Shown here: positions 1 to 64,000 of the stretch, piece by piece
Numbering within the stretch: position 1 is the first letter of the stretch
How the letters are laid out: the number at the start of each line of letters is the position of its first letter
DNA from: Rubidibacter lacunae KORDI 51-2
Lineage (GTDB): Bacteria; Cyanobacteriota; Cyanobacteriia; Cyanobacteriales; Rubidibacteraceae
Direction: 5' to 3'
Length of the DNA: 64,000 bases
Assembly (NCBI RefSeq): GCF_000473895.1
Contig: NZ_ASSJ01000017.1
Span: 1-64,000, forward strand
Translations under genes and position numbers: made by a program
The notes under the pieces: generated by a model
Told to the model about the DNA's origin: nothing
Seen by the model: the letters and a program-made list of their open reading frames with translations, nothing else
Database searches by the model: none

Positions 1-40
1 CGCGGGGCTTCCCGTCTAAAAGCTAAACTAATAGAATAAA

Positions 41-808
41 TTGATAATCTCTTCCTCCTCCGCACGGAATTGCTGGATCAAAGCCATTACGGTTAGACCC
101 AACGCCCGCTTGCGGCTCTTTTGCTTGCACTATGCTGGCGGCAATGCCTTTGTCTTTCGCAGCTGGGCCAATCAGGTGCTCGATGGGGTAGATGTGTATG
201 CCATTGAACTTCCAGGTCATGGTACGCGACTAGCCGAACCACCCTACGATCGCATGGAACGTCTCATCCAAGATCTCAAGGCGGCACTGATGCCCCATTC
301 AAATCAGCCCTTCGCCTTCTTTGGTCACAGCATGGGATCGCTAATCAGCTATGAGTTGGCCCAGGCACTCAGGGAGGAGAATTTGTGCCCGCTACATCTG
401 TTTGTGTCGGGCCATCGCGCCCCTCACATTCCCGATGCTGAGCCTCCCATTCACGCCTTGCCGACAGCCGATTTCCTCAATGCCTTACGTCGTTACAACG
501 GCACCCCAGAAGCCATTCTGCAAAACACTGAGCTAATGGAGCTCCTGCTGCCCACGCTGCGGGCTGATTTTGCGCTGCTGGAAGCCTATCAGTATCAGCC
601 TCGTCTTCCCTTGGACTGCCCCATTACAGCATTTGGCGGTGCAAAAGACTGGAAAGCCTCCGCAGAAGAGATTAACGCTTGGCGCAGCCATACCCAATCC
701 AATTTTTCCTGCTATCAGTTTCCCGGCGATCATTTTTTCATCCATTCCGCTCAGTCCTCGCTGCTGCGGGTACTCAACGCCGCGTTACAATACCCGGTCA
801 AGGTATAA
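41..808 (+). CDS. Type II thioesterase (GrsT-like alpha/beta hydrolase)
   Basis: Stand-alone thioesterase of the kind that clears mis-primed or stalled acyl chains from carrier proteins of non-ribosomal peptide or polyketide assembly lines. The N-terminal LFCLHYAGG motif, the nucleophile elbow GHSMGS with Ser about residue 97, and the C-terminal GDHFFIH with the catalytic His near residue 231 are all visible. Its 255 aa fit the family. The only start seen after the in-frame stop at 17-19 is TTG at 41; a shorter start at a later TTG is possible. It opens a block with a PchR-like regulator and an MFS exporter, which suggests siderophore assembly (inference). The synthetase itself is not in the window and may lie to the left. 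Confidence 0.88.
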   Translation: MIISSSSARNCWIKAITVRPNARLRLFCLHYAGGNAFVFRSWANQVLDGVDVYAIELPGHGTRLAEPPYDRMERLIQDLKAALMPHSNQPFAFFGHSMGSLISYELAQALREENLCPLHLFVSGHRAPHIPDAEPPIHALPTADFLNALRRYNGTPEAILQNTELMELLLPTLRADFALLEAYQYQPRLPLDCPITAFGGAKDWKASAEEINAWRSHTQSNFSCYQFPGDHFFIHSAQSSLLRVLNAALQYPVKV

Positions 809-1007
809 CAACATCTCAAATAACTAGCATGTATAGCGCTCAGCGCTTAGTAAAACTAATCTTTTTGGGACAGCTACACTCCGCACGGCTTTCCCAGAAA
901 GATATGTCCTGAGCTACGGGCGTAGTGCCAGAGCCATACCAGTTCATAACCGCCGCCTATTCAAACAGATTGGTTGATCTTTACAACAAACTAGTGTAAA
1001 ACTTGAT

Positions 1008-1026
1008 CTTAATGAGAATTAATTTC
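1008..1026 (+). promoter_or_regulatory. Fur-box-like site before the AraC regulator
   Basis: An AT-rich imperfect palindrome with core AATGAGAATTAATTT. Aligned by eye it matches 13 of 19 positions of the enterobacterial Fur consensus. It ends 22 bp before the ATG of the AraC/PchR-type gene, a plausible place for iron-dependent repression. By-eye prediction only. Confidence 0.4.
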
Positions 1027-1048
1027 AACTAAGACAAGCGCGTTTGTA

Positions 1049-2116
1049 ATGACAATGGGAATTTCTTCGGCCTGTGACACGTATACGCTGACCTCAACAG
1101 AACTGAATGAGCTACTCGAACAGGCCCAACAACAGGGTGAACCAATCTTTCGGCAAATGGAGCTGGGCACGCAGATCAATCTGCCCAAAGCGCTCGGGAA
1201 AGGGTGCGATCGCATTATCAACTTGCGGGGGGGATTAACGCTTCATCTTCGCCATGCTACTCTTCATCAGACCATCCGCGTGGAGCAGCAGCATGCGGCT
1301 GATTTTCCCTTAACGGCAAAGTTTTATTTGTCGGGATCGTCCAAAGTTCTAACTCAAGGCGTTCCAGGCATTCGCTCTGAGTGTGAAGAACAAGCCGATG
1401 TCCACTATCTCTACTACCTACCGGATTTGATTGAAGTCGAAGAATGGCAGGCTCAAGAGCCAATAAAAATCGTCATGATTTATGCAGAAACAGACTATTT
1501 TCAGTCGTTTCAGTGGACGGATGGCACTCTGCCAGAACCGCTACAGTACCTCATGCAAGTGCAGTCTCAGCCAGTTACTGACCTCCGGTTTCACCAAACC
1601 CTGGGTAAAGTCACCACCGCGATGCATCAGGTGCTCCAGCAAATTCTTCATTGTCCGTATCAGGGCATGATAGAGCAGCTTTATCTGGAGAGCAAAGCGC
1701 TGGAACTGTTAGCCCTACAGTTTGCCCATTGGCAAGCGGATGGAGTCGTTTCTGAACACAAGCTGTCTGGAGAGGTGCTATTGCGCTCAGAAGATCTGGG
1801 GCGGCTTCATGATGCCAAAGAAATTCTAATTGAACGGTCAGTTGAACCCCCATCACTCGTGGAATTAGCTCGTCAGGTAGGGCTGAACGATCGCAAGCTC
1901 AAACAGGGCTTCCGTAAACTGTTTGGCACAACTGTTTTTGGGTACCTGCAAGACTACCGGATGCAGCAGGCCAAGCAGCTACTGCATGACTCAGACTTAT
2001 CGATTGCTTCGGTTGCAACAACTGTCGGCTACAAAAATCCAGAGGCTTTCAGTACGGCCTTCCGGCGAAAATTTCACATCAGCCCAAAAGGATATCAGTT
2101 AAGTCAACGAAATTAA
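1049..2116 (+). CDS. AraC family regulator, PchR-like
   Basis: Transcription factor of 355 aa with a C-terminal AraC double helix-turn-helix (about residues 255-352; ELARQVGLNDRKLKQGFRKL and the second helix pair SIASVATTVGYKNPEAFSTAFRR are readable in the translation) behind a long N-terminal sensing region. The layout and the phrase GLNDRKLKQGFRKLFGT are typical of PchR-type activators of siderophore synthesis and uptake. ATG start at 1049. It stands alone between the thioesterase and the ketoacyl synthase fragment, all on the same strand. The Fur-like site just upstream fits control by iron (inference). The ligand is unknown. Confidence 0.88.
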   Translation: MTMGISSACDTYTLTSTELNELLEQAQQQGEPIFRQMELGTQINLPKALGKGCDRIINLRGGLTLHLRHATLHQTIRVEQQHAADFPLTAKFYLSGSSKVLTQGVPGIRSECEEQADVHYLYYLPDLIEVEEWQAQEPIKIVMIYAETDYFQSFQWTDGTLPEPLQYLMQVQSQPVTDLRFHQTLGKVTTAMHQVLQQILHCPYQGMIEQLYLESKALELLALQFAHWQADGVVSEHKLSGEVLLRSEDLGRLHDAKEILIERSVEPPSLVELARQVGLNDRKLKQGFRKLFGTTVFGYLQDYRMQQAKQLLHDSDLSIASVATTVGYKNPEAFSTAFRRKFHISPKGYQLSQRN

Positions 2117-2385
2117 ATGCACGGTTAAAGGTGCAAGCTCAGTATCTTCGTAGAAAGTCCGGTTGACAAAGGGAAAAGTCCGGCTTGCAAAGAAAAGCTA
2201 GGCGTTTGTCCCCTATGATTTGGAAAGAAGTATTTGAGAATTACTCTTATTTGCTTTGCTGTCGCCGAAAAGTTTGAGGGAGTTGCTTTTTTCGTTATAG
2301 GGCTAGCTACAGGTGAAACTCCCCACGGCTGGTTCCTTTTGAGCCACATGATGCTCATTTCGTTGCCCTACGTTGGAGTCGTCGC

Positions 2386-3135
2386 ATGACGAATCAAGCT
2401 ATTGGCATTTGTTCCCTTGCTGTGAGTTTTCCGAGTGTAATCCACACTCCAGAAGCTTGGGGTGAGACGTTTCCTGAGCTGGCAGCTCAGTCCCAGGCAA
2501 GAGTCCGGTTGCCGAGAAAACCTCAACCTGGCATTGCTCAGGATTCTGAGTATCAGGACGCTGAACCGGACTGGGCAATTTGGTCGCAGGAAGTGGCACC
2601 TTATCTAAGCGATCCGTTTCGGGGCAATGTCGAGCGATGCAGGTTGGCTGCGCAGGAGTCGCCGCGAGCGATTGAATGTCGGGCTGCCCAGGATGCAATG
2701 GTGGCGGCAGGTCTTCAGCCTGATGATATTGAGTTGGTAATTGCCAGTACGCTTTTCTCAGAATCGATGGGCGTGGGTAATGCCTCCAGCCTAGCTCGGC
2801 AATTGGGGTTGCGCTGTCCCGCCTGGACGTTGGAATCGGCCTGCTCCAGTGCATTGGTCACCCTGCAAGCGGCGCGATCGCTAGCGCAGGCTGGCGAGTA
2901 TCGCACTGTGCTCTTCATCGTTTCCCACTTTGGATCGCGAGCCGTAGATCCGGCTGATACCCTCTCGTGGGCAATGGGAGATGGTGCAGGAGCGTTCATC
3001 GTTAGGGTACAGCCCGATCGGCAGGGAGTTCTCGCCACCCATGTGATGAGTACCACTGATACCTGTGGCGCCTATACCTATGAATTTATTGCCGACGATC
3101 GGGGAGTGAGATGTGTCAGTCAGCCAAGACCGTAG
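2386..3135 (+). pseudogene. 3-oxoacyl-ACP synthase III-like, C-terminally truncated
   Basis: Thiolase-fold condensing enzyme related to FabH and to the KAS III-like enzymes of secondary metabolism. The N-terminal half is good: residues 115-170 hold the nucleophile motif TLESACSSALVTL with Cys about residue 153, followed by SWAMGDGAGAFIV. The reading frame stops at residue 249, while the family usually has about 320-350 residues. The catalytic His and Asn regions of the C-terminal half are therefore absent. Its last codons overlap the GTG of the next frame at 3113. The simplest explanation is a deletion that removed the 3' part of this gene. It probably belonged to the same pathway as the thioesterase. 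It could retain a non-catalytic role, but loss of two of the three catalytic residues argues for a dead enzyme. Confidence 0.75.
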
Positions 3136-3906
3136 CTATCCTGACCGTGACTATTCTGTTGCCGAATACACGCGCGTCTTGCTTTTTCAGCGCCCAGCTC
3201 CGTTCTTTGCCCAGTTCGACAAACAGGAATTTCTCCTTCCGTTTGTGCAACTTCCCCATTTGGTGCAAACCGTTCTCACCCAACCCACCGATCTGCAAAT
3301 CTTCGACTGCTACAAACAGCCGACTTCGCCGACCCGCGATCTCTTTATTTGCACCCACGGCAACGTCGATGTAGCCTGCGCCCGCTTTGGCACACCAGTC
3401 TATTACGCACTTCGAAAATATTGCGAGAGGATCGAAGACGAAGGGAAATCTTCGCCAAAATCCAAAATCCAAAATCGCTTCGCGTCTGGCGCTGTTCTCA
3501 CTTTGGCGGACATCAGTTTGTGCCAACTCTAGTTGATCTGCCCACCGGACAAATTTGGGGACGTTTGGAGACGGAGGTGCTCGACACGCTGATACAGCGG
3601 CATCGTCCCGTTACGGAATTGCGGCAATTTTATCGGGGTTGGTCAGGTCTGCCTCAGTATGCCCAAATTGTGGAACGGGAAGTCTGGATGCAGCAGGGAT
3701 GGGACTGGTTGACCTACAACAAATCAGGGCGCATCCTGGCTCAAGATACTGACCATGAACAGTGGGATGCGGACTGGGCCGACGTGCGCCTAGAGTTTGC
3801 CGCGCCGGATGGCTGCGTTCAAGGGGCGTATGAGGCCAGGGTGGAAGCGAGTGGTTTGGTCATGACTGTCTGGAATTCCGGCGAGGAGCCAGAAGCGGTA
3901 AAGTAG
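3113..3906 (+). pseudogene. Sucrase/ferredoxin-like protein, frameshifted at a 7-bp repeat
   Basis: Thioredoxin-fold [2Fe-2S] protein of the sucrase/ferredoxin-like family, often found beside siderophore genes. The first frame (GTG at 3113 to 3532) gives RDLFICTHGNVDVACARFGTPVYY; the second (to 3906) gives WRCSHFGGHQFVPTLVDLPTG. Together they hold the family's Cys and His motifs in order. The switch lies at three copies of CCAAAAT (3455-3475). Removing two copies joins the frames and gives KSSPKSLRVWRCSHFGG, a natural continuation. The N-terminal segment normal for the family, with its first cysteine motif, seems to be missing, perhaps lost in the same deletion that truncated the synthase upstream. 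It is likely inactive as it stands, unless repeat number varies. Confidence 0.75.
3455..3475 (+). repeat. Heptanucleotide tandem repeat (CCAAAAT)x3
   Basis: Three perfect 7-bp units inside the sucrase/ferredoxin-like gene. With three units the gene is out of frame; with one or four units it would be in frame. The unit resembles the short CAAAATC repeats often seen between cyanobacterial genes. Confidence 0.9.
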
Positions 3907-3957
3907 TACCGCGTCAATCAGTTAATTCGTGTTGCCTAGCAATTTGTTGAGTCTAGC

Positions 3958-5310
3958 GTGCGTACGTTCATCTTTCTCTGGCTAGGACAACTTGCCTCTT
4001 CAGTTGGCAGCAGCATGACCTATTTTGCGCTCAACCTTTGGGTATGGCAGCAAACTCAGTCCGCAACGGCGATCGCCCTCATCCTAGTCTTTTATCAACT
4101 ACCTCAAATTGCGATCTCACCTCTGTCTGGTCTGCTGGCCGATCGCGTTTCCCGTAAACGCCTGCTGATACTTAGCGATACAGCATCTGCTTGCTGCACC
4201 GTTGCCGTGGGCATACTGGCCGCTCTCCAAATCCTGCAGCTTTGGCATGTGTATTTGATTGCAGCAGTTGTAGGCAGCTTTGGCAATATTCAAGCCCTCA
4301 CCTATTCAACTCTGATTCCCCTGATTGTGCCCAAACAACACCATACCAGAGCCAGCAGTATGGGGACGATGGTGGGTTATGGAGCCAATATTTTTTCTCC
4401 GGCTCTGGCGGGACTCCTGTATCCGCAGATTGGACTGCTGGGAATTACCTTGATTGACATGAGTACGTTTGCGATCGCAATGTTGACGCTGTTGATAACC
4501 CCCATTCCCGCGATTGTGAACCGTTATCAGGACACGCAAAAGCAACAATTTACACTGCAAACGACTCCTCAAAAAATCGAGAACGTGGAAGAAACAAAAC
4601 GGAACATCTGGCATGAGGTGACGTTTGGGTTTCGCTACATTGCCTCGCAGCCCAGCTTATTAGCGATGGTCGTCGCTATGTCTGTCTTTGCGTTTCTCCA
4701 CCAAGTCAGTGAAACCCTCTGTCAGCCGATGATTTTGGCTCGTACAGGTGGCGACACGCAGATCTTAGGCTTAGTCGTAGCTGTATCGGGGCTGGGGGGA
4801 GTAGTTGGGGCAATTGCCCTCAGTATTTGGGGTGGGTTTCGGCGGCGATTAGCTGGCATATTGGCGGGATTTATAGGAACTGGTTTCAGTTACCTCATGT
4901 TGGGACTTGGACGTTTGTCTGGACTCTGGGCAACGGCTCGGTTTGGGTCATCGTTTCACAATCCACTGGTTATGAGTTCTTACATGGCCGTCTGGTACGC
5001 TAAAGTCGCACCAAAGTACCAAGGTCGCGTTTTCGCGGCTGACTATCTAGTGGGAATTGTGATTGAATCTACTGCCGGTTTGAGTGCAGGGTTATTAGCC
5101 GATCGTATACTCGAACCTGCCCTTCAGTCTGGGGGCTGGCTGGCTGTATATCTGGGAGGATGGATTGGCACAGGCCCCGGCAGTGGCATGGCGTTGTTAA
5201 TCACGATGAGCGCGATGGGCATGGTACTGATTGGCATCATGGGATTCACGGTTCGGCAATTACGGGAGGCCGAAACCCTCATCGTTGACCATGACTCGAT
5301 TGGAAGGTAG
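3958..5310 (+). CDS. MFS exporter, EntS-like (MFS_3)
   Basis: Twelve-helix major facilitator of 450 aa in the inner membrane. The N-terminal RTFIFLWLGQLASSVGSSM, the loop-2 motif GLLADRVSRKRLL (about residues 57-70) and a long charged central loop (residues 185-215) place it with the MFS_3/EntS type exporters, several of which secrete siderophores. GTG at 3958 is the only reasonable start and has a sensible hydrophobic beginning. It is the last intact gene of the thioesterase/regulator block on the same strand, 51 bp after the sucrase/ferredoxin-like gene. Siderophore export is inferred from context and not shown by the sequence. Drug efflux is the alternative. Confidence 0.85.
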   Translation: MRTFIFLWLGQLASSVGSSMTYFALNLWVWQQTQSATAIALILVFYQLPQIAISPLSGLLADRVSRKRLLILSDTASACCTVAVGILAALQILQLWHVYLIAAVVGSFGNIQALTYSTLIPLIVPKQHHTRASSMGTMVGYGANIFSPALAGLLYPQIGLLGITLIDMSTFAIAMLTLLITPIPAIVNRYQDTQKQQFTLQTTPQKIENVEETKRNIWHEVTFGFRYIASQPSLLAMVVAMSVFAFLHQVSETLCQPMILARTGGDTQILGLVVAVSGLGGVVGAIALSIWGGFRRRLAGILAGFIGTGFSYLMLGLGRLSGLWATARFGSSFHNPLVMSSYMAVWYAKVAPKYQGRVFAADYLVGIVIESTAGLSAGLLADRILEPALQSGGWLAVYLGGWIGTGPGSGMALLITMSAMGMVLIGIMGFTVRQLREAETLIVDHDSIGR

Positions 5311-5407
5311 CAACATTGCTACTAATTAATTCCTGATATATCTTCTCCTGGTAATGCTGGAAGGTTGATGACTTCCGCTTCTTACAGCATAGTACAGCCT
5401 TTATGTG

Positions 5408-5629
5408 AGCCTCTTGAATAAGAAGATGAATAACCAAAGTATTGCCAGCGTTCGCGTTGAAGTTGAACACCACATCGGTGGCATTTAGCGATGTCAGATT
5501 TTGGTGCAGCCATTTTGCAATTGGCGCGACCATTACGTCGATGAGGTGATGGAAACGGCCTGCGGCTTACACAATTTCCGCTTGACTTATCGGAAAACGC
5601 AAGGTGATGCTTTAAGCCAAGCTGCTTAG
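5408..5629 (+). pseudogene. IS5-type transposase relic (C-terminal pieces)
   Basis: Two fragments in different frames. 5408-5488 reads NNQSIASVRVEVEHHIGGI and a stop; this is the RVxVEH motif with the catalytic Glu of IS5-type DDE transposases. About 5527-5629 reads ETACGLHNFRLTYR, the family's C-terminal helix. The segment between them has been lost. No intact copy is in the window. Confidence 0.65.
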
Positions 5630-5674
5630 TTTCCAAAGAATTGGGAGAGATGCTGACTCACAACAATCTCTTCT

Positions 5675-5929
5675 CTATTTCCGATAAAGTCTAATAGATT
5701 TTTCAAGCTCATCAATCTTATCCAAGTTGTGTTTCTCGATTAGTTTCTGCTGTTCAGGTTGCGACAACCACAACTCCAATGCCTCATTGAACAGTTCAGA
5801 AATACTGGTATTTCTGAGCGCGGCCAAGGTTTTTACCAGTGTTGCCAATTCTTCATCAGTGAACGCTCTAAATTCTGGTTTCCTTTTCGCACTCATTCTA
5901 GACTCAGCTTTAACGTTTCTTTCTCTCAC
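5675..5929 (-). CDS. Small protein, possible ribbon-helix-helix
   Basis: Frame of 84 aa; an internal Met at residue 12 (MSAKRKPEFRAFTDEEL) may be the true start, giving 73 aa. The sequence is charged and helical, with ALRNTSISELFNEALELWL resembling the helix-turn-helix part of ribbon-helix-helix DNA-binding proteins such as antitoxins. No toxin partner is recognisable next to it. It lies in the IS-rich tail of the accessory block, next to two small forward ORFs. Function unknown; antitoxin-like regulator is the best guess. Confidence 0.45.
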   Translation of the reverse strand: MRERNVKAESRMSAKRKPEFRAFTDEELATLVKTLAALRNTSISELFNEALELWLSQPEQQKLIEKHNLDKIDELEKSIRLYRK

Positions 5930-5983
5930 ATTGTCTTATACGGCAGATCTATTATGTGGCAATGTGGCGTTTTCGGTGCGACT

Positions 5984-6154
5984 ATGATTTCCCTCACTCC
6001 AGATGAGGTTGCTCTCATCAAATCTGTTCTGATCGCTCTTAGAGGTATTAAAGTTCGTGTTATTGATCGGGCGTTGCTCATTCTCAGCAAGAACGACAGT
6101 TCTTGTAGTTCAACTTTTGAACCTAGATCGCCTAAATCCACTGATGAGGTGTAG
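5984..6154 (+). CDS. Small hypothetical protein (56 aa)
   Basis: ATG at 5984 starts a short reading frame, MISLTPDEVALIKSVLIALR..., ending at 6154, two bases before the ATG of the next small gene, so the two could be co-translated. The N-terminal half is amphipathic and helical; the C-terminal third is Ser/Pro rich. No family recognised. It sits in the low-GC end of the accessory block. Confidence 0.4.
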   Translation: MISLTPDEVALIKSVLIALRGIKVRVIDRALLILSKNDSSCSSTFEPRSPKSTDEV

Positions 6155-6156
6155 TA

Positions 6157-6363
6157 ATGCTTGTTATGAATGATGCTCAAGCACTCGTAATTGAAGACCT
6201 GCTAACGAAGATGCTGGTTAACGATCCCTACTCTGTTGCTGAACTGGAAGAAGCGATTACCTGGTTTCAGCGCGATCGCGATCGTGTTTCTTGTCCATTT
6301 GAACAGGTATGGAGCCGGAATTTAGCTCGGGAAATTGTTCGAGAGCTACGCGAACAAGGTTAA
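6157..6363 (+). CDS. Small hypothetical protein (68 aa)
   Basis: ATG at 6157, immediately after the preceding small gene. The 68-residue product is acidic and helical (LVIEDLLTKMLVNDPYSV, then LAREIVRELREQG at the C-terminus). No membrane segment or recognisable motif. The tight spacing to 5984-6154 suggests a two-gene unit. Short acidic proteins like this occur widely in cyanobacterial accessory DNA. Function unknown. Confidence 0.5.
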   Translation: MLVMNDAQALVIEDLLTKMLVNDPYSVAELEEAITWFQRDRDRVSCPFEQVWSRNLAREIVRELREQG

Positions 6364-6808
6364 GCAATTTAGATCGGTCTTGAACAAAAGCATTTTACCT
6401 TAAGGCGCATCTTATGTAAGACAATATAATACAGATGCAATGCAAGGGTGGTCGTAAAGTCGTAGTGCTAACCAGAGCAATGGATAGTACCTAGAAGGTT
6501 TCGATATGCCAAATCTTGTAAATTTTGATAAACATGCTCATAGGTAGTAGTTGTAGCTTTGCCGTCAGCAAAGATGGCAAAGCTACTAAATTTTGCTGTG
6601 ATGACACGATTTCCTTCTAAGCTGAACATCAGACTGGAAGACCAATTAGCGCTTTCAGATAAAGAAACTTGTTCAAGAAATATTGCTCCAAACTCAAACG
6701 TAAAATAAATTCAGTCATTATCAGTCTGGTATGGGCATGAATTGAGTATGAAGTTTGACGAGCTATGTTGAAAGCCGTTATCAAATAAGAGATTCAAAGC
6801 TGAGACTC
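6364..6808. other. Gene-free AT-rich stretch
   Basis: No supported gene. A 35-codon frame at 6601-6708 has no recognisable relatives. The stretch ends at the tRNA-Pro fragment. Confidence 0.5.
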
Positions 6809-6855
6809 TCACCTTGGGGTGGTGGGGGTCGTGGGTTCAAATCCTGCCGCTCCGA
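6809..6855 (+). pseudogene. 3' half of tRNA-Pro(GGG), probable integration scar
   Basis: The 47 bases match the 3' part of a tRNA from anticodon stem to discriminator. Anticodon stem TCACC/GGTGG is 6809-6813 with 6821-6825, its loop TTGGGGT (6814-6820) has anticodon GGG, the variable loop is GGGTC, the T arm is GTGGG-TTCAAAT-CCTGC (6831-6847), then acceptor CGCTCCG and discriminator A. The 5' partner CGGAGCG and a D arm are missing from the upstream sequence. Such a piece is what remains at the far end of an element integrated in the 3' half of a tRNA gene. Confidence 0.8.
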
Positions 6856-6879
6856 TTGAGATTAAAGATCGCATGAAAA

Positions 6880-6916
6880 AGCCGCCAGCCATTTTTTTGC
6901 CAGCGGCTGTTTTTTA
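6880..6916 (+). terminator. Rho-independent terminator after the tRNA-Pro fragment
   Basis: AGCCGC (6880-6885) pairs with GCGGCT (6903-6908) around a T-rich loop and is followed by six T. A run of five A before the stem makes it potentially bidirectional. It is probably the original tRNA-Pro terminator, and could also end ribE transcripts from the right. Confidence 0.7.
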
Positions 6917-7045
6917 AGCAGCATTTTTTAAAAGTGTTGTCTTGATGCCATGGTTATGGTGACAGGCGGCACGTAGTTTGGCAACGAGTTAATGCCGGCC
7001 GGCGAGACTGCACGACGGCAACGCGCCGATCGGGCGCGCAGTTGT

Positions 7046-7735
7046 TTAGACGTATCCATGTTCGGATAGAAATGCTAGTTCGACTCCATCAGCATCAGCC
7101 GCCGCGTCCGGCACGCGGCCATGGAGCAAGCGTTCGACGTACTTGCCGAGGATATCGGCTTCTAGGTTGACCCAGCTGCCGATTGCCAATCCTGCCAAGT
7201 TTGTGTCGGCGTAGGTTACGGGAATGACAGCCGAGGAAAACCAGCTCCCGTCCGGGGCGCAGTCGGCAACGGTGAGGCTGATGCCGTTAACAGCAATACT
7301 GCCTTTCGGCAAAATATAGCGCGCGAGCCTCGAGTGCCATAGCTCTTGTCGATCTGGTAGTGCGGCGAAGGTCATCTCCCAGGCACGATTGCGCTGCAGC
7401 GACTCGACCAACTGCCCGAGGGCATCCACGTGCCCGGTGACAAAGTGCCCGCCTAGTTTGCCACCCGCTCGTAACGACGGCTCCAGGTTGACGCTGGCGG
7501 CCGCGCGATCGCGGTGGCCCAAATTCGTGCGTGCCAGGGTTTCCGAGGATGCCGTTGCCACAAACCCGTCAGGCAGCAACTCCTCTACGGTCAAACAAAC
7601 GCCGTCAACGGCAACACTATCGCCAAGTTCCAGGTCTTGGAGAATGTCAGATTCAGCGGACGATAATAACACGGCATAGCGTCCGAGCCCCTGCGGGCGC
7701 AGCTGTCCCTGCGCGCGGATCAATCCGGTAAACAT
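7046..7735 (-). CDS. ribE: Riboflavin synthase, alpha subunit
   Basis: Converts two molecules of 6,7-dimethyl-8-ribityllumazine into riboflavin and a pyrimidine, the last step of riboflavin synthesis; cytosolic trimer. The start MFTGLIRAQG is the classic N-terminus. Two tandem lumazine-binding barrels are seen (about 1-97 and 98-200), each with the GD(S/I)VxVxGxxLTV-type segment (GDSVAVDGVCLTV and GSIAVNGISLTV) and with GGHFVTGHVD between them. The 229 aa are slightly longer than the usual 210-220 because of a C-terminal extension. It is monocistronic, transcribed toward the tRNA-Pro fragment, and is the first clearly core gene to the right of the presumed island boundary. Confidence 0.95.
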   Translation of the reverse strand: MFTGLIRAQGQLRPQGLGRYAVLLSSAESDILQDLELGDSVAVDGVCLTVEELLPDGFVATASSETLARTNLGHRDRAAASVNLEPSLRAGGKLGGHFVTGHVDALGQLVESLQRNRAWEMTFAALPDRQELWHSRLARYILPKGSIAVNGISLTVADCAPDGSWFSSAVIPVTYADTNLAGLAIGSWVNLEADILGKYVERLLHGRVPDAAADADGVELAFLSEHGYV

Positions 7736-8140
7736 CTGCTGAGGAATGAGGGAGTTAGCTAGATAGCGTCACGGCCGAATGGCTAGCAATCCGGTACGGT
7801 TAGATGGGCATTTGAGCCGTCAGTCGCTAACAGTGTTTGCTCCAGGCTAGCACTACCGTAAGGGGTCCGTTGCAGCGCGATCTCGGTGAATTTTCTTTAT
7901 AAAGACGAACGGCAAAAAAATTTATACTGAAGCATACTTGGATAGGAGAGATGCCCAATCGCCACCTGCGGTCGTCCGCTGCCATCTACTTACTCGCGTC
8001 TGCCCGAAGTATCCATGAGAACGCGAGTCTGGCAACGCCATTCTAGTCTTCTCCAGGCTGGTGCTCGTGCAGCCGATCGTTTCTGGTAGACTCGAGCGGG
8101 CCGGGATTACAAAGACGTCGACTTACCCCGAGGCTCAGTC
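7736..8140. other. 405-bp intergenic region between divergent genes
   Basis: No ORF or RNA recognised. It should hold the promoters of ribE (left) and the nuclease gene (right); an AT-rich tract at 7900-7935 is the only candidate promoter region noticed. Confidence 0.4.
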
Positions 8141-8656
8141 ATGATCGAAATGAAAGTCGCCGGTATTGCTCTCGATGCCGTCACCCGCAGTCCGATCGCG
8201 CTGCTTAAAGACGGGTCGGACCGCCGGGCACTTCCAATCTATATCGGTCAAGATCAAGCCAAAGCAATCGTCAGTGCCCTCGAGAAGCAAACGCCACCGC
8301 GTCCCCTGACCCACGATCTGATCGGCAATATTTTATCGGCGTGGGAGATGCAGGTTACTCGCACGGTGATCCACTCCCTCCAAGACAATACTTTCTATGC
8401 CATCCTCTGCGTGCAACAGGGTGAGGAGATGCGCGAAATCGACTGCCGTCCCAGCGACGCGATCGCGATTGCCCTGCGGACGAATAGCCCGATCTGGGTG
8501 ATGGAAGAAGTGATTGCCGAAGCATCAATTCCGGTCGACCGCGATGCCGATGAAGAAGAACAGCGAGCGTTTCGCGAGTTCGTCTCCAATCTGCGACCGG
8601 AAGATTTTACGCGCGGTAGCTCCTCAGGTAGCAGCAACAGCGAAAGCGAGTGCTAG
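8141..8656 (+). CDS. Bifunctional nuclease family protein (DUF151)
   Basis: Member of the BFN/DUF151 family, some of which have RNase and DNase activity in plants and bacteria. The core is visible in the first 130 residues: RALPIYIGQDQAKAI (about 30-44), RPLTHDLIGNIL (53-64) and CRPSDAIAIALR (108-119). A Ser-rich acidic tail ends the protein. At 171 aa it has normal length for cyanobacteria. It ends 3 bp before the GTG of the aldo/keto reductase, so the two are probably one operon. Physiological substrate in cyanobacteria is not established. Confidence 0.88.
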   Translation: MIEMKVAGIALDAVTRSPIALLKDGSDRRALPIYIGQDQAKAIVSALEKQTPPRPLTHDLIGNILSAWEMQVTRTVIHSLQDNTFYAILCVQQGEEMREIDCRPSDAIAIALRTNSPIWVMEEVIAEASIPVDRDADEEEQRAFREFVSNLRPEDFTRGSSSGSSNSESEC

Positions 8657-8659
8657 ACG

Positions 8660-9784
8660 GTGCGCTACCGGCGTTACGGGCGCACCGACCTCAATTTGTC
8701 GGTCTTCTCCCTCGGGACGATGCGTGCTCTGACCGATGAGGAGACCTTTCGGCAGACGTTTCAGCGCGCGATCGCGTCTGGTATTAACCATATCGAAACA
8801 GCAAACGGCTACGGTGCCAGTGAGGACTACCTCGGGCGAGCGCTGCAGACAGTCGATTCGGACGTCCGCGCTCGCCTGACGGTTACCACTAAGATTCCGC
8901 CGACGCCGGATGCCGCCGCCTTCGAGCGCCAATTGACGCGATCGCTGCAGCGCTTGCAGACCGACACGATCGATTGCGTGGCGCTCCACGGAATCAATAC
9001 ATGGGAGCACCTGCACTGGGCGCTCGCGTACAATCTACCTCGGTTGGCTGCTGCCCGCGCGGACGGACGCGTCCGGCACGTGGGGTTTTCCACGCACGCG
9101 CCCTTGGATGTCGTGCTGGCCGCGATCGCCTCCGATGCCTTTGCCTTTGTAGAGCTGCACTACTATTTACTCTTTCAACGCCAGGCCGAAGCGATCGCGC
9201 GCGCCTGGGAACGCGACCTCGGAATCTTCATTATTTCCCCAGCTGACAAAGGCGGACAGTTATTTTTTCCCTCCGAGGCACTCCGAGCGGTTTGCGCGCC
9301 GAGCGCGCCGCTGACCTTAAATTATCGATTTCTCTTGAGCGACCCGCGCATAACGACATTGAGCTGCGGGCCGGCAACGCCAGTCGAGCTGGATCTGCCG
9401 CTGCTAGTTGCCGACGCAGACGGACCCCTCGACCATGCCGAGCAGACCGCGATCGCTCGCCTCGATGCCCAGCTCGACGCTAAACTAGGCAGCGACCGGT
9501 GTCGGCAGTGCTACCAATGCCTGCCCTGCCCCGAAAGCATCCACATTCCAGAAGTGCTGCGCCTGCGCAATTTGGCAGTTGGCTGCGATTTGCAAGCGTT
9601 CGGCACCTATCGCTACGGCATGTTCGAACGCGCCGGACACTGGTTTCCCGGTCGACGCGGCGATCGGTGCACGGACTGCGGCGACTGTTTGCCACGCTGT
9701 CCGGAGCGTTTGGATATTCCCGCCCTGTTGCGCGATGCCCACAACCGCTTGAGCGGTCCGCGCCGCCGCCGCCTCTGGGAGTGA
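8660..9784 (+). CDS. Aldo/keto reductase with C-terminal ferredoxin-type Fe-S domain
   Basis: TIM-barrel NADPH oxidoreductase (residues 1-265) joined to a 4Fe-4S module. RYRRYGRTDLNLSVFSLGTM and NGYGASEDYLGRAL are typical of the AKR superfamily. The C-terminal part has two cysteine clusters, CRQCYQCLPCP (Cys 281, 284, 287, 290) and CTDCGDCLPRCP (337, 340, 343, 347), as expected for two [4Fe-4S] clusters. GTG at 8660 follows the nuclease stop by 3 bp; no better start is present. Electron transfer between ferredoxin and a carbonyl substrate is the likely chemistry, but the substrate is unknown. This architecture is widespread in cyanobacteria. Confidence 0.9.
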   Translation: MRYRRYGRTDLNLSVFSLGTMRALTDEETFRQTFQRAIASGINHIETANGYGASEDYLGRALQTVDSDVRARLTVTTKIPPTPDAAAFERQLTRSLQRLQTDTIDCVALHGINTWEHLHWALAYNLPRLAAARADGRVRHVGFSTHAPLDVVLAAIASDAFAFVELHYYLLFQRQAEAIARAWERDLGIFIISPADKGGQLFFPSEALRAVCAPSAPLTLNYRFLLSDPRITTLSCGPATPVELDLPLLVADADGPLDHAEQTAIARLDAQLDAKLGSDRCRQCYQCLPCPESIHIPEVLRLRNLAVGCDLQAFGTYRYGMFERAGHWFPGRRGDRCTDCGDCLPRCPERLDIPALLRDAHNRLSGPRRRRLWE

Positions 9785-9859
9785 CGCGTTCCGCCTGCAG
9801 TCCCTTTCGACCGTCGGCTTGCTCTCGTTCTTGTCGTCCACCCTCGCCAGACACTGCCG

Positions 9860-10402
9860 ATGCCCGCTTCCGTTGTCGAGATCCTCTCTGCCGACGAGAT
9901 CCGGCGGACCCTAACCCGCCTCGCCTCGCAAACAATCGAAAAGGCAGGCGATCTCTCGGATGTCTTGTTGGTGGGGATTCACACGCGCGGCGTGCCACTG
10001 GCGCACATGTTGGCGGAGCACATCGAATTGCTTGAAAATACGCGAGTGGCCGTGGGCGCGCTCGACATCACTTTTTATCGCGACGATCTAGATCGACTCC
10101 CGACCCGGACGCCCGAGCGAACGGACATCCCCTGCGACCTGACGGACAAGCGCGTCGTATTGGTGGATGACGTAATTTACAGCGGTCGGACGGTGCGGGC
10201 CGCACTGAATGCCGTGCACGAGTTCGGGCGCCCGGCAGCAATATGGCTGCTGGTGTTGGTCGATCGCGGCCACCGCCAGATCCCCGTACACCCGGACTTT
10301 ACGGGTAAGACCCTGCCGACAGCCAAGGACGAGCGCGTCAAGGTTTATCTCAGTGCCGTGGACGATCGCGATGCGGTCGAGTTGATCCGCGCCGAGGCTT
10401 AG
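9860..10402 (+). CDS. pyrR: PyrR, uracil phosphoribosyltransferase / pyr regulator
   Basis: PRTase-fold protein. The PRPP-binding motif [18 protein letters not shown] lies at about residues 99-116, and [20 protein letters not shown] and [15 protein letters not shown] are specific to PyrR. In Bacillus, PyrR binds pyr mRNA and also makes UMP from uracil and PRPP. Whether it regulates RNA in cyanobacteria is unclear; no pyr genes are adjacent. The 180 aa agree with the family. ATG at 9860, 75 bp after the aldo/keto reductase, so it may be part of that transcript. Confidence 0.93.
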
Positions 10403-10493
10403 GGAAGGGTGCCCCCCGACCGCAGGTGGGTTGCTCGAAGGGTACAAACTTTACAATTGAAACCGAGACGCGCCGCATTCTCCGAATCGCCCC

Positions 10494-12122
10494 GTGAATT
10501 TTGCCAGCGAACGCCTGTTGTTTGCCCCCGCTCCGCCAACTGACGGCGCTATTCCTACGATTTTTTCCTTCCCCAGCGATTATTCGGTCGGGATGACCAG
10601 CCTCGGCTATCAGATTGTGTGGGCGACCTTGGCGATGCGGCCGGACGTGCGGGTAAGCCGCCTGTTTACCGACGATCGCGAGGTGTTGCCGCGATCGCCC
10701 GAGCTGTTGGGATTCTCCTTGTCCTGGGAGCTCGATTACGCCAACGTGTTGGGGTTGTTGGAAGAACTAGACATTCCCACGCGGGCTGAGGCGCGATCGG
10801 ACGCCCACCCGCTGGTATTTGGCGGCGGTCCCGTGCTTACGGCCAATCCCGAACCCTTTGCGGCGTTCTTCGATGTCATCCTTCTCGGCGACGGCGAAGA
10901 CTTACTCGGAAACTTCATCGATGCGTACAAGGAAGTCCGCAACGCCGATCGCCGCACGCAACTGCTGCACCTCGGAGGGGTTCCGGGTATTTACGTTCCC
11001 AGCCTCTATAGCGTCACCTACGACGCACCAGATGGGGAAATCATCGAGATTGCGCCTGTCGACGAGTGCATACCCGCCACTATCCAAAAGCAAACCTATC
11101 GCGGCAAGGTGCTCTCGGCATCGACAGTGGTGACCGAAAAGGCTGCCTGGTCTAACATCTTCATGGTGGAAGTAGTGCGCAGTTGCCCGGAACTGTGCCG
11201 CTTCTGTCTGGCCAGCTACCTTACCCTGCCGTTTCGGACCGCTAGCCTTGAAAGCTCATTAATCCCGGCAATCGAGCGCGGACTGACCGTCACCGATCGC
11301 ATCGGACTCTTGGGCGCGTCGGTCACGCAACACCCCGAGTTCGAAGACCTACTAGCATACTTGGGGCGATCGCAATTTGCCGACGTGCGCCTAAGCATCG
11401 CCTCCGTCCGCACCAACACCGTGACCGAACAGCTCGCGCGGACTCTGGCCGAGCGCCAGACGCGATCGCTGACCATTGCTGTCGAAAGCGGCTCCGAGCG
11501 CGTGCGCCGCATTGTCAACAAGAAGCTCGCCAATGCAGAAATCGAACGCGCGGCTGCCAATGCCCAAGCCGGCGGACTCAAAGGACTCAAACTCTACGGT
11601 ATGGCTGGCATTCCCGGCGAAGCGCACGAGGATATTGACTCGACTGTCGCGATGCTTGCCGCTGTCAAACAAGTCGCTCCGAACCTGCACCTCACCTTCG
11701 GCTGCAGCACCTTCGTTCCCAAAGCCCATACGCCCTTCCAGTGGTTCGGCGTCCGCCCCGACGCACAAAAGCGGCTGAAGATCCTGCAAAAACAGTTGGG
11801 CAAACGCGGCGTTGACTTCCGTCCGGAAAGCTACAACTGGTCCCTCGTTCAAGCTCTAATCGCCCGCGGCGATCGCCGCCTAACGCCCGTGCTGGAGTTG
11901 GCGCGCGAGTTTGGCAATTCTGCTGGCAGCTACAAACGTGCCTGCAAGCAACTGCGCGGGCACGTCCCCGACTTCGATACGATCGTCCATGCCGACTGGT
12001 CGGGCGATCGCGTGTTGCCTTGGAGCCACTTGCAAGGACCGCTACCGCTGGCGACCTTGCAGAAACACCGCGACGAAGCCGTCGGTCACTTTCGTCCCGA
12101 GCGAGCGGTGCAACCGATATAA
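10494..12122 (+). CDS. B12-binding-type radical SAM protein
   Basis: Radical S-adenosylmethionine protein of 542 aa. The cluster motif CPELCRFC (Cys 231, 235, 238) follows an N-terminal B12-binding-like domain that reads FGGGPVLTANPEPFA and DVILLGDGEDLL at about residues 107-143. The SAM-barrel segments LTIAVESGSERVRRIVNKK and GLKLYGMAGIPGE are typical of the large family with methylthiotransferase-like folds. GTG at 10494 is the first plausible start, 91 bp after pyrR. No partner gene reveals a substrate. This is a conserved cyanobacterial gene of unknown reaction. Confidence 0.88.
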   Translation: MNFASERLLFAPAPPTDGAIPTIFSFPSDYSVGMTSLGYQIVWATLAMRPDVRVSRLFTDDREVLPRSPELLGFSLSWELDYANVLGLLEELDIPTRAEARSDAHPLVFGGGPVLTANPEPFAAFFDVILLGDGEDLLGNFIDAYKEVRNADRRTQLLHLGGVPGIYVPSLYSVTYDAPDGEIIEIAPVDECIPATIQKQTYRGKVLSASTVVTEKAAWSNIFMVEVVRSCPELCRFCLASYLTLPFRTASLESSLIPAIERGLTVTDRIGLLGASVTQHPEFEDLLAYLGRSQFADVRLSIASVRTNTVTEQLARTLAERQTRSLTIAVESGSERVRRIVNKKLANAEIERAAANAQAGGLKGLKLYGMAGIPGEAHEDIDSTVAMLAAVKQVAPNLHLTFGCSTFVPKAHTPFQWFGVRPDAQKRLKILQKQLGKRGVDFRPESYNWSLVQALIARGDRRLTPVLELAREFGNSAGSYKRACKQLRGHVPDFDTIVHADWSGDRVLPWSHLQGPLPLATLQKHRDEAVGHFRPERAVQPI

Positions 12123-12353
12123 CCTGTTACGATGAAGGGCGGTTAAATCCTCAGCATGCCCTGGCAGAAAGAGCTTTTGGGCGTTCGGTCTTGGGTTCCC
12201 CCGAAACTTCTTTAGGGCGAAACAGGTTGCTGTCATTACTGCAGGGCCGAGAACCTCGACCCCGAATAGACTTACAGATTGAAATCGGTTCCCACCCTAC
12301 TGCTGCGAGAGGTGTCTATCGGAGCACTAGATCGTCGATATTAAGCACAATTC

Positions 12354-13778
12354 ATGAGTCAAGACACTGTTCTTAAAACCGTCGTGCCCCTTGGTATCAA
12401 GACGAAGCTGGGATATGGAATCGGCGAGATCGGCAAAGAGATTCCCAGCAGTATCATCGTCTTCTTCCTACTATTTTTTCTCACCAATGTTGCGGGTCTG
12501 TCTCCGGGATGGGCGGGTAGCGTCCTGCTCGTTGGAAAGGTGTGGGATGCAGTCAACGACCCCCTCGTCGGCTGGCTCAGCGATCGCACGCGATCGCGGT
12601 GGGGGCGCCGCTTCTCGTGGATGATGTGCGGGGCATTTCCCTTGGGACTGAGCTTCTGGCTGCTTTGGCTGGTGCCACCGTTGACCGGTCAGGGCCAGCT
12701 TGCTATCTACTACAGTGGCGTGATGATTTTATTCTTCGCGGCTCTGACGGCGGTCGCTATTCCGCACTCCACCCTGGCTGCCGAACTCACACAAACGTAT
12801 GACGAACGCACGCAGCTAGTTAGTTTTAAAGCCGCCTTCAGCATAGGCAGCAGTATTTTAGGACTGGTCATTGCGCAGATTATCTTTGCGACGGTGACGG
12901 ATGTGAGCCGTCGCTATGTATTGATGGGAGGAATATTCGGAGCTATTGTCATCGTTGCTGTATACGCATGCGTTTGGGCAACCTATGACCGTTTTTGGCA
13001 GCTTCAAAGCGCGCGCGTTGACGTAAATAAGATAACTCCTCGTAGCTCCATCGTGCAGCAATTACGCGCCATCCTCAGACTGAAACCCTTTCTTTACATT
13101 ATGGGTGTTTATCTGTGTTCTTGGCTGGGTCTACAAACAACAGCTGCAATTTTGCCCTATTTTGTAATCGACTGGATGGAGCTGCCGGATCGGCATTTTA
13201 CTCAAATGGTCTTGGTCGTGCAGGGAACGGCCTTGCTCATGATGTTTGTTTGGAGCCCTGTCGGTCAGAGAATCGGGAAACGCGAGATTTATTGTTTGGG
13301 AATTCCCCTGACAGTTGCAGCCCAAATCGGGCTCTTTTTTCTGAGACCTGACCAAATTTTCTGGATGTATGCTCTGGGTGCGATGGCCGGGATCGGACTC
13401 GCGACAGCATACCTAGTGCCGTGGTCCATGCTGCCAGACGCGATCGATCTCGACGAACTCCAGACCGGACAGCGCCGAGAAGGAATGTTTTGTGCGTTGC
13501 TAGTGCAGCTGCAAAAACTAGGCACTGCGCTGGCGATCTTTTTGGTAGGGAAAACTCTAGAGGCAGCCGGCTACGTTGCTCGCAGCGGCGGTGACGACCT
13601 TGTCTTGTCCCAACCAGACAGCGCACTTACAGCCATTCGCTGGATCTTAGGGCCCTTGCCTGCAATAGTCTTGAGCGCTGGCATTTATTTCGCAGTAGGC
13701 TACCCGATTACTCGTCAGGTTCACGACAGCATTGTGTTGAAGCTCCACGCCCGCCGAGAACGTTCGGGCTCGGCTTGA
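12354..13778 (+). CDS. GPH-family sugar:cation symporter (MelB-like MFS)
   Basis: Twelve-helix transporter of 474 aa of the glycoside-pentoside-hexuronide family. The N-terminal LGYGIGEIGKEIPSSII, the segment VGKVWDAVNDPLVGWLSDRTRSRWGRRF (residues about 62-89, with the Asp residues that coordinate the cation in MelB-type proteins) and AYLVPWSMLPDAIDLDELQTGQRREGMF (about 345-372) are all diagnostic. It starts at the ATG at 12354 and stands alone, with no sugar-metabolism neighbour, so the substrate cannot be assigned. Several cyanobacterial members are annotated only as MFS transporters. Confidence 0.88.
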   Translation: MSQDTVLKTVVPLGIKTKLGYGIGEIGKEIPSSIIVFFLLFFLTNVAGLSPGWAGSVLLVGKVWDAVNDPLVGWLSDRTRSRWGRRFSWMMCGAFPLGLSFWLLWLVPPLTGQGQLAIYYSGVMILFFAALTAVAIPHSTLAAELTQTYDERTQLVSFKAAFSIGSSILGLVIAQIIFATVTDVSRRYVLMGGIFGAIVIVAVYACVWATYDRFWQLQSARVDVNKITPRSSIVQQLRAILRLKPFLYIMGVYLCSWLGLQTTAAILPYFVIDWMELPDRHFTQMVLVVQGTALLMMFVWSPVGQRIGKREIYCLGIPLTVAAQIGLFFLRPDQIFWMYALGAMAGIGLATAYLVPWSMLPDAIDLDELQTGQRREGMFCALLVQLQKLGTALAIFLVGKTLEAAGYVARSGGDDLVLSQPDSALTAIRWILGPLPAIVLSAGIYFAVGYPITRQVHDSIVLKLHARRERSGSA

Positions 13779-14034
13779 ATCGGGGTGCAGTCGTCTCCCA
13801 CCTAGACGCAGAAGTAAGGGGGCGCGGATCCCTAACCTCCGGGTCGTGGCGGGATACTGTGACCCGTGATAAAAAACAAGCAGCCTCATCAGATCGGTAA
13901 CGCTGGCGCTTCATATCAGTAGCGATAGAGTTGCCATATTTATCTTGGAACAGAACTCGGTGCTCCATCCCCGAGTCCGCGCTCGACACTCTTGTATACG
14001 TTACGTTGCGGTTTAACTGCCCGCGAGTAGTCTC

Positions 14035-15087
14035 ATGCATGACATGCAGGAAACGACCGCCGATCGCAAAAGCGAACACATCGATGTCGTCCTCCAAAAA
14101 GACGTTCGAGCTAAAGGTATCACCACCGGCTTCGAGCGCTTCTCCTTCGACCACGTAGCCTTACCGGAACTCAACCTCGACGCGATCGACTTGAGTTGCG
14201 AGTTGTGGGGACGCTCATTGCGATCGCCCCTACTGATCGGCAGCATGACTGGCGGTACGGAATCCGCCCGCACCATCAACCTCCACTTGGCTGAAGCCGC
14301 TCAGGAGTTGGGCATTGCGATGGGGGTCGGGTCGCAGCGTGCCGCGATCGAGCGCGAAGACCTTGCCGTTACCTACCAAGTGCGTCGGGTTGCGCCGGAT
14401 ATTTTGCTGTTCGCCAACCTCGGTGCCGTACAGCTCAACTACGGTTACGGTCTCGACCAAGCCCGCCGTGCAATCGACATGTTGGAGGCCGATGCGCTGT
14501 TTCTGCACTTGAACCCCCTGCAAGAAGCTGTTCAACCGCGCGGCGATCGCGACTGGCGCAACTTGTACGATAAAATCGCGCAACTCGTCCACCAGCTTGA
14601 CGTTCCCGTCATTGCCAAAGAAGTCGGCAACGGCATCGATGCAACCACTGCCCGACGGCTAGCCGAGTGCGGCATTGCGGCGATCGACGTGGCTGGAGCC
14701 GGCGGCACGAGCTGGAGCGAAGTCGAAGCCTATCGACAAAGCGATCCGCTCCGCCGCCATGTCGCCCATTGTTTTGCCGGGTGGGGTATTCCCACGGCCC
14801 TATCGTTACAGCTGGTCCGCCATGCCGTTCCGGACCTGCCGGTCTTCGCCAGCGGCGGCATCCGCACCGGCATTGATGCGGCTAAGGCAATTGCTCTCGG
14901 GGCCGTGCTCGTCGGGAGTGCTGCCCCCGTCCTCAGTGCGGCCATCGATCGCCCCCAAGCCGTCCGCGATAAATTTGCCGCGATCGCCGAGGAGCTCCGC
15001 ATTGCTGCTTTTTGTGCGGGGGCAGGCAGTCTCGCTAGGCTACGAAACACGCCGCTGCGCCGTACGGATACCTGGGAGTCGATCTAG
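14035..15087 (+). CDS. fni: Type 2 isopentenyl-diphosphate delta-isomerase
   Basis: FMN- and NADPH-dependent enzyme that interconverts isopentenyl and dimethylallyl diphosphate, feeding carotenoid, phytol and quinone synthesis. Typical motifs are present: [55 protein letters not shown] (phosphate and substrate binding), [23 protein letters not shown] and [20 protein letters not shown] (FMN phosphate site). The 350 aa match the family. The start could be the ATG at 14035 or the one at 14044. It is monocistronic and convergent with surE. Confidence 0.96.
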
Positions 15088-15115
15088 AAAAGTGTGGAAA
15101 TGCGATCGCTCGAGC

Positions 15116-15793
15116 CTACAAACTCAACTGCACGATCGCGATGCTGCCTGAGAAGCAGACATCAACGTCGGTGCCGGGAGTGCGTCCGCGATCGGGATAC
15201 GCGCCGGTGTAGTGATAGCGATCGCCCTCAACGCGGTAGGTCACCGGGAGCGGTTGCGTACTCGGCGTGCAGAACACCAACTCCGGATCGGGACTGCCGG
15301 GGTCGAGGTGAGGGAAGTTAACGTTCCAGAATTTGCCGGGCGGCAGCGATCGCCCCATCAATTCGTCTAACACGTGCCGCGTCCAGCGCGCGGTCGTCTC
15401 CCAATCGATCGGCAGCGGCCGCCGAATCCAGTGAGACAGGGCGATGCCGGGAACGCCCAGGATGGCTGCTTCGCGCACGGCGGCAACGGTACCGGACATG
15501 TAGACGTCGATGCCGAGATTGCCGCCGGCGTTAATGCCCGAGAGCACCCATCGGGCATCGGGATACTTTTGGGTCAGGGCGATGCGGGAGCAGTCGGCAG
15601 GCGTTCCATCCAAACAGAAGGCGCGATCGCCGCGCTGTTGCAATTTCAGCGCTCGCTGGGTAGTCACTTGATGCCCGCAGCCGGAATATTCCCGGTCGGG
15701 TGCGAACATGACGCCCTTGCCGTCGATCGCGTCTTGAAGCGCTTGTAACCCGGGAGCGTCGATGCCGTCGTCGTTGGTCAAAATGATGGTCAT
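15116..15793 (-). CDS. surE: 5'/3'-nucleotidase SurE
   Basis: Metal-dependent nucleoside monophosphate phosphatase of the SurE family. The chosen start gives MTIILTNDDGIDAPG, the normal N-terminus with the metal-binding Asp-Asp; a frame extension to 15841 is not needed. Further signatures are YSGCGHQVT, CLDGTPADC and SGINAGGNLGIDVYMSGTV, the metal and phosphate sites. The 225 aa are slightly short of the typical 250. It is convergent with fni (28 bp apart). Confidence 0.95.
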   Translation of the reverse strand: MTIILTNDDGIDAPGLQALQDAIDGKGVMFAPDREYSGCGHQVTTQRALKLQQRGDRAFCLDGTPADCSRIALTQKYPDARWVLSGINAGGNLGIDVYMSGTVAAVREAAILGVPGIALSHWIRRPLPIDWETTARWTRHVLDELMGRSLPPGKFWNVNFPHLDPGSPDPELVFCTPSTQPLPVTYRVEGDRYHYTGAYPDRGRTPGTDVDVCFSGSIAIVQLSL

Positions 15794-15946
15794 CGGTGGG
15801 ATTGCATCGTGCGAGGTAAGGACGCGATCGCGCACCACCATTCATTCCGAGCGCTCGGCGATCGCGGTGCCGTGCATTCAAAGGTCGGGCCGAGGGGAGC
15901 GCGCCAAGATTTTAGCGAAGAACGGCCGCGATCGCCTGACGAGCAG

Positions 15947-16189
15947 TCAAAACCCCAAGCGATCGCGCTCCTCAAAGGCGGATCGCTGCCGCTTTCCCGC
16001 TCGGACCTGCGTGCTCTGGGGAGCGAGAACGAATAGCAACGACCCGATGGCAAAGGCAATGCTTCCAATGAAATACAGCCACGCCCGCGGACCGGGCGAC
16101 GACGCGATCGCGATCCCGGCATCGATGGTCAGCAGCACGCTCCCGAAGGAAAACAGCCAACTTCCAAGGCGATAGTATCTGTCTGACAT
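15947..16189 (-). CDS. YrhK-like small membrane protein
   Basis: An 80-aa protein with two hydrophobic segments (about 10-30 and 37-57; RLGSWLFSFGSVLLTIDAGIA then WLYFIGSIAFAIGSLLFVLAP), matching the small YrhK-type domain of unknown function. A basic C-terminal tail is probably cytoplasmic. It lies between surE and the M61 peptidase on the same strand. The role is unknown in any organism as far as I know. Confidence 0.65.
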   Translation of the reverse strand: MSDRYYRLGSWLFSFGSVLLTIDAGIAIASSPGPRAWLYFIGSIAFAIGSLLFVLAPQSTQVRAGKRQRSAFEERDRLGF

Positions 16190-16244
16190 CAGTCCCTAGC
16201 AAAGATTCAGATCGGGCGCATGCCTGGCCAAGTGGTCGCGCGGG

Positions 16245-18032
16245 CTAAAGCTGATTTGGCTCTACGCCCAACCAACCGCGACAGAGGCGGATTTGGTCGT
16301 CTGTCGGCTCCGCGATCGCGGCAATTTTATAGCCGCTCGGTTGAGGTTCTGCTAGGGTGACGCGGTGCTCGACGAGTTCGTCTTGGTGGAAGACTGTCAC
16401 GGCGATCGCGGCGCCCGGCTGGAAATCCTTCAAGCGATCGCTCAGGCGATCGGCAGTGGCGCGGAGCCCTGCGACCGCTAGCAGTTCGTCGCCGGCATCG
16501 AAACCGACTTTACCGGCAGGCGAGGAGGCATCGACAAATTTGATAATGTTCTTGCCGCCCTCATTCACAACTTTGAGGCCGAGATAAGGGGCCGGATCGT
16601 CGTCGAGAACCGGCCGCAGTTTTAGTCCGAAGGGGGCAAGGTAGTCATCGAGCGGCAGTTCGTCCAGGCCGCGGACGTACCGAGCAAAGAAGTCGCTCAG
16701 ATCGGTGCCAATTGCGGTTGCGATCAGGGTTTCTAATTCGTCGGTCGTGAAGCCAATTTCATCCCGGCCAAACTGCTCCCACAACGCTCGCATGACGTTG
16801 TCGAGGGAGCGCTGGTTGTCGGAGCGCGATCGGGCCAATAAATCTAGTTGAAAGGACACGAGTTCGCCTTTCAGGTAGTAAGAAATCTGGTTGTTGTCGC
16901 TGAAGGCGTCGCGGCGGTAGAGCTTGATCCAGGCATCGAAACTGGATTCGCCGAGCGGTTGAACTGCCCGTCCCGGTGTCGCGAAGTACCGGGATATATC
17001 TTTGCTGAGATTTTCCAGGCAGGTCTTCGCATCGTACACGCCTGCTCGTAGCGGAATGATGGCATCGTAGTAACTGGTCGTGCCTTCGCAAAACCACAGC
17101 GCGGTCGTGTAATTCTCGCGCTCGTAATCGAAGGTTTCCAGCTCCTTTGGGCGAATGCGCTTGACGTTCCAGAGGTGAAAGAACTCATGGGCGACCAGTT
17201 GCATAAAGCGATTGTACTTATCCCGCGCGCGGAAGCCGAGGCGCGGGTAGTTCAAGGAACACGCATTCTTGTGCTCCAGCCCGCCGTATCCGCTGCCGGA
17301 TAAATGCAATAGGAACAAATAGCGATCGTACGGGAGACCGCCGAAGATCTCGGCTTCGGTTTCGATCAGTTTTTGCGTGTCGGCAACGATCTGTTCTGGG
17401 TTGGCGTTGCCTTGCCCCCAAATGGCGAGCTCGTGGGGCTTGCCACCCGCCTCGAACTCGAAGGTGCGATGGGTGCCGATTTCGAAGGGGCTGTCGACTA
17501 ACGTATCGAAATCGGCAGCGATGAAGGTATTGGCTGCTCCTTGAACGGCTGGTAACGGCGTCGAAATCTGCCAGCCAGCCGGGGGGCGAATTGTAATGCG
17601 GGCGGGTTGTTGCTCCCATCCAGGCACGAACATCAGTAGTGCTGCTGGATTGAAGTACCCGTGGGTGGCATCGAGGTGATTGGTGCGAACGGTCAGGTCG
17701 TTCGCGTAAACCCGATAGCGGATGGCGACATCTGAAGCTCCTTCTTTGCCGATCGCAATTTGCCAGTGGTTTTTGCCGAGTTTCTGCCCAGTAGCTGGCC
17801 GACCTGCGACCGTAGCGCTCAGGTCCTGGACGTGGCGGGCGTACTCCCGTAGCAGGTAGGAGCCCGGCGTCCAGGCGGCCATTTTGAGGTCGAGGTGAGG
17901 GTCGCGCCACCCGCGCGCGTAGAGCGTAACGACAAATAAATGTGATGCCGGCTCCGGCATCGCCACCTCGTAGGTCAACTGGGGAGCGACTTCGGTCGCA
18001 TCTGGTGCGCGCACGGCAGTAGCGTCGGTCAT
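16245..18032 (-). CDS. M61 family metallopeptidase with PDZ domain
   Basis: Glycyl-aminopeptidase-type protease of 595 aa. An N-terminal beta domain is followed by the zinc motif HEFFHLWNVKRIRPKEL at about residue 282 and WFCEGTTSYYD with the third ligand Glu about 25 residues later. The C-terminal PDZ domain (about 480-570) includes YLGLKVVNEGG and GKVGFDAGDELLAVAG. No clear signal peptide is seen. Family members cleave N-terminal Gly or Ala residues; its cellular substrate is unknown. The start at 18032 (ATG) gives a normal length. It is transcribed in the same direction as the Crp-like gene upstream. Confidence 0.92.
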   Translation of the reverse strand: MTDATAVRAPDATEVAPQLTYEVAMPEPASHLFVVTLYARGWRDPHLDLKMAAWTPGSYLLREYARHVQDLSATVAGRPATGQKLGKNHWQIAIGKEGASDVAIRYRVYANDLTVRTNHLDATHGYFNPAALLMFVPGWEQQPARITIRPPAGWQISTPLPAVQGAANTFIAADFDTLVDSPFEIGTHRTFEFEAGGKPHELAIWGQGNANPEQIVADTQKLIETEAEIFGGLPYDRYLFLLHLSGSGYGGLEHKNACSLNYPRLGFRARDKYNRFMQLVAHEFFHLWNVKRIRPKELETFDYERENYTTALWFCEGTTSYYDAIIPLRAGVYDAKTCLENLSKDISRYFATPGRAVQPLGESSFDAWIKLYRRDAFSDNNQISYYLKGELVSFQLDLLARSRSDNQRSLDNVMRALWEQFGRDEIGFTTDELETLIATAIGTDLSDFFARYVRGLDELPLDDYLAPFGLKLRPVLDDDPAPYLGLKVVNEGGKNIIKFVDASSPAGKVGFDAGDELLAVAGLRATADRLSDRLKDFQPGAAIAVTVFHQDELVEHRVTLAEPQPSGYKIAAIAEPTDDQIRLCRGWLGVEPNQL

Positions 18033-18157
18033 GGGCTGCGTAAACTCGACGGGGTAAATCGACGGTAACCGATCGCGACTGGCACTCGCGCGATCCGCGG
18101 GCGAGTGCGTTATCGAGGGTCGCGCTCTCCGAGGTTGGAGGCGGCCGGTTTAGACCC

Positions 18158-18835
18158 CTACAACCCGCCGGTCAGGTGTTCGAGCTGCTTGAGATTGGTT
18201 ACGCACATGATGCGATCGCCGAGTTCGAGCCAACCTTTCCCCTGCCACTTGGCAAGTAAATTAGCGACATCGTCGACTCCGATGCCGCTCAGGTCTGCCC
18301 AATCTCTCGCCGGCAGGTTGACGATCTCCATTCCCTCTTCGGTTGGCGTGCCGTATTCCTCGGCAATCGTCACGATCGTCCATGCCAAGCGGACAAGTAC
18401 GGGCTGGTGGCGCAGCGACAGCAATGTATGGGCTTGTCGCCAGCGCCGGACAACATGCTGCAACAGCTTGTGGTGGAGTTGGGGGTCTTTGAACAGCGCT
18501 TGGATGAAGCGTTGGGCCGAAACCCCTAACGTGCGGACGTCGGTAAGGGCAATGGCTTCAGTGGCGCGCGGCGGCTCGTCAAGAATGGCGGCATCACCGA
18601 TGAAATCGCCGCGCCCGAGGACCGCTTGCGTTATGGCGCGATCGCCGTGCTTGCGCTGCATCCGCAGCCATCCCGATTCGATGAAATAGACAGCTGTACC
18701 CCAGGATCCGTCTGTTAAGAGTGTCGTGCCTGCAGAAAACTCGCATTCGTCTGCAACGGATAGCAGCCATTCCAGCGTTTCTGGTTCGGCAACAGTAAAA
18801 AGCGGGAAAAGCTCGCTGAGCTCGGTGGTCTCCAT
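18158..18835 (-). CDS. Crp/Fnr-type transcriptional regulator
   Basis: Regulator of 225 aa with an N-terminal cyclic-nucleotide-binding-like jelly roll (about 10-125: FSAGTTLLTDGSWGTAVYFIESGWLRM, GRGDFIGDAAIL) and a C-terminal winged helix (about 150-220: LPARDWADLSGIGVDDVANLLAKW). The phosphate-binding cassette motif RAT is present but the Glu normally found in cAMP-binding sites is not obvious (GDFIGDAAIL), so it may bind another ligand or none. It sits upstream of the M61 gene on the same strand and could control it. Confidence 0.88.
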   Translation of the reverse strand: METTELSELFPLFTVAEPETLEWLLSVADECEFSAGTTLLTDGSWGTAVYFIESGWLRMQRKHGDRAITQAVLGRGDFIGDAAILDEPPRATEAIALTDVRTLGVSAQRFIQALFKDPQLHHKLLQHVVRRWRQAHTLLSLRHQPVLVRLAWTIVTIAEEYGTPTEEGMEIVNLPARDWADLSGIGVDDVANLLAKWQGKGWLELGDRIMCVTNLKQLEHLTGGL

Positions 18836-19390
18836 TCAGCAGTCTGCTAAATCAGGCGATCGCGAGGGCGTTGCTCGGCCGTCCCAGGCGGGCAAGTCGG
18901 TCGCAGCCGCATCCCAATCCACTCCATTACATCACAGATACATCCCGGAGTCTGCCTGCGTGGGTGACGCGCCCAGGGAAACGCATACCCACTGAGCTCA
19001 AAATCTATTCTGGGAAAGATTCCTCAATCATCGCGAAGCTGGGTGATGATGTTTGCGATCGTGCCGAGGAAATCGAACCAGCGACGCCGGCACTGATGGC
19101 GATCGTGGATGCTATGGTGCTGCCGATCGCTCTCATCGTTCAAGAATTTGAAATCGAGGTCCGGCTTGCGATCGCGGGGGACGGCGATCGCTCATGGCAG
19201 CAGCAGCGTTTTCAAGCCGAGCCGGAAATTGCTCCTGCGGCTAAACCTGTCGGACCGAAAGTGGGAGTGACATTATCCCGATAGCAATGCTTCGCATATA
19301 GATCCGGAAATGTCGCCCCTTGCAAACCCCCCTTGGTAGCTTCGGGTGGGGTGTCGGGGTTGGTCATGTAGTCGCGCAGCCTATTGTTGA
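18836..19390. other. Intergenic region with one weak ORF
   Basis: A forward frame (18871-19284, 137 aa) spans much of this gap. Its second half has plausible amino-acid composition (EIEPATPALMAIVDAMVLP), but no family is recognised and the first half looks non-coding. I do not call it a gene. Confidence 0.3.
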
Positions 19391-20905
19391 TTAGTCGTCG
19401 CGATCCAGGTTCCAGAGAATCACGGTGCCATCATGGCTGGCGCTGGCGAGTGTCTCTCCATCCGGGGCAAAACTCGCGCTCAAGACCCAACCCGAATGAC
19501 CGGTGAGAGTCAGAAGTTCGCGACCGCTGCGGTCCCACAACTTTACCGTGCCATCATTGCTGGTGCTGGCGAGGGCCTCCCCATCCGGTGCAAAACTCAC
19601 GCTATTGACCCCATCCGAATGAGCTGCGAAGGTCTGGAGTTCGCGACCATTGAGGTCCCAAAGCTTTACCGTGCCATCTAAGCTGGCGCTGGCGAGAGTC
19701 TTCCCATCCGGTGCAAAACTCACGCTATAGACCCGATCCGAATGACCTGCGAGGGTGTGGAGTTCGCGACCGCTGCGGTCCCACAACTTTACCGTGCCAT
19801 CCCAGCTGGCGCTAGCGAGGGTCTCCCCATCCGGGGCAAAACTCACGCTATAGACCGGACCCGAATGACCTGTAAGAGTCAGTAGTTCTCGGCCGCTGAG
19901 GTCCCACAGCTTCACCGTCCGATCCTCGCCGGCGCTAGCGAGGGTCTCCCCATCCGGGGCAAAACTCACGCTCCTGATAAAACTCGAATGACCTGCGAAG
20001 CTCTGGAGCTCGCGACCGCTGCGGTCCCACAGCTTCACCGTGCCATCCTCGCCGGCGCTGGCGAGGGTCTCTCCATCCGGCGCAAAACTCACGCTATTGA
20101 CAAAACCCCAATGACCCGAAAGGGTCTGGAGTTCGCGACCGCTGCGGTCCCACAGCTTCACCGTGCCATCAAAGCTAGCGCTGGCAAGAGTCTCTCCATC
20201 CGGTGAAAAATTCACGCCCAAGACCCCAGACGAGTGCCCTGCGAGAGTCTTGAATTTGCGATCGCTGCGGTCCCACTGCTCCACCGAGCTAACAGTTCTG
20301 CTGGTGCTGACGAGGGTTTCTCCGTCCGGTGTAAAACTCACGCTCCTGACCGGATCCAAATACCCCTCGAGGGTATTCCGATGCCGATATCCGTCAAGTT
20401 GATAAGCTTCGCGTAAAGCAGACATTAAATGTAGCTGAACCGGCAGATTGATTTGCTTTGCATCCTCTGCTCGAAGATGTTGTCCCAGTTTCACCCCCGT
20501 CAGTAAGGCTTTAAAGTTTTGATCTAAAGCCATCAAGTTCTCAACAGCAATACTCTCCGCCCGGATGTCTGTATTCAAAGCTGCGATCTCTACTTCCTGT
20601 TGTTGCTGCCCAGCGCAAACCGGTAGGGCTCCCAGAAACGCTACGACAACAGAGAGTCCTGCAATGAAGGCATCAAACACCGGCTTGCATCCAGGATTGG
20701 GGGACAATCCCTCGATCGCTTTTGTTCGAAAAGCTCCTTCCACTAGCCTTTCGCAGGGTCTGATTTCTTGTGGTGACATCGCCGCAGCACGAAGCTTTGC
20801 ATTCACTTTCATCAGCTTGCTCCGAGAAATCCCTTTTTCTTGGACGGGGAGGAATAGGTTTGCGAGGGGGAGGGTTCGGCGCCCACAACACGAGCAGAGT
20901 GGCAT
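19391..20905 (-). CDS. WD40-repeat protein, probably the C-terminal remnant of a larger receptor
   Basis: The last 330 residues form eight WD40 repeats of 41 aa (123 bp in DNA), each close to SVSFAPDGETLASA-DGTVKLWDRSGREL. One eight-bladed or a seven-plus-one propeller is expected. Before them comes a hydrophobic helix (FIAGLSVVVAFLGALPV) and a linker (ENLMALDQNFKALLTGVKLG) like that found between the signalling/NTPase part and the WD40 part of large cyanobacterial NACHT- or caspase-linked WD40 proteins. The N-terminal 90 residues show no domain. It therefore looks like a decapitated gene whose enzymatic and NTPase modules are gone. The start is uncertain. The DNA repeats are very similar, so recombination between them is likely. 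Confidence 0.75.
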   Translation of the reverse strand: MPLCSCCGRRTLPLANLFLPVQEKGISRSKLMKVNAKLRAAAMSPQEIRPCERLVEGAFRTKAIEGLSPNPGCKPVFDAFIAGLSVVVAFLGALPVCAGQQQQEVEIAALNTDIRAESIAVENLMALDQNFKALLTGVKLGQHLRAEDAKQINLPVQLHLMSALREAYQLDGYRHRNTLEGYLDPVRSVSFTPDGETLVSTSRTVSSVEQWDRSDRKFKTLAGHSSGVLGVNFSPDGETLASASFDGTVKLWDRSGRELQTLSGHWGFVNSVSFAPDGETLASAGEDGTVKLWDRSGRELQSFAGHSSFIRSVSFAPDGETLASAGEDRTVKLWDLSGRELLTLTGHSGPVYSVSFAPDGETLASASWDGTVKLWDRSGRELHTLAGHSDRVYSVSFAPDGKTLASASLDGTVKLWDLNGRELQTFAAHSDGVNSVSFAPDGEALASTSNDGTVKLWDRSGRELLTLTGHSGWVLSASFAPDGETLASASHDGTVILWNLDRDD

Positions 20906-21233
20906 TTCGAGAGGTCAACTCGACTTTTGATTTGGCAAACTTCCCAACCCTTTTCCAGCTCGTGTTACCCACCGAAACTCGATTTTGGGAAATGGTTACT
21001 TCGCAAAGAGCCTCCGCCAAACCTATGGTTTTGAATCAGTCCTCTGCATTGTTGTTGCCCTCGGCTGCAAAGCTTATGAGCACTTCGATTGATTCGCTCA
21101 AGACTGTAGGTCGGCACGGCATCACGGACATTTCAACTGTCGTCACGCCATAACCTGGCAGTTTTTTTCGAGATGCCATTTAGCTCAACTGCGCCAAAGT
21201 CCTGAGATAAGATCCGATCCAGTAGTCGCATGC
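20906..21233. other. Gap between the WD40 gene and ccdA
   Basis: No coding sequence recognised. It could contain degraded 5' sequence of the WD40 gene, but no NACHT, TIR or caspase motif was seen in any reverse frame. Confidence 0.4.
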
Positions 21234-21983
21234 GTGCCATCCGTGCTGGAATCCCTACAGCTTTCACTCTACAAAATCGAGCAGTTTGCCGACGCGCTCG
21301 TATCACAACAATTGACGCATCTCAGCGCGCTCAGTCTGGCGATCGTCTTTGCGGCCGGGTTGCTGACAAGTCTGACGCCATGCATGCTTTCGATGCTACC
21401 GCTGACTGTCGGATATATCGGTGGCTATCAGGCACAGGGGCGCGCCCGCGCGGCAGTTCAGTCGATGTGGTTCGCGCTGGGCTTGGCGACGATGCTCGCG
21501 GGATTGGGCGCGATCGCAGCCGCCGCCGGCAAAGTATACGGACAAATCGGCAGCGGCTTACCGATCGTCGTCAGCTTGTTGGCGATCGCTATGGGGTTAA
21601 ACCTATTAGAGATTTTGCCTCTCCGCTTTCCGTCTCTGGGTGCGACAACTTGGATTGCCGAAGACTGGCCGGCTGGGTTGCGATCGTACTTGTTGGGTTT
21701 GACCTTTGGATTGGTGGCATCGCCTTGTAGCACGCCAGTGCTGGCAACGCTGCTGGCTTGGGTGGCGTCGTCGCAGAACCTCGCGATTGGATCGGGGTTG
21801 TTGCTAGCCTATGCGATCGGCTACGTCGCGCCGCTGGTCGTTGCCGGAACGTTTGCTGCCGCCATTAAGAAATTCCTAGAATTCCGTCGCTGGTCGGGCT
21901 GGATCGTTCCCACGAGCGGGGCACTGCTCCTGGGGTTTGGCGTCGTTTCGCTGCTAACGCGCTTGCCCTCCGAGCTCCTTTAA
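21234..21983 (+). CDS. ccdA: CcdA, thiol-reducing transporter for cytochrome c assembly
   Basis: Thylakoid/plasma membrane protein of 249 aa with about six transmembrane helices. It passes reducing equivalents across the membrane to keep apocytochrome c heme-binding cysteines reduced. The two redox-active cysteines are present: TSLTPCMLSMLPL near residue 50 and ASPCSTPVLATLL near residue 164. GTG at 21234 is the best start. It is followed after 115 bp by ccs1 on the same strand, the standard System II pair of cyanobacteria and chloroplasts. Confidence 0.94.
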   Translation: MPSVLESLQLSLYKIEQFADALVSQQLTHLSALSLAIVFAAGLLTSLTPCMLSMLPLTVGYIGGYQAQGRARAAVQSMWFALGLATMLAGLGAIAAAAGKVYGQIGSGLPIVVSLLAIAMGLNLLEILPLRFPSLGATTWIAEDWPAGLRSYLLGLTFGLVASPCSTPVLATLLAWVASSQNLAIGSGLLLAYAIGYVAPLVVAGTFAAAIKKFLEFRRWSGWIVPTSGALLLGFGVVSLLTRLPSELL

Positions 21984-22098
21984 ACCGACAGCATTTGCCT
22001 CCCATTGAGGCGATCGCGCACGACTGCTTTTTAGTCTTAAACTTCACCTTTTTCAACCTCGTTTATCACTCGTCAACCAGCTACCCGCTCGCGCGCCG

Positions 22099-23505
22099 AT
22101 GTCTTTAAAACCGCCTTTAGAAACTGAGTCGTCCCCGGAAACGCTTTTATCAACTCCGACCGAGACGGATGGCAAACCATCGCTACTTGTCTCGGGACGT
22201 CGTGCCTGGATGCGACTACTACGCAGCATTGCCGACCTGAGGTTGGCGATCGCGCTCCTCTTAGCGATCGCGTTATTCAGTGTCAGCGGGACGCTCATCG
22301 AACAAGGGCAAGCGATCGCCTATTACCAGCAGAACTATCCTGAAAATCCAGCCCTCTTCGGATTCCTGTCCTGGAAAGTCTTGCTGTTCCTAGGGCTGGA
22401 TCGCGTTTACTCGACGTGGTGGTTCTTGTCACTCCTGGTGCTGTTTGGCTCAAGCCTGACGGCTTGCACGTTCACCCGTCAGTTGCCAACGCTCAAAGCC
22501 GCGCGCCGCTGGCAGTTCTTCAAACGCCCCGGCAATTTCGAGAAGCTAGCCCTGAGTGCCGAATTGCCAGCGGGAACGACCGACGCGATCGCGGATCTGC
22601 TGCAGTCGCGCAGCTACAAAGTCTTTCGGGCCGGCGACACCCTTTACGCGCGCAAGGGAATCGCCGGACGCATCGGTCCGATCGTGGTTCATGCCAGCAT
22701 GTTGCTGGTTTTAGCCGGGGCAATCTGGGGTACGCTGACCGGTTTCACCTCGCAAGAGATGATTCCAAGCGGCAACCGTTTCCAAATCCACAACATCACC
22801 TCTGCCGGTCCTTGGGCGCAGTCGCCGATGCCGCTCGATTGGTCCCTGCGTGTCAACCGCTTCTGGATCGACTATGCGCCTGATGGCAGCATCGACCAAT
22901 TCTATTCGGATCTGTCGGTGCTAGATGGAGAGGGCAACGAACGCGATCGCCAAACCATCCACGTCAACCAACCGCTGCGCGCGAGCGGCGTGACTTTTTA
23001 TCAAACCAACTGGGGCGTTGCCGGCGTTAAAGTCCGCATCAACAATAGCCCGCAGTTCCGCCTGCCCGCTGCCCAGCTCGACACGGGCGGTAACGGTCGT
23101 ATGTGGGGAACCTGGGTTCCGATTAAACCCGATATGAGCGCCGGGGTTTCCTTGCTGACCCGCGATCTCCAGGGAACCCTGATGGCCTATGACTCGGCCG
23201 GCAACTTAGCCGGTGCCGTGCGAACGGGCAGTTCGATCCACCTCGACGGCGTTACCCTCTTCGTCGACGAACTGATCGGCAGCACGGGCTTACAAATCAA
23301 GTCCGACCCTGGCATTCCGATTGTCTATGCCGGCTTCGGATTCTTGATGCTCGGCGTAATGATGAGCTACGTATCGCACTCGCAAGTATGGGCGCTACAG
23401 TCCGGCGATCGCCTGTTCGTGGGCGGTAAAACCAACCGCGCGCAGTTGACCTTCGAACGCGAATTGCTGGGCATCCTCGAACGATTAACGGAGCAAAAGC
23501 TTTAA
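22099..23505 (+). CDS. ccs1: Ccs1/ResB, System II cytochrome c heme ligation protein
   Basis: Membrane protein of 468 aa which together with CcsA delivers heme to apocytochromes c on the luminal side. Three N-terminal helices (about 38-60, 92-115, 195-215; [47 protein letters not shown]) are followed by a large luminal domain and a last helix near residue 415 ([25 protein letters not shown], where the conserved His lies). The length matches Ccs1 of cyanobacteria. ATG at 22099. It follows ccdA and is probably in the same operon. Confidence 0.95.
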
Positions 23506-23703
23506 CCACCAATTCGTTGAGGTCTTCTGCCGACGGGGCTACCTTACTGAGGTCCGGCAGAACTGCCGGCAACCTTATCGCGAAAGCCAGGGCATCCGCA
23601 GTATCGAGCGTTTTACAGGATCTGGAATAACGCAGTCATCAGCTGGGTTCGCCCGAGCGCAGCAGCCTGCCCGGACTTGTCAACCAACAATACCCCCCTA
23701 CCC

Positions 23704-24096
23704 GAGATTGGAGAACTCGACGAAATGCAGACGTTTGTGAACTCCAACAGAAAAAGCGATCGCTCTGTACTGCCGTCAACTACCAACAACAGAGATTTAG
23801 GGTTTACCGAGGGCGACCCTGGAGCGGGAGGTTCGATCGCGTTGGGAGCGAGGGAAGATCTGGGATTGCTTCAACTGGCTAAGTGACGGCTACCGGGTCT
23901 ATGAGAAGGGCATCGACGCGGTCAGCCATGGAGCGAGCAAGACCTTACATGTCGCGGGCGGATGGAGAGAACACGAGGCTGAGGCACTACCTCGCGAGGC
24001 AGAAGCGGAAGAGCCTGTAACAACCAAAGTCCAAGGCAGGCTGAAGCGATCGTTGAGACTACTGCTGCACTATTTAACCCACTGGGAGGTTCCGAT
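23704..24096 (+). pseudogene. IS1-type transposase relic
   Basis: Pieces of an IS1 family InsAB-type transposase are readable in three frames: GELDEMQTFVNSN (catalytic Asp region), CTAVNYQQQRFRVY, SDGYRVYEKGI, ENTRLRHYLARQKRKSL and LRLLLHYLTHWEVP. They lie in the right order, but several frameshifts separate them. The 69-aa frame at 23677-23886 is only one of these pieces and not a gene. No intact copy is present here. Confidence 0.7.
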
Positions 24097-24250
24097 TTTC
24101 AAGGAAACCATCGGTTACCGTGGCTGGTGCGTTTGTGTTTGTGAGATTTGAGATGGTCCTAGAAGGGGCAATGCATTGCAACTCACTTAATCTGTGTATT
24201 TTCTATTAGCAATCCCAAGCTTCTTGAGTTCGGTACCGGCTTGAATCAGG

Positions 24251-24280
24251 TTTAACTTGCTGATAACCATTTATTAACCC
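24251..24280 (+). promoter_or_regulatory. Pho box (three 8-bp repeats)
   Basis: TTTAACTT-gct-GATAACCA-ttt-ATTAACCC: three 8-bp repeats with 3-bp spacers, i.e. 11-bp period. This is the arrangement of cyanobacterial Pho boxes bound by the PhoB-type regulator SphR (consensus of the PyTTAAPyPy type). It lies 62 bp before the phnD ATG. By-eye match; no score computed. Confidence 0.75.
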
Positions 24281-24341
24281 GTGATTTGGTACTTTTCAGG
24301 TAAGTTAGGGTGATATCAATTTGGCCAACTCTTTATCCACC

Positions 24342-25238
24342 ATGAAAAGACGTTCCTTTTTGCAATCTACTGCGCTTTTTTTCGCAGGGTTGGCTATTGC
24401 TGCTTGTACAAATTCTCAAACCACTAGCGATCGCACTCCGGACACTATCAAATTCGCCGTCACGGATGTGCAAGGGCTGGAAGAATTACAGCGAGATTAT
24501 GAACCTTTCCGCGATGCATTGACTGAAGCCTTAGGCAAAGATATTGAATTTTTCCCGGTAGCCGATCGCACCGCGGCTGCCGTTGCTCTACAGTCCGATC
24601 AGGTTGATGTGGTTCTCACCGGTCCTGCCGAATATGTTGTAATTCGGGCCAAGACCAATGCAGTCCCCGTTGTGGCGCTTACCCGGCTCAACTATCGTTC
24701 CGCGATCGCAGTTCAGCCTGACAGTGGCATTCGAGAAGTTAGCGAACTGAAAGGGAAGAAAGTCGCTATGTCTGACCTAGGTTCCACCAGCGGTCAGCTT
24801 GGTCCTACCAAGATTTTGGTGGATGGCGGCATCGATCCGGAGGCTGATGTAGAAATTCTGCTTTTGGGCGACACCGATTTACAAGCCTTTAAGAATGGTG
24901 AGACCGATGCCTGGGGTGGGTCAGCGTTAGACTACGAGCGCTTCCTAGAGGCAGAAGGACTAAAAGAAGAAGACTTTCCATTAATTGAAGTCGGTTCAGC
25001 ACTCCCCAATGATGTCTTTGTGGCCAGCAGCAGCCTTGCACCTGAAGTTGTGGATGAAATAAAACAGGCAATGGTTGAGAATCAAGAGATATTGGTCAAT
25101 GCCATTATTTCCGTAGATGCCAACCAGAAATACACGGGCTCTGAGATTATTGAAGTCCAAGATTCTGACTATGACTCCATCCGTGAGGCATACCAGGCAA
25201 TCGGCATCGATGACTTCACTGAATTTGTCGGTGATTAG
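24342..25238 (+). CDS. phnD: Phosphonate/phosphite ABC transporter, binding lipoprotein PhnD-like
   Basis: Periplasmic substrate-binding protein of a phosphonate- or phosphite-type importer. The ATG at 24342 gives MKRRSFLQSTALFFAG..., a twin-arginine-like signal peptide ending in the lipobox IAAC, so the mature protein is a lipoprotein; the frame extends upstream to TTG 24321. Motifs DRTAAAVALQSDQVDVVLTGPAEYVVI and DLGSTSGQLGPTKILVDGG are typical of PhnD/PtxB binding proteins. A Pho box stands upstream and phnC and phnE follow. Ligand (phosphonate, phosphite or phosphate) cannot be told by eye; no C-P lyase or ptxD gene is in the window. Confidence 0.9.
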   Translation: MKRRSFLQSTALFFAGLAIAACTNSQTTSDRTPDTIKFAVTDVQGLEELQRDYEPFRDALTEALGKDIEFFPVADRTAAAVALQSDQVDVVLTGPAEYVVIRAKTNAVPVVALTRLNYRSAIAVQPDSGIREVSELKGKKVAMSDLGSTSGQLGPTKILVDGGIDPEADVEILLLGDTDLQAFKNGETDAWGGSALDYERFLEAEGLKEEDFPLIEVGSALPNDVFVASSSLAPEVVDEIKQAMVENQEILVNAIISVDANQKYTGSEIIEVQDSDYDSIREAYQAIGIDDFTEFVGD

Positions 25239-25380
25239 TAGTTAATTTGAGTTGGGTTTGCGGCAGCGCAACCCAACCATTCTTTTCAGTTGAGTTATGA
25301 CTCAAGTGGGTTATGGCTAACGATATCGCATCCGCCAATTTTCTTCAACTCACCTTCCACATTTCAGGCTGTTAGCATTA

Positions 25381-26157
25381 ATGCTTTCCTTAGCGGTTGA
25401 CCGATTATCAAAAACCTACCCCAATGGAACGGTTGCACTCAACCGTGTCAGTTTCAGTGCTCAGCCGGGGGAAGGTATTGTATTGCTGGGATCGAATGGT
25501 TCTGGCAAATCCACATTATTACGCTGTATAGTGGGCCTAGAAAAACCTACCTCTGGCCGGATCGGAGTAGGGAATTCTCAACTAGAAACGGCGAATGCTT
25601 GCCAATTGCGTCAGTTGCGGCAACAGATTGGCATTGTGTTTCAGCGATTTCATTTGGTGGCTAACCTGAGTGCTTTTCATAATGTGTTGCAGGGTTCTTT
25701 AGGTCGCAGCAAGGGACCACGCTACTGGTTTCCCGCCACGGCTCCCAAACAAGAACGGGATCGGGTTATGCAATGTTTGGAGCGGGTAAATCTGGCTCAT
25801 TTGGCCCAACAGCGAGTGGATACCCTGTCTGGGGGGCAACAACAACGGGTGGCGATCGCCCGGATGTTAATGCAAGACACCAGCCTACTACTGGTCGATG
25901 AGCCTGTCGCTAGTCTCGATCCCAAATCCGGTCGGGAAGCGATGGACTTGTTGTGGGATATTGTGCGAGAGCGTCAACTTACAGCAATTTGCACCCTACA
26001 CCAACTAGATTTAGCCAAAGATTATGCCGATCGCATTATTGGGTTGCGACAGGGCGAAATCCAAATCGATGCTCCCGCCCATATATTAACTGACCGCGAA
26101 CTAAGCTGGCTCTATGAATCATCCCCAATCTCCAATGCGGTCGAAAGCAACGCCTAA
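25381..26157 (+). CDS. phnC: Phosphonate-type ABC transporter ATPase PhnC
   Basis: ATPase of 258 aa. Walker A is LLGSNGSGKSTLL (about residues 36-48), the Q loop follows in IGIVFQRFHLV, the signature is LSGGQQQRVAIAR (about 150-162) and Walker B LLLVDEPVASLDP (171-183). HNVLQGSLGR is typical of PhnC. ATG at 25381; the 3' end overlaps phnE by 44 bp, indicating translational coupling. It energises the importer whose binding protein is encoded 142 bp upstream. Confidence 0.94.
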   Translation: MLSLAVDRLSKTYPNGTVALNRVSFSAQPGEGIVLLGSNGSGKSTLLRCIVGLEKPTSGRIGVGNSQLETANACQLRQLRQQIGIVFQRFHLVANLSAFHNVLQGSLGRSKGPRYWFPATAPKQERDRVMQCLERVNLAHLAQQRVDTLSGGQQQRVAIARMLMQDTSLLLVDEPVASLDPKSGREAMDLLWDIVRERQLTAICTLHQLDLAKDYADRIIGLRQGEIQIDAPAHILTDRELSWLYESSPISNAVESNA

Positions 26158-26968
26158 TTCCAACAATCGACTTTACTCCGCTCCTCCTCGCTGGCGAAAA
26201 CCTTCCTCCCTGGTATTTGTAATTTTGGTAATTGGCTCGGCTTTCTTTTTTCATGGCCTCTGGATTAGTGAACTTACCCCCCTCCGAATTTGGCAAGGCT
26301 TTTCTCGCCTCTGGAACTTTCTCGATCAAGCCATTCCCCCTAATCCCAAGCGCTTAGGCAGTACGATCGAAGCTACCTTGGAAACATTTGAAATGGCACT
26401 TGTGGGGACCGTATTCGGGGCGGTTTTGAGCCTGCCTCTGGCGATTCTCGCAGCGGAAAACACCACTCCCCATCCAATTGCCTTAGGCTTCACTCGCAGT
26501 TTTATCACGCTTCTGCGAGTGATCCCAGACTTGGTGTGGGGACTGATTTTTATTATTGTCGTTGGACTTGGTCCCGTCGCCGGCATTATGGCCTTGACCG
26601 CCGATACGATGGGTTTTTGCGGCAAGTTTTTTGCCGAACGGATTGAAGAAGTCGAACCGGGACCTGTGGAGGCACTCAGCGCGATCGGGGCCTCGAAAGC
26701 CAGCATCATCATGCTGGCTATTTTTCCCACCACCTTACCTTCATTTGTCGCGTCTACCCTATTTGCCCTGGAATCCTCGGTGCGATCGGCAGTGGTTTTA
26801 GGATTGGTGGGAGCCGGAGGTATTGGCGTGGAGTTGTCTACCTCAATGCAACTCTTGCGCTACGATGAAGCGTTCATGGTAATTATTGTGATTTTCGGCG
26901 TAGTGCTGCTAGTCGAACAAATCTCCAGTTTTATCCGCCGCAATATTATTGGTAATGCCTACGGGTAG
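26114..26968 (+). CDS. phnE: Phosphonate-type ABC transporter permease PhnE
   Basis: Inner-membrane permease of 284 aa with about six helices. The EAA-type cytoplasmic loop reads VEALSAIGASKASIIMLAIFPTTLP (about residues 177-201), and DLVWGLIFIIVVGLGPVAGIMAL precedes it; both are typical of PhnE. ATG at 26114 overlaps the end of phnC. A single permease is expected to act as a homodimer with PhnC. Confidence 0.93.
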   Translation: MNHPQSPMRSKATPNSNNRLYSAPPRWRKPSSLVFVILVIGSAFFFHGLWISELTPLRIWQGFSRLWNFLDQAIPPNPKRLGSTIEATLETFEMALVGTVFGAVLSLPLAILAAENTTPHPIALGFTRSFITLLRVIPDLVWGLIFIIVVGLGPVAGIMALTADTMGFCGKFFAERIEEVEPGPVEALSAIGASKASIIMLAIFPTTLPSFVASTLFALESSVRSAVVLGLVGAGGIGVELSTSMQLLRYDEAFMVIIVIFGVVLLVEQISSFIRRNIIGNAYG

Positions 26969-27025
26969 TAGGTTGCCATAAACAACCTACAGTCAAAATT
27001 CACTGCTTCACTGTAGGAAAAGATA

Positions 27026-27691
27026 ATGGACAATACTGCAACAGCACATTTGGCTTGGGATAGCCGCTGGCAAACAGATTCGGGTCGAGAAGACTGGTTG
27101 CAAGCAGAGCCTGACGTGGTCGAATTTTCCTCCCATCTCTTGACTCAATTGTCCCAACTAAGTACCAAACGGGCATTAGATTTAGGGTGTGGCGTGGGTC
27201 GTCATGCGATTCAGTTAGCTCAATTGGGTTTTGAGGTCTCCGGGCTAGATGGCAGTAGCGCAGGACTAGAATTCGCCACTAAAACTGCAGAGGAACAAGG
27301 AGTTGCCATTGATTTTATCCAAGGTTCAATGGAGTCACTTCCTTATCCAGATATGACCTTTGATTATGTGCTGGCGTTCAATGTTATTTATCATGGCGAT
27401 CGCCCAGTCGTATCCCGCTGCATCAGCGAAATTCATCGTATTCTCAAACCAGGGGGATTTTTCCAAGGCACCATGTTGTCTAAGCGCAATGGGAACTATG
27501 GAAAGGGCACGGAAATTTCTGCCAATACCTTCGTCGATCTGAACAACGGCGATAAAGATCACCCTCATTTTTATTGCAATGCTGAAGAACTATGCGAGCT
27601 ATTGCATAATTTTGAACTTCTCAGCTTGATCGATCGGGTGCACAAGAAACCCAATTCTTGGCATTGGCATCTCATTGCAGAACGGTTCTAA
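27026..27691 (+). CDS. Class I SAM-dependent methyltransferase
   Basis: Rossmann-fold methyltransferase of 221 aa. The SAM site is ALDLGCGVGRHAIQLAQLGFEVSGLDGS (about residues 50-77), followed by the acidic loop and IHRILKPGGFFQGT (about 136-149). The remainder resembles TehB/UbiE-like enzymes. It starts 57 bp after phnE on the same strand, so it is likely in the Pho-controlled operon. A methyltransferase here is unusual for a phosphonate transporter: it might act on an imported compound or be unrelated. Substrate unknown. Confidence 0.85.
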   Translation: MDNTATAHLAWDSRWQTDSGREDWLQAEPDVVEFSSHLLTQLSQLSTKRALDLGCGVGRHAIQLAQLGFEVSGLDGSSAGLEFATKTAEEQGVAIDFIQGSMESLPYPDMTFDYVLAFNVIYHGDRPVVSRCISEIHRILKPGGFFQGTMLSKRNGNYGKGTEISANTFVDLNNGDKDHPHFYCNAEELCELLHNFELLSLIDRVHKKPNSWHWHLIAERF

Positions 27692-28630
27692 AAAAAGATT
27701 TGAAGCTCGGCAGTTGAGTGCGCCCCCTTTTTTTGCCCAACAAATTTTCATCTAACCCCTTTTCCAAAGAGTCGGCTAACAAAAATTCATCTCGTCAATT
27801 GGCAACTTTAAGATTTTAAGAGAGTTCATCATATTTGATATGCGCTCAGCATGAGTTCGCTAGCTCGAAAATCAACTTCCGGTCGTGGCAAACACTTTTG
27901 TTGGAATGGTGAGACCCAATTAATTTGGGAAGTAGTGTTTGATATCTTTTCCCCAGGTACAAATTATAGAAGTCCCCTTTACTTAGGGCTTGCTGAAAAA
28001 GTCCACAAAGTGAATTTAGGGGACAGAGAGCTCATGAAATTAGGCTTTCGCCATCTAGCCCCAGATTTTTGCCCCTAGATCTCGGCTCAAGTGCAAGGGT
28101 TTTGAGGCTCTAGCAACCATAACCTTGCACTCCTCTGACGCAGAAAACGCTGGAACCTTCTCGCTGAAACAATTCCAGCCTTTTTCAGCAAGCCCTACTT
28201 AAAAGTATGCCAACTCCTGATGAAGCAACTTTTTTCCATAACACCGAAGGAATGCACTTTCGGGTACATTACGATCCCAATCGACAATCCAATCAGTGTT
28301 ATGGCGGGGCTCGAATAAATGGAGTACTCTTCAAGCCATACAAAAACAATAGGCTCTATCTTTTCTGTGTACCTCATCCACTGAGCAGAGCTATGCCGAG
28401 CCGCAGTCAGTTGCCGAACAAGTATCCGTGCCGGACCTATCTAAATCTGCCTGGTAACATTGCTTCTCCGCACGCACGGCAGCGATTGCAGCGCTCAACT
28501 GTACCCTCGGTGAGTTCACCTGAATTGGGTCAGTCTTGCCAAATTTGGACTGGGTCGCAAGCACCGTCGCTCAAGACCGGTCATAATAGGTAATTTGCGG
28601 TAACTCTCGCGAGCAGGAGTCACGAGTTCG
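27692..28630. other. 939-bp gap holding a MITE-like copy
   Basis: Apart from the 212-bp repeat at 27985-28196, nothing recognisable. Two frames (27851-28078 and 28207-28593) have no family and one runs into the repeat; I reject both. Confidence 0.5.
27985..28196 (+). mobile_element. MITE-like element, copy 1 (212 bp)
   Basis: Begins AGGGCTTGCTGAAAAA and ends with its inverted complement TTTTTCAGCAAGCCCT. It is flanked by the 4-bp direct repeat ACTT (27981-27984 and 28197-28200). An internal inverted pair GTGCAAGG/CCTTGCAC lies near the middle. The second copy at 50913-51124 is in the opposite orientation, is the same length and is clearly similar throughout. It has no transposase. Confidence 0.85.
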
Positions 28631-29113
28631 ATGGCAACGAGCAATACGCAGGTCAAGAAGGCAATCGCGCAAAACGTTAAGGACGCCCTGCGCAAGGCCG
28701 AAATCAATCCGACGACGAAGGCTGGCAACCGCGAGCTGAGTAAACTCATCCACATGTTGATGGAGGAGGATGAGTTGCCGAGCGACCTAGCTGCAGCGAG
28801 CGAGCAGCTTAGCAAACACGTGGTGGCTACTCTCCAGGAGCGCAATAAGAAGAACATCGACGGTGCGGCTATTCGGACGCTGATCGCGCAACGGCGATCG
28901 CTGTTCGGCGACGCAACGGAAGCAGCTGTCCCCGAATCCACCAAGCCAGCAGCAGCAATCGAATCAGACCCGCCTACCAGCGAGGCCGCTGACGCCCCCG
29001 CTAAGCCAGATGATGCCCCTGCTGCGAGTGCAGATGCGGAGGCTGGAACCAAATCAAAAACCAAGTCTAAAGCCAAGTCAAAAACCGCAGAAAACAAGAC
29101 CGCAGAAGAATAG
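28631..29113 (+). CDS. Hypothetical protein with Lys/Ala-rich tail
   Basis: The 160-aa product has a helical N-terminal domain (1-100: VKKAIAQNVKDALRKAEI, KLIHMLMEEDELP, TLIAQRRSLFGDA) and a low-complexity C-terminus rich in Ala, Pro, Lys and Asp, ending KTKSKAKSKTAENKTAEE. The tail looks like that of histone-H1-like or nucleoid-associated proteins, but the N-terminal domain is not one I recognise. ATG at 28631. The next gene follows at 63 bp. DNA or RNA binding is a guess from the tail. Confidence 0.7.
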   Translation: MATSNTQVKKAIAQNVKDALRKAEINPTTKAGNRELSKLIHMLMEEDELPSDLAAASEQLSKHVVATLQERNKKNIDGAAIRTLIAQRRSLFGDATEAAVPESTKPAAAIESDPPTSEAADAPAKPDDAPAASADAEAGTKSKTKSKAKSKTAENKTAEE

Positions 29114-29176
29114 ACGAGCGCGTTGTGGCGCCGAGTCGTTGTCCAAGCTGAAGACACGAATTTGTGCAACCGACGG

Positions 29177-29563
29177 ATGGCTCTCTCCTGTCCGAAGTGT
29201 GGCGATCGCTTTGAGGTAGTAGTTTTCGCCGAGATCGAAGTCGATCGCTGCATTGGCTGCGGCGGTCTTTGGTTCGACTGCGAAGAAGTCGAGCACCTCA
29301 AGCTGGCGGCTGGCTCGGAAGCGATTGACGTGGGCGATCCGCAGTGCGGCCGCCAGCTGGATCGCTTGGCGAGCGCGGTCGCTTGCCCGCGCTGCGGGGA
29401 TGCCATGACCCGCATGCTAGACATGGACGCTCACGCCATTTGGTACGAGCGCTGTTGTGTCTGTTGCGGCATTTGGCTGGACGCTGGCGAATTTGTCAAA
29501 TTCAAGGACAACTTCCTGCCCCAATCGGCAATCGCTCGCATTCGCAATTGGTTTCGCCCCTAA
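29177..29563 (+). CDS. TFIIB-type zinc-ribbon protein
   Basis: The 128-aa protein holds two zinc ribbons: CPKCGDRFEVVVF with CIGCGGLWFDCEEVEHL (about 5-40) and CPRCGDAM with CCVCCGIWLDAGEF (about 73-110). This is the zf-TFIIB-like family with the signature CxGCxGxWxDxxE. I chose the ATG at 29177, since the extension to 29123 adds no family sequence. Its stop overlaps that of dnaX by 4 bp on the opposite strand. Function unknown. Confidence 0.82.
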   Translation: MALSCPKCGDRFEVVVFAEIEVDRCIGCGGLWFDCEEVEHLKLAAGSEAIDVGDPQCGRQLDRLASAVACPRCGDAMTRMLDMDAHAIWYERCCVCCGIWLDAGEFVKFKDNFLPQSAIARIRNWFRP

Positions 29564-31581
29564 AACGGAACCTCGTCGGAGAAGGTATCCGCTGCGTCAG
29601 CAGGTATCTCCAAGTCGATACTGTTGCCGGCAACTGCGGTGAGGTCGAGTTGCTCGGCTGCCGGACTTTCGGGCAAGGGCATGTCGGGCAGGACTTCGCC
29701 ATTGAAAGCGCTGGCAAGACTGCGGGCCGCCCGGTCGATATCGGCGTCGGTCGGTTTGGATCCGGACGGCTGGGTTTCATTAGCAGGCACTGACGGTGCT
29801 TGCGTTTCTATAGGTAGGGCAGACAATTCTGGGGCAGTCGGCTTGGAGACGAGAGTCTGTGAGTCCGGTGGCGGTGATGGCGCGATCGCTGCGGTCTGGG
29901 CTGGTAGATCGGCCGGGGGTCGATCTACTGGTACTTTTTCAGTTGGTTTTGGCTCGGCGTCGATAACAAACTGAACTTTAAAAGGACATTCACAGGCCCG
30001 CGTGAACGCTTCCTCAAGGGCGGCCTTGCGATTTTCTGCTTGGGCGAGGATACCTTTGGAGCTAACGCCAATCAGCGCAATGCTGCGGTCGAAGTCGATC
30101 CCGATTGGATGGCATTGCTGCCGGAGCAGCGCCTGAGTAAACCGCGGTAGCGATTCGATGACTTGCTTCCAAACAGCCGGATAGGCCGTTGGGGTGGGAG
30201 CAGGACTGGGTGACGGCAATTCCGTTGCTGCCGGTTGCGAAACTGTTACGGGTAGCGGGCGATCGCTCGCTGCGGGGGGGGCAGAAGCCGTGCGCCCCTG
30301 CGGTTCGGCAGTCGGGGTGCTTGGCTGGCGATCGCGTGACGGGGTTGGCGGGGTTGGAGCCGTGTCTGGTCTCGGGCGCGACTGGGCAGCCTGTAGGGGC
30401 GGTTTGCGATCGCGCGGTACGACTGCCGGTGCCGGTTCCGGACGCTCTTGCGACACGACCGTTGGCTCGGCGGTCGGTGCGACGGGTTGGCGATCGCGCT
30501 CGAGCAATCCGAGCAAGGTCACTTCTAACCAGAGGCGCGGCTGTGTAGTGTGGCGCAACTGCGGTTCGCCATCCCGGAGCACTTGCTGGCCGCGCATCAT
30601 GTCTGTAATCGTCCAGCGATCGGCTTCTGCAATCAGTTGCTCCCAAGTCGGCGTCGTCAGCGCCACGAGGTTGGCGTGTTGGGGAGCGGTTTTAGCAATC
30701 AGCAGGTCGCGATAGAAACCGGCGAGATTGTGTAAAACAGTGAGCGGTTCGCGGCCGCGATCGAGCAAGTGGCGGCTTTGTGCCAGTACGTCGGCAATTG
30801 CGCCGGTGCGAATCGCCCGCAACAGCGCCAGCAAGTCGCGTTCGGGAATCGCCCCGACCAAGTCCCAAACCCGTTGGGGCGTCACCGTTCCCGACAGCAA
30901 ACTCAGTTGGTCGAGCAAGCTTTCTGCATCTCGCATGCCGCCGTCAGCCACTTGAGCCACCAGCGTTAGCGCTTCCGGAGCGATCGCGATCTGCTCGCGG
31001 CGGGCGATCTCGCCGAGGTGCGTCACCATTGCCGCGAGCGGAATCCGGCGGAAGTCGAAACGTTGGCAGCGCGAAATAATCGTCGGCAGCACGCGCTGCG
31101 GGTCGGTCGTTGCCAGGATAAACACCACGCGCGAAGGGGGCTCTTCGAGGGTTTTCAGCAGTGCATTAAACGCGGCTGCACTGAGCATGTGTACCTCATC
31201 GATCAGGTACACCTTGTAGCGGCACAGCACTGGAGCAAACTGGGCCCGTTCGATCAACTCGCGGATGTTATCCACGCCCGTGTTGCTAGCGGCATCAATT
31301 TCGATCGCGTCTAGAGCCGTACCCCGCGCGATCGTCTGGCATGCTTCACAGCGGCCGCAGGGCGTTGTGGTCGGGCGATCGCCGCTGAGACAGTTCAGCG
31401 ACTTGGCAAAGATGCGTGCGGAGGAGGTTTTGCCGGTGCCGCGCGGTCCGGCGAACAAGTAAGCAGGGGCAATGCGTTCGGTAGCGATCGCGTTGGCAAG
31501 CGTGGTGGCGATCGCGTCTTGCCCGACGAGGTCGGCAAAGGTCTGCGGACGGTATTTGTGGTGAAGCGGTTCGTAGGTCAT
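29560..31581 (-). CDS. dnaX: DNA polymerase III subunit gamma/tau
   Basis: Clamp-loader ATPase of 673 aa. It shows HHKYRPQTFADLVGQ at the N-terminus, Walker A GPRGTGKTSSARIFAK (about 45-60), a zinc module with CLSGDRPTTTPCGRCEAC (about 64-81), LIDEVHMLSAAAFNALLKTLEEPP (Walker B, about 124-147) and the sensor TIISRCQRFDFRR. Residues 370-500 are Pro-rich and low in complexity, and a tau-like C-terminal part follows. No intein is present, unlike in some cyanobacterial dnaX genes. ATG at 31581. Convergent with the zinc-ribbon gene (4-bp overlap). Confidence 0.96.
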   Translation of the reverse strand: MTYEPLHHKYRPQTFADLVGQDAIATTLANAIATERIAPAYLFAGPRGTGKTSSARIFAKSLNCLSGDRPTTTPCGRCEACQTIARGTALDAIEIDAASNTGVDNIRELIERAQFAPVLCRYKVYLIDEVHMLSAAAFNALLKTLEEPPSRVVFILATTDPQRVLPTIISRCQRFDFRRIPLAAMVTHLGEIARREQIAIAPEALTLVAQVADGGMRDAESLLDQLSLLSGTVTPQRVWDLVGAIPERDLLALLRAIRTGAIADVLAQSRHLLDRGREPLTVLHNLAGFYRDLLIAKTAPQHANLVALTTPTWEQLIAEADRWTITDMMRGQQVLRDGEPQLRHTTQPRLWLEVTLLGLLERDRQPVAPTAEPTVVSQERPEPAPAVVPRDRKPPLQAAQSRPRPDTAPTPPTPSRDRQPSTPTAEPQGRTASAPPAASDRPLPVTVSQPAATELPSPSPAPTPTAYPAVWKQVIESLPRFTQALLRQQCHPIGIDFDRSIALIGVSSKGILAQAENRKAALEEAFTRACECPFKVQFVIDAEPKPTEKVPVDRPPADLPAQTAAIAPSPPPDSQTLVSKPTAPELSALPIETQAPSVPANETQPSGSKPTDADIDRAARSLASAFNGEVLPDMPLPESPAAEQLDLTAVAGNSIDLEIPADAADTFSDEVPF

Positions 31582-31798
31582 GGAGCGAACGGCGTCCTGG
31601 ACTTACGAGTGTAACGAAGAGTCGGAGCGCGAGCGCCTGGCTCTGGGTAGCTCGCGCTCTCCGAACCGCTCGCTCGGGCGGTAAGTTCCTGCCAACCGAA
31701 GCACATTCGCAGCAACCGCTCGGCGCGTTCTGGGACCCGGATCGCGGTTGTAGAATCGAAATTGCCTCGGGCACAGGTTCCGGGAGAGATTTGCCGCG

Positions 31799-33088
31799 AT
31801 GCGACTCAATGCCGTCACGACGTTTCAATACGATCGCAAAACCTACAGTTGTGCGGTCAAACAGCAAGATTTGCACCTGGAGTTGCGCGTGCAAAACTTC
31901 AAAACCAAGTATATTCTTGCCGTTCGCCAAGGCGAAACCCTCGGATTGCTCGGTCGCGACCGGGCGACCGCCCGCCCGATCGATATTTCACAACCCTATT
32001 TCTTTAACTTGATCAAAGCTGCACTCGGCGCGCTAAAAATTGCCGAACTCGAAGCTGAAGCCCGCAAGACAGACGCGCTTTTTGCCGAATTAAGCAAAGC
32101 GGTGGAGTGCCAAGCCGAGCAAATCGAACTATTAGAAACTCAATTGCAACTCCTAGAAACCGAAAAAGATAAACTTTCTGCATCCGCACAACAGCGACTC
32201 GGGGGGCTGCGCTCCGAGTCAGCTGCCAGCGACCGGCGAACGCGCAGCGAGCGGGAACTCGTTGCCAAACTGCAGGCCGAACTGGCGGCCGAGAAACAGA
32301 AGGCGATCGCCCTCGAAACCGAACTCGACCGCGCCATCCCGCGGGTCAATCGCCAAGAGTTCTGGCAGCAAGTCGAGGGCGAACTGGGCGAAGATACGTG
32401 GGCGAATCTCGATCGCGCCGTCCGAGGTCCGCTCTTTGAGAAATTACTCGAATCCGAACAACAAGCCGCGGTTATCGAGTCGCTCAACTGTGTTGGCGCA
32501 GACATCTTTGCCGGCAGCACACCCGCGGCCGACTATTCGACGGCGGGATTGCCTCTTTGCGAAATCGTCGAACGCGCGATCGTGAACGACTTCTTTACCG
32601 AGCTGTATCGGTTTTTGTGCGATCGCTACCCCGAGCGCCGCACGCCATCCGGACACTGCGAACTCGGCGGTCTGAAAATTCGCGCTGCCCATCAAAGCGG
32701 AACGCGCAGTGCGCCCTGGGGTAACCTCGCGCAATTGCTCGCACCGAATTGGCACTGCCTGCGACGAGACGCACTCGACGCCGATCGCCCGCCTGCTAGG
32801 GACGTTTACGTAACCGCCCGCGCCCGCGAGCTTACCGAACGCGATCGCCAGATCGTTCGCGACTGCCTGGACGCCTGGGACAGCCCGATTGCGCGCTGGA
32901 TGCAGCGCAGCACTTTGGCCGCATCGGCGCTCGACCAAATCCGCCAGCTCCGCAACCGCATCGCACATCCCGGGCCGCTCCACATTTGGCAGTACCGCCA
33001 CCTGCGCGCCTCAATTATCGGTGATGCTAGCCGACGCGGCATCCTCGCACAGATCTATTCCGCTTCGACCGCGCGCACGCTTCCATAG
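31799..33088 (+). CDS. Coiled-coil protein with HEPN-like C-terminal motif
   Basis: The 429-aa product has three parts. Residues 1-80 form a beta-rich domain (TTFQYDRKTYSCAVKQQ) of no known family. About 82-190 is a coiled coil rich in Glu, Ala, Leu and Lys (AELEAEARKTDALFAELSKA and LLETEKDKLSASAQQRLGGL). The C-terminal domain ends with LRNRIAHPGPLHIWQY; R385 and H390 fit the Rx4-6H motif of HEPN domains, many of which are RNases of toxin or defence systems. ATG at 31799, divergent from dnaX. No antitoxin-like partner is next to it. Function unknown; an RNase or a structural HEPN role are both possible. Confidence 0.7.
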   Translation: MRLNAVTTFQYDRKTYSCAVKQQDLHLELRVQNFKTKYILAVRQGETLGLLGRDRATARPIDISQPYFFNLIKAALGALKIAELEAEARKTDALFAELSKAVECQAEQIELLETQLQLLETEKDKLSASAQQRLGGLRSESAASDRRTRSERELVAKLQAELAAEKQKAIALETELDRAIPRVNRQEFWQQVEGELGEDTWANLDRAVRGPLFEKLLESEQQAAVIESLNCVGADIFAGSTPAADYSTAGLPLCEIVERAIVNDFFTELYRFLCDRYPERRTPSGHCELGGLKIRAAHQSGTRSAPWGNLAQLLAPNWHCLRRDALDADRPPARDVYVTARARELTERDRQIVRDCLDAWDSPIARWMQRSTLAASALDQIRQLRNRIAHPGPLHIWQYRHLRASIIGDASRRGILAQIYSASTARTLP

Positions 33089-33823
33089 CAGCACTGCCAT
33101 GCCCTCATAGCAGCTGAGGAGCTGCTGTGGACACTGCAAGTCAGTAAAGACATGTAAAATGACCTCCCATGGTGGAGATTGTCCGGACTAACTTTTCCGC
33201 TGGCATACCTCGCCGTCCGATGCATGACGCCATCTCATGCCTGGGAATATTTTCTGGTGTATTGATGCCATGAGTGTTGTCCCGGAGCATTGATGTCTGA
33301 TGCACCGATCCCTGGAGCGTTGCTACCCGGATGAGCATCGGTGCTGGGCGCGAACTCGTCATCGCTGCTTGCAAGCTTTTTACAATCCTTTTGCAAACAC
33401 TGTATAGCCCTGCGCTTGACATTTCTCCCTGCCAAGAATAATGCAGAATTGCATGTCTTGATTTTATTTTGTCCATAAAAAAGACCTGCGTTCTCCTAGC
33501 GTTCCCGTCAAATCTGGCTCCAAAACAGTCACTTGACAACAACCCACAAGCTTGGTTAAGAAGGGGTTAACTCGACAATAACCACCTCTTAAGCTGGCTG
33601 GGTTCATCTCTTAATGTTTCTGGGCTAGTTTGTGAAAGGCATTTTTTTTGCTCGCTGAGGACAGTGATGCCGGCGATCGGGGTAAGCGAGTTGTGGCAAG
33701 CGATCGATGCGATCTGTCTGCCCACTACCCGTCACCGACAAGCCCCGCACAACTGCCGTCCGAGCAACGGCACGCCTAGGTGCAGACTGCTGCCGTAATG
33801 ACGAATTCCTGGAATAAGGCTAA
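33089..33823. other. 735-bp upstream region of the giant exoenzyme gene
   Basis: No supported gene; a 133-aa reverse frame at 33141-33542 has no recognisable relatives. The region contains the Pho-box-like cluster at 33554-33595. Confidence 0.5.
33554..33595. promoter_or_regulatory. Pho-box-like cluster
   Basis: GGTTAA occurs at 33554 and 33565 (11-bp period; TTAACC on the reverse strand), followed by AATAACCA-cct-CTTAAGCT at 33577-33595, again with 11-bp spacing. Two reverse and two forward half-sites lie about 230-270 bp before the ATG of the giant phosphorus-scavenging protein. This fits SphR/PhoB control, although the arrangement is less regular than at 24251. By-eye prediction. Confidence 0.55.
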
Positions 33824-36800
33824 ATGGAAGAGCTCACCGCCCCGCAACCGTCGAACGCGATTACTCTGACGCCAATCGGAACGTTCTCTACGGGCGTTTT
33901 CGATGAGAGCGCCGCTGAAATCGTTGCCTTTGACCCCGGCAGCCAGCGCCTCTTCGTCGTCAACGCCAACAATGCCACGATTGACATCCTCGACGTTAGC
34001 GACCCGAGCAACCCGGTCGCCAACCCGATGAGCGAGGACCAGGAAGTACCGCCCATTACCGACGGGCCGGCAACCGGTGACTTTACTTTCACCATAAGCA
34101 GCACCAACGTCCTCACCGTTACCGGCACGTTCAGCGGTCTCTCCAGTGCGCTGAACCCAGTCGGTGCCGTTGATGCTGAAGGCAATCCGGTAAGCGCGAT
34201 CCACGTTCACACGGCGGATGCGGGGACGAACGGTCCGATCCTTCGCAATCTGACAGTAACGACCTTCGGCGACGGACTCTCGGGCGTTTATAGCGGTGAG
34301 TTTCAACTGACTGCAGACGAAGCCGCTGCCGCGCTCGACGAAGGGTTTTACGTTAATCTCCACACCATTAACAACCCAAGCGGCGAGTTGCGCGGTCAGT
34401 TCGTGCAGTCGTCGATCGACGCCACCAACCTCGGCGGCGGTGCTAATAGCGTCGATGTCGCGAACGGCATCGTGGCGGTTGCAATCGAAGCCGATAATAG
34501 CCAGGACCCCGGCACGATCGCGTTCTACACCACCGATGGTGACTTTCTCAACTCCGTGACGGTCGGCGCGCTGCCCGACATGGTGACCTTCACGCCCGAT
34601 GGCACCAAGCTGATCGTTGCGAACGAAGGCGAGCCCAACGACGACTACAGCGTCGACCCCGAAGGTTCGGTCAGTATCATCGACATCAGTGAAGCTGGCA
34701 ACGATTTAGCGGGCTTAACTCAGGACAACGTCTCTACAGCAGACTTCATCGCGTTTAACGATCGCATCGAAGACCTCCGCGGTCGCGGCGTGCGGATCTT
34801 TGGACCGAACGCAACCGTCGCACGGGATCTCGAGCCGGAGTACATCGCAGTCAGCGGCGACGGCAGCACTGCCTACGTATCCCTGCAGGAAAACAACGCC
34901 TTCGCGGTCGTCGATATCGAAACATCAACGGTTTTGGATATCCTGCCGCTCGGCTTCAAGGACTACAGCATCGGCCTGCCGACCCTGACGGAATTCAGCC
35001 TCGACGACGCGATCGCTGCTGAATCCCTAGGGTCCACCCTGGAGGGTGAGGACATCCCCCTCGGCGGGCTGTCGGGTTTGTTCTTCGAAGGCGTCGATGA
35101 GAACGGGTTCTACACCTTCATCACCCACCCCGATCGCGGACCGGATGCCGGTACCAGCGACGTGGACGGTGACGGTGACAACGAGCGCATCTTCAAGTTG
35201 CCGGAATTCCAACCTGAAGTCGTGCGCTTCACCCTCGATCCGGAAACGGGCAACATCGCGATCGTCGATCGCATCGGTTTGACCGATGGCAACGGCAATC
35301 CGCTCACCGGTTTGCCGAACCTGGAGGGCGACGATAATGGCGCAGCTCCGGCCGATCTCGAGGGCAACCTGCTGGAGTTCGACCCGCTGGGTGCTGACCT
35401 GGAGGGCATCGTTGTCGATGGGAGCGGCAATTTCTGGATGGTGGACGAGTACCGCCCGGCAGTCTACCAGTTCGACCCGAACGGCGCGCTGCTGAACCGC
35501 TTCGTTCCCGAGGGCACCGATCCGAACGGCGCGGACACCTTCGGTACGGAAACGCTTCCGGCTGAGTACGCCACCGCTCGCGACAACCGCGGCTTTGAAG
35601 CCGTTGCCCTGGACACGACGAACGGCATCCTGTACGCCTTCATCCAAACCCCGCTGGGCAACGACGGCACCGGCACCTTCAACCGCGACGTTTCCGACGA
35701 ATCCCAGGTGATTCGCATCCTCGGCATCGACCCCGCCACTGGCACCCCGGTCGCCGAGTACGTTTACTTGCTCGAACGTCCGGATGTCCGCCAGGGCGGC
35801 AGCGTCGATAAGATCGGCGATGCAGTCTTTGACCCAGCAACGGGGAACTTCTTTGTCATCGAGCGCGACTCCGGCTCCTCACCAGAGAGCACCAAAGCGA
35901 TCTACGAAATTAGCCTATCAGGTGCAACCAACGTGCTCGGGGCCGTACTGCCGGCCGGCCAAACCCTGGAGACTCTGACGCCCGACGAATTAGGAGGCAT
36001 CCGCCCGGTCAGCAAGCGGGAAGTCACCAACCTGCCGTCCTTGGGTTACCTGCCCAGCGACAAACCCGAAGGTCTCGCGATCGTGCCCGGTCCGACCGCC
36101 GGCAACTTCGCGCTGGCGGTGCTCAACGACAATGACTTCGAGCCGGAGGACAAAGCTACGGTGCTCGGCATCGTGGAATTTGCTAAGAGCAACAAGCTCG
36201 ACGCCAGCGACGAAGATGGTATTAATCTGCAGAACTTTCCGCTGCTAACTGCCTACCAGCCCGACGCGATCGCCACCTTTGAAGGACTCGACGGCCGCAC
36301 CTACATCGTTACGGCGAACGAAGGCGACGCGCGCGACTACGACACATTTTCGGAAGAAGCCAAACTCGCCGACCTACAGGCAGCCGGACTGCTCGACCTC
36401 AACGACGATGGCGTGCCCGACTCAGTAACCGACTCGCCGTTTGCCGAACTCAACGCGGACGACCAGCTCGGCGAGAAGAACCTCACCAATGTTAACGGCG
36501 ACCTCGATGGCGACGGGCTGATCGAGCAGCTGGTTGCCTTCGGCGGTCGTTCCTTTTCGGTGTTCGACCCATTCGGCAACCTGGTCTTCGATAGCGGCGA
36601 CGATTTCGAATTAATCACTGCCGAGGTTCTGCCGGAGGACTTCAACTCCAATAATGACGAGAACGACTCCTTCGACAACCGCAGCGACAACAAGGGACCG
36701 GAGCCGGAGGCCGTTGACGTCGGCTTTATCAACGGTATCCCCTACGCCTTCATCGGCTTCGAGCGCGTCGGCGGCATCGCAGTCTACGACTTGACCGACC

Positions 36801-39800
36801 CGAGTGCGCCCGAGTTCGTGCAGTACCTCAACAACCGGACTTTCCGCGACGGCGACGGCAACCCGATCGATGCAGTTTTCGAGATCGAGAACGACCCAGC
36901 TACCGAGGACGATAACGTACTCATTACCAACCCGGCGGTCGGCGACCTCGGTCCCGAAAGCATCACCTTTATTCCCGCAGAAGACAGTCCTACGGGCGCA
37001 CCGCTGATTGCTGTCGGCAACGAAGTCAGCGGGACGACCACGCTCTTCTCAATCGATGCGCCGGTTCCCCAGCGCACCACCTTCGAAATCCAGGGCAGTG
37101 GCGATTCCAGTCCCCTGGAAGGCACGGTCGCCGTGGTTGAAGGTGTTGTTACCGGCAGCTTTGAAGGGCTGGACGGCTTCTTCATTCAAGACCCCACGGG
37201 CGACGGCGATCCGGCAACCTCTGACGGACTCTTCGTCGACGCACCAGGCGTGACGGTCTCCCCGGGCGACATCGTCCGGGTTACCGGCACCGTTGTCGAG
37301 TTCTTCGGTCAAACCCAACTCGGCGAAAACGTCGTGGTCGAGACGCTGGGTACAAATGGCGGAGTCACACCCATCGTAATTGACCTGCCGGTTGCCTCCG
37401 TCGGCGACTTGGAAGCCCTCGAAGGCATGCTCGTGACCTTCCCCGAAGCGCTCTTCGTCACGGATGTCTTCAACCTCGGTCGCTTCGGCGAGGTGCTCCT
37501 GTCGTCCGATGGTACGCTGCCGATTCCGACGGAGGTTGCCCAGCCAGGCGCTGCCGCCAACGACGTTGCCGCCGCCAATGCGCTGCAACAGATCTTGCTC
37601 GATGACGGCAGCAACGAAAGCGACCCAGAAACAACACCGTTTGTCGATCGCACCGGCGACAATCCGGTAACCTTGCGGCGTGGCAGCACGGTGGAAGGAC
37701 TAACCGGAAACCTCGGCTTCGGCTTTGGCAACTATCGCGTTCAGCCGACTGAGGAGCCGACCTTCGACTTCGCAGAACGCCCGGCGGTGCCGGATGTGGG
37801 CGATGCCGAGGTCACGATCGCGGCCTTCAACGTCCTCAACTACTTCACCACGATCGACGACGGCAACACGCTGACCGGTCCGAACGGCGACCAGAGCCCG
37901 CGAGGTGCCGACAGCCAAAACGAGTTCGAGCGCCAAGAAGCCAAGATCGTGGCCGCACTGCTCGAACTCAACGCAGATATTGTGGGCTTGGTCGAAATCG
38001 AGAATAACGGCGACACGGCAGTCTCGACGCTGGTCGATGCGCTCAACAGCGCCATCGGAGCGACCACCTACAGCTTCATCAGCGATCCGGCTGGCTTCAC
38101 CACCGTGCCCGGCGGCGACGACGCCATCAAGACGGCGTTTATCTACAAGCCGGCAGTTGTAACCCCGGTAGGCGATGCTCAGACCATCAACGACGAGTCC
38201 TTTGCGATCGGACGCGCACCGGTTGCTCAGACCTTCGAAACGGTCGCAGACGGGGAGGTGTTCACGGCGATCGTCAACCACTTCAAGTCCAAGGGTTCCT
38301 CGGGTGCTGAGGGCGACGACCTCGACCAAGGCGACGGACAGGGTGCGTTCAACGCTACGCGCGTCCGGCAAGCGGAAGCACTGGCTGGTTTCGTCACTGA
38401 CTTGCAAGCCAGCACGGGAGACAGCGACGTCATTGTCATCGGCGATATCAACGCTTACCCCACCGAAGATCCGATCGCCACGCTCGAAGACGCCGGTCTG
38501 ACGCGCCTGGAAACCGACCCTACCTTCGTTTTCTTCGGTCAGGAAGGCGCGCTGGACCATGCATTGGTCACCAGCAGCCTGAACGGGCAGGTCACTGGGG
38601 CCGCTGCCTGGGCGATCGATGCCGACGAGCCTCGCTCCCTCGACTACGAAGACAACATCGAAGACAACACGGACGATAACTTCGAGCGCACCAACGCCGA
38701 TCCTTCTCTCTTCCAACCGGATCCGTTCCGTTCCTCCGACCACGATCCGGTTCTCGTCGGACTCAACCTCGATTCCAGCGCTTTCACCTTGGAGTTACTT
38801 CACGGCTCGGACCAGGAAGCAGGCTCGGCTGCCGTTCGGGATGCACCTGGCTTCTCCGCCGTTCTCAACGCCCTGCGAGCGCAGGATGTGGGCGACGACG
38901 GCCTCGAAGACAACACCATCACCCTGTCTTCGGGCGATGCCTTCATCCCTGGCGTATTCTTCGATGCCTCCGAAGCGGTGTTCGGCGCACCTGGTATTGC
39001 CGACATCCTGATTCAGAACGAGCTGGGCTTCCAGGCGATCGCGCTGGGCAACCACGAGTTCGACTTCGGTTCTGAAGTACTGGCTGATTTGATTAGCGGT
39101 GCGGCCGGCAGCGAATTCGAGGGCATCGACGGGTTGGATGACTTCACGGGCACCAATTTCCCGTACCTGTCGGCGAATCTCGACTTCTCCACCGATGTCA
39201 ACCTGGCACCGCTGGAAACCGAAGGCGGTCAGCCCCCTGCGCCCAACACGGTGACCTCTTCAACGGTCATCGATGTCAATGGCGAATTAATTGGTGTGGT
39301 CGGTGCGACCACGCCCACCCTCGCTAGTATCTCCAGCCCGGATGGTGTCGGCGTCTTGCCGAGTCCGTTCGACTCCAACCCAACGCCGGAACAGCTCGAC
39401 GCTCTGGCAGCGGTGATTCAGAGTGAAGTTGACGCGCTGCTGGCGGCTAACCCCGAGATGAACAAGGTGATTCTGCTGTCGCACATGCAGCGGATCGCTA
39501 TCGAAGAAGAGCTGGCAACGCGGTTGACGAACGTGGACATCATCGTGGCAGGGGGGTCCAACACTCGCCTGTTCGATGAAAACGACCGCCCCCGCGATGG
39601 CGACAGCGTCCAAGGCGAGTATCCCAAGTTCTTCACGAACGCGGGCGGCACGCAAACGGCGCTGGTGAACACGGACGGCAGCTACAAGTACGTGGGTCGC
39701 TTGGTGCTGGACTTTGATAGTGCAGGCAACATCATTCCCGAAAGCTACGACCCGTCAGTCTCCGGTGCCTACGCGACCGACGACCAAGGCGTCGAAGACC

Positions 39801-41488
39801 TGAATGCGGGCGACTTAGTCGATCCCGAAGTGCAAGCGATCGCCGATGCCATTGGGGAGCGAATTTTCGAAATTGAAGGCAACATCTTGGGCGTCTCCGA
39901 GGTGTTCCTCAACGGCAACCGCTCTGGCGTTGACGACGACCCCACCGATCTCGATGGCGTCCGTACCCAGGAGACCAACCTGGGCAACCTGACCGCCGAT
40001 GCCAACTTGGCGGCGGCGAAGGAGTCCGACGCGACGGTGGTGCTGTCGCTCAAGAACGGCGGCGGTATCCGCGCCTCCATCGGTCAGACCTTGGTTCCTC
40101 CAGGTGGTGACGAGCCGGAACGCCTGCCCACCGAGGAAATCCTCGATGATGAGGGCAACGTAGTCAAACCCGAGGGCGGCATCAGCCAGAACGACATCCA
40201 GACGACCCTGGCATTCAACAACGGCTTGACGTTGCTGACCCTGACCAAGACCGAGTTGATCGATTTGCTCGAGCACGGCGTCAGCGCCATTCCCGGTGTC
40301 AGCGGTCGCTTCCCCCAAATTGCAGGAGTCGCGTTCTCCTACGACCCCGATTTGGAAGCAGGCGATCGCATCCTGACCGCCAGCATCCTCGACGAGAATG
40401 GCGAGCTGCTGACCGAGCTGGTGCGCGATGGCGAAATCGTAGGCGATGCCAATGAATTGTTCCGCATCGTCACCCTGAACTTCCTAGCAGCACCCCGCTT
40501 TGACGACGACGGCAACTTCATCGGAGGCGGCGACGGTTATCCGTTCCCCAATACCAACACCGACCCAGACCTGGGCGAAGTGGGCGACCCCGACGTCATC
40601 GAACGGGTCAACACGGTGCAGCTGGAGCAGGAGGGCGTCACAACGGGCGATGCTGTCTTCGCCGACGACGGTACCGAGCAGGATGCCCTGGCGGAATACT
40701 TGCTCGACAACTTCCCGAACGACGACGACCCGAACACGCCGGTGTTCGGTGAAGAAGACACCGGCCGCGACGTCGACGAACGCATCCAAAATCTCAACTT
40801 CCGCGAAGACACTGTTCCAACCGGCGATGACGGCGAGCCCTTTGCCGGTCCGATACCCACCTTCGGGACGCTTGGGGACGATGTCCTCGACTCGGCACTA
40901 GGCGATTTCGACGGCACAAACGCGCTAGTTTTCGCCGGCAGCGGCAACGACCTGATCGACAACTCCACCAGTGGCGGCAGCCGCCTGTTCGGCGGTTCCG
41001 GGAACAACGAGATCCTCGCCGGCACGAACGATCGCGCGTTCGGGGGAGCGAATGACGATATCCTCGATAGCTCGGCCGGTGGCGGCGGCAACCGCCTCTA
41101 CGGTCTCGCCGGCGACGATTTCTTCTTCCTCGGCAGCACCGATCGCGCCTTCGGCGGCGGCGACAACGATGCCTTCTTCTTCCCGAACGGCGGCGGCGAC
41201 AACCTCGTCACGGGTGGCGAAGGGGACGACCAATTCTGGGTTGCCAATGCCATCCTGCCGACCTCGGCGAACACCTTCACCGACTTCACCATCGGCAGTG
41301 ATGTCATCGGTATTGCCGGTATCGACGGCATTACCGAGTTCGAGGACGTAATCCTCGGCGGCACCGATGATGCGACGATCTCGCTCGGGGAAGCCGGACC
41401 GATCGCCGTGTTGTTGGGTGTCACGCCCGATAGCCTGAGCTCGTCGGACTTCCTCATTCTTGAGGGTCCGGTGACTTTCCCTGCTTAA
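33824..41488 (+). CDS. Giant secreted multidomain phosphoesterase/nuclease (2554 aa)
   Basis: Domains in order, positions approximate. A choice-of-anchor I beta-propeller-like domain (20-65, resuming at 200-370 and 800-1080) is interrupted twice: by a CHRD domain (68-194; SAIHVHTADAGTNGPILRNL, GELRGQF) and by a phytase-like esterase domain (400-780; GLFFEGVDENGFYTFITHPD, GSGNFWMVDEYRPAVYQF). Next comes an OB-like linker (1090-1300), then an ExeM/NucH endonuclease (1331-1650; VTIAAFNVLNYF, LVEIENNGD, IGDINAYPTEDP, SSDHDPVLVGL), a 5'-nucleotidase-type metallophosphatase with its C-terminal domain (1654-2325; SSGDAFIPG, GNHEFDFG, NLGNLTADANLA, LKNGGGIRAS) and a degenerate RTX tail (2350-2554). 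There is no signal peptide, consistent with type I export by the HlyB/HlyD system at 45.8-50.7 kb. Predicted to release phosphate from extracellular DNA, nucleotides and phytate-like esters. The nucleotidase lacks the usual GGHTH (it reads GGSNTRLF). Confidence 0.88.
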   Translation: MEELTAPQPSNAITLTPIGTFSTGVFDESAAEIVAFDPGSQRLFVVNANNATIDILDVSDPSNPVANPMSEDQEVPPITDGPATGDFTFTISSTNVLTVTGTFSGLSSALNPVGAVDAEGNPVSAIHVHTADAGTNGPILRNLTVTTFGDGLSGVYSGEFQLTADEAAAALDEGFYVNLHTINNPSGELRGQFVQSSIDATNLGGGANSVDVANGIVAVAIEADNSQDPGTIAFYTTDGDFLNSVTVGALPDMVTFTPDGTKLIVANEGEPNDDYSVDPEGSVSIIDISEAGNDLAGLTQDNVSTADFIAFNDRIEDLRGRGVRIFGPNATVARDLEPEYIAVSGDGSTAYVSLQENNAFAVVDIETSTVLDILPLGFKDYSIGLPTLTEFSLDDAIAAESLGSTLEGEDIPLGGLSGLFFEGVDENGFYTFITHPDRGPDAGTSDVDGDGDNERIFKLPEFQPEVVRFTLDPETGNIAIVDRIGLTDGNGNPLTGLPNLEGDDNGAAPADLEGNLLEFDPLGADLEGIVVDGSGNFWMVDEYRPAVYQFDPNGALLNRFVPEGTDPNGADTFGTETLPAEYATARDNRGFEAVALDTTNGILYAFIQTPLGNDGTGTFNRDVSDESQVIRILGIDPATGTPVAEYVYLLERPDVRQGGSVDKIGDAVFDPATGNFFVIERDSGSSPESTKAIYEISLSGATNVLGAVLPAGQTLETLTPDELGGIRPVSKREVTNLPSLGYLPSDKPEGLAIVPGPTAGNFALAVLNDNDFEPEDKATVLGIVEFAKSNKLDASDEDGINLQNFPLLTAYQPDAIATFEGLDGRTYIVTANEGDARDYDTFSEEAKLADLQAAGLLDLNDDGVPDSVTDSPFAELNADDQLGEKNLTNVNGDLDGDGLIEQLVAFGGRSFSVFDPFGNLVFDSGDDFELITAEVLPEDFNSNNDENDSFDNRSDNKGPEPEAVDVGFINGIPYAFIGFERVGGIAVYDLTDPSAPEFVQYLNNRTFRDGDGNPIDAVFEIENDPATEDDNVLITNPAVGDLGPESITFIPAEDSPTGAPLIAVGNEVSGTTTLFSIDAPVPQRTTFEIQGSGDSSPLEGTVAVVEGVVTGSFEGLDGFFIQDPTGDGDPATSDGLFVDAPGVTVSPGDIVRVTGTVVEFFGQTQLGENVVVETLGTNGGVTPIVIDLPVASVGDLEALEGMLVTFPEALFVTDVFNLGRFGEVLLSSDGTLPIPTEVAQPGAAANDVAAANALQQILLDDGSNESDPETTPFVDRTGDNPVTLRRGSTVEGLTGNLGFGFGNYRVQPTEEPTFDFAERPAVPDVGDAEVTIAAFNVLNYFTTIDDGNTLTGPNGDQSPRGADSQNEFERQEAKIVAALLELNADIVGLVEIENNGDTAVSTLVDALNSAIGATTYSFISDPAGFTTVPGGDDAIKTAFIYKPAVVTPVGDAQTINDESFAIGRAPVAQTFETVADGEVFTAIVNHFKSKGSSGAEGDDLDQGDGQGAFNATRVRQAEALAGFVTDLQASTGDSDVIVIGDINAYPTEDPIATLEDAGLTRLETDPTFVFFGQEGALDHALVTSSLNGQVTGAAAWAIDADEPRSLDYEDNIEDNTDDNFERTNADPSLFQPDPFRSSDHDPVLVGLNLDSSAFTLELLHGSDQEAGSAAVRDAPGFSAVLNALRAQDVGDDGLEDNTITLSSGDAFIPGVFFDASEAVFGAPGIADILIQNELGFQAIALGNHEFDFGSEVLADLISGAAGSEFEGIDGLDDFTGTNFPYLSANLDFSTDVNLAPLETEGGQPPAPNTVTSSTVIDVNGELIGVVGATTPTLASISSPDGVGVLPSPFDSNPTPEQLDALAAVIQSEVDALLAANPEMNKVILLSHMQRIAIEEELATRLTNVDIIVAGGSNTRLFDENDRPRDGDSVQGEYPKFFTNAGGTQTALVNTDGSYKYVGRLVLDFDSAGNIIPESYDPSVSGAYATDDQGVEDLNAGDLVDPEVQAIADAIGERIFEIEGNILGVSEVFLNGNRSGVDDDPTDLDGVRTQETNLGNLTADANLAAAKESDATVVLSLKNGGGIRASIGQTLVPPGGDEPERLPTEEILDDEGNVVKPEGGISQNDIQTTLAFNNGLTLLTLTKTELIDLLEHGVSAIPGVSGRFPQIAGVAFSYDPDLEAGDRILTASILDENGELLTELVRDGEIVGDANELFRIVTLNFLAAPRFDDDGNFIGGGDGYPFPNTNTDPDLGEVGDPDVIERVNTVQLEQEGVTTGDAVFADDGTEQDALAEYLLDNFPNDDDPNTPVFGEEDTGRDVDERIQNLNFREDTVPTGDDGEPFAGPIPTFGTLGDDVLDSALGDFDGTNALVFAGSGNDLIDNSTSGGSRLFGGSGNNEILAGTNDRAFGGANDDILDSSAGGGGNRLYGLAGDDFFFLGSTDRAFGGGDNDAFFFPNGGGDNLVTGGEGDDQFWVANAILPTSANTFTDFTIGSDVIGIAGIDGITEFEDVILGGTDDATISLGEAGPIAVLLGVTPDSLSSSDFLILEGPVTFPA

Positions 41489-41739
41489 ACCTGGGTGGCG
41501 AGTGACGCTACTTGCCAGTAGCGTCACTCGCATCGCTCTGGAGAGCGAGCGCGCGGAGATCGCCTCGTATCTAAAAAACTCCGAAGACATTTCCGCTGCC
41601 GTGCCGGGCAGCTATTACTATCCGGAAGGGCAAGCCGCGAGCCGCATCCCAGTTGCCAAAGCTGCAACTCACCGGATCTCAAACACACACGAGCTATTCG
41701 CCAACACCGACGAGGCAATAACGAGGAGGACGAACGAGC

Positions 41740-44001
41740 ATGGCAGAGCTTTTTGCTACCGAAGACGGTCAAATTTTAACCGGCACCCTGGAAAACGATA
41801 TCCTCGACGCCACGGGGTTTTCAGACAACACCCTGAACGGTCTTGAAGGCGACGACGAGCTATTCGCAGGGACTAACGGCCAACTTTTTGGCAACGAGGG
41901 TAATGACTCCCTATTCGGGACAGCCGGTGGCGGCGGTAACAGCCTCGATGGCGGTTCCGGTAACGACTTTTTGTCCTCTAACACGAACGACACGCTCATT
42001 GGCGGAACGGGCGACGATACTTTGAGTGCCGGGGGGGGTGGCGATAACTCGCTCACGGGTGGAGAGGACAACGACCTGTTCATCCTGACTTCGGGCGAAT
42101 TTCCCGCCTCGATCAACTTCATCGAGGATTTCACTCAAGGCGACGATCTCCTGAGCATCGGTGGCACCGATATTGCCAACAGCTATGGCGATCTCACCTT
42201 CACCCTGACCGATGACGGTACGCTGATTACCGTTACGGAATTCGACCAAGACATTGCATTATTGCGCGGCTTCTTCGGGCTGTTGCGGGTTAGCGATTTC
42301 CTCTTTCCCGACGATGACGAAAACTACCCGCCGACGGTCAGAGACGCCACCTTTGAACTCGATGCCAATAGCCCTAATGGCACGAGTGTCGGCACGCTGT
42401 TTGCTGCGGACCCCAATGACACTCCCGACGAAACCTCGTTAACCTTCGATATCACTGCAGGGAATGTCGATGGCGATGGCGATGGCATTACACCCTTTGC
42501 GATCGATGCCGAAACGGGCGAAATCACCGTCGCCGATAGCGACGACCTCGATCTCGAGACCTTGCCAACCTTCTCGCTAGAGGTGACGGCGACCGACCCC
42601 GACGGGCTGAGCGACACCGGCACTGCGACGGTAGACCTGGTCGAAGACTCCAACGAACCACCGGTCGTTGCAGACGATACCTTCAGCGTGCCCGAAGCCA
42701 GTGCAAACGGCACGTTTGTCGGCACGGTTGTTGCCACCGACCCCGACGATGACGCGTTGACCTTCGCGATCGCTAGCGGCAACGTCGACGCAGATGGCGA
42801 CGGCATCGCTGCCTTTGCGATCGATGAAAGTACGGGCGACATTACGGTTGCTGACAGCGACGACCTGGATTTCGAGACGCGCGATCGCTTCGAATTAGTC
42901 GTCAGTGCCACCGACCCTGACGGGCTGAGCGATACCGGCGAGATCGGCATCGATATCACCGACGTTGCCCCTACCGCCAGCCTCGGACCCGACAGCACGA
43001 TCGACATTTCCGCACCGCCTGGCGAAAGCGCCACCTTCCGCTACACCCTGGAAGGGAACACTGCTCCGAGCGTCTTCGAAATCGGCTTCTTCGACCAGCA
43101 AGATAGTGACTTGGGTGGAGTGGTGCCTGGCGATGCTGGCTTCAACGAGATTGCCGCCTTGGAAGACGCCACCACGATCTTCTCGGTATTGGCCGGTGGA
43201 GATGCTCTTGAGGTACTGCCTCAACTGCTTTCTGGGTTGGCACGCACGATTCCCGACCATGGCGGGCGCATCAGTTATTACGTAATTGAAGACGCGACGC
43301 GCGATGAAGTGTTGGAAACGGGAGATACTGACGGGTTGTCCTTCGGCAGCGATGTGCTCGAGATCGTCACGGCAGACAACGAGACCTTCGACCTCAGCTT
43401 CTTCGGTGGCGACTTGCTGGTCACTGCCGATTTGACCGGTGACGTACCCCCGCTGGGAACTAACAGCCAAGGCAACGTTGAAGGCGAGTCGATCGACCTC
43501 CGCGGCAGCGGCAACGCAACAGCAACCCTGGGTTTGGGCGGCGTCGACTCATTTGCAGTGTTTGATAACCTTGCCGGTTTGTACGTTGTGGACGACCTGA
43601 ACGGCACCATTGACGGTCTTGCTCCCGGCCAGGACGGTTACGACGCTGCCGTGCTTGAGCGGGCCTTAGAAGACTCGCTGATGCGCGGGGGCTCGGGCGG
43701 CAACACCAGTGCGGCAGAATTCGGCTTGCTGGCCCTTGAAGGAGGAGCAATTTATGCACCTTTCCTTCTGTCGGAAGGCGGCAGCCTCTTCGACTCCAGC
43801 AACGGAGGTTCGGTGCTGCCCGACACGAGCGACGGGAACGATCCCGACTTCCCCGTGTACACGCCATTCCTGGCATCCGACGGCGGAATCGACCACCTGC
43901 GCGTGCTCGGCGACAACACGTTTGCTTTCGAAGACCAGTCGGGCGGCGGCGATCGCGACTTCAACGACTTCGTTTTCCAGCTCCAGATCGAGGTCGCCTA
44001 G
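41740..44001 (+). CDS. RTX / cadherin-like / DUF4114 exoprotein
   Basis: The 753-aa protein is acidic and has no signal peptide. N-terminal RTX-like repeats (10-130; GLEGDDELFAG, GNEGNDSLFG, GGTGDDTLSAGG) are followed by two cadherin-like repeats (about 200-405, each starting YPPTVRDATFELDAN or EPPVVADDTFSVPEA and ending VTATDPDGLSDTG), and a C-terminal DUF4114 domain (about 680-753; DHLRVLGDNTFAFEDQSGGGDRDFNDFVF). A good ribosome-binding site (GAGGAGG) precedes the ATG at 41740. It follows the giant exoenzyme by 251 bp on the same strand and shares its RTX style, so it is probably a second substrate of the same type I exporter: a calcium-binding surface or adhesive protein. Confidence 0.88.
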   Translation: MAELFATEDGQILTGTLENDILDATGFSDNTLNGLEGDDELFAGTNGQLFGNEGNDSLFGTAGGGGNSLDGGSGNDFLSSNTNDTLIGGTGDDTLSAGGGGDNSLTGGEDNDLFILTSGEFPASINFIEDFTQGDDLLSIGGTDIANSYGDLTFTLTDDGTLITVTEFDQDIALLRGFFGLLRVSDFLFPDDDENYPPTVRDATFELDANSPNGTSVGTLFAADPNDTPDETSLTFDITAGNVDGDGDGITPFAIDAETGEITVADSDDLDLETLPTFSLEVTATDPDGLSDTGTATVDLVEDSNEPPVVADDTFSVPEASANGTFVGTVVATDPDDDALTFAIASGNVDADGDGIAAFAIDESTGDITVADSDDLDFETRDRFELVVSATDPDGLSDTGEIGIDITDVAPTASLGPDSTIDISAPPGESATFRYTLEGNTAPSVFEIGFFDQQDSDLGGVVPGDAGFNEIAALEDATTIFSVLAGGDALEVLPQLLSGLARTIPDHGGRISYYVIEDATRDEVLETGDTDGLSFGSDVLEIVTADNETFDLSFFGGDLLVTADLTGDVPPLGTNSQGNVEGESIDLRGSGNATATLGLGGVDSFAVFDNLAGLYVVDDLNGTIDGLAPGQDGYDAAVLERALEDSLMRGGSGGNTSAAEFGLLALEGGAIYAPFLLSEGGSLFDSSNGGSVLPDTSDGNDPDFPVYTPFLASDGGIDHLRVLGDNTFAFEDQSGGGDRDFNDFVFQLQIEVA

Positions 44002-44143
44002 CCTCGCCGGGCACCCTACCATTACACTGCGAGCAGTCGGTCAGTCGCGGCCGGCCGCTCGCTTCCACGCAGCTTTATTTACGGGATTTTTAGTAAGCCC
44101 ATAGCGAACCGTTTGCTCTTTTACGTCTGTCAACACCCGTCTT

Positions 44144-44884
44144 ATGGATGCAGCCACGCTACCGACTTTGCAGACCCAAACAAACGTCAGCGAGCTAGCG
44201 ATCGCGATCGCCGCCCAATCGCTGACTCCAAGCCTGATAGCGCCGGAATTCCTCACCTCCAGCGGCGTCGTCCCCGGTGACTGGGAATTCGCAAAACCGC
44301 CTCAATTTAATCAAACCCAGGGACGACTGACTTACAAAAACGGTCTGGGCGTCGTTGCCCAACCTCGCCTCGTTACCTTCGCTGAAGCCCTGTCCGACAG
44401 GCGCGCGCTGGTTGCCCCCGATACCGCGCGCCGCTTCGCCGAGCGGCTGCCGAATGCGGACTATCAAGGTGTCAGCATTGCGCCGAAGACGCTCGTCCCC
44501 TTTCCCGACGCGGCCGACGGACCGCGCAACTTCATCGTCGGGCAACTGCTGGCTGCCGGTCCCTGGCAGCAAATCGGTACGAAGCCGCCTCAAGCAGCGG
44601 TTAGTTTGGTGTACCAATTCGAGCGCTGCCAACTCAGCCTCACCATTACCGAGGTGCGCCTGCGCCCGCAAAACCAAACCGCCGGCGTTCCAGCCCTTCT
44701 GTTCTCCGGCAGCTTCAACTACGCGATCGTGCCCGACAGCCCACCTGGCGAGCGGCTCGCGCAGTTGCAGTCCGCAATTGGTAACTGGCAGGACGACCTA
44801 GTGGCGTTTGCAGATCTGGTGCAAGCAAAATTCTTAGGTAAACCCGACAATCCCCTATTTCCTTCGGGAGCCTTGCCAACGTGA
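44144..44884 (+). CDS. Conserved hypothetical protein (246 aa)
   Basis: ATG at 44144. No signal peptide or membrane helix. The product appears to be a mixed alpha/beta soluble protein with segments such as GRLTYKNGLGVVAQPRLVTF and FIVGQLLAAGPWQQIG, which I do not recognise as any named family. It lies between the exoprotein genes and the type I secretion genes on the same strand, so it may act as an accessory factor (inference). The alternative is an unrelated housekeeping gene. Confidence 0.65.
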   Translation: MDAATLPTLQTQTNVSELAIAIAAQSLTPSLIAPEFLTSSGVVPGDWEFAKPPQFNQTQGRLTYKNGLGVVAQPRLVTFAEALSDRRALVAPDTARRFAERLPNADYQGVSIAPKTLVPFPDAADGPRNFIVGQLLAAGPWQQIGTKPPQAAVSLVYQFERCQLSLTITEVRLRPQNQTAGVPALLFSGSFNYAIVPDSPPGERLAQLQSAIGNWQDDLVAFADLVQAKFLGKPDNPLFPSGALPT

Positions 44885-45036
44885 GACCGAGGAGTTGGTT
44901 CCGGTAAGCCCTCCAGTTAGCAGCAACCGGAAGCTGGCTATTGCACGATCTGACAGACGGAAAGCGAGAGCGTACAATTGCCTAAAGGCAGGCAAAACCC
45001 GCCATCACTGCGAGAGAAGCACTTCCGAGATAGCGC

Positions 45037-45846
45037 ATGAGCGTCGTACTCAAGATCGATCGAGAACCCGTCGCCTCCGACCATTTACTGCCGTTGCTGG
45101 CCGGATATCAACTCCTTCCCCAGCTAGCGCGCGAGCTGCTGATCGACCGCGCGATCGCATCGGTCGAGTGCCCGCCAGAAGAAGAGCAGCTGGCACGAAA
45201 GCAGTTTTTCGAGCGCAACCAACTGAGCGATCCACAACAGATCCAGCTCTGGTTAAAGCGCTTTGGGATGACCCAAAATCAACTCGATCGCCTGGCAGTG
45301 CGAGCGCAAAAGATCGAAACCTTCAAGCAGCAAACCTGGGGATTGAAGCTCGAATCCTACTTCCTCAAGCGCAAACGCGAACTCGATCAAGTGGTGTACT
45401 CGCTGATCCGCATTCGAGATGCCGACCTCGCCAACGAGCTGTACTTTCGCATCCAGGACGGCGAAGCAACATTTGCCGAAGTCGCCCAAGAACACTCCCA
45501 GGGCTCCGAAGCCCAAACCGGCGGACTCGTCGGTCCGGTTTATCTCAGCACCCCGCATCGAGCGCTGGCCCAGATTCTAGCCTCCAGCCAACCGGGGCAG
45601 CTCTGGCCGCCGCAGCGCATTGAAGAATGGTACGCGATCGTGCGGCTGGAGAAATTGATCCCCGCCCAGCTCGACGATGCCATGCGACGCCGCCTGTTGG
45701 ACGAATTATTCCGCAAGTGGATTGAAGAGCAGATCCAACAGAAGGTCGCCATCGAAGCGGACGATAGCGACGCGATCGCGTCCCCAGCTGCGAATGCTCC
45801 GCCCGCCTCTGCCCATCCGACCTCAGCGGCTGCGCCCTCATCATGA
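45037..45846 (+). CDS. Parvulin-type peptidylprolyl isomerase
   Basis: Folding catalyst of 269 aa. A helical SurA/PrsA-like N-terminal region (about 10-125) precedes a PpiC/parvulin domain (about 130-215; ELYFRIQDGEATFAEVAQEHSQGSEAQTGGLVGPVYLS). No signal peptide is seen, so it may act in the cytoplasm on secretion substrates before export. Its stop overlaps the ATG of the ABC exporter by 4 bp (45843-45846), which shows tight translational coupling. A parvulin followed by a HetC-like ABC protein and HlyD is a recurrent cyanobacterial set. Confidence 0.88.
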   Translation: MSVVLKIDREPVASDHLLPLLAGYQLLPQLARELLIDRAIASVECPPEEEQLARKQFFERNQLSDPQQIQLWLKRFGMTQNQLDRLAVRAQKIETFKQQTWGLKLESYFLKRKRELDQVVYSLIRIRDADLANELYFRIQDGEATFAEVAQEHSQGSEAQTGGLVGPVYLSTPHRALAQILASSQPGQLWPPQRIEEWYAIVRLEKLIPAQLDDAMRRRLLDELFRKWIEEQIQQKVAIEADDSDAIASPAANAPPASAHPTSAAAPSS

Positions 45847-48800
45847 GCTATACCACTACCGATTTTCAAACTTTTTTAGCCTGCCAAGAGCCGTTCACCT
45901 GCTTGTCCTCAACGGCCCTGACCGAGCTGTCGGGAAAGCTCAAACCCCTGCGCTATCGCATCGGGCAAGCAATGCTCGTCCGCGATAAATTTCCGGCCCA
46001 AATCGCCATCATTTACGAAGGTCAAGCACGATTGCTCGGTTACGATCCGCTCACACAGATGCCCGTAACCCTATCGCGCTTGGAACCCGGCGCGATTGTG
46101 GGCTCTGCAGCGATCGGACGCGGACTGCCGTGTGAAACGGCGATTGCCTCGACAGCATCCATCTGCTTGACGATTGCTACTGACGAGTTCCAACACTTTC
46201 TCGATCGCTATCCCGAACTCCGCGATGCCTTCGCGCAGCAGTGCAGCTTGGCAGAAGCTTACGACCTGCTCGGTAAAGACTTGGCACGGCAGCCCCAAGG
46301 TGGCTTCGACCTGCGAGGAACTGTTCTAGACGCTGCACCCGCCGCTCGCGTTGTTTCGTTGTCGCCGGGTCACACGCGCGTCAGACAGCTATCTGACGAC
46401 CATCTGTTGCTCGACACGCAGCGCGTGTGGTTGCTGAGCAGCGGAAAGGTTGTCGGCTGTGAAATCGGCGAGCGCCTCCACCTTTCCCAGTCTGATGAAT
46501 TCGAGGTCCGCGAGCGAGCGGCACGCGCGATCGGTTTCCGCATCGACGATCTGCCGTGGATGAGCGCACCCGTTGCCGATACCGACCCCCCACCCCGCGT
46601 TGTTGCCCCCGCCGAGTCCGGTAACGGCAGCAGCATGGTTGCTTTTCCGGCCGATCTCGGCGACATTCCCGAAGCCCCTGCCGACATCACCTCCGGTTCG
46701 TCGCCGTGGGATACCGACGCCGACACCGACGACCGCGGTGGCGCCCGCCGCAACGCGATCGTTCGCAGCAAAAGCGATCGGCCGTTGGATACCGCCATGG
46801 CGGTTTACGAAATGCTCAGCCGCCACTTCGGATTGCCCTTCCGCCGCGAGGTGATTCGCCGCATCCTCGCCGACCAAATTCAACGAACCGGCAGCTTGTC
46901 GATTCCGATGGCAGGTGCCGTGGCCGAGTTGATGGGACTTAAAGCACAGCTTGTAAACGTCCCGGTCAAAGCCGTCTCGCGTCTGACACCGCCCGTTTTG
47001 ATCCGCTGGCAAGATCAACTGGCCATTTTGTATCGAACGAGCGATCGCGAACTCGTGCTCGGCGTTCCCACACAGGGGCAAGTCCGGATCTCGCCTTCGG
47101 AATTTGCCGACAGCTGGGGCGAAGGCGGTCAGGTTCTCTTGCTAGAAGCGACGAAGGAAACCCCCCAGCAGCGTTTCGGGCTGCAGTGGTTTTGGCCTTC
47201 GCTCCAGCGGTATCGCGGCGTATTGATCACGGTCTTCATTGCCTCTTTCTTTGTCCAATTGCTCGGACTGGCCAACCCGCTCATGATTCAGGTGATCATC
47301 GATAAGGTGATCGTCCAGAATAGCCTCGATACCCTCAATGTTTTGGGGGTTTTCTTGCTCGTGGTCGGACTCTTTGAAGCCGTCCTGGGTACGATGCGGA
47401 CCTACCTATTTGTCGATACGACCAACCGCATCGACATGACCTTGGGTTCGGAGATCATCGACCACTTGCTACGCTTGCCCTTGCGCTATTTCGAAAAGCG
47501 CCCGGTTGGCGAACTGTCCAGCCGCGTTAACGAGTTGGAGAAGATCCGTCAGTTCCTAACTGGCACGGCGCTAACCGTGGTGTTGGACTCGATCTTCTCG
47601 GTGGTGTACATCTTCATCATGGCAGTGTACAGCCTGTTGCTCACCGCCGTATCGCTGTCAACAATTCCGCTTTTCATTGGCGTCACCCTCATTTCGTCGC
47701 CGATCATTCGCCGCCAGTTACGCGCGAAAGCCGAGCGCAACGCCGAAACGCAGTCGCACCTGGTTGAAGTTCTCTCGGGCATCCAAACTGTCAAAGCTCA
47801 GAACGTCGAGTTGCGGGCGCGCTGGCGCTGGCAGGAACGCTACGCGCGTTACGTTTCAGCCGGCTTCAAGACGGTTATCACCTCAACCCTTGCCGGTTCG
47901 GCGAGCAACTTTCTGAACAAATTTTCCGGCTTGATCGTACTTTGGGTCGGCGCGTTCTTGGTCTTGAAACAGGAACTCACCCTCGGTCAGCTGATCGCCT
48001 TCCGCATCATTGCCGGTTACGTCACCAGCCCGCTGCTGCGCCTGGCACAGCTATGGCAGAACTTCCAGGAAATTGCACTGTCTTTAGAGCGTCTCAGTGA
48101 CATTGTCGATACGCCGGAAGAAGCCGAGCAGGATCGCGACAACATTCCCATGCCCCTCGTAACCGGTAACGTATGCTACGAAAGCGTTGCGTTTCGCTTT
48201 AAGCCCAACGGGCCGCTGCAGCTCAACAACGTCAGTCTCGATATTCCAGCCGGCAAGTTCGTTGGCATTGTTGGAGAAAGCGGTGCGGGTAAGAGCACGC
48301 TGACCAAGCTGCTAGCGCGCCTTTACGAGCCAGAAAGCGGTCGGATCTTGCTTGACAACTACGACATTGCCAAAGTCGAGCTGTATTCGTTGCGCCGCCA
48401 AATTGGCGTCGTACCGCAAGAAACCTTGCTCTTCGACGGCACGGTCCAGGAAAACATCGCGCTCACTAACCCCGACGCTACTACCGAGGAGATTATCAAC
48501 GCTGCCGAAGTTGCCGCCGCCCACGAGTTCATCATGGGATTGCCCAGCGGCTACAACACGCGCGTCGGCGAGCGCGGTTCGGCACTCTCGGGCGGCCAGC
48601 GCCAGCGGATCGCGATCGCGCGCTCGGTTCTTCAGCGGCCCCAGATGCTGGTGCTCGACGAGGCAACCAGTGCCTTGGATTACAACACGGAACGTCAGGT
48701 CTGCATCAATCTCGCCGAGGAATTCGGCGATCGCACGGTGTTCTTCATTACGCACCGCTTGAGCACGATCAAAAATGCGGACGTTATCCTGATGATGGAC

Positions 48801-48896
48801 GCCGGTCGGGTTGTCGAGCAAGGCACCCACGACGAGCTCATGGAGATGCAAGGTCGCTACTTCTACCTCTACCAGCAGCAGGAGTCCAAAGTTTAG
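45843..48896 (+). CDS. Type I secretion ABC exporter with N-terminal cNMP-binding-like domain
   Basis: The 1017-aa protein has four parts. A cyclic-nucleotide-binding-like jelly roll (about 10-150; KLKPLRYRIGQAMLVRDKFPAQIAIIYEGQARLLGYD in part) is followed by a linker, a peptidase C39-like domain (about 313-426) without the catalytic Cys, as in HlyB, then six membrane helices (about 455-740) and an ATPase. Walker A is GESGAGKSTLTKLLA near residue 811, the signature LSGGQRQRIAIAR near 915, Walker B MLVLDEATSALD near 937. The architecture resembles HetC. It should form the inner-membrane channel for the RTX proteins encoded upstream, with HlyD downstream. The N-terminal domain may make export respond to a ligand. 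Confidence 0.93.
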   Translation: MSYTTTDFQTFLACQEPFTCLSSTALTELSGKLKPLRYRIGQAMLVRDKFPAQIAIIYEGQARLLGYDPLTQMPVTLSRLEPGAIVGSAAIGRGLPCETAIASTASICLTIATDEFQHFLDRYPELRDAFAQQCSLAEAYDLLGKDLARQPQGGFDLRGTVLDAAPAARVVSLSPGHTRVRQLSDDHLLLDTQRVWLLSSGKVVGCEIGERLHLSQSDEFEVRERAARAIGFRIDDLPWMSAPVADTDPPPRVVAPAESGNGSSMVAFPADLGDIPEAPADITSGSSPWDTDADTDDRGGARRNAIVRSKSDRPLDTAMAVYEMLSRHFGLPFRREVIRRILADQIQRTGSLSIPMAGAVAELMGLKAQLVNVPVKAVSRLTPPVLIRWQDQLAILYRTSDRELVLGVPTQGQVRISPSEFADSWGEGGQVLLLEATKETPQQRFGLQWFWPSLQRYRGVLITVFIASFFVQLLGLANPLMIQVIIDKVIVQNSLDTLNVLGVFLLVVGLFEAVLGTMRTYLFVDTTNRIDMTLGSEIIDHLLRLPLRYFEKRPVGELSSRVNELEKIRQFLTGTALTVVLDSIFSVVYIFIMAVYSLLLTAVSLSTIPLFIGVTLISSPIIRRQLRAKAERNAETQSHLVEVLSGIQTVKAQNVELRARWRWQERYARYVSAGFKTVITSTLAGSASNFLNKFSGLIVLWVGAFLVLKQELTLGQLIAFRIIAGYVTSPLLRLAQLWQNFQEIALSLERLSDIVDTPEEAEQDRDNIPMPLVTGNVCYESVAFRFKPNGPLQLNNVSLDIPAGKFVGIVGESGAGKSTLTKLLARLYEPESGRILLDNYDIAKVELYSLRRQIGVVPQETLLFDGTVQENIALTNPDATTEEIINAAEVAAAHEFIMGLPSGYNTRVGERGSALSGGQRQRIAIARSVLQRPQMLVLDEATSALDYNTERQVCINLAEEFGDRTVFFITHRLSTIKNADVILMMDAGRVVEQGTHDELMEMQGRYFYLYQQQESKV

Positions 48897-49163
48897 GTCT
48901 TGATTCGAGTCGCGACAGACTGCGCTCGAGCTCGGTCTTCGCGAGTGGCGATTGCACTGCCGAACCGCCCCACAGTAATCGAGATCGAGTCAATTGGTTG
49001 GCGCATGACCATGCGGGCAGTTCGTCCCAGCGAACTTGTCGCGATTATTGCAAATTTTCCCGAATTTGATGCCGAGCATTTGAACTCTTGCCCGCATCCG
49101 ATTCTTTAAAAATATCTAGGGCAACACTCAGACAGCAATCGGAAGCACCAAGGAGATTTCCCC

Positions 49164-50744
49164 ATGTCCAAAGGCACCGAAGAACGCGAACGGCAGGATC
49201 TTTTGCCTGGAGGCGGCGAACAACCTCAGCAAGCCGGCGGCTCCGCCGGTACGATCGTACCGAGCGGGCAGTCAACGCTGACCTTGGCCAATCAAACTTT
49301 CGATCAGTCGGTCGTGTTGCGCCAGTCGCCGATCTGGCCGCGTGCCCTGACTTGGACGATATTGGGCGTCATTTCCTTTGCCGTCGTATGGTCCTACTTT
49401 GCCCGCATCGAGCAGGTGGTGCAGGCAACCGGTCAGCTCAAACCGGTAGGCAAGGTCAAAGAGATTCAAGCTCCTGTCGAAGGTCTGATTCGCGAGGTGA
49501 ACTTCGACGATGGCGAGACGGTTGAAGCCGGCGACATTTTGGTTGCTTATGATTCGGACATAGCCACTAAACAACTCGCTTCCCGGACGAGCATCCAGCG
49601 ATCGCTCAATAACGAGAACAGTTTCTACCGACAGCTCATGGCGAGCGAGACCGTGTCTCCGGTCGAACTCGAAACCGCGATCGCGCGCTTGGAGCTCCCG
49701 CAAGAAGTGGCGTTCCTCGCCCGCAACCGCACGGCGTTGCTGGCGGAGAACCAGCTATATCGCAATATCTTAGCCGGACGGCTCGACCGCAGCATGAGCC
49801 GGGAAGAATTCGGTCGCTTGGAAGCGTCGCTCCAGGAGTCTGCATCACGGGTGGCAGCCGCACGCCTGGAAGTTGAGGAGCTGCAGAAGCAATTAGCTCA
49901 GGTTAACGTCCGTTTAGAAGACGCCCGACAGCAGTTGCAAACGGAGGAAGAGATCCTCGATGAGTTGAGTCCGCTGCTTGCAGAGGGTGCCGTCGCCCGC
50001 CTTCAGGTTACGCGCCAGCGGCAGCAAATGCAGGAACGCGCCAGCCAAGTCGGGCAACTGGTAGAGGAAAAGTTGCGACTCGATTTTGCCATCCGGCAGG
50101 CTGGGCAGGAAGCGCAGAATGCTATCTCGATCTCTCGCAAGGATGTCTACGATCGCATCGGCGAGAACATCAAGCAGATCGCGCAAATCGACAGCCAGTT
50201 GAACAAATCGATCGTTGAAAACGACAAGCGACTGGCTGAGATCGCTAGCGAGATCGGTCAAATCGAGCAGCAGCTGGACTATCAAGAAGTCCGAGCACCG
50301 ATTTCTGGCACCGTGTTCGATATGCAAGCCTACCCCGGGTTCGTGGCGAGTCCGAGCGAAGTGTTGCTCAAAATCGTTCCCGACGACGAGCTCGTGGCTG
50401 AGGTCTTCATTACCAACCAAGACATCGGCTTTGTTGAACCGGGTCAAACCGTTGACGTTCGTATCGACACCTACTCGTTTAGCGAGTATGGCGACATCAA
50501 AGGCACGGTCATTTGGATCGGGCACGATGCGCTCGAGCCGGATGAAATTTACAACTTCTACCGCTTCCCTGCCAAGGTCGAGCTGGACGCTCAAGAACTC
50601 CGTCTCAAAGAACGCGAAATTGAACTTGGATCGGGCTTGGCAGTCAATACTAACATCAAGATCCGCGAAAACCGACGCGTCATCAGCTTGTTCCTCGAAC
50701 GCTTCACCACATCAGTGATCGAGCCGCTCAAGAGTACGGACTAA
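49164..50744 (+). CDS. HlyD-type membrane fusion protein
   Basis: Periplasmic adaptor of type I secretion, 526 aa. One N-terminal transmembrane helix (about 60-80; LTWTILGVISFAVVWSYFA) leads to a lipoyl-like half motif (GKVKEIQAPVEGLIREVNF), a long coiled coil (about 200-375; VEELQKQLAQVNVRLEDARQ) and the second lipoyl/beta-barrel part (YQEVRAPISGTVFDMQAYPG; EPGQTVDVRIDTYSFSEYG) typical of HlyD. ATG at 49164 with AAGGAG upstream. It follows the ABC exporter by 267 bp on the same strand. An outer-membrane TolC-like protein is not encoded here. Confidence 0.94.
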   Translation: MSKGTEERERQDLLPGGGEQPQQAGGSAGTIVPSGQSTLTLANQTFDQSVVLRQSPIWPRALTWTILGVISFAVVWSYFARIEQVVQATGQLKPVGKVKEIQAPVEGLIREVNFDDGETVEAGDILVAYDSDIATKQLASRTSIQRSLNNENSFYRQLMASETVSPVELETAIARLELPQEVAFLARNRTALLAENQLYRNILAGRLDRSMSREEFGRLEASLQESASRVAAARLEVEELQKQLAQVNVRLEDARQQLQTEEEILDELSPLLAEGAVARLQVTRQRQQMQERASQVGQLVEEKLRLDFAIRQAGQEAQNAISISRKDVYDRIGENIKQIAQIDSQLNKSIVENDKRLAEIASEIGQIEQQLDYQEVRAPISGTVFDMQAYPGFVASPSEVLLKIVPDDELVAEVFITNQDIGFVEPGQTVDVRIDTYSFSEYGDIKGTVIWIGHDALEPDEIYNFYRFPAKVELDAQELRLKEREIELGSGLAVNTNIKIRENRRVISLFLERFTTSVIEPLKSTD

Positions 50745-50912
50745 TCCCCTGCAATTTCCCAGAGTTCCACAGCGGCTTTTCTCTTAATTCAACAGTTGCT
50801 CGAACAAGTGCTTACCCGCGGGGTGACATGCAGGCACCCTTGCGCAGTTGTGTTCGGGAACTGAGGTTCTGATTCAATTGATTAGGCGCTGTTGCCATAG
50901 CAATATATATTT

Positions 50913-51124
50913 AGGGCTTGCTGAAAAAGGCTGGAAACCCTGCAATGAAAGGATCTCAGCGTTTTCTATGCCAGAAAAGTGCAAGGTTATAGGCACCAGA
51001 GCCTCAAAACCCTTGCACTTGGGCCGAGAATCCGAGGCAAAAAGCTGGGGATAGATGGTAAATGCCAGATTCCATAAGCTCTCTGCCTCCTAAATTCGTT
51101 TTGTGGACTTTTTCAGCAAACCCT
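50913..51124 (-). mobile_element. MITE-like element, copy 2 (212 bp, inverted)
   Basis: Same length as copy 1 at 27985-28196 but opposite orientation. Ends are AGGGCTTGCTGAAAAA and TTTTTCAGCAAACCCT. It is flanked by the direct repeat ATTT (50909-50912 and 51125-51128). The reverse complement aligns with copy 1 over its whole length, roughly four of five bases identical by eye. It lies between hlyD and psb28 and has no ORF of its own. Confidence 0.85.
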
Positions 51125-51332
51125 ATTTATACATTGCTGCAACTGACTTGCAAGCGAAAATTCAGGCCAGGCGGATTGCACCTTGCTGCAGATCGCCCGA
51201 GTTAACTTCCCAGTTCCGCACGCTTCAAAATGCCCAAGACGCCGACGGCCGAGCGCATTCGGGACCGAACCGGGACGTAATTGGCAAGCGGCTTTCCACC
51301 GAAGCAATGACATCCCGCGCTCTCTCGGCAAA

Positions 51333-51671
51333 TCAGGTGGCAGAACTGAACCCGAGTCCGTTCTGGGCAGCATAGCGCTCCATAAAGCGCATAAACCGAT
51401 CCCACTCTTCCTGGGAGCGCATGTATAGAATGGCTTCCACCGCGCGGGCCTGACCGTTGCGGAACTTGCCTTTCACTTCCAGGGTGGAGATTTCACCTTC
51501 TTCGTCCACCAGGTACATGCCAGTGATCTCATCGGAATATTCGCTGCTGAGCACCTGCGGGTCCTCGAAGCGAAAGGTTGCCGTGCCACTGCTACCGTCG
51601 CGCGATCGCGTCAGCCGCACGTCAGGCACTGTCTCCTCGTTAATGCCGCGCGTGAACTGAATGTTAGCCAT
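51333..51671 (-). CDS. psb28: Photosystem II assembly protein Psb28
   Basis: Small cytosolic/thylakoid-surface factor of 112 aa that binds PSII assembly intermediates near CP47. Starting from the ATG at 51671 it reads [20 protein letters not shown], the standard N-terminus, then FRFEDPQVL and [18 protein letters not shown] and the C-terminal [14 protein letters not shown]. The frame extends to 51827, but that extra sequence is not conserved. Monocistronic, divergent from the glycosyltransferase gene. Confidence 0.96.
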
Positions 51672-51804
51672 GATTGTTAGCCGTGATATAGTTCTTTTGC
51701 TCTGACGATCCATCCATCTTCTCATAGCGCGATTGCGGACGAAACCTACTGCCGAATGGGGATGTAGGGAAAGCCCTTTCGCCCGCTGGGTTTCTATCAC
51801 TGCC

Positions 51805-52893
51805 GTGTCGCACCCGCTCCTCATCAACTGCGCGTTCCTTAACGCCCGCCCGACCGGCTTGATGACCTATGCCACCAATCTCCTGCCTTACCTGCATGCA
51901 CCTGGGTTGCAGCCGCCCCTTTGCTTAAGCGCGCGCGATCTCGCTGACGTGACATGCTATTCCGTTCCAGGCAACATGAGCGCTGATGACGGTTCGCAGG
52001 GACATTTTCGGCGCTTGTTGTGGACGCAATGGCAGCTACCGCAGCTATATCGCCGCCTGCAGGCGGACCTGCTGTTCTCGCCCATTCCCGAGGCCCCGTT
52101 GGCAAGTCGCTGTCGTTTTATCGTTACCCTCCACGATTTGATCCCGCTTCGCTACCCGGTCAGCCGATCGCCGTTGTCGTTCTACTGCCGTTACTACGTC
52201 CCCCGCGTCCTCAGCAGCGCGCTGCACGTTCTCTGCGACTCCGAGGCAACTGCTCGCGATGCTACCGATCGCTTGGGCATTCCTGCAGCCAAGACGACTG
52301 TCATTCCTCTAGCCTGCGATCGCGAGCGTTTCCGACCTCTCGCTATAGAACCGGGTAATTTTTTCCTCCACCTCGGTCGCCACGATCCTCACAAGAACCT
52401 GGCGCGGGTGTTGCGCGCCTTTGCCGCCCTACCGCGATCGTCGGCTTCGGATCCGGAGTTGTGGCTGGCGGGGTCTGGCGATCGCCGTCATACGCCGGTG
52501 CTGAAGGCATTGGCGGACGAGTTGGGCATTGCAACGCGGGTACGCTGGCTCGACTACGTAGGTGCCGACGAGTTGCCCGTCCTGCTCAACCAAGCGATCG
52601 CCTTAGTGTTTCCAAGCCTGTGGGAAGGATTTGGATTGCCCGTTCTCGAAGCAATGGCCTGCGGTACGCCCGTTATCACCTCCAATTGCTCGTCGCTACC
52701 GGAAGCGGCTGGCGATGCTGCACTGCTTGTCGATCCGCTATCGGTTGACGAACTCAGCGCTGCATTGCAGACAATCGCCTCAGATCGCTCGGTGCAACAA
52801 CAGTTGCGCGTACGCGGGCTGCAGCGGGCGGCGCAATTCAGCTGGGAGCGGACCGGACGCGAGACTTCAGCCTTGCTGGCACATTGGCTTTGA
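51805..52893 (+). CDS. Glycosyltransferase, GT4-type
   Basis: GT-B fold enzyme of about 362 aa. The C-terminal nucleotide-sugar site is readable as [33 protein letters not shown] and [25 protein letters not shown] with the E(x7)E motif. The N-terminal part has [17 protein letters not shown] and [14 protein letters not shown], typical of mannosyl-type GT4 enzymes. I prefer the GTG at 51805; a frame from 51733 includes non-conserved sequence. Donor and acceptor are unknown; polysaccharide or lipid glycosylation is likely. Confidence 0.88.
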
Positions 52894-53118
52894 ACGGTTA
52901 ACCCAACCCGACCGCCGAGCGGCGGTAGAAGTATGCTTCGGTCAATGAACTAAGCTGCGGTTGATTGTGCGCCTGAAGCAATGGAACTCGCACTGAATTC
53001 GTGTTTTGTTGCGCGAGCTAGCAGCACGCCTGGCGACCGAATTGAGACATAATGATACGAGCTTGCGCGCTGCAGAGAGCGTGCCTGCCGAGTCCAACCT
53101 TAGTCCACGAGAGAATCG

Positions 53119-53559
53119 ATGAATCGTTTTGCGCGTAACTGGCTGATGTTGTTTGGAGCGACCGGGCTGCTGCTCGGCTCGGGTCCGAGTCATGCCGAAC
53201 AGCTGTACAACCCGATCGAAATTTCAGACGAGCCAGAAGTGGTGGATCGACTGACTGCAGACGATATTCCTACGGGCGATGGCGGTTTTGCCCGCGATTA
53301 TTTGGTTTCATTCGAGCGAGGCAACCAAGTTTCGATCGACGTGGTTTCTGAGGACTTCGACACGGTCATCGTCTTAATTGCCAGGGACGGCACAACCATC
53401 GCTCAGAATGACGACGGTCCCGATGGCACGACCAATTCACTACTGTTTACGCGCATTGACGAATCCGGGGAGTATATCGTGCGCGTGCGGGCATTTGGCG
53501 AAACGGGTGGCGGCGAGTTTACGCTGCGGGTCGTACGTCTTGTGCCCGTCCAAGACTGA
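53119..53559 (+). CDS. Secreted PPC-domain protein
   Basis: The 146-aa product begins with a signal peptide (WLMLFGATGLLLGSGPSHA, cleaved after about residue 26) and continues as a single pre-peptidase C-terminal (PPC) type beta domain: RDYLVSFERGNQVSIDVVSE, FDTVIVLIARDGTTIAQNDD, GEYIVRVRAFGETGGGEFTL. Such domains alone are thought to bind matrix or carbohydrate. ATG at 53119. No operon partner. Confidence 0.82.
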   Translation: MNRFARNWLMLFGATGLLLGSGPSHAEQLYNPIEISDEPEVVDRLTADDIPTGDGGFARDYLVSFERGNQVSIDVVSEDFDTVIVLIARDGTTIAQNDDGPDGTTNSLLFTRIDESGEYIVRVRAFGETGGGEFTLRVVRLVPVQD

Positions 53560-53670
53560 CCGCAGGGACGCTCAACCCCACTCACTTGAGCAGCGGACGA
53601 CGCAGTCTTAAGAGCACGTTGACAAACACGGATTCGGTCGTTACGATAGAATCCGGCTCAAAAACAACAT

Positions 53671-53744
53671 GGGGCTGTAGCTCAGTTGGTTAGAGTGCCT
53701 GCCTGTCACGCAGGAGGTCGCGGGTTCGAGCCCCGTCAGCCCCG
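53671..53744 (+). tRNA. tRNA-Asp(GTC)
   Basis: 74 nt; acceptor GGGGCTG pairs with CAGCCCC, discriminator G, D arm GCTC/GAGT, anticodon arm CCTGC-CTGTCAC-GCAGG with anticodon GTC, T arm GCGGG-TTCGAGC-CCCGT. CCA is not encoded. The terminator at 53800 follows. Confidence 0.97.
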
Positions 53745-53799
53745 TTTTAATAAGCTTGTAACTAGTTCCTTGAGCTTGTTGCTATCTATCAAGAGCCTT

Positions 53800-53837
53800 A
53801 AATAACCCGCGTACCCTTCTCGGCACGCGGGTTATTT
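53800..53837 (+). terminator. Strong hairpin after tRNA-Asp
   Basis: AAATAACCCGCGT (53800-53812) is the exact complement of ACGCGGGTTATTT (53825-53837), a 13-bp stem with a 12-nt loop. The A/T ends provide the U tract. It probably ends the tRNA-Asp transcript. Confidence 0.75.
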
Positions 53838-54226
53838 GCAGTATCGCAGGTAAATTGCTGCATTAAATTGAATGCTGCGTCGATTGTCCTACTCTAGTCT
53901 GGATTATTCATGAACTCTTATGTGGAGACCCTAAACCTTTTGGCGTGCGAGGCTGGCAGGCTTTTTCGCTCAATGACAGTGGGTTTCTATACACCTAGAT
54001 TGGAGCCGAGTCAGAGCAAGGGTTTGAGGCTTCGTCAAAATCTTCGTAAATAATCCAGGCTAGATGCCTACATCTCTAGGTGCTTAAACTTGCGGCAACA
54101 TGCATCAAGACCCGCCGATAGCTTGCAAGGATACTCCCGTGCGAGTCTGGTGACGAGTATTTGATTTTAGTGCTGGTTGATACTTACGTGCCACCGATGC
54201 GATTGCTTGCACCGAGTGCGATCGCT
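53838..54226. other. 389-bp gap
   Basis: No gene, RNA or repeat recognised on either strand. Confidence 0.4.
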
Positions 54227-54691
54227 CTACAGCACTTGGTGCGTGTACGAATGCTGCTTGACATTGTCTTCTGCGCTTACAACCCGCTCGGCATTGAGCA
54301 CGCGCTTGCGCTCGGTGGAATAATTGAAGTCGGAGCGGGTCGTGCCCAGCGGTATGTGCTGGCTGGCATCGGGATTGCGCTTGTAGGTGCGAGCGGCGGC
54401 TACGGCACGGGTAGCGAAATCGCTACCGAAGCTGGCATTGCTTGGAAAGTCTGCAGGTACCTGCAGCGTACCGTCGGCGAATACGGCCCCCAGCGTCGTC
54501 CCCACCGCGAGGCGGTAGGACGTAGGAACGCCCGCTGCGATCGCTTCTAGGGCAGCTGAAGGAATTGGCTCGATCGCTTCGACTTGTTCTACCTCGCCGT
54601 CGGCTTTGACGAAACAGGTTGCCAATCCAAAAACGCAGTAGTCCTCAGCAGAGATGTCGGGGGCGTTGGGGAATAATGTTGGTGCAGTCAT
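54227..54691 (-). CDS. Conserved cyanobacterial hypothetical protein
   Basis: The 154-aa product reads MTAPTLFPNAPDISAEDYCVFGLATCFVK at the start (in part) and ends VVSAEDNVKQHSYTHQVL. I believe it is a conserved cyanobacterial protein but cannot name a family. There is no signal peptide or membrane helix. ATG at 54691. It appears monocistronic. The sequence looks like genuine soluble protein. Confidence 0.7.
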   Translation of the reverse strand: MTAPTLFPNAPDISAEDYCVFGLATCFVKADGEVEQVEAIEPIPSAALEAIAAGVPTSYRLAVGTTLGAVFADGTLQVPADFPSNASFGSDFATRAVAAARTYKRNPDASQHIPLGTTRSDFNYSTERKRVLNAERVVSAEDNVKQHSYTHQVL

Positions 54692-55005
54692 TGCGATTGG
54701 TAGTTTCAGATTGTATTGACAGTATTTTCTTACAAGTTTCAGTTCTTATCGGTTTCGACGGCTCCGATCGCTGCTGGAACTCGCCAGGATGCTAACATCG
54801 CTAGACGTACAAACAGGATTGCGACCCCTGAACGCGCGAGCCGCTGTGATGGTTTGGTGAATCGTCAGAGCACTTCAGTTGAAAGTTTGAGCGTTGCTTT
54901 AGTCTGAGGTTCTGCCCGGTCGATATCCTGCCAATACGATCGACATCTGGGAAAACGCCTGGATGCGGCTGCCATCCGCACCCAATGGGCTAAAAGAAAA
55001 GTTTT
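54692..55005. other. 314-bp gap
   Basis: Nothing recognised; a 63-aa forward frame inside it is not supported. Confidence 0.4.
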
Positions 55006-55365
55006 TTAGTTCTGAACTTTGTCTGATTCAACCCAGATCACGCGCCGCATTTCGGGGCTGATGCGCCCGGTTTCATCCTGCATCACGCGACGTGCCTGCT
55101 CCGGATCGAAACTGCGATCGAACTGCTCTCGGAGCAAATCGACACGATATTTGGTGACGGCAACTTCGTGCTGTACGGAACGCAGTCGAGCTTGTTGCGC
55201 GCGATGGTGAGGAACAAGCTCTGCCAGTGCGGCGATCGCTGCTCCAGCAAGTACCCCACTGATGCAAAGCTTACAGGTAATCTCTGCAAGCACTCCCCAG
55301 TAGGGGTAACCGCGACGTTGCGTTTTCTTGCGCGGGCGTCGAGCGGTCGATTTTAGTGCGGTCAT
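55006..55365 (-). CDS. Conserved small membrane protein with coiled coil
   Basis: From the ATG at 55365 the product has 119 aa: a basic N-terminus (ALKSTARRPRKKTQRRGY), one membrane helix (about 25-50; ITCKLCISGVLAGAAIAALA), a coiled coil (about 55-85) and a conserved-looking C-terminus RVMQDETGRISPEMRRVIWV. The upstream extension to 55503 is not needed. It resembles a family found in many cyanobacteria with unknown role. It lies 210 bp from psaM on the opposite side of a gap, same strand. Confidence 0.72.
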   Translation of the reverse strand: MTALKSTARRPRKKTQRRGYPYWGVLAEITCKLCISGVLAGAAIAALAELVPHHRAQQARLRSVQHEVAVTKYRVDLLREQFDRSFDPEQARRVMQDETGRISPEMRRVIWVESDKVQN

Positions 55366-55703
55366 GATGTCCGAGCACTTGTGATTTTGGCAGGGCGAGC
55401 GCGATATGCTCCATATAAGAATCGCCGAGTCTAGCGATCGGCTTCCCGGCTGTTCTAGACCATCAGGACAGTTCCTCCAACGGACTGTCCATGAAGTCGT
55501 CATAAACCGTGATGGAGCGACAGCAGCAATCTAGTAGGTTGCATACCTACCACAACTGTACCTATAAGTCTAGCTAGATTGAAATTAGCTAGATAGGGAT
55601 TGCGTGCCAAAAGTGCCCGCCACTGCACAAATTTCAAGTATTCATCCGCGCAGTAGCTCGATTTAGACTCGCGCGGCGCGAAATCGCAAGGCTGCTCGGG
55701 CGT
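55366..55703. other. 338-bp gap between psaM and the coiled-coil gene
   Basis: Nothing recognised apart from flanking regulatory DNA. Confidence 0.35.
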
Positions 55704-55796
55704 TTACTTATATAGCTCGGTAGACAGACGGAAGGCGAGAACGCCGGGAATTATCGCGATTGTCAGCGCAATGAGAACCTGGAAGTCCGAAAGCAT
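55704..55796 (-). CDS. psaM: Photosystem I subunit XII
   Basis: A 30-aa single-helix subunit of the PSI trimer. Reading from ATG 55796 gives SDFQVLIALTIAIIPGVL then AFRLSTELYK and stop, which matches PsaM (the C-terminal FRLxTELYK is diagnostic). A GGAG precedes the ATG by 9 bases. It is too short for normal ORF finders and easily overlooked. Confidence 0.93.
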   Translation of the reverse strand: MLSDFQVLIALTIAIIPGVLAFRLSTELYK

Positions 55797-56033
55797 AGAA
55801 ACCAACTCCTGACGCAGTAACTCTCCTCACTTTGCGCCAAGAGGGATGCCCCTCAAGAGCTTTCTTAACAAATTGCCATAAAGTTTCGTACGAACCAGTT
55901 CGACGCCAAATTGACCGTTAACGCTCGATGCCAGTGGGACTGAATGTTGAGTCTTGCCATTGCTCCTGCGCGATCGCGCCGACCAGCCAACCGGCTCGTT
56001 ACAGTAAGGAGCGGAAGTGGAACGAGAACGCTT

Positions 56034-56495
56034 ATGTCCGACGCACTGCGAGGAATCCTGTGGTTACCGCTCCTTGCCCTGTTCGTCTGGCTGGCGCGAG
56101 CGGGTTGGTGCGAATACCAAAACGTCGAGGCTTACCGGCGTTGGTCTGCTTCTTTCGAACGCGCCAAGTACGACATCTATGCGGTCTTGGGGCAGAAAGG
56201 TGCACTTGTGACGTGGGGTAAACCCGCGCGACCCGTTCCTGCCGACATAGAATCTTTCTCCCTTGCCGACGTGGAGGCCGTTCAACTCCTCGTCGACGAG
56301 CGACCCACCAACCCCAGCACGGCACCCGAGCAAGGTAAAGCCGCGATTGCCTTTGCACTGAGCGATCGAACGATCGCCGTGCCATTTACGCAACCGCGCC
56401 TCGCCGCCCGTTGGACTGAAGTTCTGCAACAAGAATGGCAGCTATGGCATACCGACTCGACAAACCCCAGTTCCTTCAACCAGTCAGACGCCTGA
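56034..56495 (+). CDS. Conserved hypothetical protein, membrane-anchored
   Basis: From the ATG at 56034 (AAGGAG about 25 bp upstream) the 153-aa product has one N-terminal helix (about 6-25; GILWLPLLALFVWLARAGW) and a soluble domain (VLGQKGALVTWGKP, VEAVQLLVDERP, TIAVPFTQPRLAARWTEVLQ). The frame continues upstream to 55944 without conserved sequence. Its 3' end overlaps the lipoprotein frame that follows by up to 61 bp. No family recognised. Confidence 0.72.
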   Translation: MSDALRGILWLPLLALFVWLARAGWCEYQNVEAYRRWSASFERAKYDIYAVLGQKGALVTWGKPARPVPADIESFSLADVEAVQLLVDERPTNPSTAPEQGKAAIAFALSDRTIAVPFTQPRLAARWTEVLQQEWQLWHTDSTNPSSFNQSDA

Positions 56496-57295
56496 GCGCG
56501 GTCGCCCTATGCGGAGCGCTTGCCGGCACGGTCTTATCTTGCCAGCGATTGCCGCATGGTAGGGAACCAACAGACCCCCGCCCCGCCCCGCCGTCAGCAT
56601 CCGTGCCCGAGACATCTGAGGCGCAAGATACCACCTGTCCGCAACCTCCAGCCGATTTCGTACCGACCCTCGTGCCGCCGCCCCCGGAGCTTTTTTGGGA
56701 GCAATTTGACTTTCGCATCCGCTCGATCGCAACCGATGCTGAGACCGTGCGCTTCGTTTCGCCGGGGCAAGATTTCGTGTTTTGTCGGGGCGATCGCGTT
56801 TGGCAGATTTTTCCCAGTACTTGGAAGCGTGCTCCCGAGCAAGACTGGGAGAGTTATTCCGCCGAGCTAGCCGATCCCCCCTTTGCAACGATCGAGCTAG
56901 ACGGTCGGACTTATCGGTATCGCGTTCTGTTGGACCCCAACCCGTTTTCGGATGTCCAGGGTGTACGAGAGCGTGCGGTCTTCGAGCTACAGACTCCCGA
57001 CAGCGACGCGCTTCGGCGTACCGTCCTCTACACCCAAGCAGAGGTCGAGCGCTCAGGCGGCCTTGGAATGGGCATACCGCGCGTGACGGCCGCCGAAATC
57101 ACACCGGCGGGCGATCGCCTGGTGTGGTCGATAGCTTTCTCGCAAGGGGAAGGCGATACCGGCATTGCGACGCTGGCGAGCTACACGCCCGGTGAAAATG
57201 CCCTGGTTCTCCTGCAGCCCGAGGCAATCGCCGACCAGCAGATTACCGATGTCGCGATCGCATCTACCGAGATCGTCGCAATGCTCCGCCCATAG
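56435..57295 (+). pseudogene. Lipoprotein gene, 5' part (interrupted by a tnpB element)
   Basis: The frame encodes an N-terminal lipoprotein signal (ALCGALAGTVLSC, lipobox LSC) and about 240 residues rich in beta strands, ending QQITDVAIASTEIVAMLRP at 57295. The 3' part of the same gene seems to resume after the tnpB element (58724-59509). The two halves share style and frame, and read like one long beta-propeller-type protein (GTQISGEGNPFLPG, LVAYRPGTANPLLIYHL). Starts at 56435 or 56444 are both possible; they overlap the preceding gene. Each half might still be translated, but neither looks complete. Confidence 0.6.
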
Positions 57296-57352
57296 CCGAA
57301 GGCTTGGGGGGTGGTGAAGCGGCGCACGACCGAAGGGAGTAATTTAGCCAAG

Positions 57353-57380
57353 CCTAAGAAGCAAATATTTATTTCTTAGG
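57353..57380 (+). repeat. Hairpin at the left end of the tnpB element
   Basis: CCTAAGAA (57353-57360) pairs with TTCTTAGG (57373-57380). It lies 14 bp before the tnpB ATG. Subterminal hairpins of this kind mark the left end of IS200/IS605-family elements. It could also be a terminator for upstream transcription. Confidence 0.5.
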
Positions 57381-57393
57381 ATATGATGGTTTC

Positions 57394-58647
57394 ATGCTAA
57401 ACATGACGTGGGAATTTAAGCTAGAGCCAACCGCCGAGCAGGTTTCAGAGATTGAGTGCATGTTGGATGTGTGCCGCAATGTCTGGAACTTTGCACTGCG
57501 GGAGCGCAAAGACTGGCTGGATTCTCGCAAATCTCCAGTGAATGCGTGTTCGATTCGGCAAGAGTTCATCTTGCCTGCGGATGCGCCATTTCCCAGCTAT
57601 GCACGACAGTGCAAGTCACTGACTGCGGCAAAAGCTGATTTCCCCAGACTCAAGACCGTTAATGCCCAGGTGCTTCAACAAGTTATCCGAAAGCTGGAAG
57701 CGGCTTGGGAGTCGTGGCGATTGAAGCGGTCGGGGATCCCACGATTTAAGAAGCCCAATCGAATGCGTAGCTTTGTCTTCCCTCAGATGCTCAAAAACTG
57801 CATCACAGACGAGGGAGTTAGGCTGCCGCAGTTGGGTCTTGTCAGGGTTCGGTGGTCGCGGGAAATCCCCGACCTGTTCGAGGTCAAGCAATCTCGGATT
57901 GTGCGTAAAGCCTCTGGGTATTTTGTCATGCTTAGTCTTCAGGCTGATGTTGATATTCCCGTTGTTGCTCCTCATGGGCATCCGGTGGGGATCGATGTTG
58001 GCTTGGAATACTTTCTTTCGACTTCCGATGGAGAACAGGTCAAACGACCTCGCTTTTTCAACAATCTGCACCGCAAGCTGAAATTGCTGCAACGCCGATT
58101 GAAGACTAAGCAAAAGGGGTCAGCCAACTGGCTAAAGCTCCACAAGAAGATTGCGAGAGTTCATCAACGCATTGCCGATGCCCGCAAAGACTGGCATTTC
58201 AAGCTAGCACATCACCTCTGCGACGATGCAGGGATAGTGTTTGTGGAAGCTCTCGACTTCCGCATTATGGCCAAAGGGATGCTGGGCAAACACACGCTGG
58301 ATGCTGGGCTAGGGCAGTTTGTGAATCAAATCCTGCCGTGGGTATGTTGGAAACGCGATGTGTATTACGGCAAGGTTGATGCGCGGGGCACGTCTCAGGA
58401 GTGTCCAGATTGTGGTGTAGAGGTTCGCAAAGATCTCTCAACTCGAATTCATCACTGTGACAACTGCGGGTCAATCAAGCCCCGTGATGTGGCCAGTGGA
58501 CAAGTCATTTCTTCCCGTGGGCAACGGGTGATTGAAACTGCCTGTGAAGGGGCTGCGGCGGGGGCTGAGGTCACTCAGTCTAGCTGGCACCTGTTGAAGC
58601 AGGAAATCTTTGGGGTGACCCAGGGAATCTCCCTGCATACTCGATAG
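57394..58647 (+). CDS. tnpB: TnpB, RNA-guided nuclease of an IS200/IS605-type element
   Basis: The 417-aa protein has an N-terminal helix-turn-helix-like domain (WEFKLEPTAEQVSEIECML), the RuvC-like core and a zinc finger. The catalytic acids are D201 (GIDVGL), E285 (VFVEALDF) and D365 (PRDVAS); the zinc cysteines are CPDC and CDNC. These fit a potentially active nuclease, though the usual DRDxNAAxN is replaced by PRDVASGQVI. No tnpA is present, so the element is of the tnpB-only (IS1341-like) type. A guide (omega) RNA, if made, would span the 3' end of tnpB and the right end at about 58500-58665. ATG at 57394; a second ATG lies 3 codons later. Confidence 0.9.
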   Translation: MLNMTWEFKLEPTAEQVSEIECMLDVCRNVWNFALRERKDWLDSRKSPVNACSIRQEFILPADAPFPSYARQCKSLTAAKADFPRLKTVNAQVLQQVIRKLEAAWESWRLKRSGIPRFKKPNRMRSFVFPQMLKNCITDEGVRLPQLGLVRVRWSREIPDLFEVKQSRIVRKASGYFVMLSLQADVDIPVVAPHGHPVGIDVGLEYFLSTSDGEQVKRPRFFNNLHRKLKLLQRRLKTKQKGSANWLKLHKKIARVHQRIADARKDWHFKLAHHLCDDAGIVFVEALDFRIMAKGMLGKHTLDAGLGQFVNQILPWVCWKRDVYYGKVDARGTSQECPDCGVEVRKDLSTRIHHCDNCGSIKPRDVASGQVISSRGQRVIETACEGAAAGAEVTQSSWHLLKQEIFGVTQGISLHTR

Positions 58648-58723
58648 GGTTGCTGGGAGAGGATGTCAATTTCTGGGCACGCAAATCAGTGGCGAGGGCA
58701 ATCCCTTTCTTCCGGGAGTCGGG

Positions 58724-59509
58724 TTGGTGGCGTATCGTCCCGGTACGGCCAATCCCCTCCTCATCTATCACCTCCGCAATAGCCCGATCGTCGGCGCGAT
58801 CGTCAGCCATCTATCGCTTGATGGTGAAATTTTGTGGGTCGGCACTGGCAACGGTATCTGCGCGGTAGGGTGGCAGCGTATCGAGTATGCAAATGCTTGG
58901 GAGTGCTGGCGCGTGGCCCTCCAAGCCGAGTTACCCGTTGAGGGCATCACTCTTTACAAGTCATTGTTGAGCGGGGAAACGGGCGCGTCATTGACTCCAG
59001 ATTACGAAACTGAGACGGTGGAAGTGCTATGGGAGTCGCCACTGGATTACGATTTCTCGGCAACACGCTATGAAGTTCGCTATGCGTCGGGTTTTGCAGT
59101 GGAACTGCCCGAAACCGGTGCGTCGACATGGTCGGAGTTATACGGCGATCGCGGCCGGGTCGACAGCAACCGCCTGCCACCGGTCAATTGGGACGGATTG
59201 GCTTGGCGATGGAACGGCGAGCGCTTCGTGCGTGGATTCGACGCGATCGCACTCAATTACGTCGGGTTAGGTCCAGCGGGAATCGCTAACTTTCAGGACT
59301 TCGATCCAGAACGCCCGGTAGATGTTTATGCCTTGCGGGGCGACTTGCAGCTCGATCGCCTGACGAATGACAGTACTAGCCTGACTTATTTCTCCGGTTG
59401 GGTTGATGCGGACGAGCTCGTTCCTCGTGCGAGCCTAGTTCCCGTGCAGTTTCCGAAGTCCCCGCAACCGAATCCCCTCATCGCCGTTGCTAAGGAACTG
59501 AGAAGATAG
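58724..59509 (+). pseudogene. Lipoprotein gene, 3' part
   Basis: The frame is open from at least 58640 and reads QFLGTQISGEGNPFLPG before the TTG at 58724, so the annotated start is only nominal. About 260 residues follow, beta-rich, with GEILWVGTGNGICAVGW and ETVEVLWESPLDYDFSATRY; the end is NPLIAVAKELRR. It continues the protein begun at 56435 and has no start signal of its own. The 58-bp stretch between the tnpB stop and the first recognisable residues includes the element's right end. Confidence 0.6.
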
Positions 59510-59660
59510 GAGACCGATCCCATCGAGTGGAAGGTAGCTGAAGGCAGATCGGATGCTGAGAGTTACCTGTTCGGCACCTGGCTGACGGACAGAACGCCTG
59601 AAAACCCTGCCATACTGTCATTGCGGCATACTAAAATGAGTCGCCGACCACTGAGGGGGT

Positions 59661-59960
59661 ATGCCCGCTTCCCTACTTGTTTGCAGCCAACTGTTTGCTT
59701 GGTTGCAACAGCACTTTCGCCACCAAGACCTGCGTCACCTCATTACCTTGGCTTGGATGGTTCTGGGTCTCATTGGCAGCGCACGGTTGAACCTCATCGC
59801 CTGAGAAGCCCACGTTCGCAGTCGCTCCCAGCAGGGCCCAGAACTCCTAGTGTCGCTGGCACCGCTTTTTAATAACCCTCGCATTCCCGTGCCAGCGCAC
59901 CTCGGAAAATTGCTGGATTGTGACGTGCCGGCGGCTGAAATGCTACATGCTGCCCTGCCG
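59661..59960 (+). pseudogene. IS4-type transposase relic (N-terminal)
   Basis: From ATG 59661 the frame reads LFAWLQQHFRHQDLRHLITL then AWMVLGLIGSARLNLIA, an internal stop, EAHVRSRSQQGPELLVSLA and FNNPRIPVPAHL. This is the N-terminal pattern of cyanobacterial IS4-type transposases (RHxxLAWMVxGxIxSxxxxL...W). It is truncated and interrupted. Confidence 0.6.
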
Positions 59961-60157
59961 ACCTTCTTCGGTCTTGAGAAAATTATCGAGGTGCCTGCAC
60001 ATAAAGCTAACGCATCGTTATTTCGACTGGGTGCATGTCACAATTCTTGGGAGAAAAATCGGAAGCTGCCTAAGCCCGGAAACAGTCTAAGTTGCCCAAA
60101 CTAGCTTGTTTTTATTGCACTGCGAGGAGTCTTGCACGCTGGTGCAGAATTATCGTT

Positions 60158-60415
60158 CTAGAAGGTGACACGCACCCGTAGTTGTCGCGCGCGGTGGATC
60201 GTGCGATCGCCTACGGGTATGGGTCGCGTCCCACAGCGCCCGAGCTTGAGCAATACGACGCCGAGTTCTTCCTATAAAGGGGAGATTGCGTGGTTGATGT
60301 TCGACAGGGACAAGTCCAGTTACAGCGCTGCTTCGCTGAAGTTCCCACAATCGGCTTCTGCAACCAGGGCGCGCAGCTGAGAAACCTTTAACCAGTAGGG
60401 GACGATCCCGCTCAT
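60158..60415 (-). pseudogene. LysR-type regulator relic (DNA-binding domain)
   Basis: On the reverse strand from ATG 60415 the frame reads WLKVSQLRALVAEADCGNFSEAAL, stop, LDLSLSNINHAISPL, stop, EELGVVLLKLGRCGTRPIPVGD. This is a LysR-family winged helix with two internal stops, in one frame, and no effector domain. Dead gene fragment. Confidence 0.7.
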
Positions 60416-60503
60416 CCGAACCGTCCTGCCCCAGGTCTCGGCACGATATCAATGGTTTGCAACCTCGGCATGTTGGGTGCAAGCAAGATCGATGTATTTA
60501 TTA

Positions 60504-60980
60504 CTATTCGAGCACGATCGCGCCCGGCAGATAGTCCAGCAGTGTTAGTCGGTAACCATCCCGGATTGCAGATGGCGTACGGACGAGATCTCGAGAACTA
60601 TCGGCGTTCGAGACGGACTCAGGTGGCGCGCCTACCAGCTTCTGCGCGCGGACAAGCGCCACGTCGAAGCGACAGGTGCAGTCGGCCAGGTGGGGATGTT
60701 CGGCGAGAAAACACCTGGCTGCCAACCACAATTTGCGTTGCTTGGCTGGCGCGATCGCTAATAGTCCGTCGGCATCCCAACTGGCGCGCCCGCGAGTCTT
60801 CACTTCCACAAATGCCAGGGTCACACCGCCAGGGCGATCGGCAACCGGTCGGGAGACGACAAGATCGAGTTCGCCCCCGCGACAGTGCCAGCGGCGCGCG
60901 CGTACGTCCCAACCTCGCCCGCTCAACCAACCGGCAACGAACTGCTCTCCAAGCTCTCCGAGTGCGTTTGAACGTGCCAT
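60504..60980 (-). CDS. YraN family protein (UPF0102)
   Basis: The 158-aa product of the YraN family, a restriction-endonuclease-like fold. The N-terminus reads ALGELGEQFVAGWLSGRGWDV (in part), followed by the nuclease-type motif GGELDLVV and TLAFVEVKTR (the E-D...ExK pattern). ATG at 60980. Cellular role is not settled; some members have been linked to DNA uptake or repair. It stands alone, beside the decayed region and upstream of tRNA-Leu on the same strand. Confidence 0.88.
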   Translation of the reverse strand: MARSNALGELGEQFVAGWLSGRGWDVRARRWHCRGGELDLVVSRPVADRPGGVTLAFVEVKTRGRASWDADGLLAIAPAKQRKLWLAARCFLAEHPHLADCTCRFDVALVRAQKLVGAPPESVSNADSSRDLVRTPSAIRDGYRLTLLDYLPGAIVLE

Positions 60981-61116
60981 TGGTCATTAACTCGTAACTT
61001 CGGTGCCCGCAACGCGCATGCGGCAACAATCGCGCCTGAAGCTGGATATCGAGTTTACCGCACCGCCTCCCGTCCGGTTGCCTCGAAACTCGTCCTCGAA
61101 AACTCCCTAAAAACTA

Positions 61117-61148
61117 TTGGAGGCGACCGCTGCAGCGGTCGCCTCCAA
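61117..61148 (-). terminator. Perfect 32-bp palindrome, terminator of tRNA-Leu
   Basis: TTGGAGGCGACCGCTG is followed directly by its exact complement. On the reverse strand it comes 38 bp after tRNA-Leu and runs into TAGTTTTTAG, i.e. a U tract, so it should terminate the tRNA transcript. Confidence 0.8.
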
Positions 61149-61186
61149 CTTGATACCGATTCGGTATGCTTTGCGCCTTCGAATGA

Positions 61187-61270
61187 TGCGGAACCGGGGA
61201 CTTGAACCCCGACAGGAAAACTCCCACTAGAACCTGAATCTAGCGCGTCTACCAATTCCGCCAGTTCCGC
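61187..61270 (-). tRNA. tRNA-Leu(CAG)
   Basis: 84 nt on the reverse strand, with acceptor GCGGAAC/GTTCCGC and discriminator A, D loop with GGTAGACGC, anticodon arm CTAGA-TTCAGGT-TCTAG giving anticodon CAG, a long variable arm (TGGGAGTTTTCCTGTC) typical of tRNA-Leu, and T arm GGGG-TTCAAGT-CCCC. CCA is not encoded. Confidence 0.96.
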
Positions 61271-61765
61271 TCATAACTTCTGACGCGATTTTCCATCATT
61301 CCACAAGAATCTCAGGGTGTCAAGAGCAGCGAGGTAGGGCCGCGAGCGGGGTATCTCCAAATCCATGCTGTAGTTTCGCAATAACGGGGACTCGAGTTCG
61401 GCTAATTGAGAATGAATCCGATCCCTCACACCTTCCATTACATGGAATAAATTGCTAAAGATCGATCCTTATTGGAGCGTAGGTGAGTTTTATTTCCACT
61501 GTTGGCGGGTTGGGGGAATGTTAACGGGTAGGAGATCGCGAAGCAAGTCGGGATTCTATTGCCGATCGCGCGAAGTGTTGGGGTCTGGCACGCCAATGTG
61601 GTCCGATCCGCAATCTTTAAGCTCAATAAGGCGCGATCGGACGCCCGTTCTTGAGAATAAGAGTATAGATTCGCACGCGCCCTTTGCCTGAGAGTGAAGT
61701 GGGGAATACTAGACAATACATGGCTTTCCGGTAGAATCGGAACAAATTTTGCCCCGCGCTCGTAC

Positions 61766-61801
61766 ATAGTGTCAGAGATCTATCTATAGTGTCAGAGGTC
61801 T
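61766..61801 (+). repeat. Direct repeat upstream of murA
   Basis: ATAGTGTCAGAGATCT (61766) and ATAGTGTCAGAGGTCT (61786) differ at one base and are spaced 20 bp start to start, about two helical turns. They end 20 bp before the murA ATG. Confidence 0.75.
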
Positions 61802-61819
61802 GTGGTGGAGGATAGAGCC

Positions 61820-63169
61820 ATGAACGTGTCATCGAGTTCCGCGGCCCCAACGCACCTTAATGCCAGTGAGTCCGCGCTCAAAATCTGGGGGGGAACACCC
61901 CTGAGCGGCCACGTCAGAGTAAGCGGTGCCAAAAATTCCGCCCTCGTAATTATGGCTGGGACGCTCTTGTGTCCGGAGCCCTGCCGCCTGAGTAACGTGC
62001 CTTCGCTGGTGGATGTGGCGCGCATGGGTCAGATGCTGAGCGCGCTCGGCGTGCGGGTCGAGCGAAACGGCGACGTGCTCGACATCGATGCCAGTCACCT
62101 CCACTCTGCTACTGCTCCCTATGAAGTAGTCTCGAAATTGCGCGCTAGCTTCTTTGCAATTGGACCGCTATTAGCGCGATATGGTTCGGCTCAGATTCCG
62201 ATGCCTGGCGGCTGCGCAATCGGTACGCGGCCGGTCGACCTGCACGTGCGCGGGTTGCAGCAGCTAGGCGCACACGTTCGTATCGAGCACGGCATTGTCT
62301 ACGCCAGCCTAGCCGGACGCAATTGCCGCTTGAAGGGCGCGCGTATTTATTTGGACTATCCCAGTGTCGGCGCGACAGAAACGCTGCTAATGGCAGCCAC
62401 TCTTGCCGAGGGCGAGACGATTATTGAAAATGCCGCCCAAGAACCAGAGGTTATCGACTTGGCAAACTTCTGCCGGTCGATGGGCGCGCGCATTCGCGGA
62501 GCGGGGACAAAGGAAATCGCGATCGTTGGAACGCCGCGGCTGCACGGGACGGAATACGCGATTGTGCCCGATCGCATCGAAGCTGGAACGTTGCTCATCG
62601 CTGGGGCGATCGCCCGTTCGGAAATTAGCCTGTCACCAGTGGTGCCGGAACACCTATCGCCAGTTATCGCCAAGCTGCAGGAAGTCGGTCCGCAAGTCGT
62701 GCGCGATGCCGAAGACTGCTTGCGCGTTTTGCCGGCAGAGTTACACGCGACGGACATTGAAACCCTGCCGTATCCAGGCTTTCCAACCGATATGCAGGCA
62801 CAGTTCACGGCGCTGTTGGCTTTGGCAGAGGGGGATAGTGTCGTCACGGAAACGGTTTTCGAGAACCGCATGGGACATGTTGCCGAGTTGGCGAGGATGG
62901 GAGCGGACATGCGCGTACGCGGTCGACACGCCCTGATTCGCGGCGTTCCAACGCTGACGGGTGCGCCCGTGATGGCCACCGATCTGCGCGCATCGGCAGC
63001 CTTGGTACTGGCCGGTCTGGCGGCGAAGGATGTCACCATCGTGCAAGGATTGCATCACCTCGATCGCGGCTATGAACACCTCGATGGCAAGTTGCGGAAG
63101 CTAGGCGCGCGCATGGAACGCATGGCGATGGCTGCTGATGAAGTTGTTGCAGCCGTTCCTGCCTCGTAA
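61820..63169 (+). CDS. murA: UDP-N-acetylglucosamine 1-carboxyvinyltransferase
   Basis: Adds enolpyruvate from PEP to UDP-GlcNAc, the first committed step of peptidoglycan synthesis; fosfomycin target. The motif [17 protein letters not shown], with the conserved Lys and Asn, lies near residue 35; [15 protein letters not shown] carries the catalytic Cys loop; the C-terminal motif [16 protein letters not shown] is typical. ATG at 61820 has a GGAGG 8 bp upstream; the GTG at 61802 is less likely. About 449 aa, slightly longer than E. coli. A direct repeat precedes it. Confidence 0.96.
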
Positions 63170-63631
63170 CGAAAATGGACAGCGATCGCCGCGCGGCTGC
63201 AATGGGTTAACATCCGACCATTGCGCTTGTCCGGGACGTCAATCGACCCGGACGATTCTGCTGCCACTAGGCGATCGCTACACTCCAATGTGAATCTTGA
63301 CCCCGAGCTTCCGTGCCGCGCTCGGGCAACGTTTCCTCAGTCTTTCGCCTTGCCGTTGCTGACTCTGCGAGGTGCAAGCGCCATCGCTAGCTATGATTTG
63401 TCGCCAGCTTACAACGCGCAAATCGACCTACCGACAGATGCTTTCTTGCAGCAGTTTGCCTGCCGGAGCACCCCCAACTCGATTCGGCATCTTGGCATTA
63501 TTAGTTGTCTCGTTTCAGCGGTCTGGGCGGGTCCTCCTCAACGGGCGTTAAACGTTTGCCTGCGCGACGCGGCTGCCGAGGTTATCGAGAACCGACTAGC
63601 ATAGGTCCGAGAGAGCACTGGAGCGATCGCT
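63170..63631. other. 462-bp gap
   Basis: A 127-aa forward frame (63221-63604) has no relatives I recognise and looks non-coding in composition; otherwise nothing seen. Confidence 0.35.
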
Positions 63632-63835
63632 ATGGAAGGTTTTTGGGAAAACGTGTTGCGCTATCCGCGCTACTTCATCACAATTTCACTCGGCATTTTT
63701 TTTGCCCTGTTCGAGCGCCTGCGCCCGCTCTTGCAGCGGCCCTCAACGGCCATCGCCTTAGTCGGCGCCATTGTCGGTGGATTTGCATTTATCGCCTTTA
63801 CCCTCCAGGCTATGCTCGGCTACTCTGCACCGTAG
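63632..63835 (+). CDS. DUF751 family small membrane protein
   Basis: The 67-aa protein begins MEGFWENVLRYPRYFITISLG and has two membrane helices (about 12-25 and 40-62; VGAIVGGFAFIAFTLQAMLG). This is the DUF751 (Ycf33-like) family of cyanobacteria and plastids, normally found just before rbfA as here (92 bp). ATG at 63632. Function unknown. Confidence 0.9.
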   Translation: MEGFWENVLRYPRYFITISLGIFFALFERLRPLLQRPSTAIALVGAIVGGFAFIAFTLQAMLGYSAP

Positions 63836-63927
63836 CGTGAAGAGCTTCGTTATGCTGGGTGTCGGGCCGTCGGTCACGGACGCACGGACAGTCGCGCCCT
63901 TGCAGCCCATCTAAGGAGTATCGGAGC

Positions 63928-64000
63928 GTGGCTACTAATCGTCGCATCGCACGTGTTGCATCGCTGATCCAGCGCGAGGTCAGCCAAATGCTAACCAGTG
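63928..64000 (+). CDS. rbfA: Ribosome-binding factor A, 5' part
   Basis: The GTG at 63928, with AAGGAG 9 bp upstream, begins ATNRRIARVASLIQREVSQML, the typical N-terminus of RbfA, a 30S subunit maturation factor. The window ends after 24 codons. Its position after the DUF751 gene supports the call. Confidence 0.88.
   Translation, partial: MATNRRIARVASLIQREVSQMLTS

Follow-up and report, generated by a model that had tools for sequence, protein, structure and literature searches.

Two similar repeats lie 23 kb apart and in opposite orientation in the stretch of Rubidibacter lacunae KORDI 51-2 DNA analysed here (64,000 nucleotides, hereafter the window), and they raise the question of what kind of element they are, by which enzyme they would be moved and whether they could rearrange the segment between them. 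The initial annotation had described two inverted MITE-like copies of equal length with common ends, and reading of the letters together with pairwise alignment bore this description out at both places. Copy A occupies positions 27986..28195 of the plus strand and copy B positions 50914..51123 of the minus strand. Both measure 210 bp when delimited by matches within the own genome and by scoring of the flanks, and their alignment gave 81% identity over the same length, with ends that are alike. The terminal inverted repeats are 16 bp long. Those of copy A, read from the letters after alignment of the ends, lie at 27986..28001 (left, plus strand) and 28180..28195 (right, minus strand), and those of copy B, located by an end-motif search and read in the same way, at 51108..51123 (left end in element orientation, GGGTTTGCTGAAAAAG, minus strand) and 50914..50929 (right end, plus strand). 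The ends of copy B match as had been announced, but the letters of its left end are GGGTTT rather than GGGCTT. Reading of the letters also placed two internal arms in each copy: in copy A, AAGTGCAAGG at 28089..28098 and CCTTGCACTC (consensus CCTTGCACTT) at 28123..28132, both on the plus strand, and in copy B, AAGTGCAAGG at 51011..51020 and CCTTGCACTT at 50977..50986, both on the minus strand. Outside the ends, the letters show TACTTA on either side of copy A (27980..27985 and 28196..28201) and TAAATA, as read on the minus strand, on either side of copy B (50908..50913 and 51124..51129); no strand is assigned to these target duplications. They are 6 bp long, where 4-bp duplications (ACTT and ATTT) had been proposed, and the unit given earlier as 212 bp is an element of 210 bp.

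The search for further copies was carried out on the draft assembly of Rubidibacter lacunae KORDI 51-2, which holds 4,153,658 bases in 99 contigs and from which, according to the accessible part of the genome paper (PMC3910548), 27 short low-coverage contigs had been taken out. Comparison of copy A with this genome gave 43 match rows, with E values from 4.5e-107 to 5.8e-15, and the end motif, with up to two mismatches allowed, matched 101 times, against 0 in the reversed control. Copy search and end-motif search together yielded at least 47 complete copies, of which 46 were scored for duplications and one is a 233-bp copy on contig C15, as well as six fragments cut by contig edges (C35, C76, C89, C82, C75 and C70). 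The 233-bp copy (C15:21562-21794) contains a 21-bp internal repeat. A plasmid search with copy B returned no match. The two repeats of the window are members of a family of about 50 MITE copies in this marine cyanobacterium. In the available part of a survey of repetitive palindromes (PMC12306157), a table row for the same strain carries the values 4,240 and 857.

The family falls into two subfamilies. Copy A has 16 complete sisters at 95-99% identity (subfamily A), its further relatives being the C15 copy (98% over its longer piece) and an outlier, L029 (83%), and copy B has 27 sisters at 86-99% identity (subfamily B); copy A and copy B themselves are about 81% identical. The difference of about 20 percent noted earlier between the two window copies is therefore correct as a figure but does not reflect drift within a pair: one copy was sampled from each of two subfamilies, in which sisters are up to 99% identical. 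Some copies in the genome are identical to one another and form four groups, with 2, 3, 2 and 2 members; they suggest recent movement, and we infer that the family may currently be active.

Taken as 210 bp, the element runs from GGGYTTGCTGAAAAAG to CTTTTTCAGCAARCCC. With these limits, the two 6-bp flanks agree fully in 40 of the 46 complete copies, and the left flank is TANNTA in 34 of the 46. In ten copies the left 6-mer does not combine a first T with a last A (e.g. CACATA, TATATC, GAATTA), and in all ten the right 6-mer is identical to it. Since the flank varies along with them in every one of these exceptions, the outermost A and T of the former 212-bp unit belong to the target. The flanks differ in the remaining 6 of the 46 copies, five of which agree at 5 of 6 bases and one (L048) at 1 of 6. 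Members of the IS5 subgroup make 4-bp target duplications. An assignment of the MITE to that subgroup, with a 4-bp duplication, was considered and is ruled out, as the duplication is 6 bp both in the MITEs and in the related insertion sequences (ISs) described below. At two places, C4:104016-104443 and C35:1-294, two MITEs adjoin and have a single 6-bp duplication in common, and a duplicated site can therefore be used again as a target. Near a contig edge, at C75:5755-5776 (L056:1756-1777), a look-alike of the internal arm and loop is found directly outside the left end of a MITE.

Insertion sites were examined by removing the element and one duplication from the 45 of 47 copies that were taken with flanks; 43 empty sites could be scored, two being short of flank. 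An open frame of at least 600 nt crossed the empty site in 1 of 43 copies, compared with 74% of 2000 random points in the window, and one of at least 450 nt in 2 of 43, compared with 81% of such points. Judged by open frames, the copies therefore lie as a rule outside genes. The sole scored copy with a frame longer than 600 nt (852 nt) across its empty site is at C41:100871-101082, where it may interrupt a gene. Within the element itself the longest frame with a start codon measures 23-52 codons across the 47 copies, and the MITE has no transposase gene of its own. Copy number, target duplications and location outside long open frames strongly support the identification as a MITE with past mobility.

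The transposase had been presumed absent. However, the same ends flank IS5-type transposase sequence at three contig edges of the same genome. MITE-like ends that run on into other sequence correspond to three IS right ends, on C86, C40 and C44, which have 16-17 bp in common with the MITE. They code for the C-terminus of a single transposase, in pieces of 198, 58 and 58 aa, and the two short pieces match the long one at 100% and 98% identity. Each of the three is truncated by a contig edge, as would be expected of a collapsed multi-copy repeat. The six bases adjoining these ends are TAATTA, CAGGTA and TAAATA. The transposase fragment matched Pfam DDE_Tnp_1_2 (E 1.1e-31) and the NCBIfam IS5_1 model (E 4.4e-44), in the latter case with 151 bits for a piece of only 198 aa, below the whole-protein cut-off of 275; four full-length relatives scored 411-453 bits, above that cut-off. 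Neither a complete IS nor an intact transposase gene of the IS5_1-type group with MITE ends was found in the draft assembly, nor were the N-terminal part of the transposase and the left end of the IS. Looking for further copies and for an IS with the same termini, as the initial annotation had advised, thus produced the copies and IS right ends with transposase sequence, but no complete IS in the draft. A second, weak match to the IS5_1 model (E 6e-6), at C41:135732-136094, perhaps marks a different group of transposases.

ISs of this kind were found in other genomes. A scan of contigs gave 34 loci with relatives, mostly cyanobacterial, along with four from Nitrospirota and single records from Acidobacteriota and Gammaproteobacteria; 14 of the 60 genomes drawn as relatives contain such a locus. 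Of 51 related loci, 32 allowed the calling of both ends, although four of these 32 ISs, of only about 1.0-1.2 kb, may be mis-called or degenerate. Identical 6-bp duplications flank 18 of the 32 and duplications with at most one mismatch 22, while TANNTA adjoins the left end in 28 and the right end in 27. Because of these TANNTA sites and 6-bp duplications, the ISs and the MITEs have not only the same ends but also the same target rule. The related ISs mostly measure about 1.65-1.83 kb, and the transposase is 507-547 aa long in the four that were examined.

The ISs also shed light on the interior of the MITE. When a set of 32 sources, some of which contain no left end, was searched with a model of the MITE, 16 gave reverse-oriented matches at the left end of the IS, with E values from 3.6e-12 to 0.0017. 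No leader match was obtained in nine sources with a called left end (L083, L085, L094, L095, L111, L119, L120, L122 and L123), the match in L119 being confined to the first 35 positions. Of the 15 ISs checked, 12 have a conserved in-frame ATG at a distance of 116-118 bases from the left end, and in L115 the distance is 142 bases; L103 and L110 have no ATG near the left end, and their open frames start later. The homology between MITE and IS stops just ahead of the conserved transposase ATG. By its sequence, then, the right half of the MITE is homologous to the IS leader, the stretch between the left end and the transposase start codon. For the left half, comparison with IS right ends revealed no homology apart from the terminal repeat and a few bases, and its source was not found.

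How widely the MITE occurs was assessed with a sequence-only model built from 16 copies, most of them holding the internal motif. At E ≤1e-5 it matched 62 of 388 cyanobacterial genomes (the own genome included), in 34 of 160 genera, and the other 326 genomes gave no match. Among 57 MITEs taken from relatives, the two 6-bp flanks are the same in 38, and the left flank is TANNTA in 47; 42 of the 57 are 203-214 bp long, in a sample that leans to full-length matches of the model. This bias was controlled by a search with the end pair alone, without mismatches, in three length ranges of 31 bp each, which leave 169-197 and 229-257 bp outside them. It gave 97 elements of 198-228 bp in 24 of the 388 genomes (32 in Rubidibacter lacunae, the remaining 65 spread over 23 further genomes), compared with four elements of 138-168 bp in three genomes and five of 258-288 bp in four genomes; the reversed controls of this search gave no matches. 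Lengths near 210 bp therefore dominate among the lengths searched.

The internal arms are conserved as well. Eight of the 57 MITEs from relatives, whose ends were uncertain (L178, L180, L181, L182, L190, L198, L201 and L202), were left out before conservation was counted and the tree described below was built. Conservation was measured on 22 representatives of 51 MITEs, with mutual identities below 80% and a mean of 55%. It averaged 0.90 for CCTTGCACTT and 0.82 for AAGTGCAAGG, as compared with 0.94 and 0.91 for the two ends and 0.56 for the rest of the interior, and the mean of the whole 44-bp motif block was equalled by 2 of 132 segments of the same length. Of 23 elements recovered with the end pair alone, and with arm order and spacing left free, 17 had both arms with at most four mismatches in total, compared with 4 of 460 shuffled interiors; the other 6 fell short of this. 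Across 54 distinct MITEs the arms are paired in 447 of 540 cells, and 275 of 500 shuffles of the partners did at least as well; across 20 ISs they are paired in 141 of 200 cells, and 318 of 500 shuffles did at least as well. Both bases of a pair are changed in 2 of the 540 cells of the MITEs and in 4 of the 200 cells of the ISs. Because arm pairing does not exceed that of shuffles and double changes are few, a site read by a protein fits these counts better than a hairpin kept as a hairpin, and the internal inverted motif is a putative protein-binding site.

We consider it highly probable (about 0.9) that the MITE is moved in trans by the NCBIfam IS5_1-group transposase of an IS with the same ends, into TANNTA-like sites, and that its right half comes from the leader of the IS. 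According to this model, an IS whose 16-bp ends match those of the MITE would encode a DDE transposase of the group, and this enzyme would bind the ends of the MITE in trans and either cut the element out or copy it; insertion would take place at TANNTA-like sites outside genes, with duplication of 6 bp. The right half would have descended from the leader of such an IS, a stretch that starts at the left end and stops right ahead of the start codon. Tentatively, and with the odds somewhat against it, we propose in addition that AAGTGCAAGG...CCTTGCACTT is a third recognition site besides the ends, for the transposase or a host protein. Placed before the start codon of the IS, it might let one protein both repress transposase expression and act in transposition; the MITEs might have kept the motif and a length of about 210 bp as their mobilisation needs a set distance between motif and end, and might represent an old lineage travelling with the IS group through cyanobacteria.

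The origin of the family could also be seen otherwise. Each lineage might have produced its MITEs afresh from a local IS through internal deletion, and the likeness of MITEs across cyanobacteria would then reflect the IS and not one old MITE lineage. Such an origin would agree with the homology between MITE right half and IS leader, but the MITEs of Rubidibacter lacunae and the IS right end of the same genome have only their ends in common. A tree built from a short alignment (96 nt) of the right halves of 56 MITEs and the leaders of 20 ISs, midpoint-rooted and with weak inner support, speaks to both sides: strict monophyly holds for neither group, as four MITEs fall outside the main clade (L205 alone, and L195, L077 and L073 grouped with the IS L083), yet 52 of the 56 MITEs form one clade (support 0.918) and 19 of the 20 ISs another (0.842). 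The tree speaks more for an old MITE lineage than for repeated local origin, which we regard as unlikely. It is more improbable still that the MITEs are a fossil family whose transposase has been lost. The draft does lack an intact transposase gene of the IS5_1-type group, but the three IS right ends with transposase sequence stop at contig edges in the manner of a collapsed multi-copy repeat, and several MITE copies are identical.

We see very little chance that the element is not a transposon but is kept as a structured RNA or cruciform. Whole copies do fold better than their shuffles (z -4.8 for copy A; for copy B, -7.7 when read on its own strand and -4.2 on the opposite one; -3.3 for L072), and without its ends the interior of copy B still gave a moderate z of -3.53, whereas that of copy A gave a weak -1.18 and the consensus fold of 16 copies consisted of the terminal stem only. 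A conserved RNA fold as the main constraint was rejected on this consensus fold, the interior of copy A and the arm-pairing counts, the interior of copy B being partly contrary. Least probable of all is an inversion, by recombination between copies A and B, of the 23-kb segment between them, for which their opposite orientation had been taken to provide. Each copy has its own matched duplication (TACTTA/TACTTA and TAAATA/TAAATA), and a single inversion would swap them; because both pairs are still matched, no net inversion has passed through the two copies since their insertion. Such an event is also unlikely because the longest identical run between them is only 24 bp.

What began as a pair of repeats is thereby turned into a defined MITE-IS system, with its ends, its target rule, a likely transposase group and a wide range among cyanobacteria. 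Through the common leader the MITE has a sequence link to the IS group that bears its ends, and the conserved internal motif bears on whether the ends alone suffice for the movement of small bacterial MITEs. A literature search found no description of the MITE family or of the IS group, most subscription papers, supplements and figures lying beyond its reach; with the end sequence, the matches listed were only papers unrelated by title and abstract, and with TANNTA the word appeared in none of the best matches listed. The evidence well supports a MITE family that is newly defined but of a known kind, with a partner in an IS5_1 group that follows a TANNTA 6-bp target rule.

Among known elements, Nezha is shorter, at about 134 bp. 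Going by the title of Zhou et al. 2008, cited in PMC10969869, it is an active MITE in cyanobacteria. The MITEs of Anabaena sp. strain 90, likewise cyanobacterial and compared here by their description only, measure 77-541 bp, with 132 of 147 intergenic and one group having three sets of inverted repeats, according to the accessible part of PMC3542288; there they are assigned to type II, since they show no clear resemblance to the inverted repeats of the ISs in that genome. The ISs of the NCBIfam IS5_1 group (NF033578) have the same terminal repeats and the same TANNTA 6-bp duplications as the family described here, and many have a leader homologous to the right half of the MITE, but they are mostly about 1.65-1.83 kb long and carry a transposase, while the MITE is gene-less. 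In the usage of the available part of PMC3542288, close counterparts are bacterial type I MITEs, mobilised by an IS with matching ends, which are likewise short, without a long frame, with ends common to an IS of their own genome, target duplications and many extragenic copies. Compared with these as described there, the present family differs in an interior with a conserved relative in the IS leader and in a length that stays near 210 bp across many genera.
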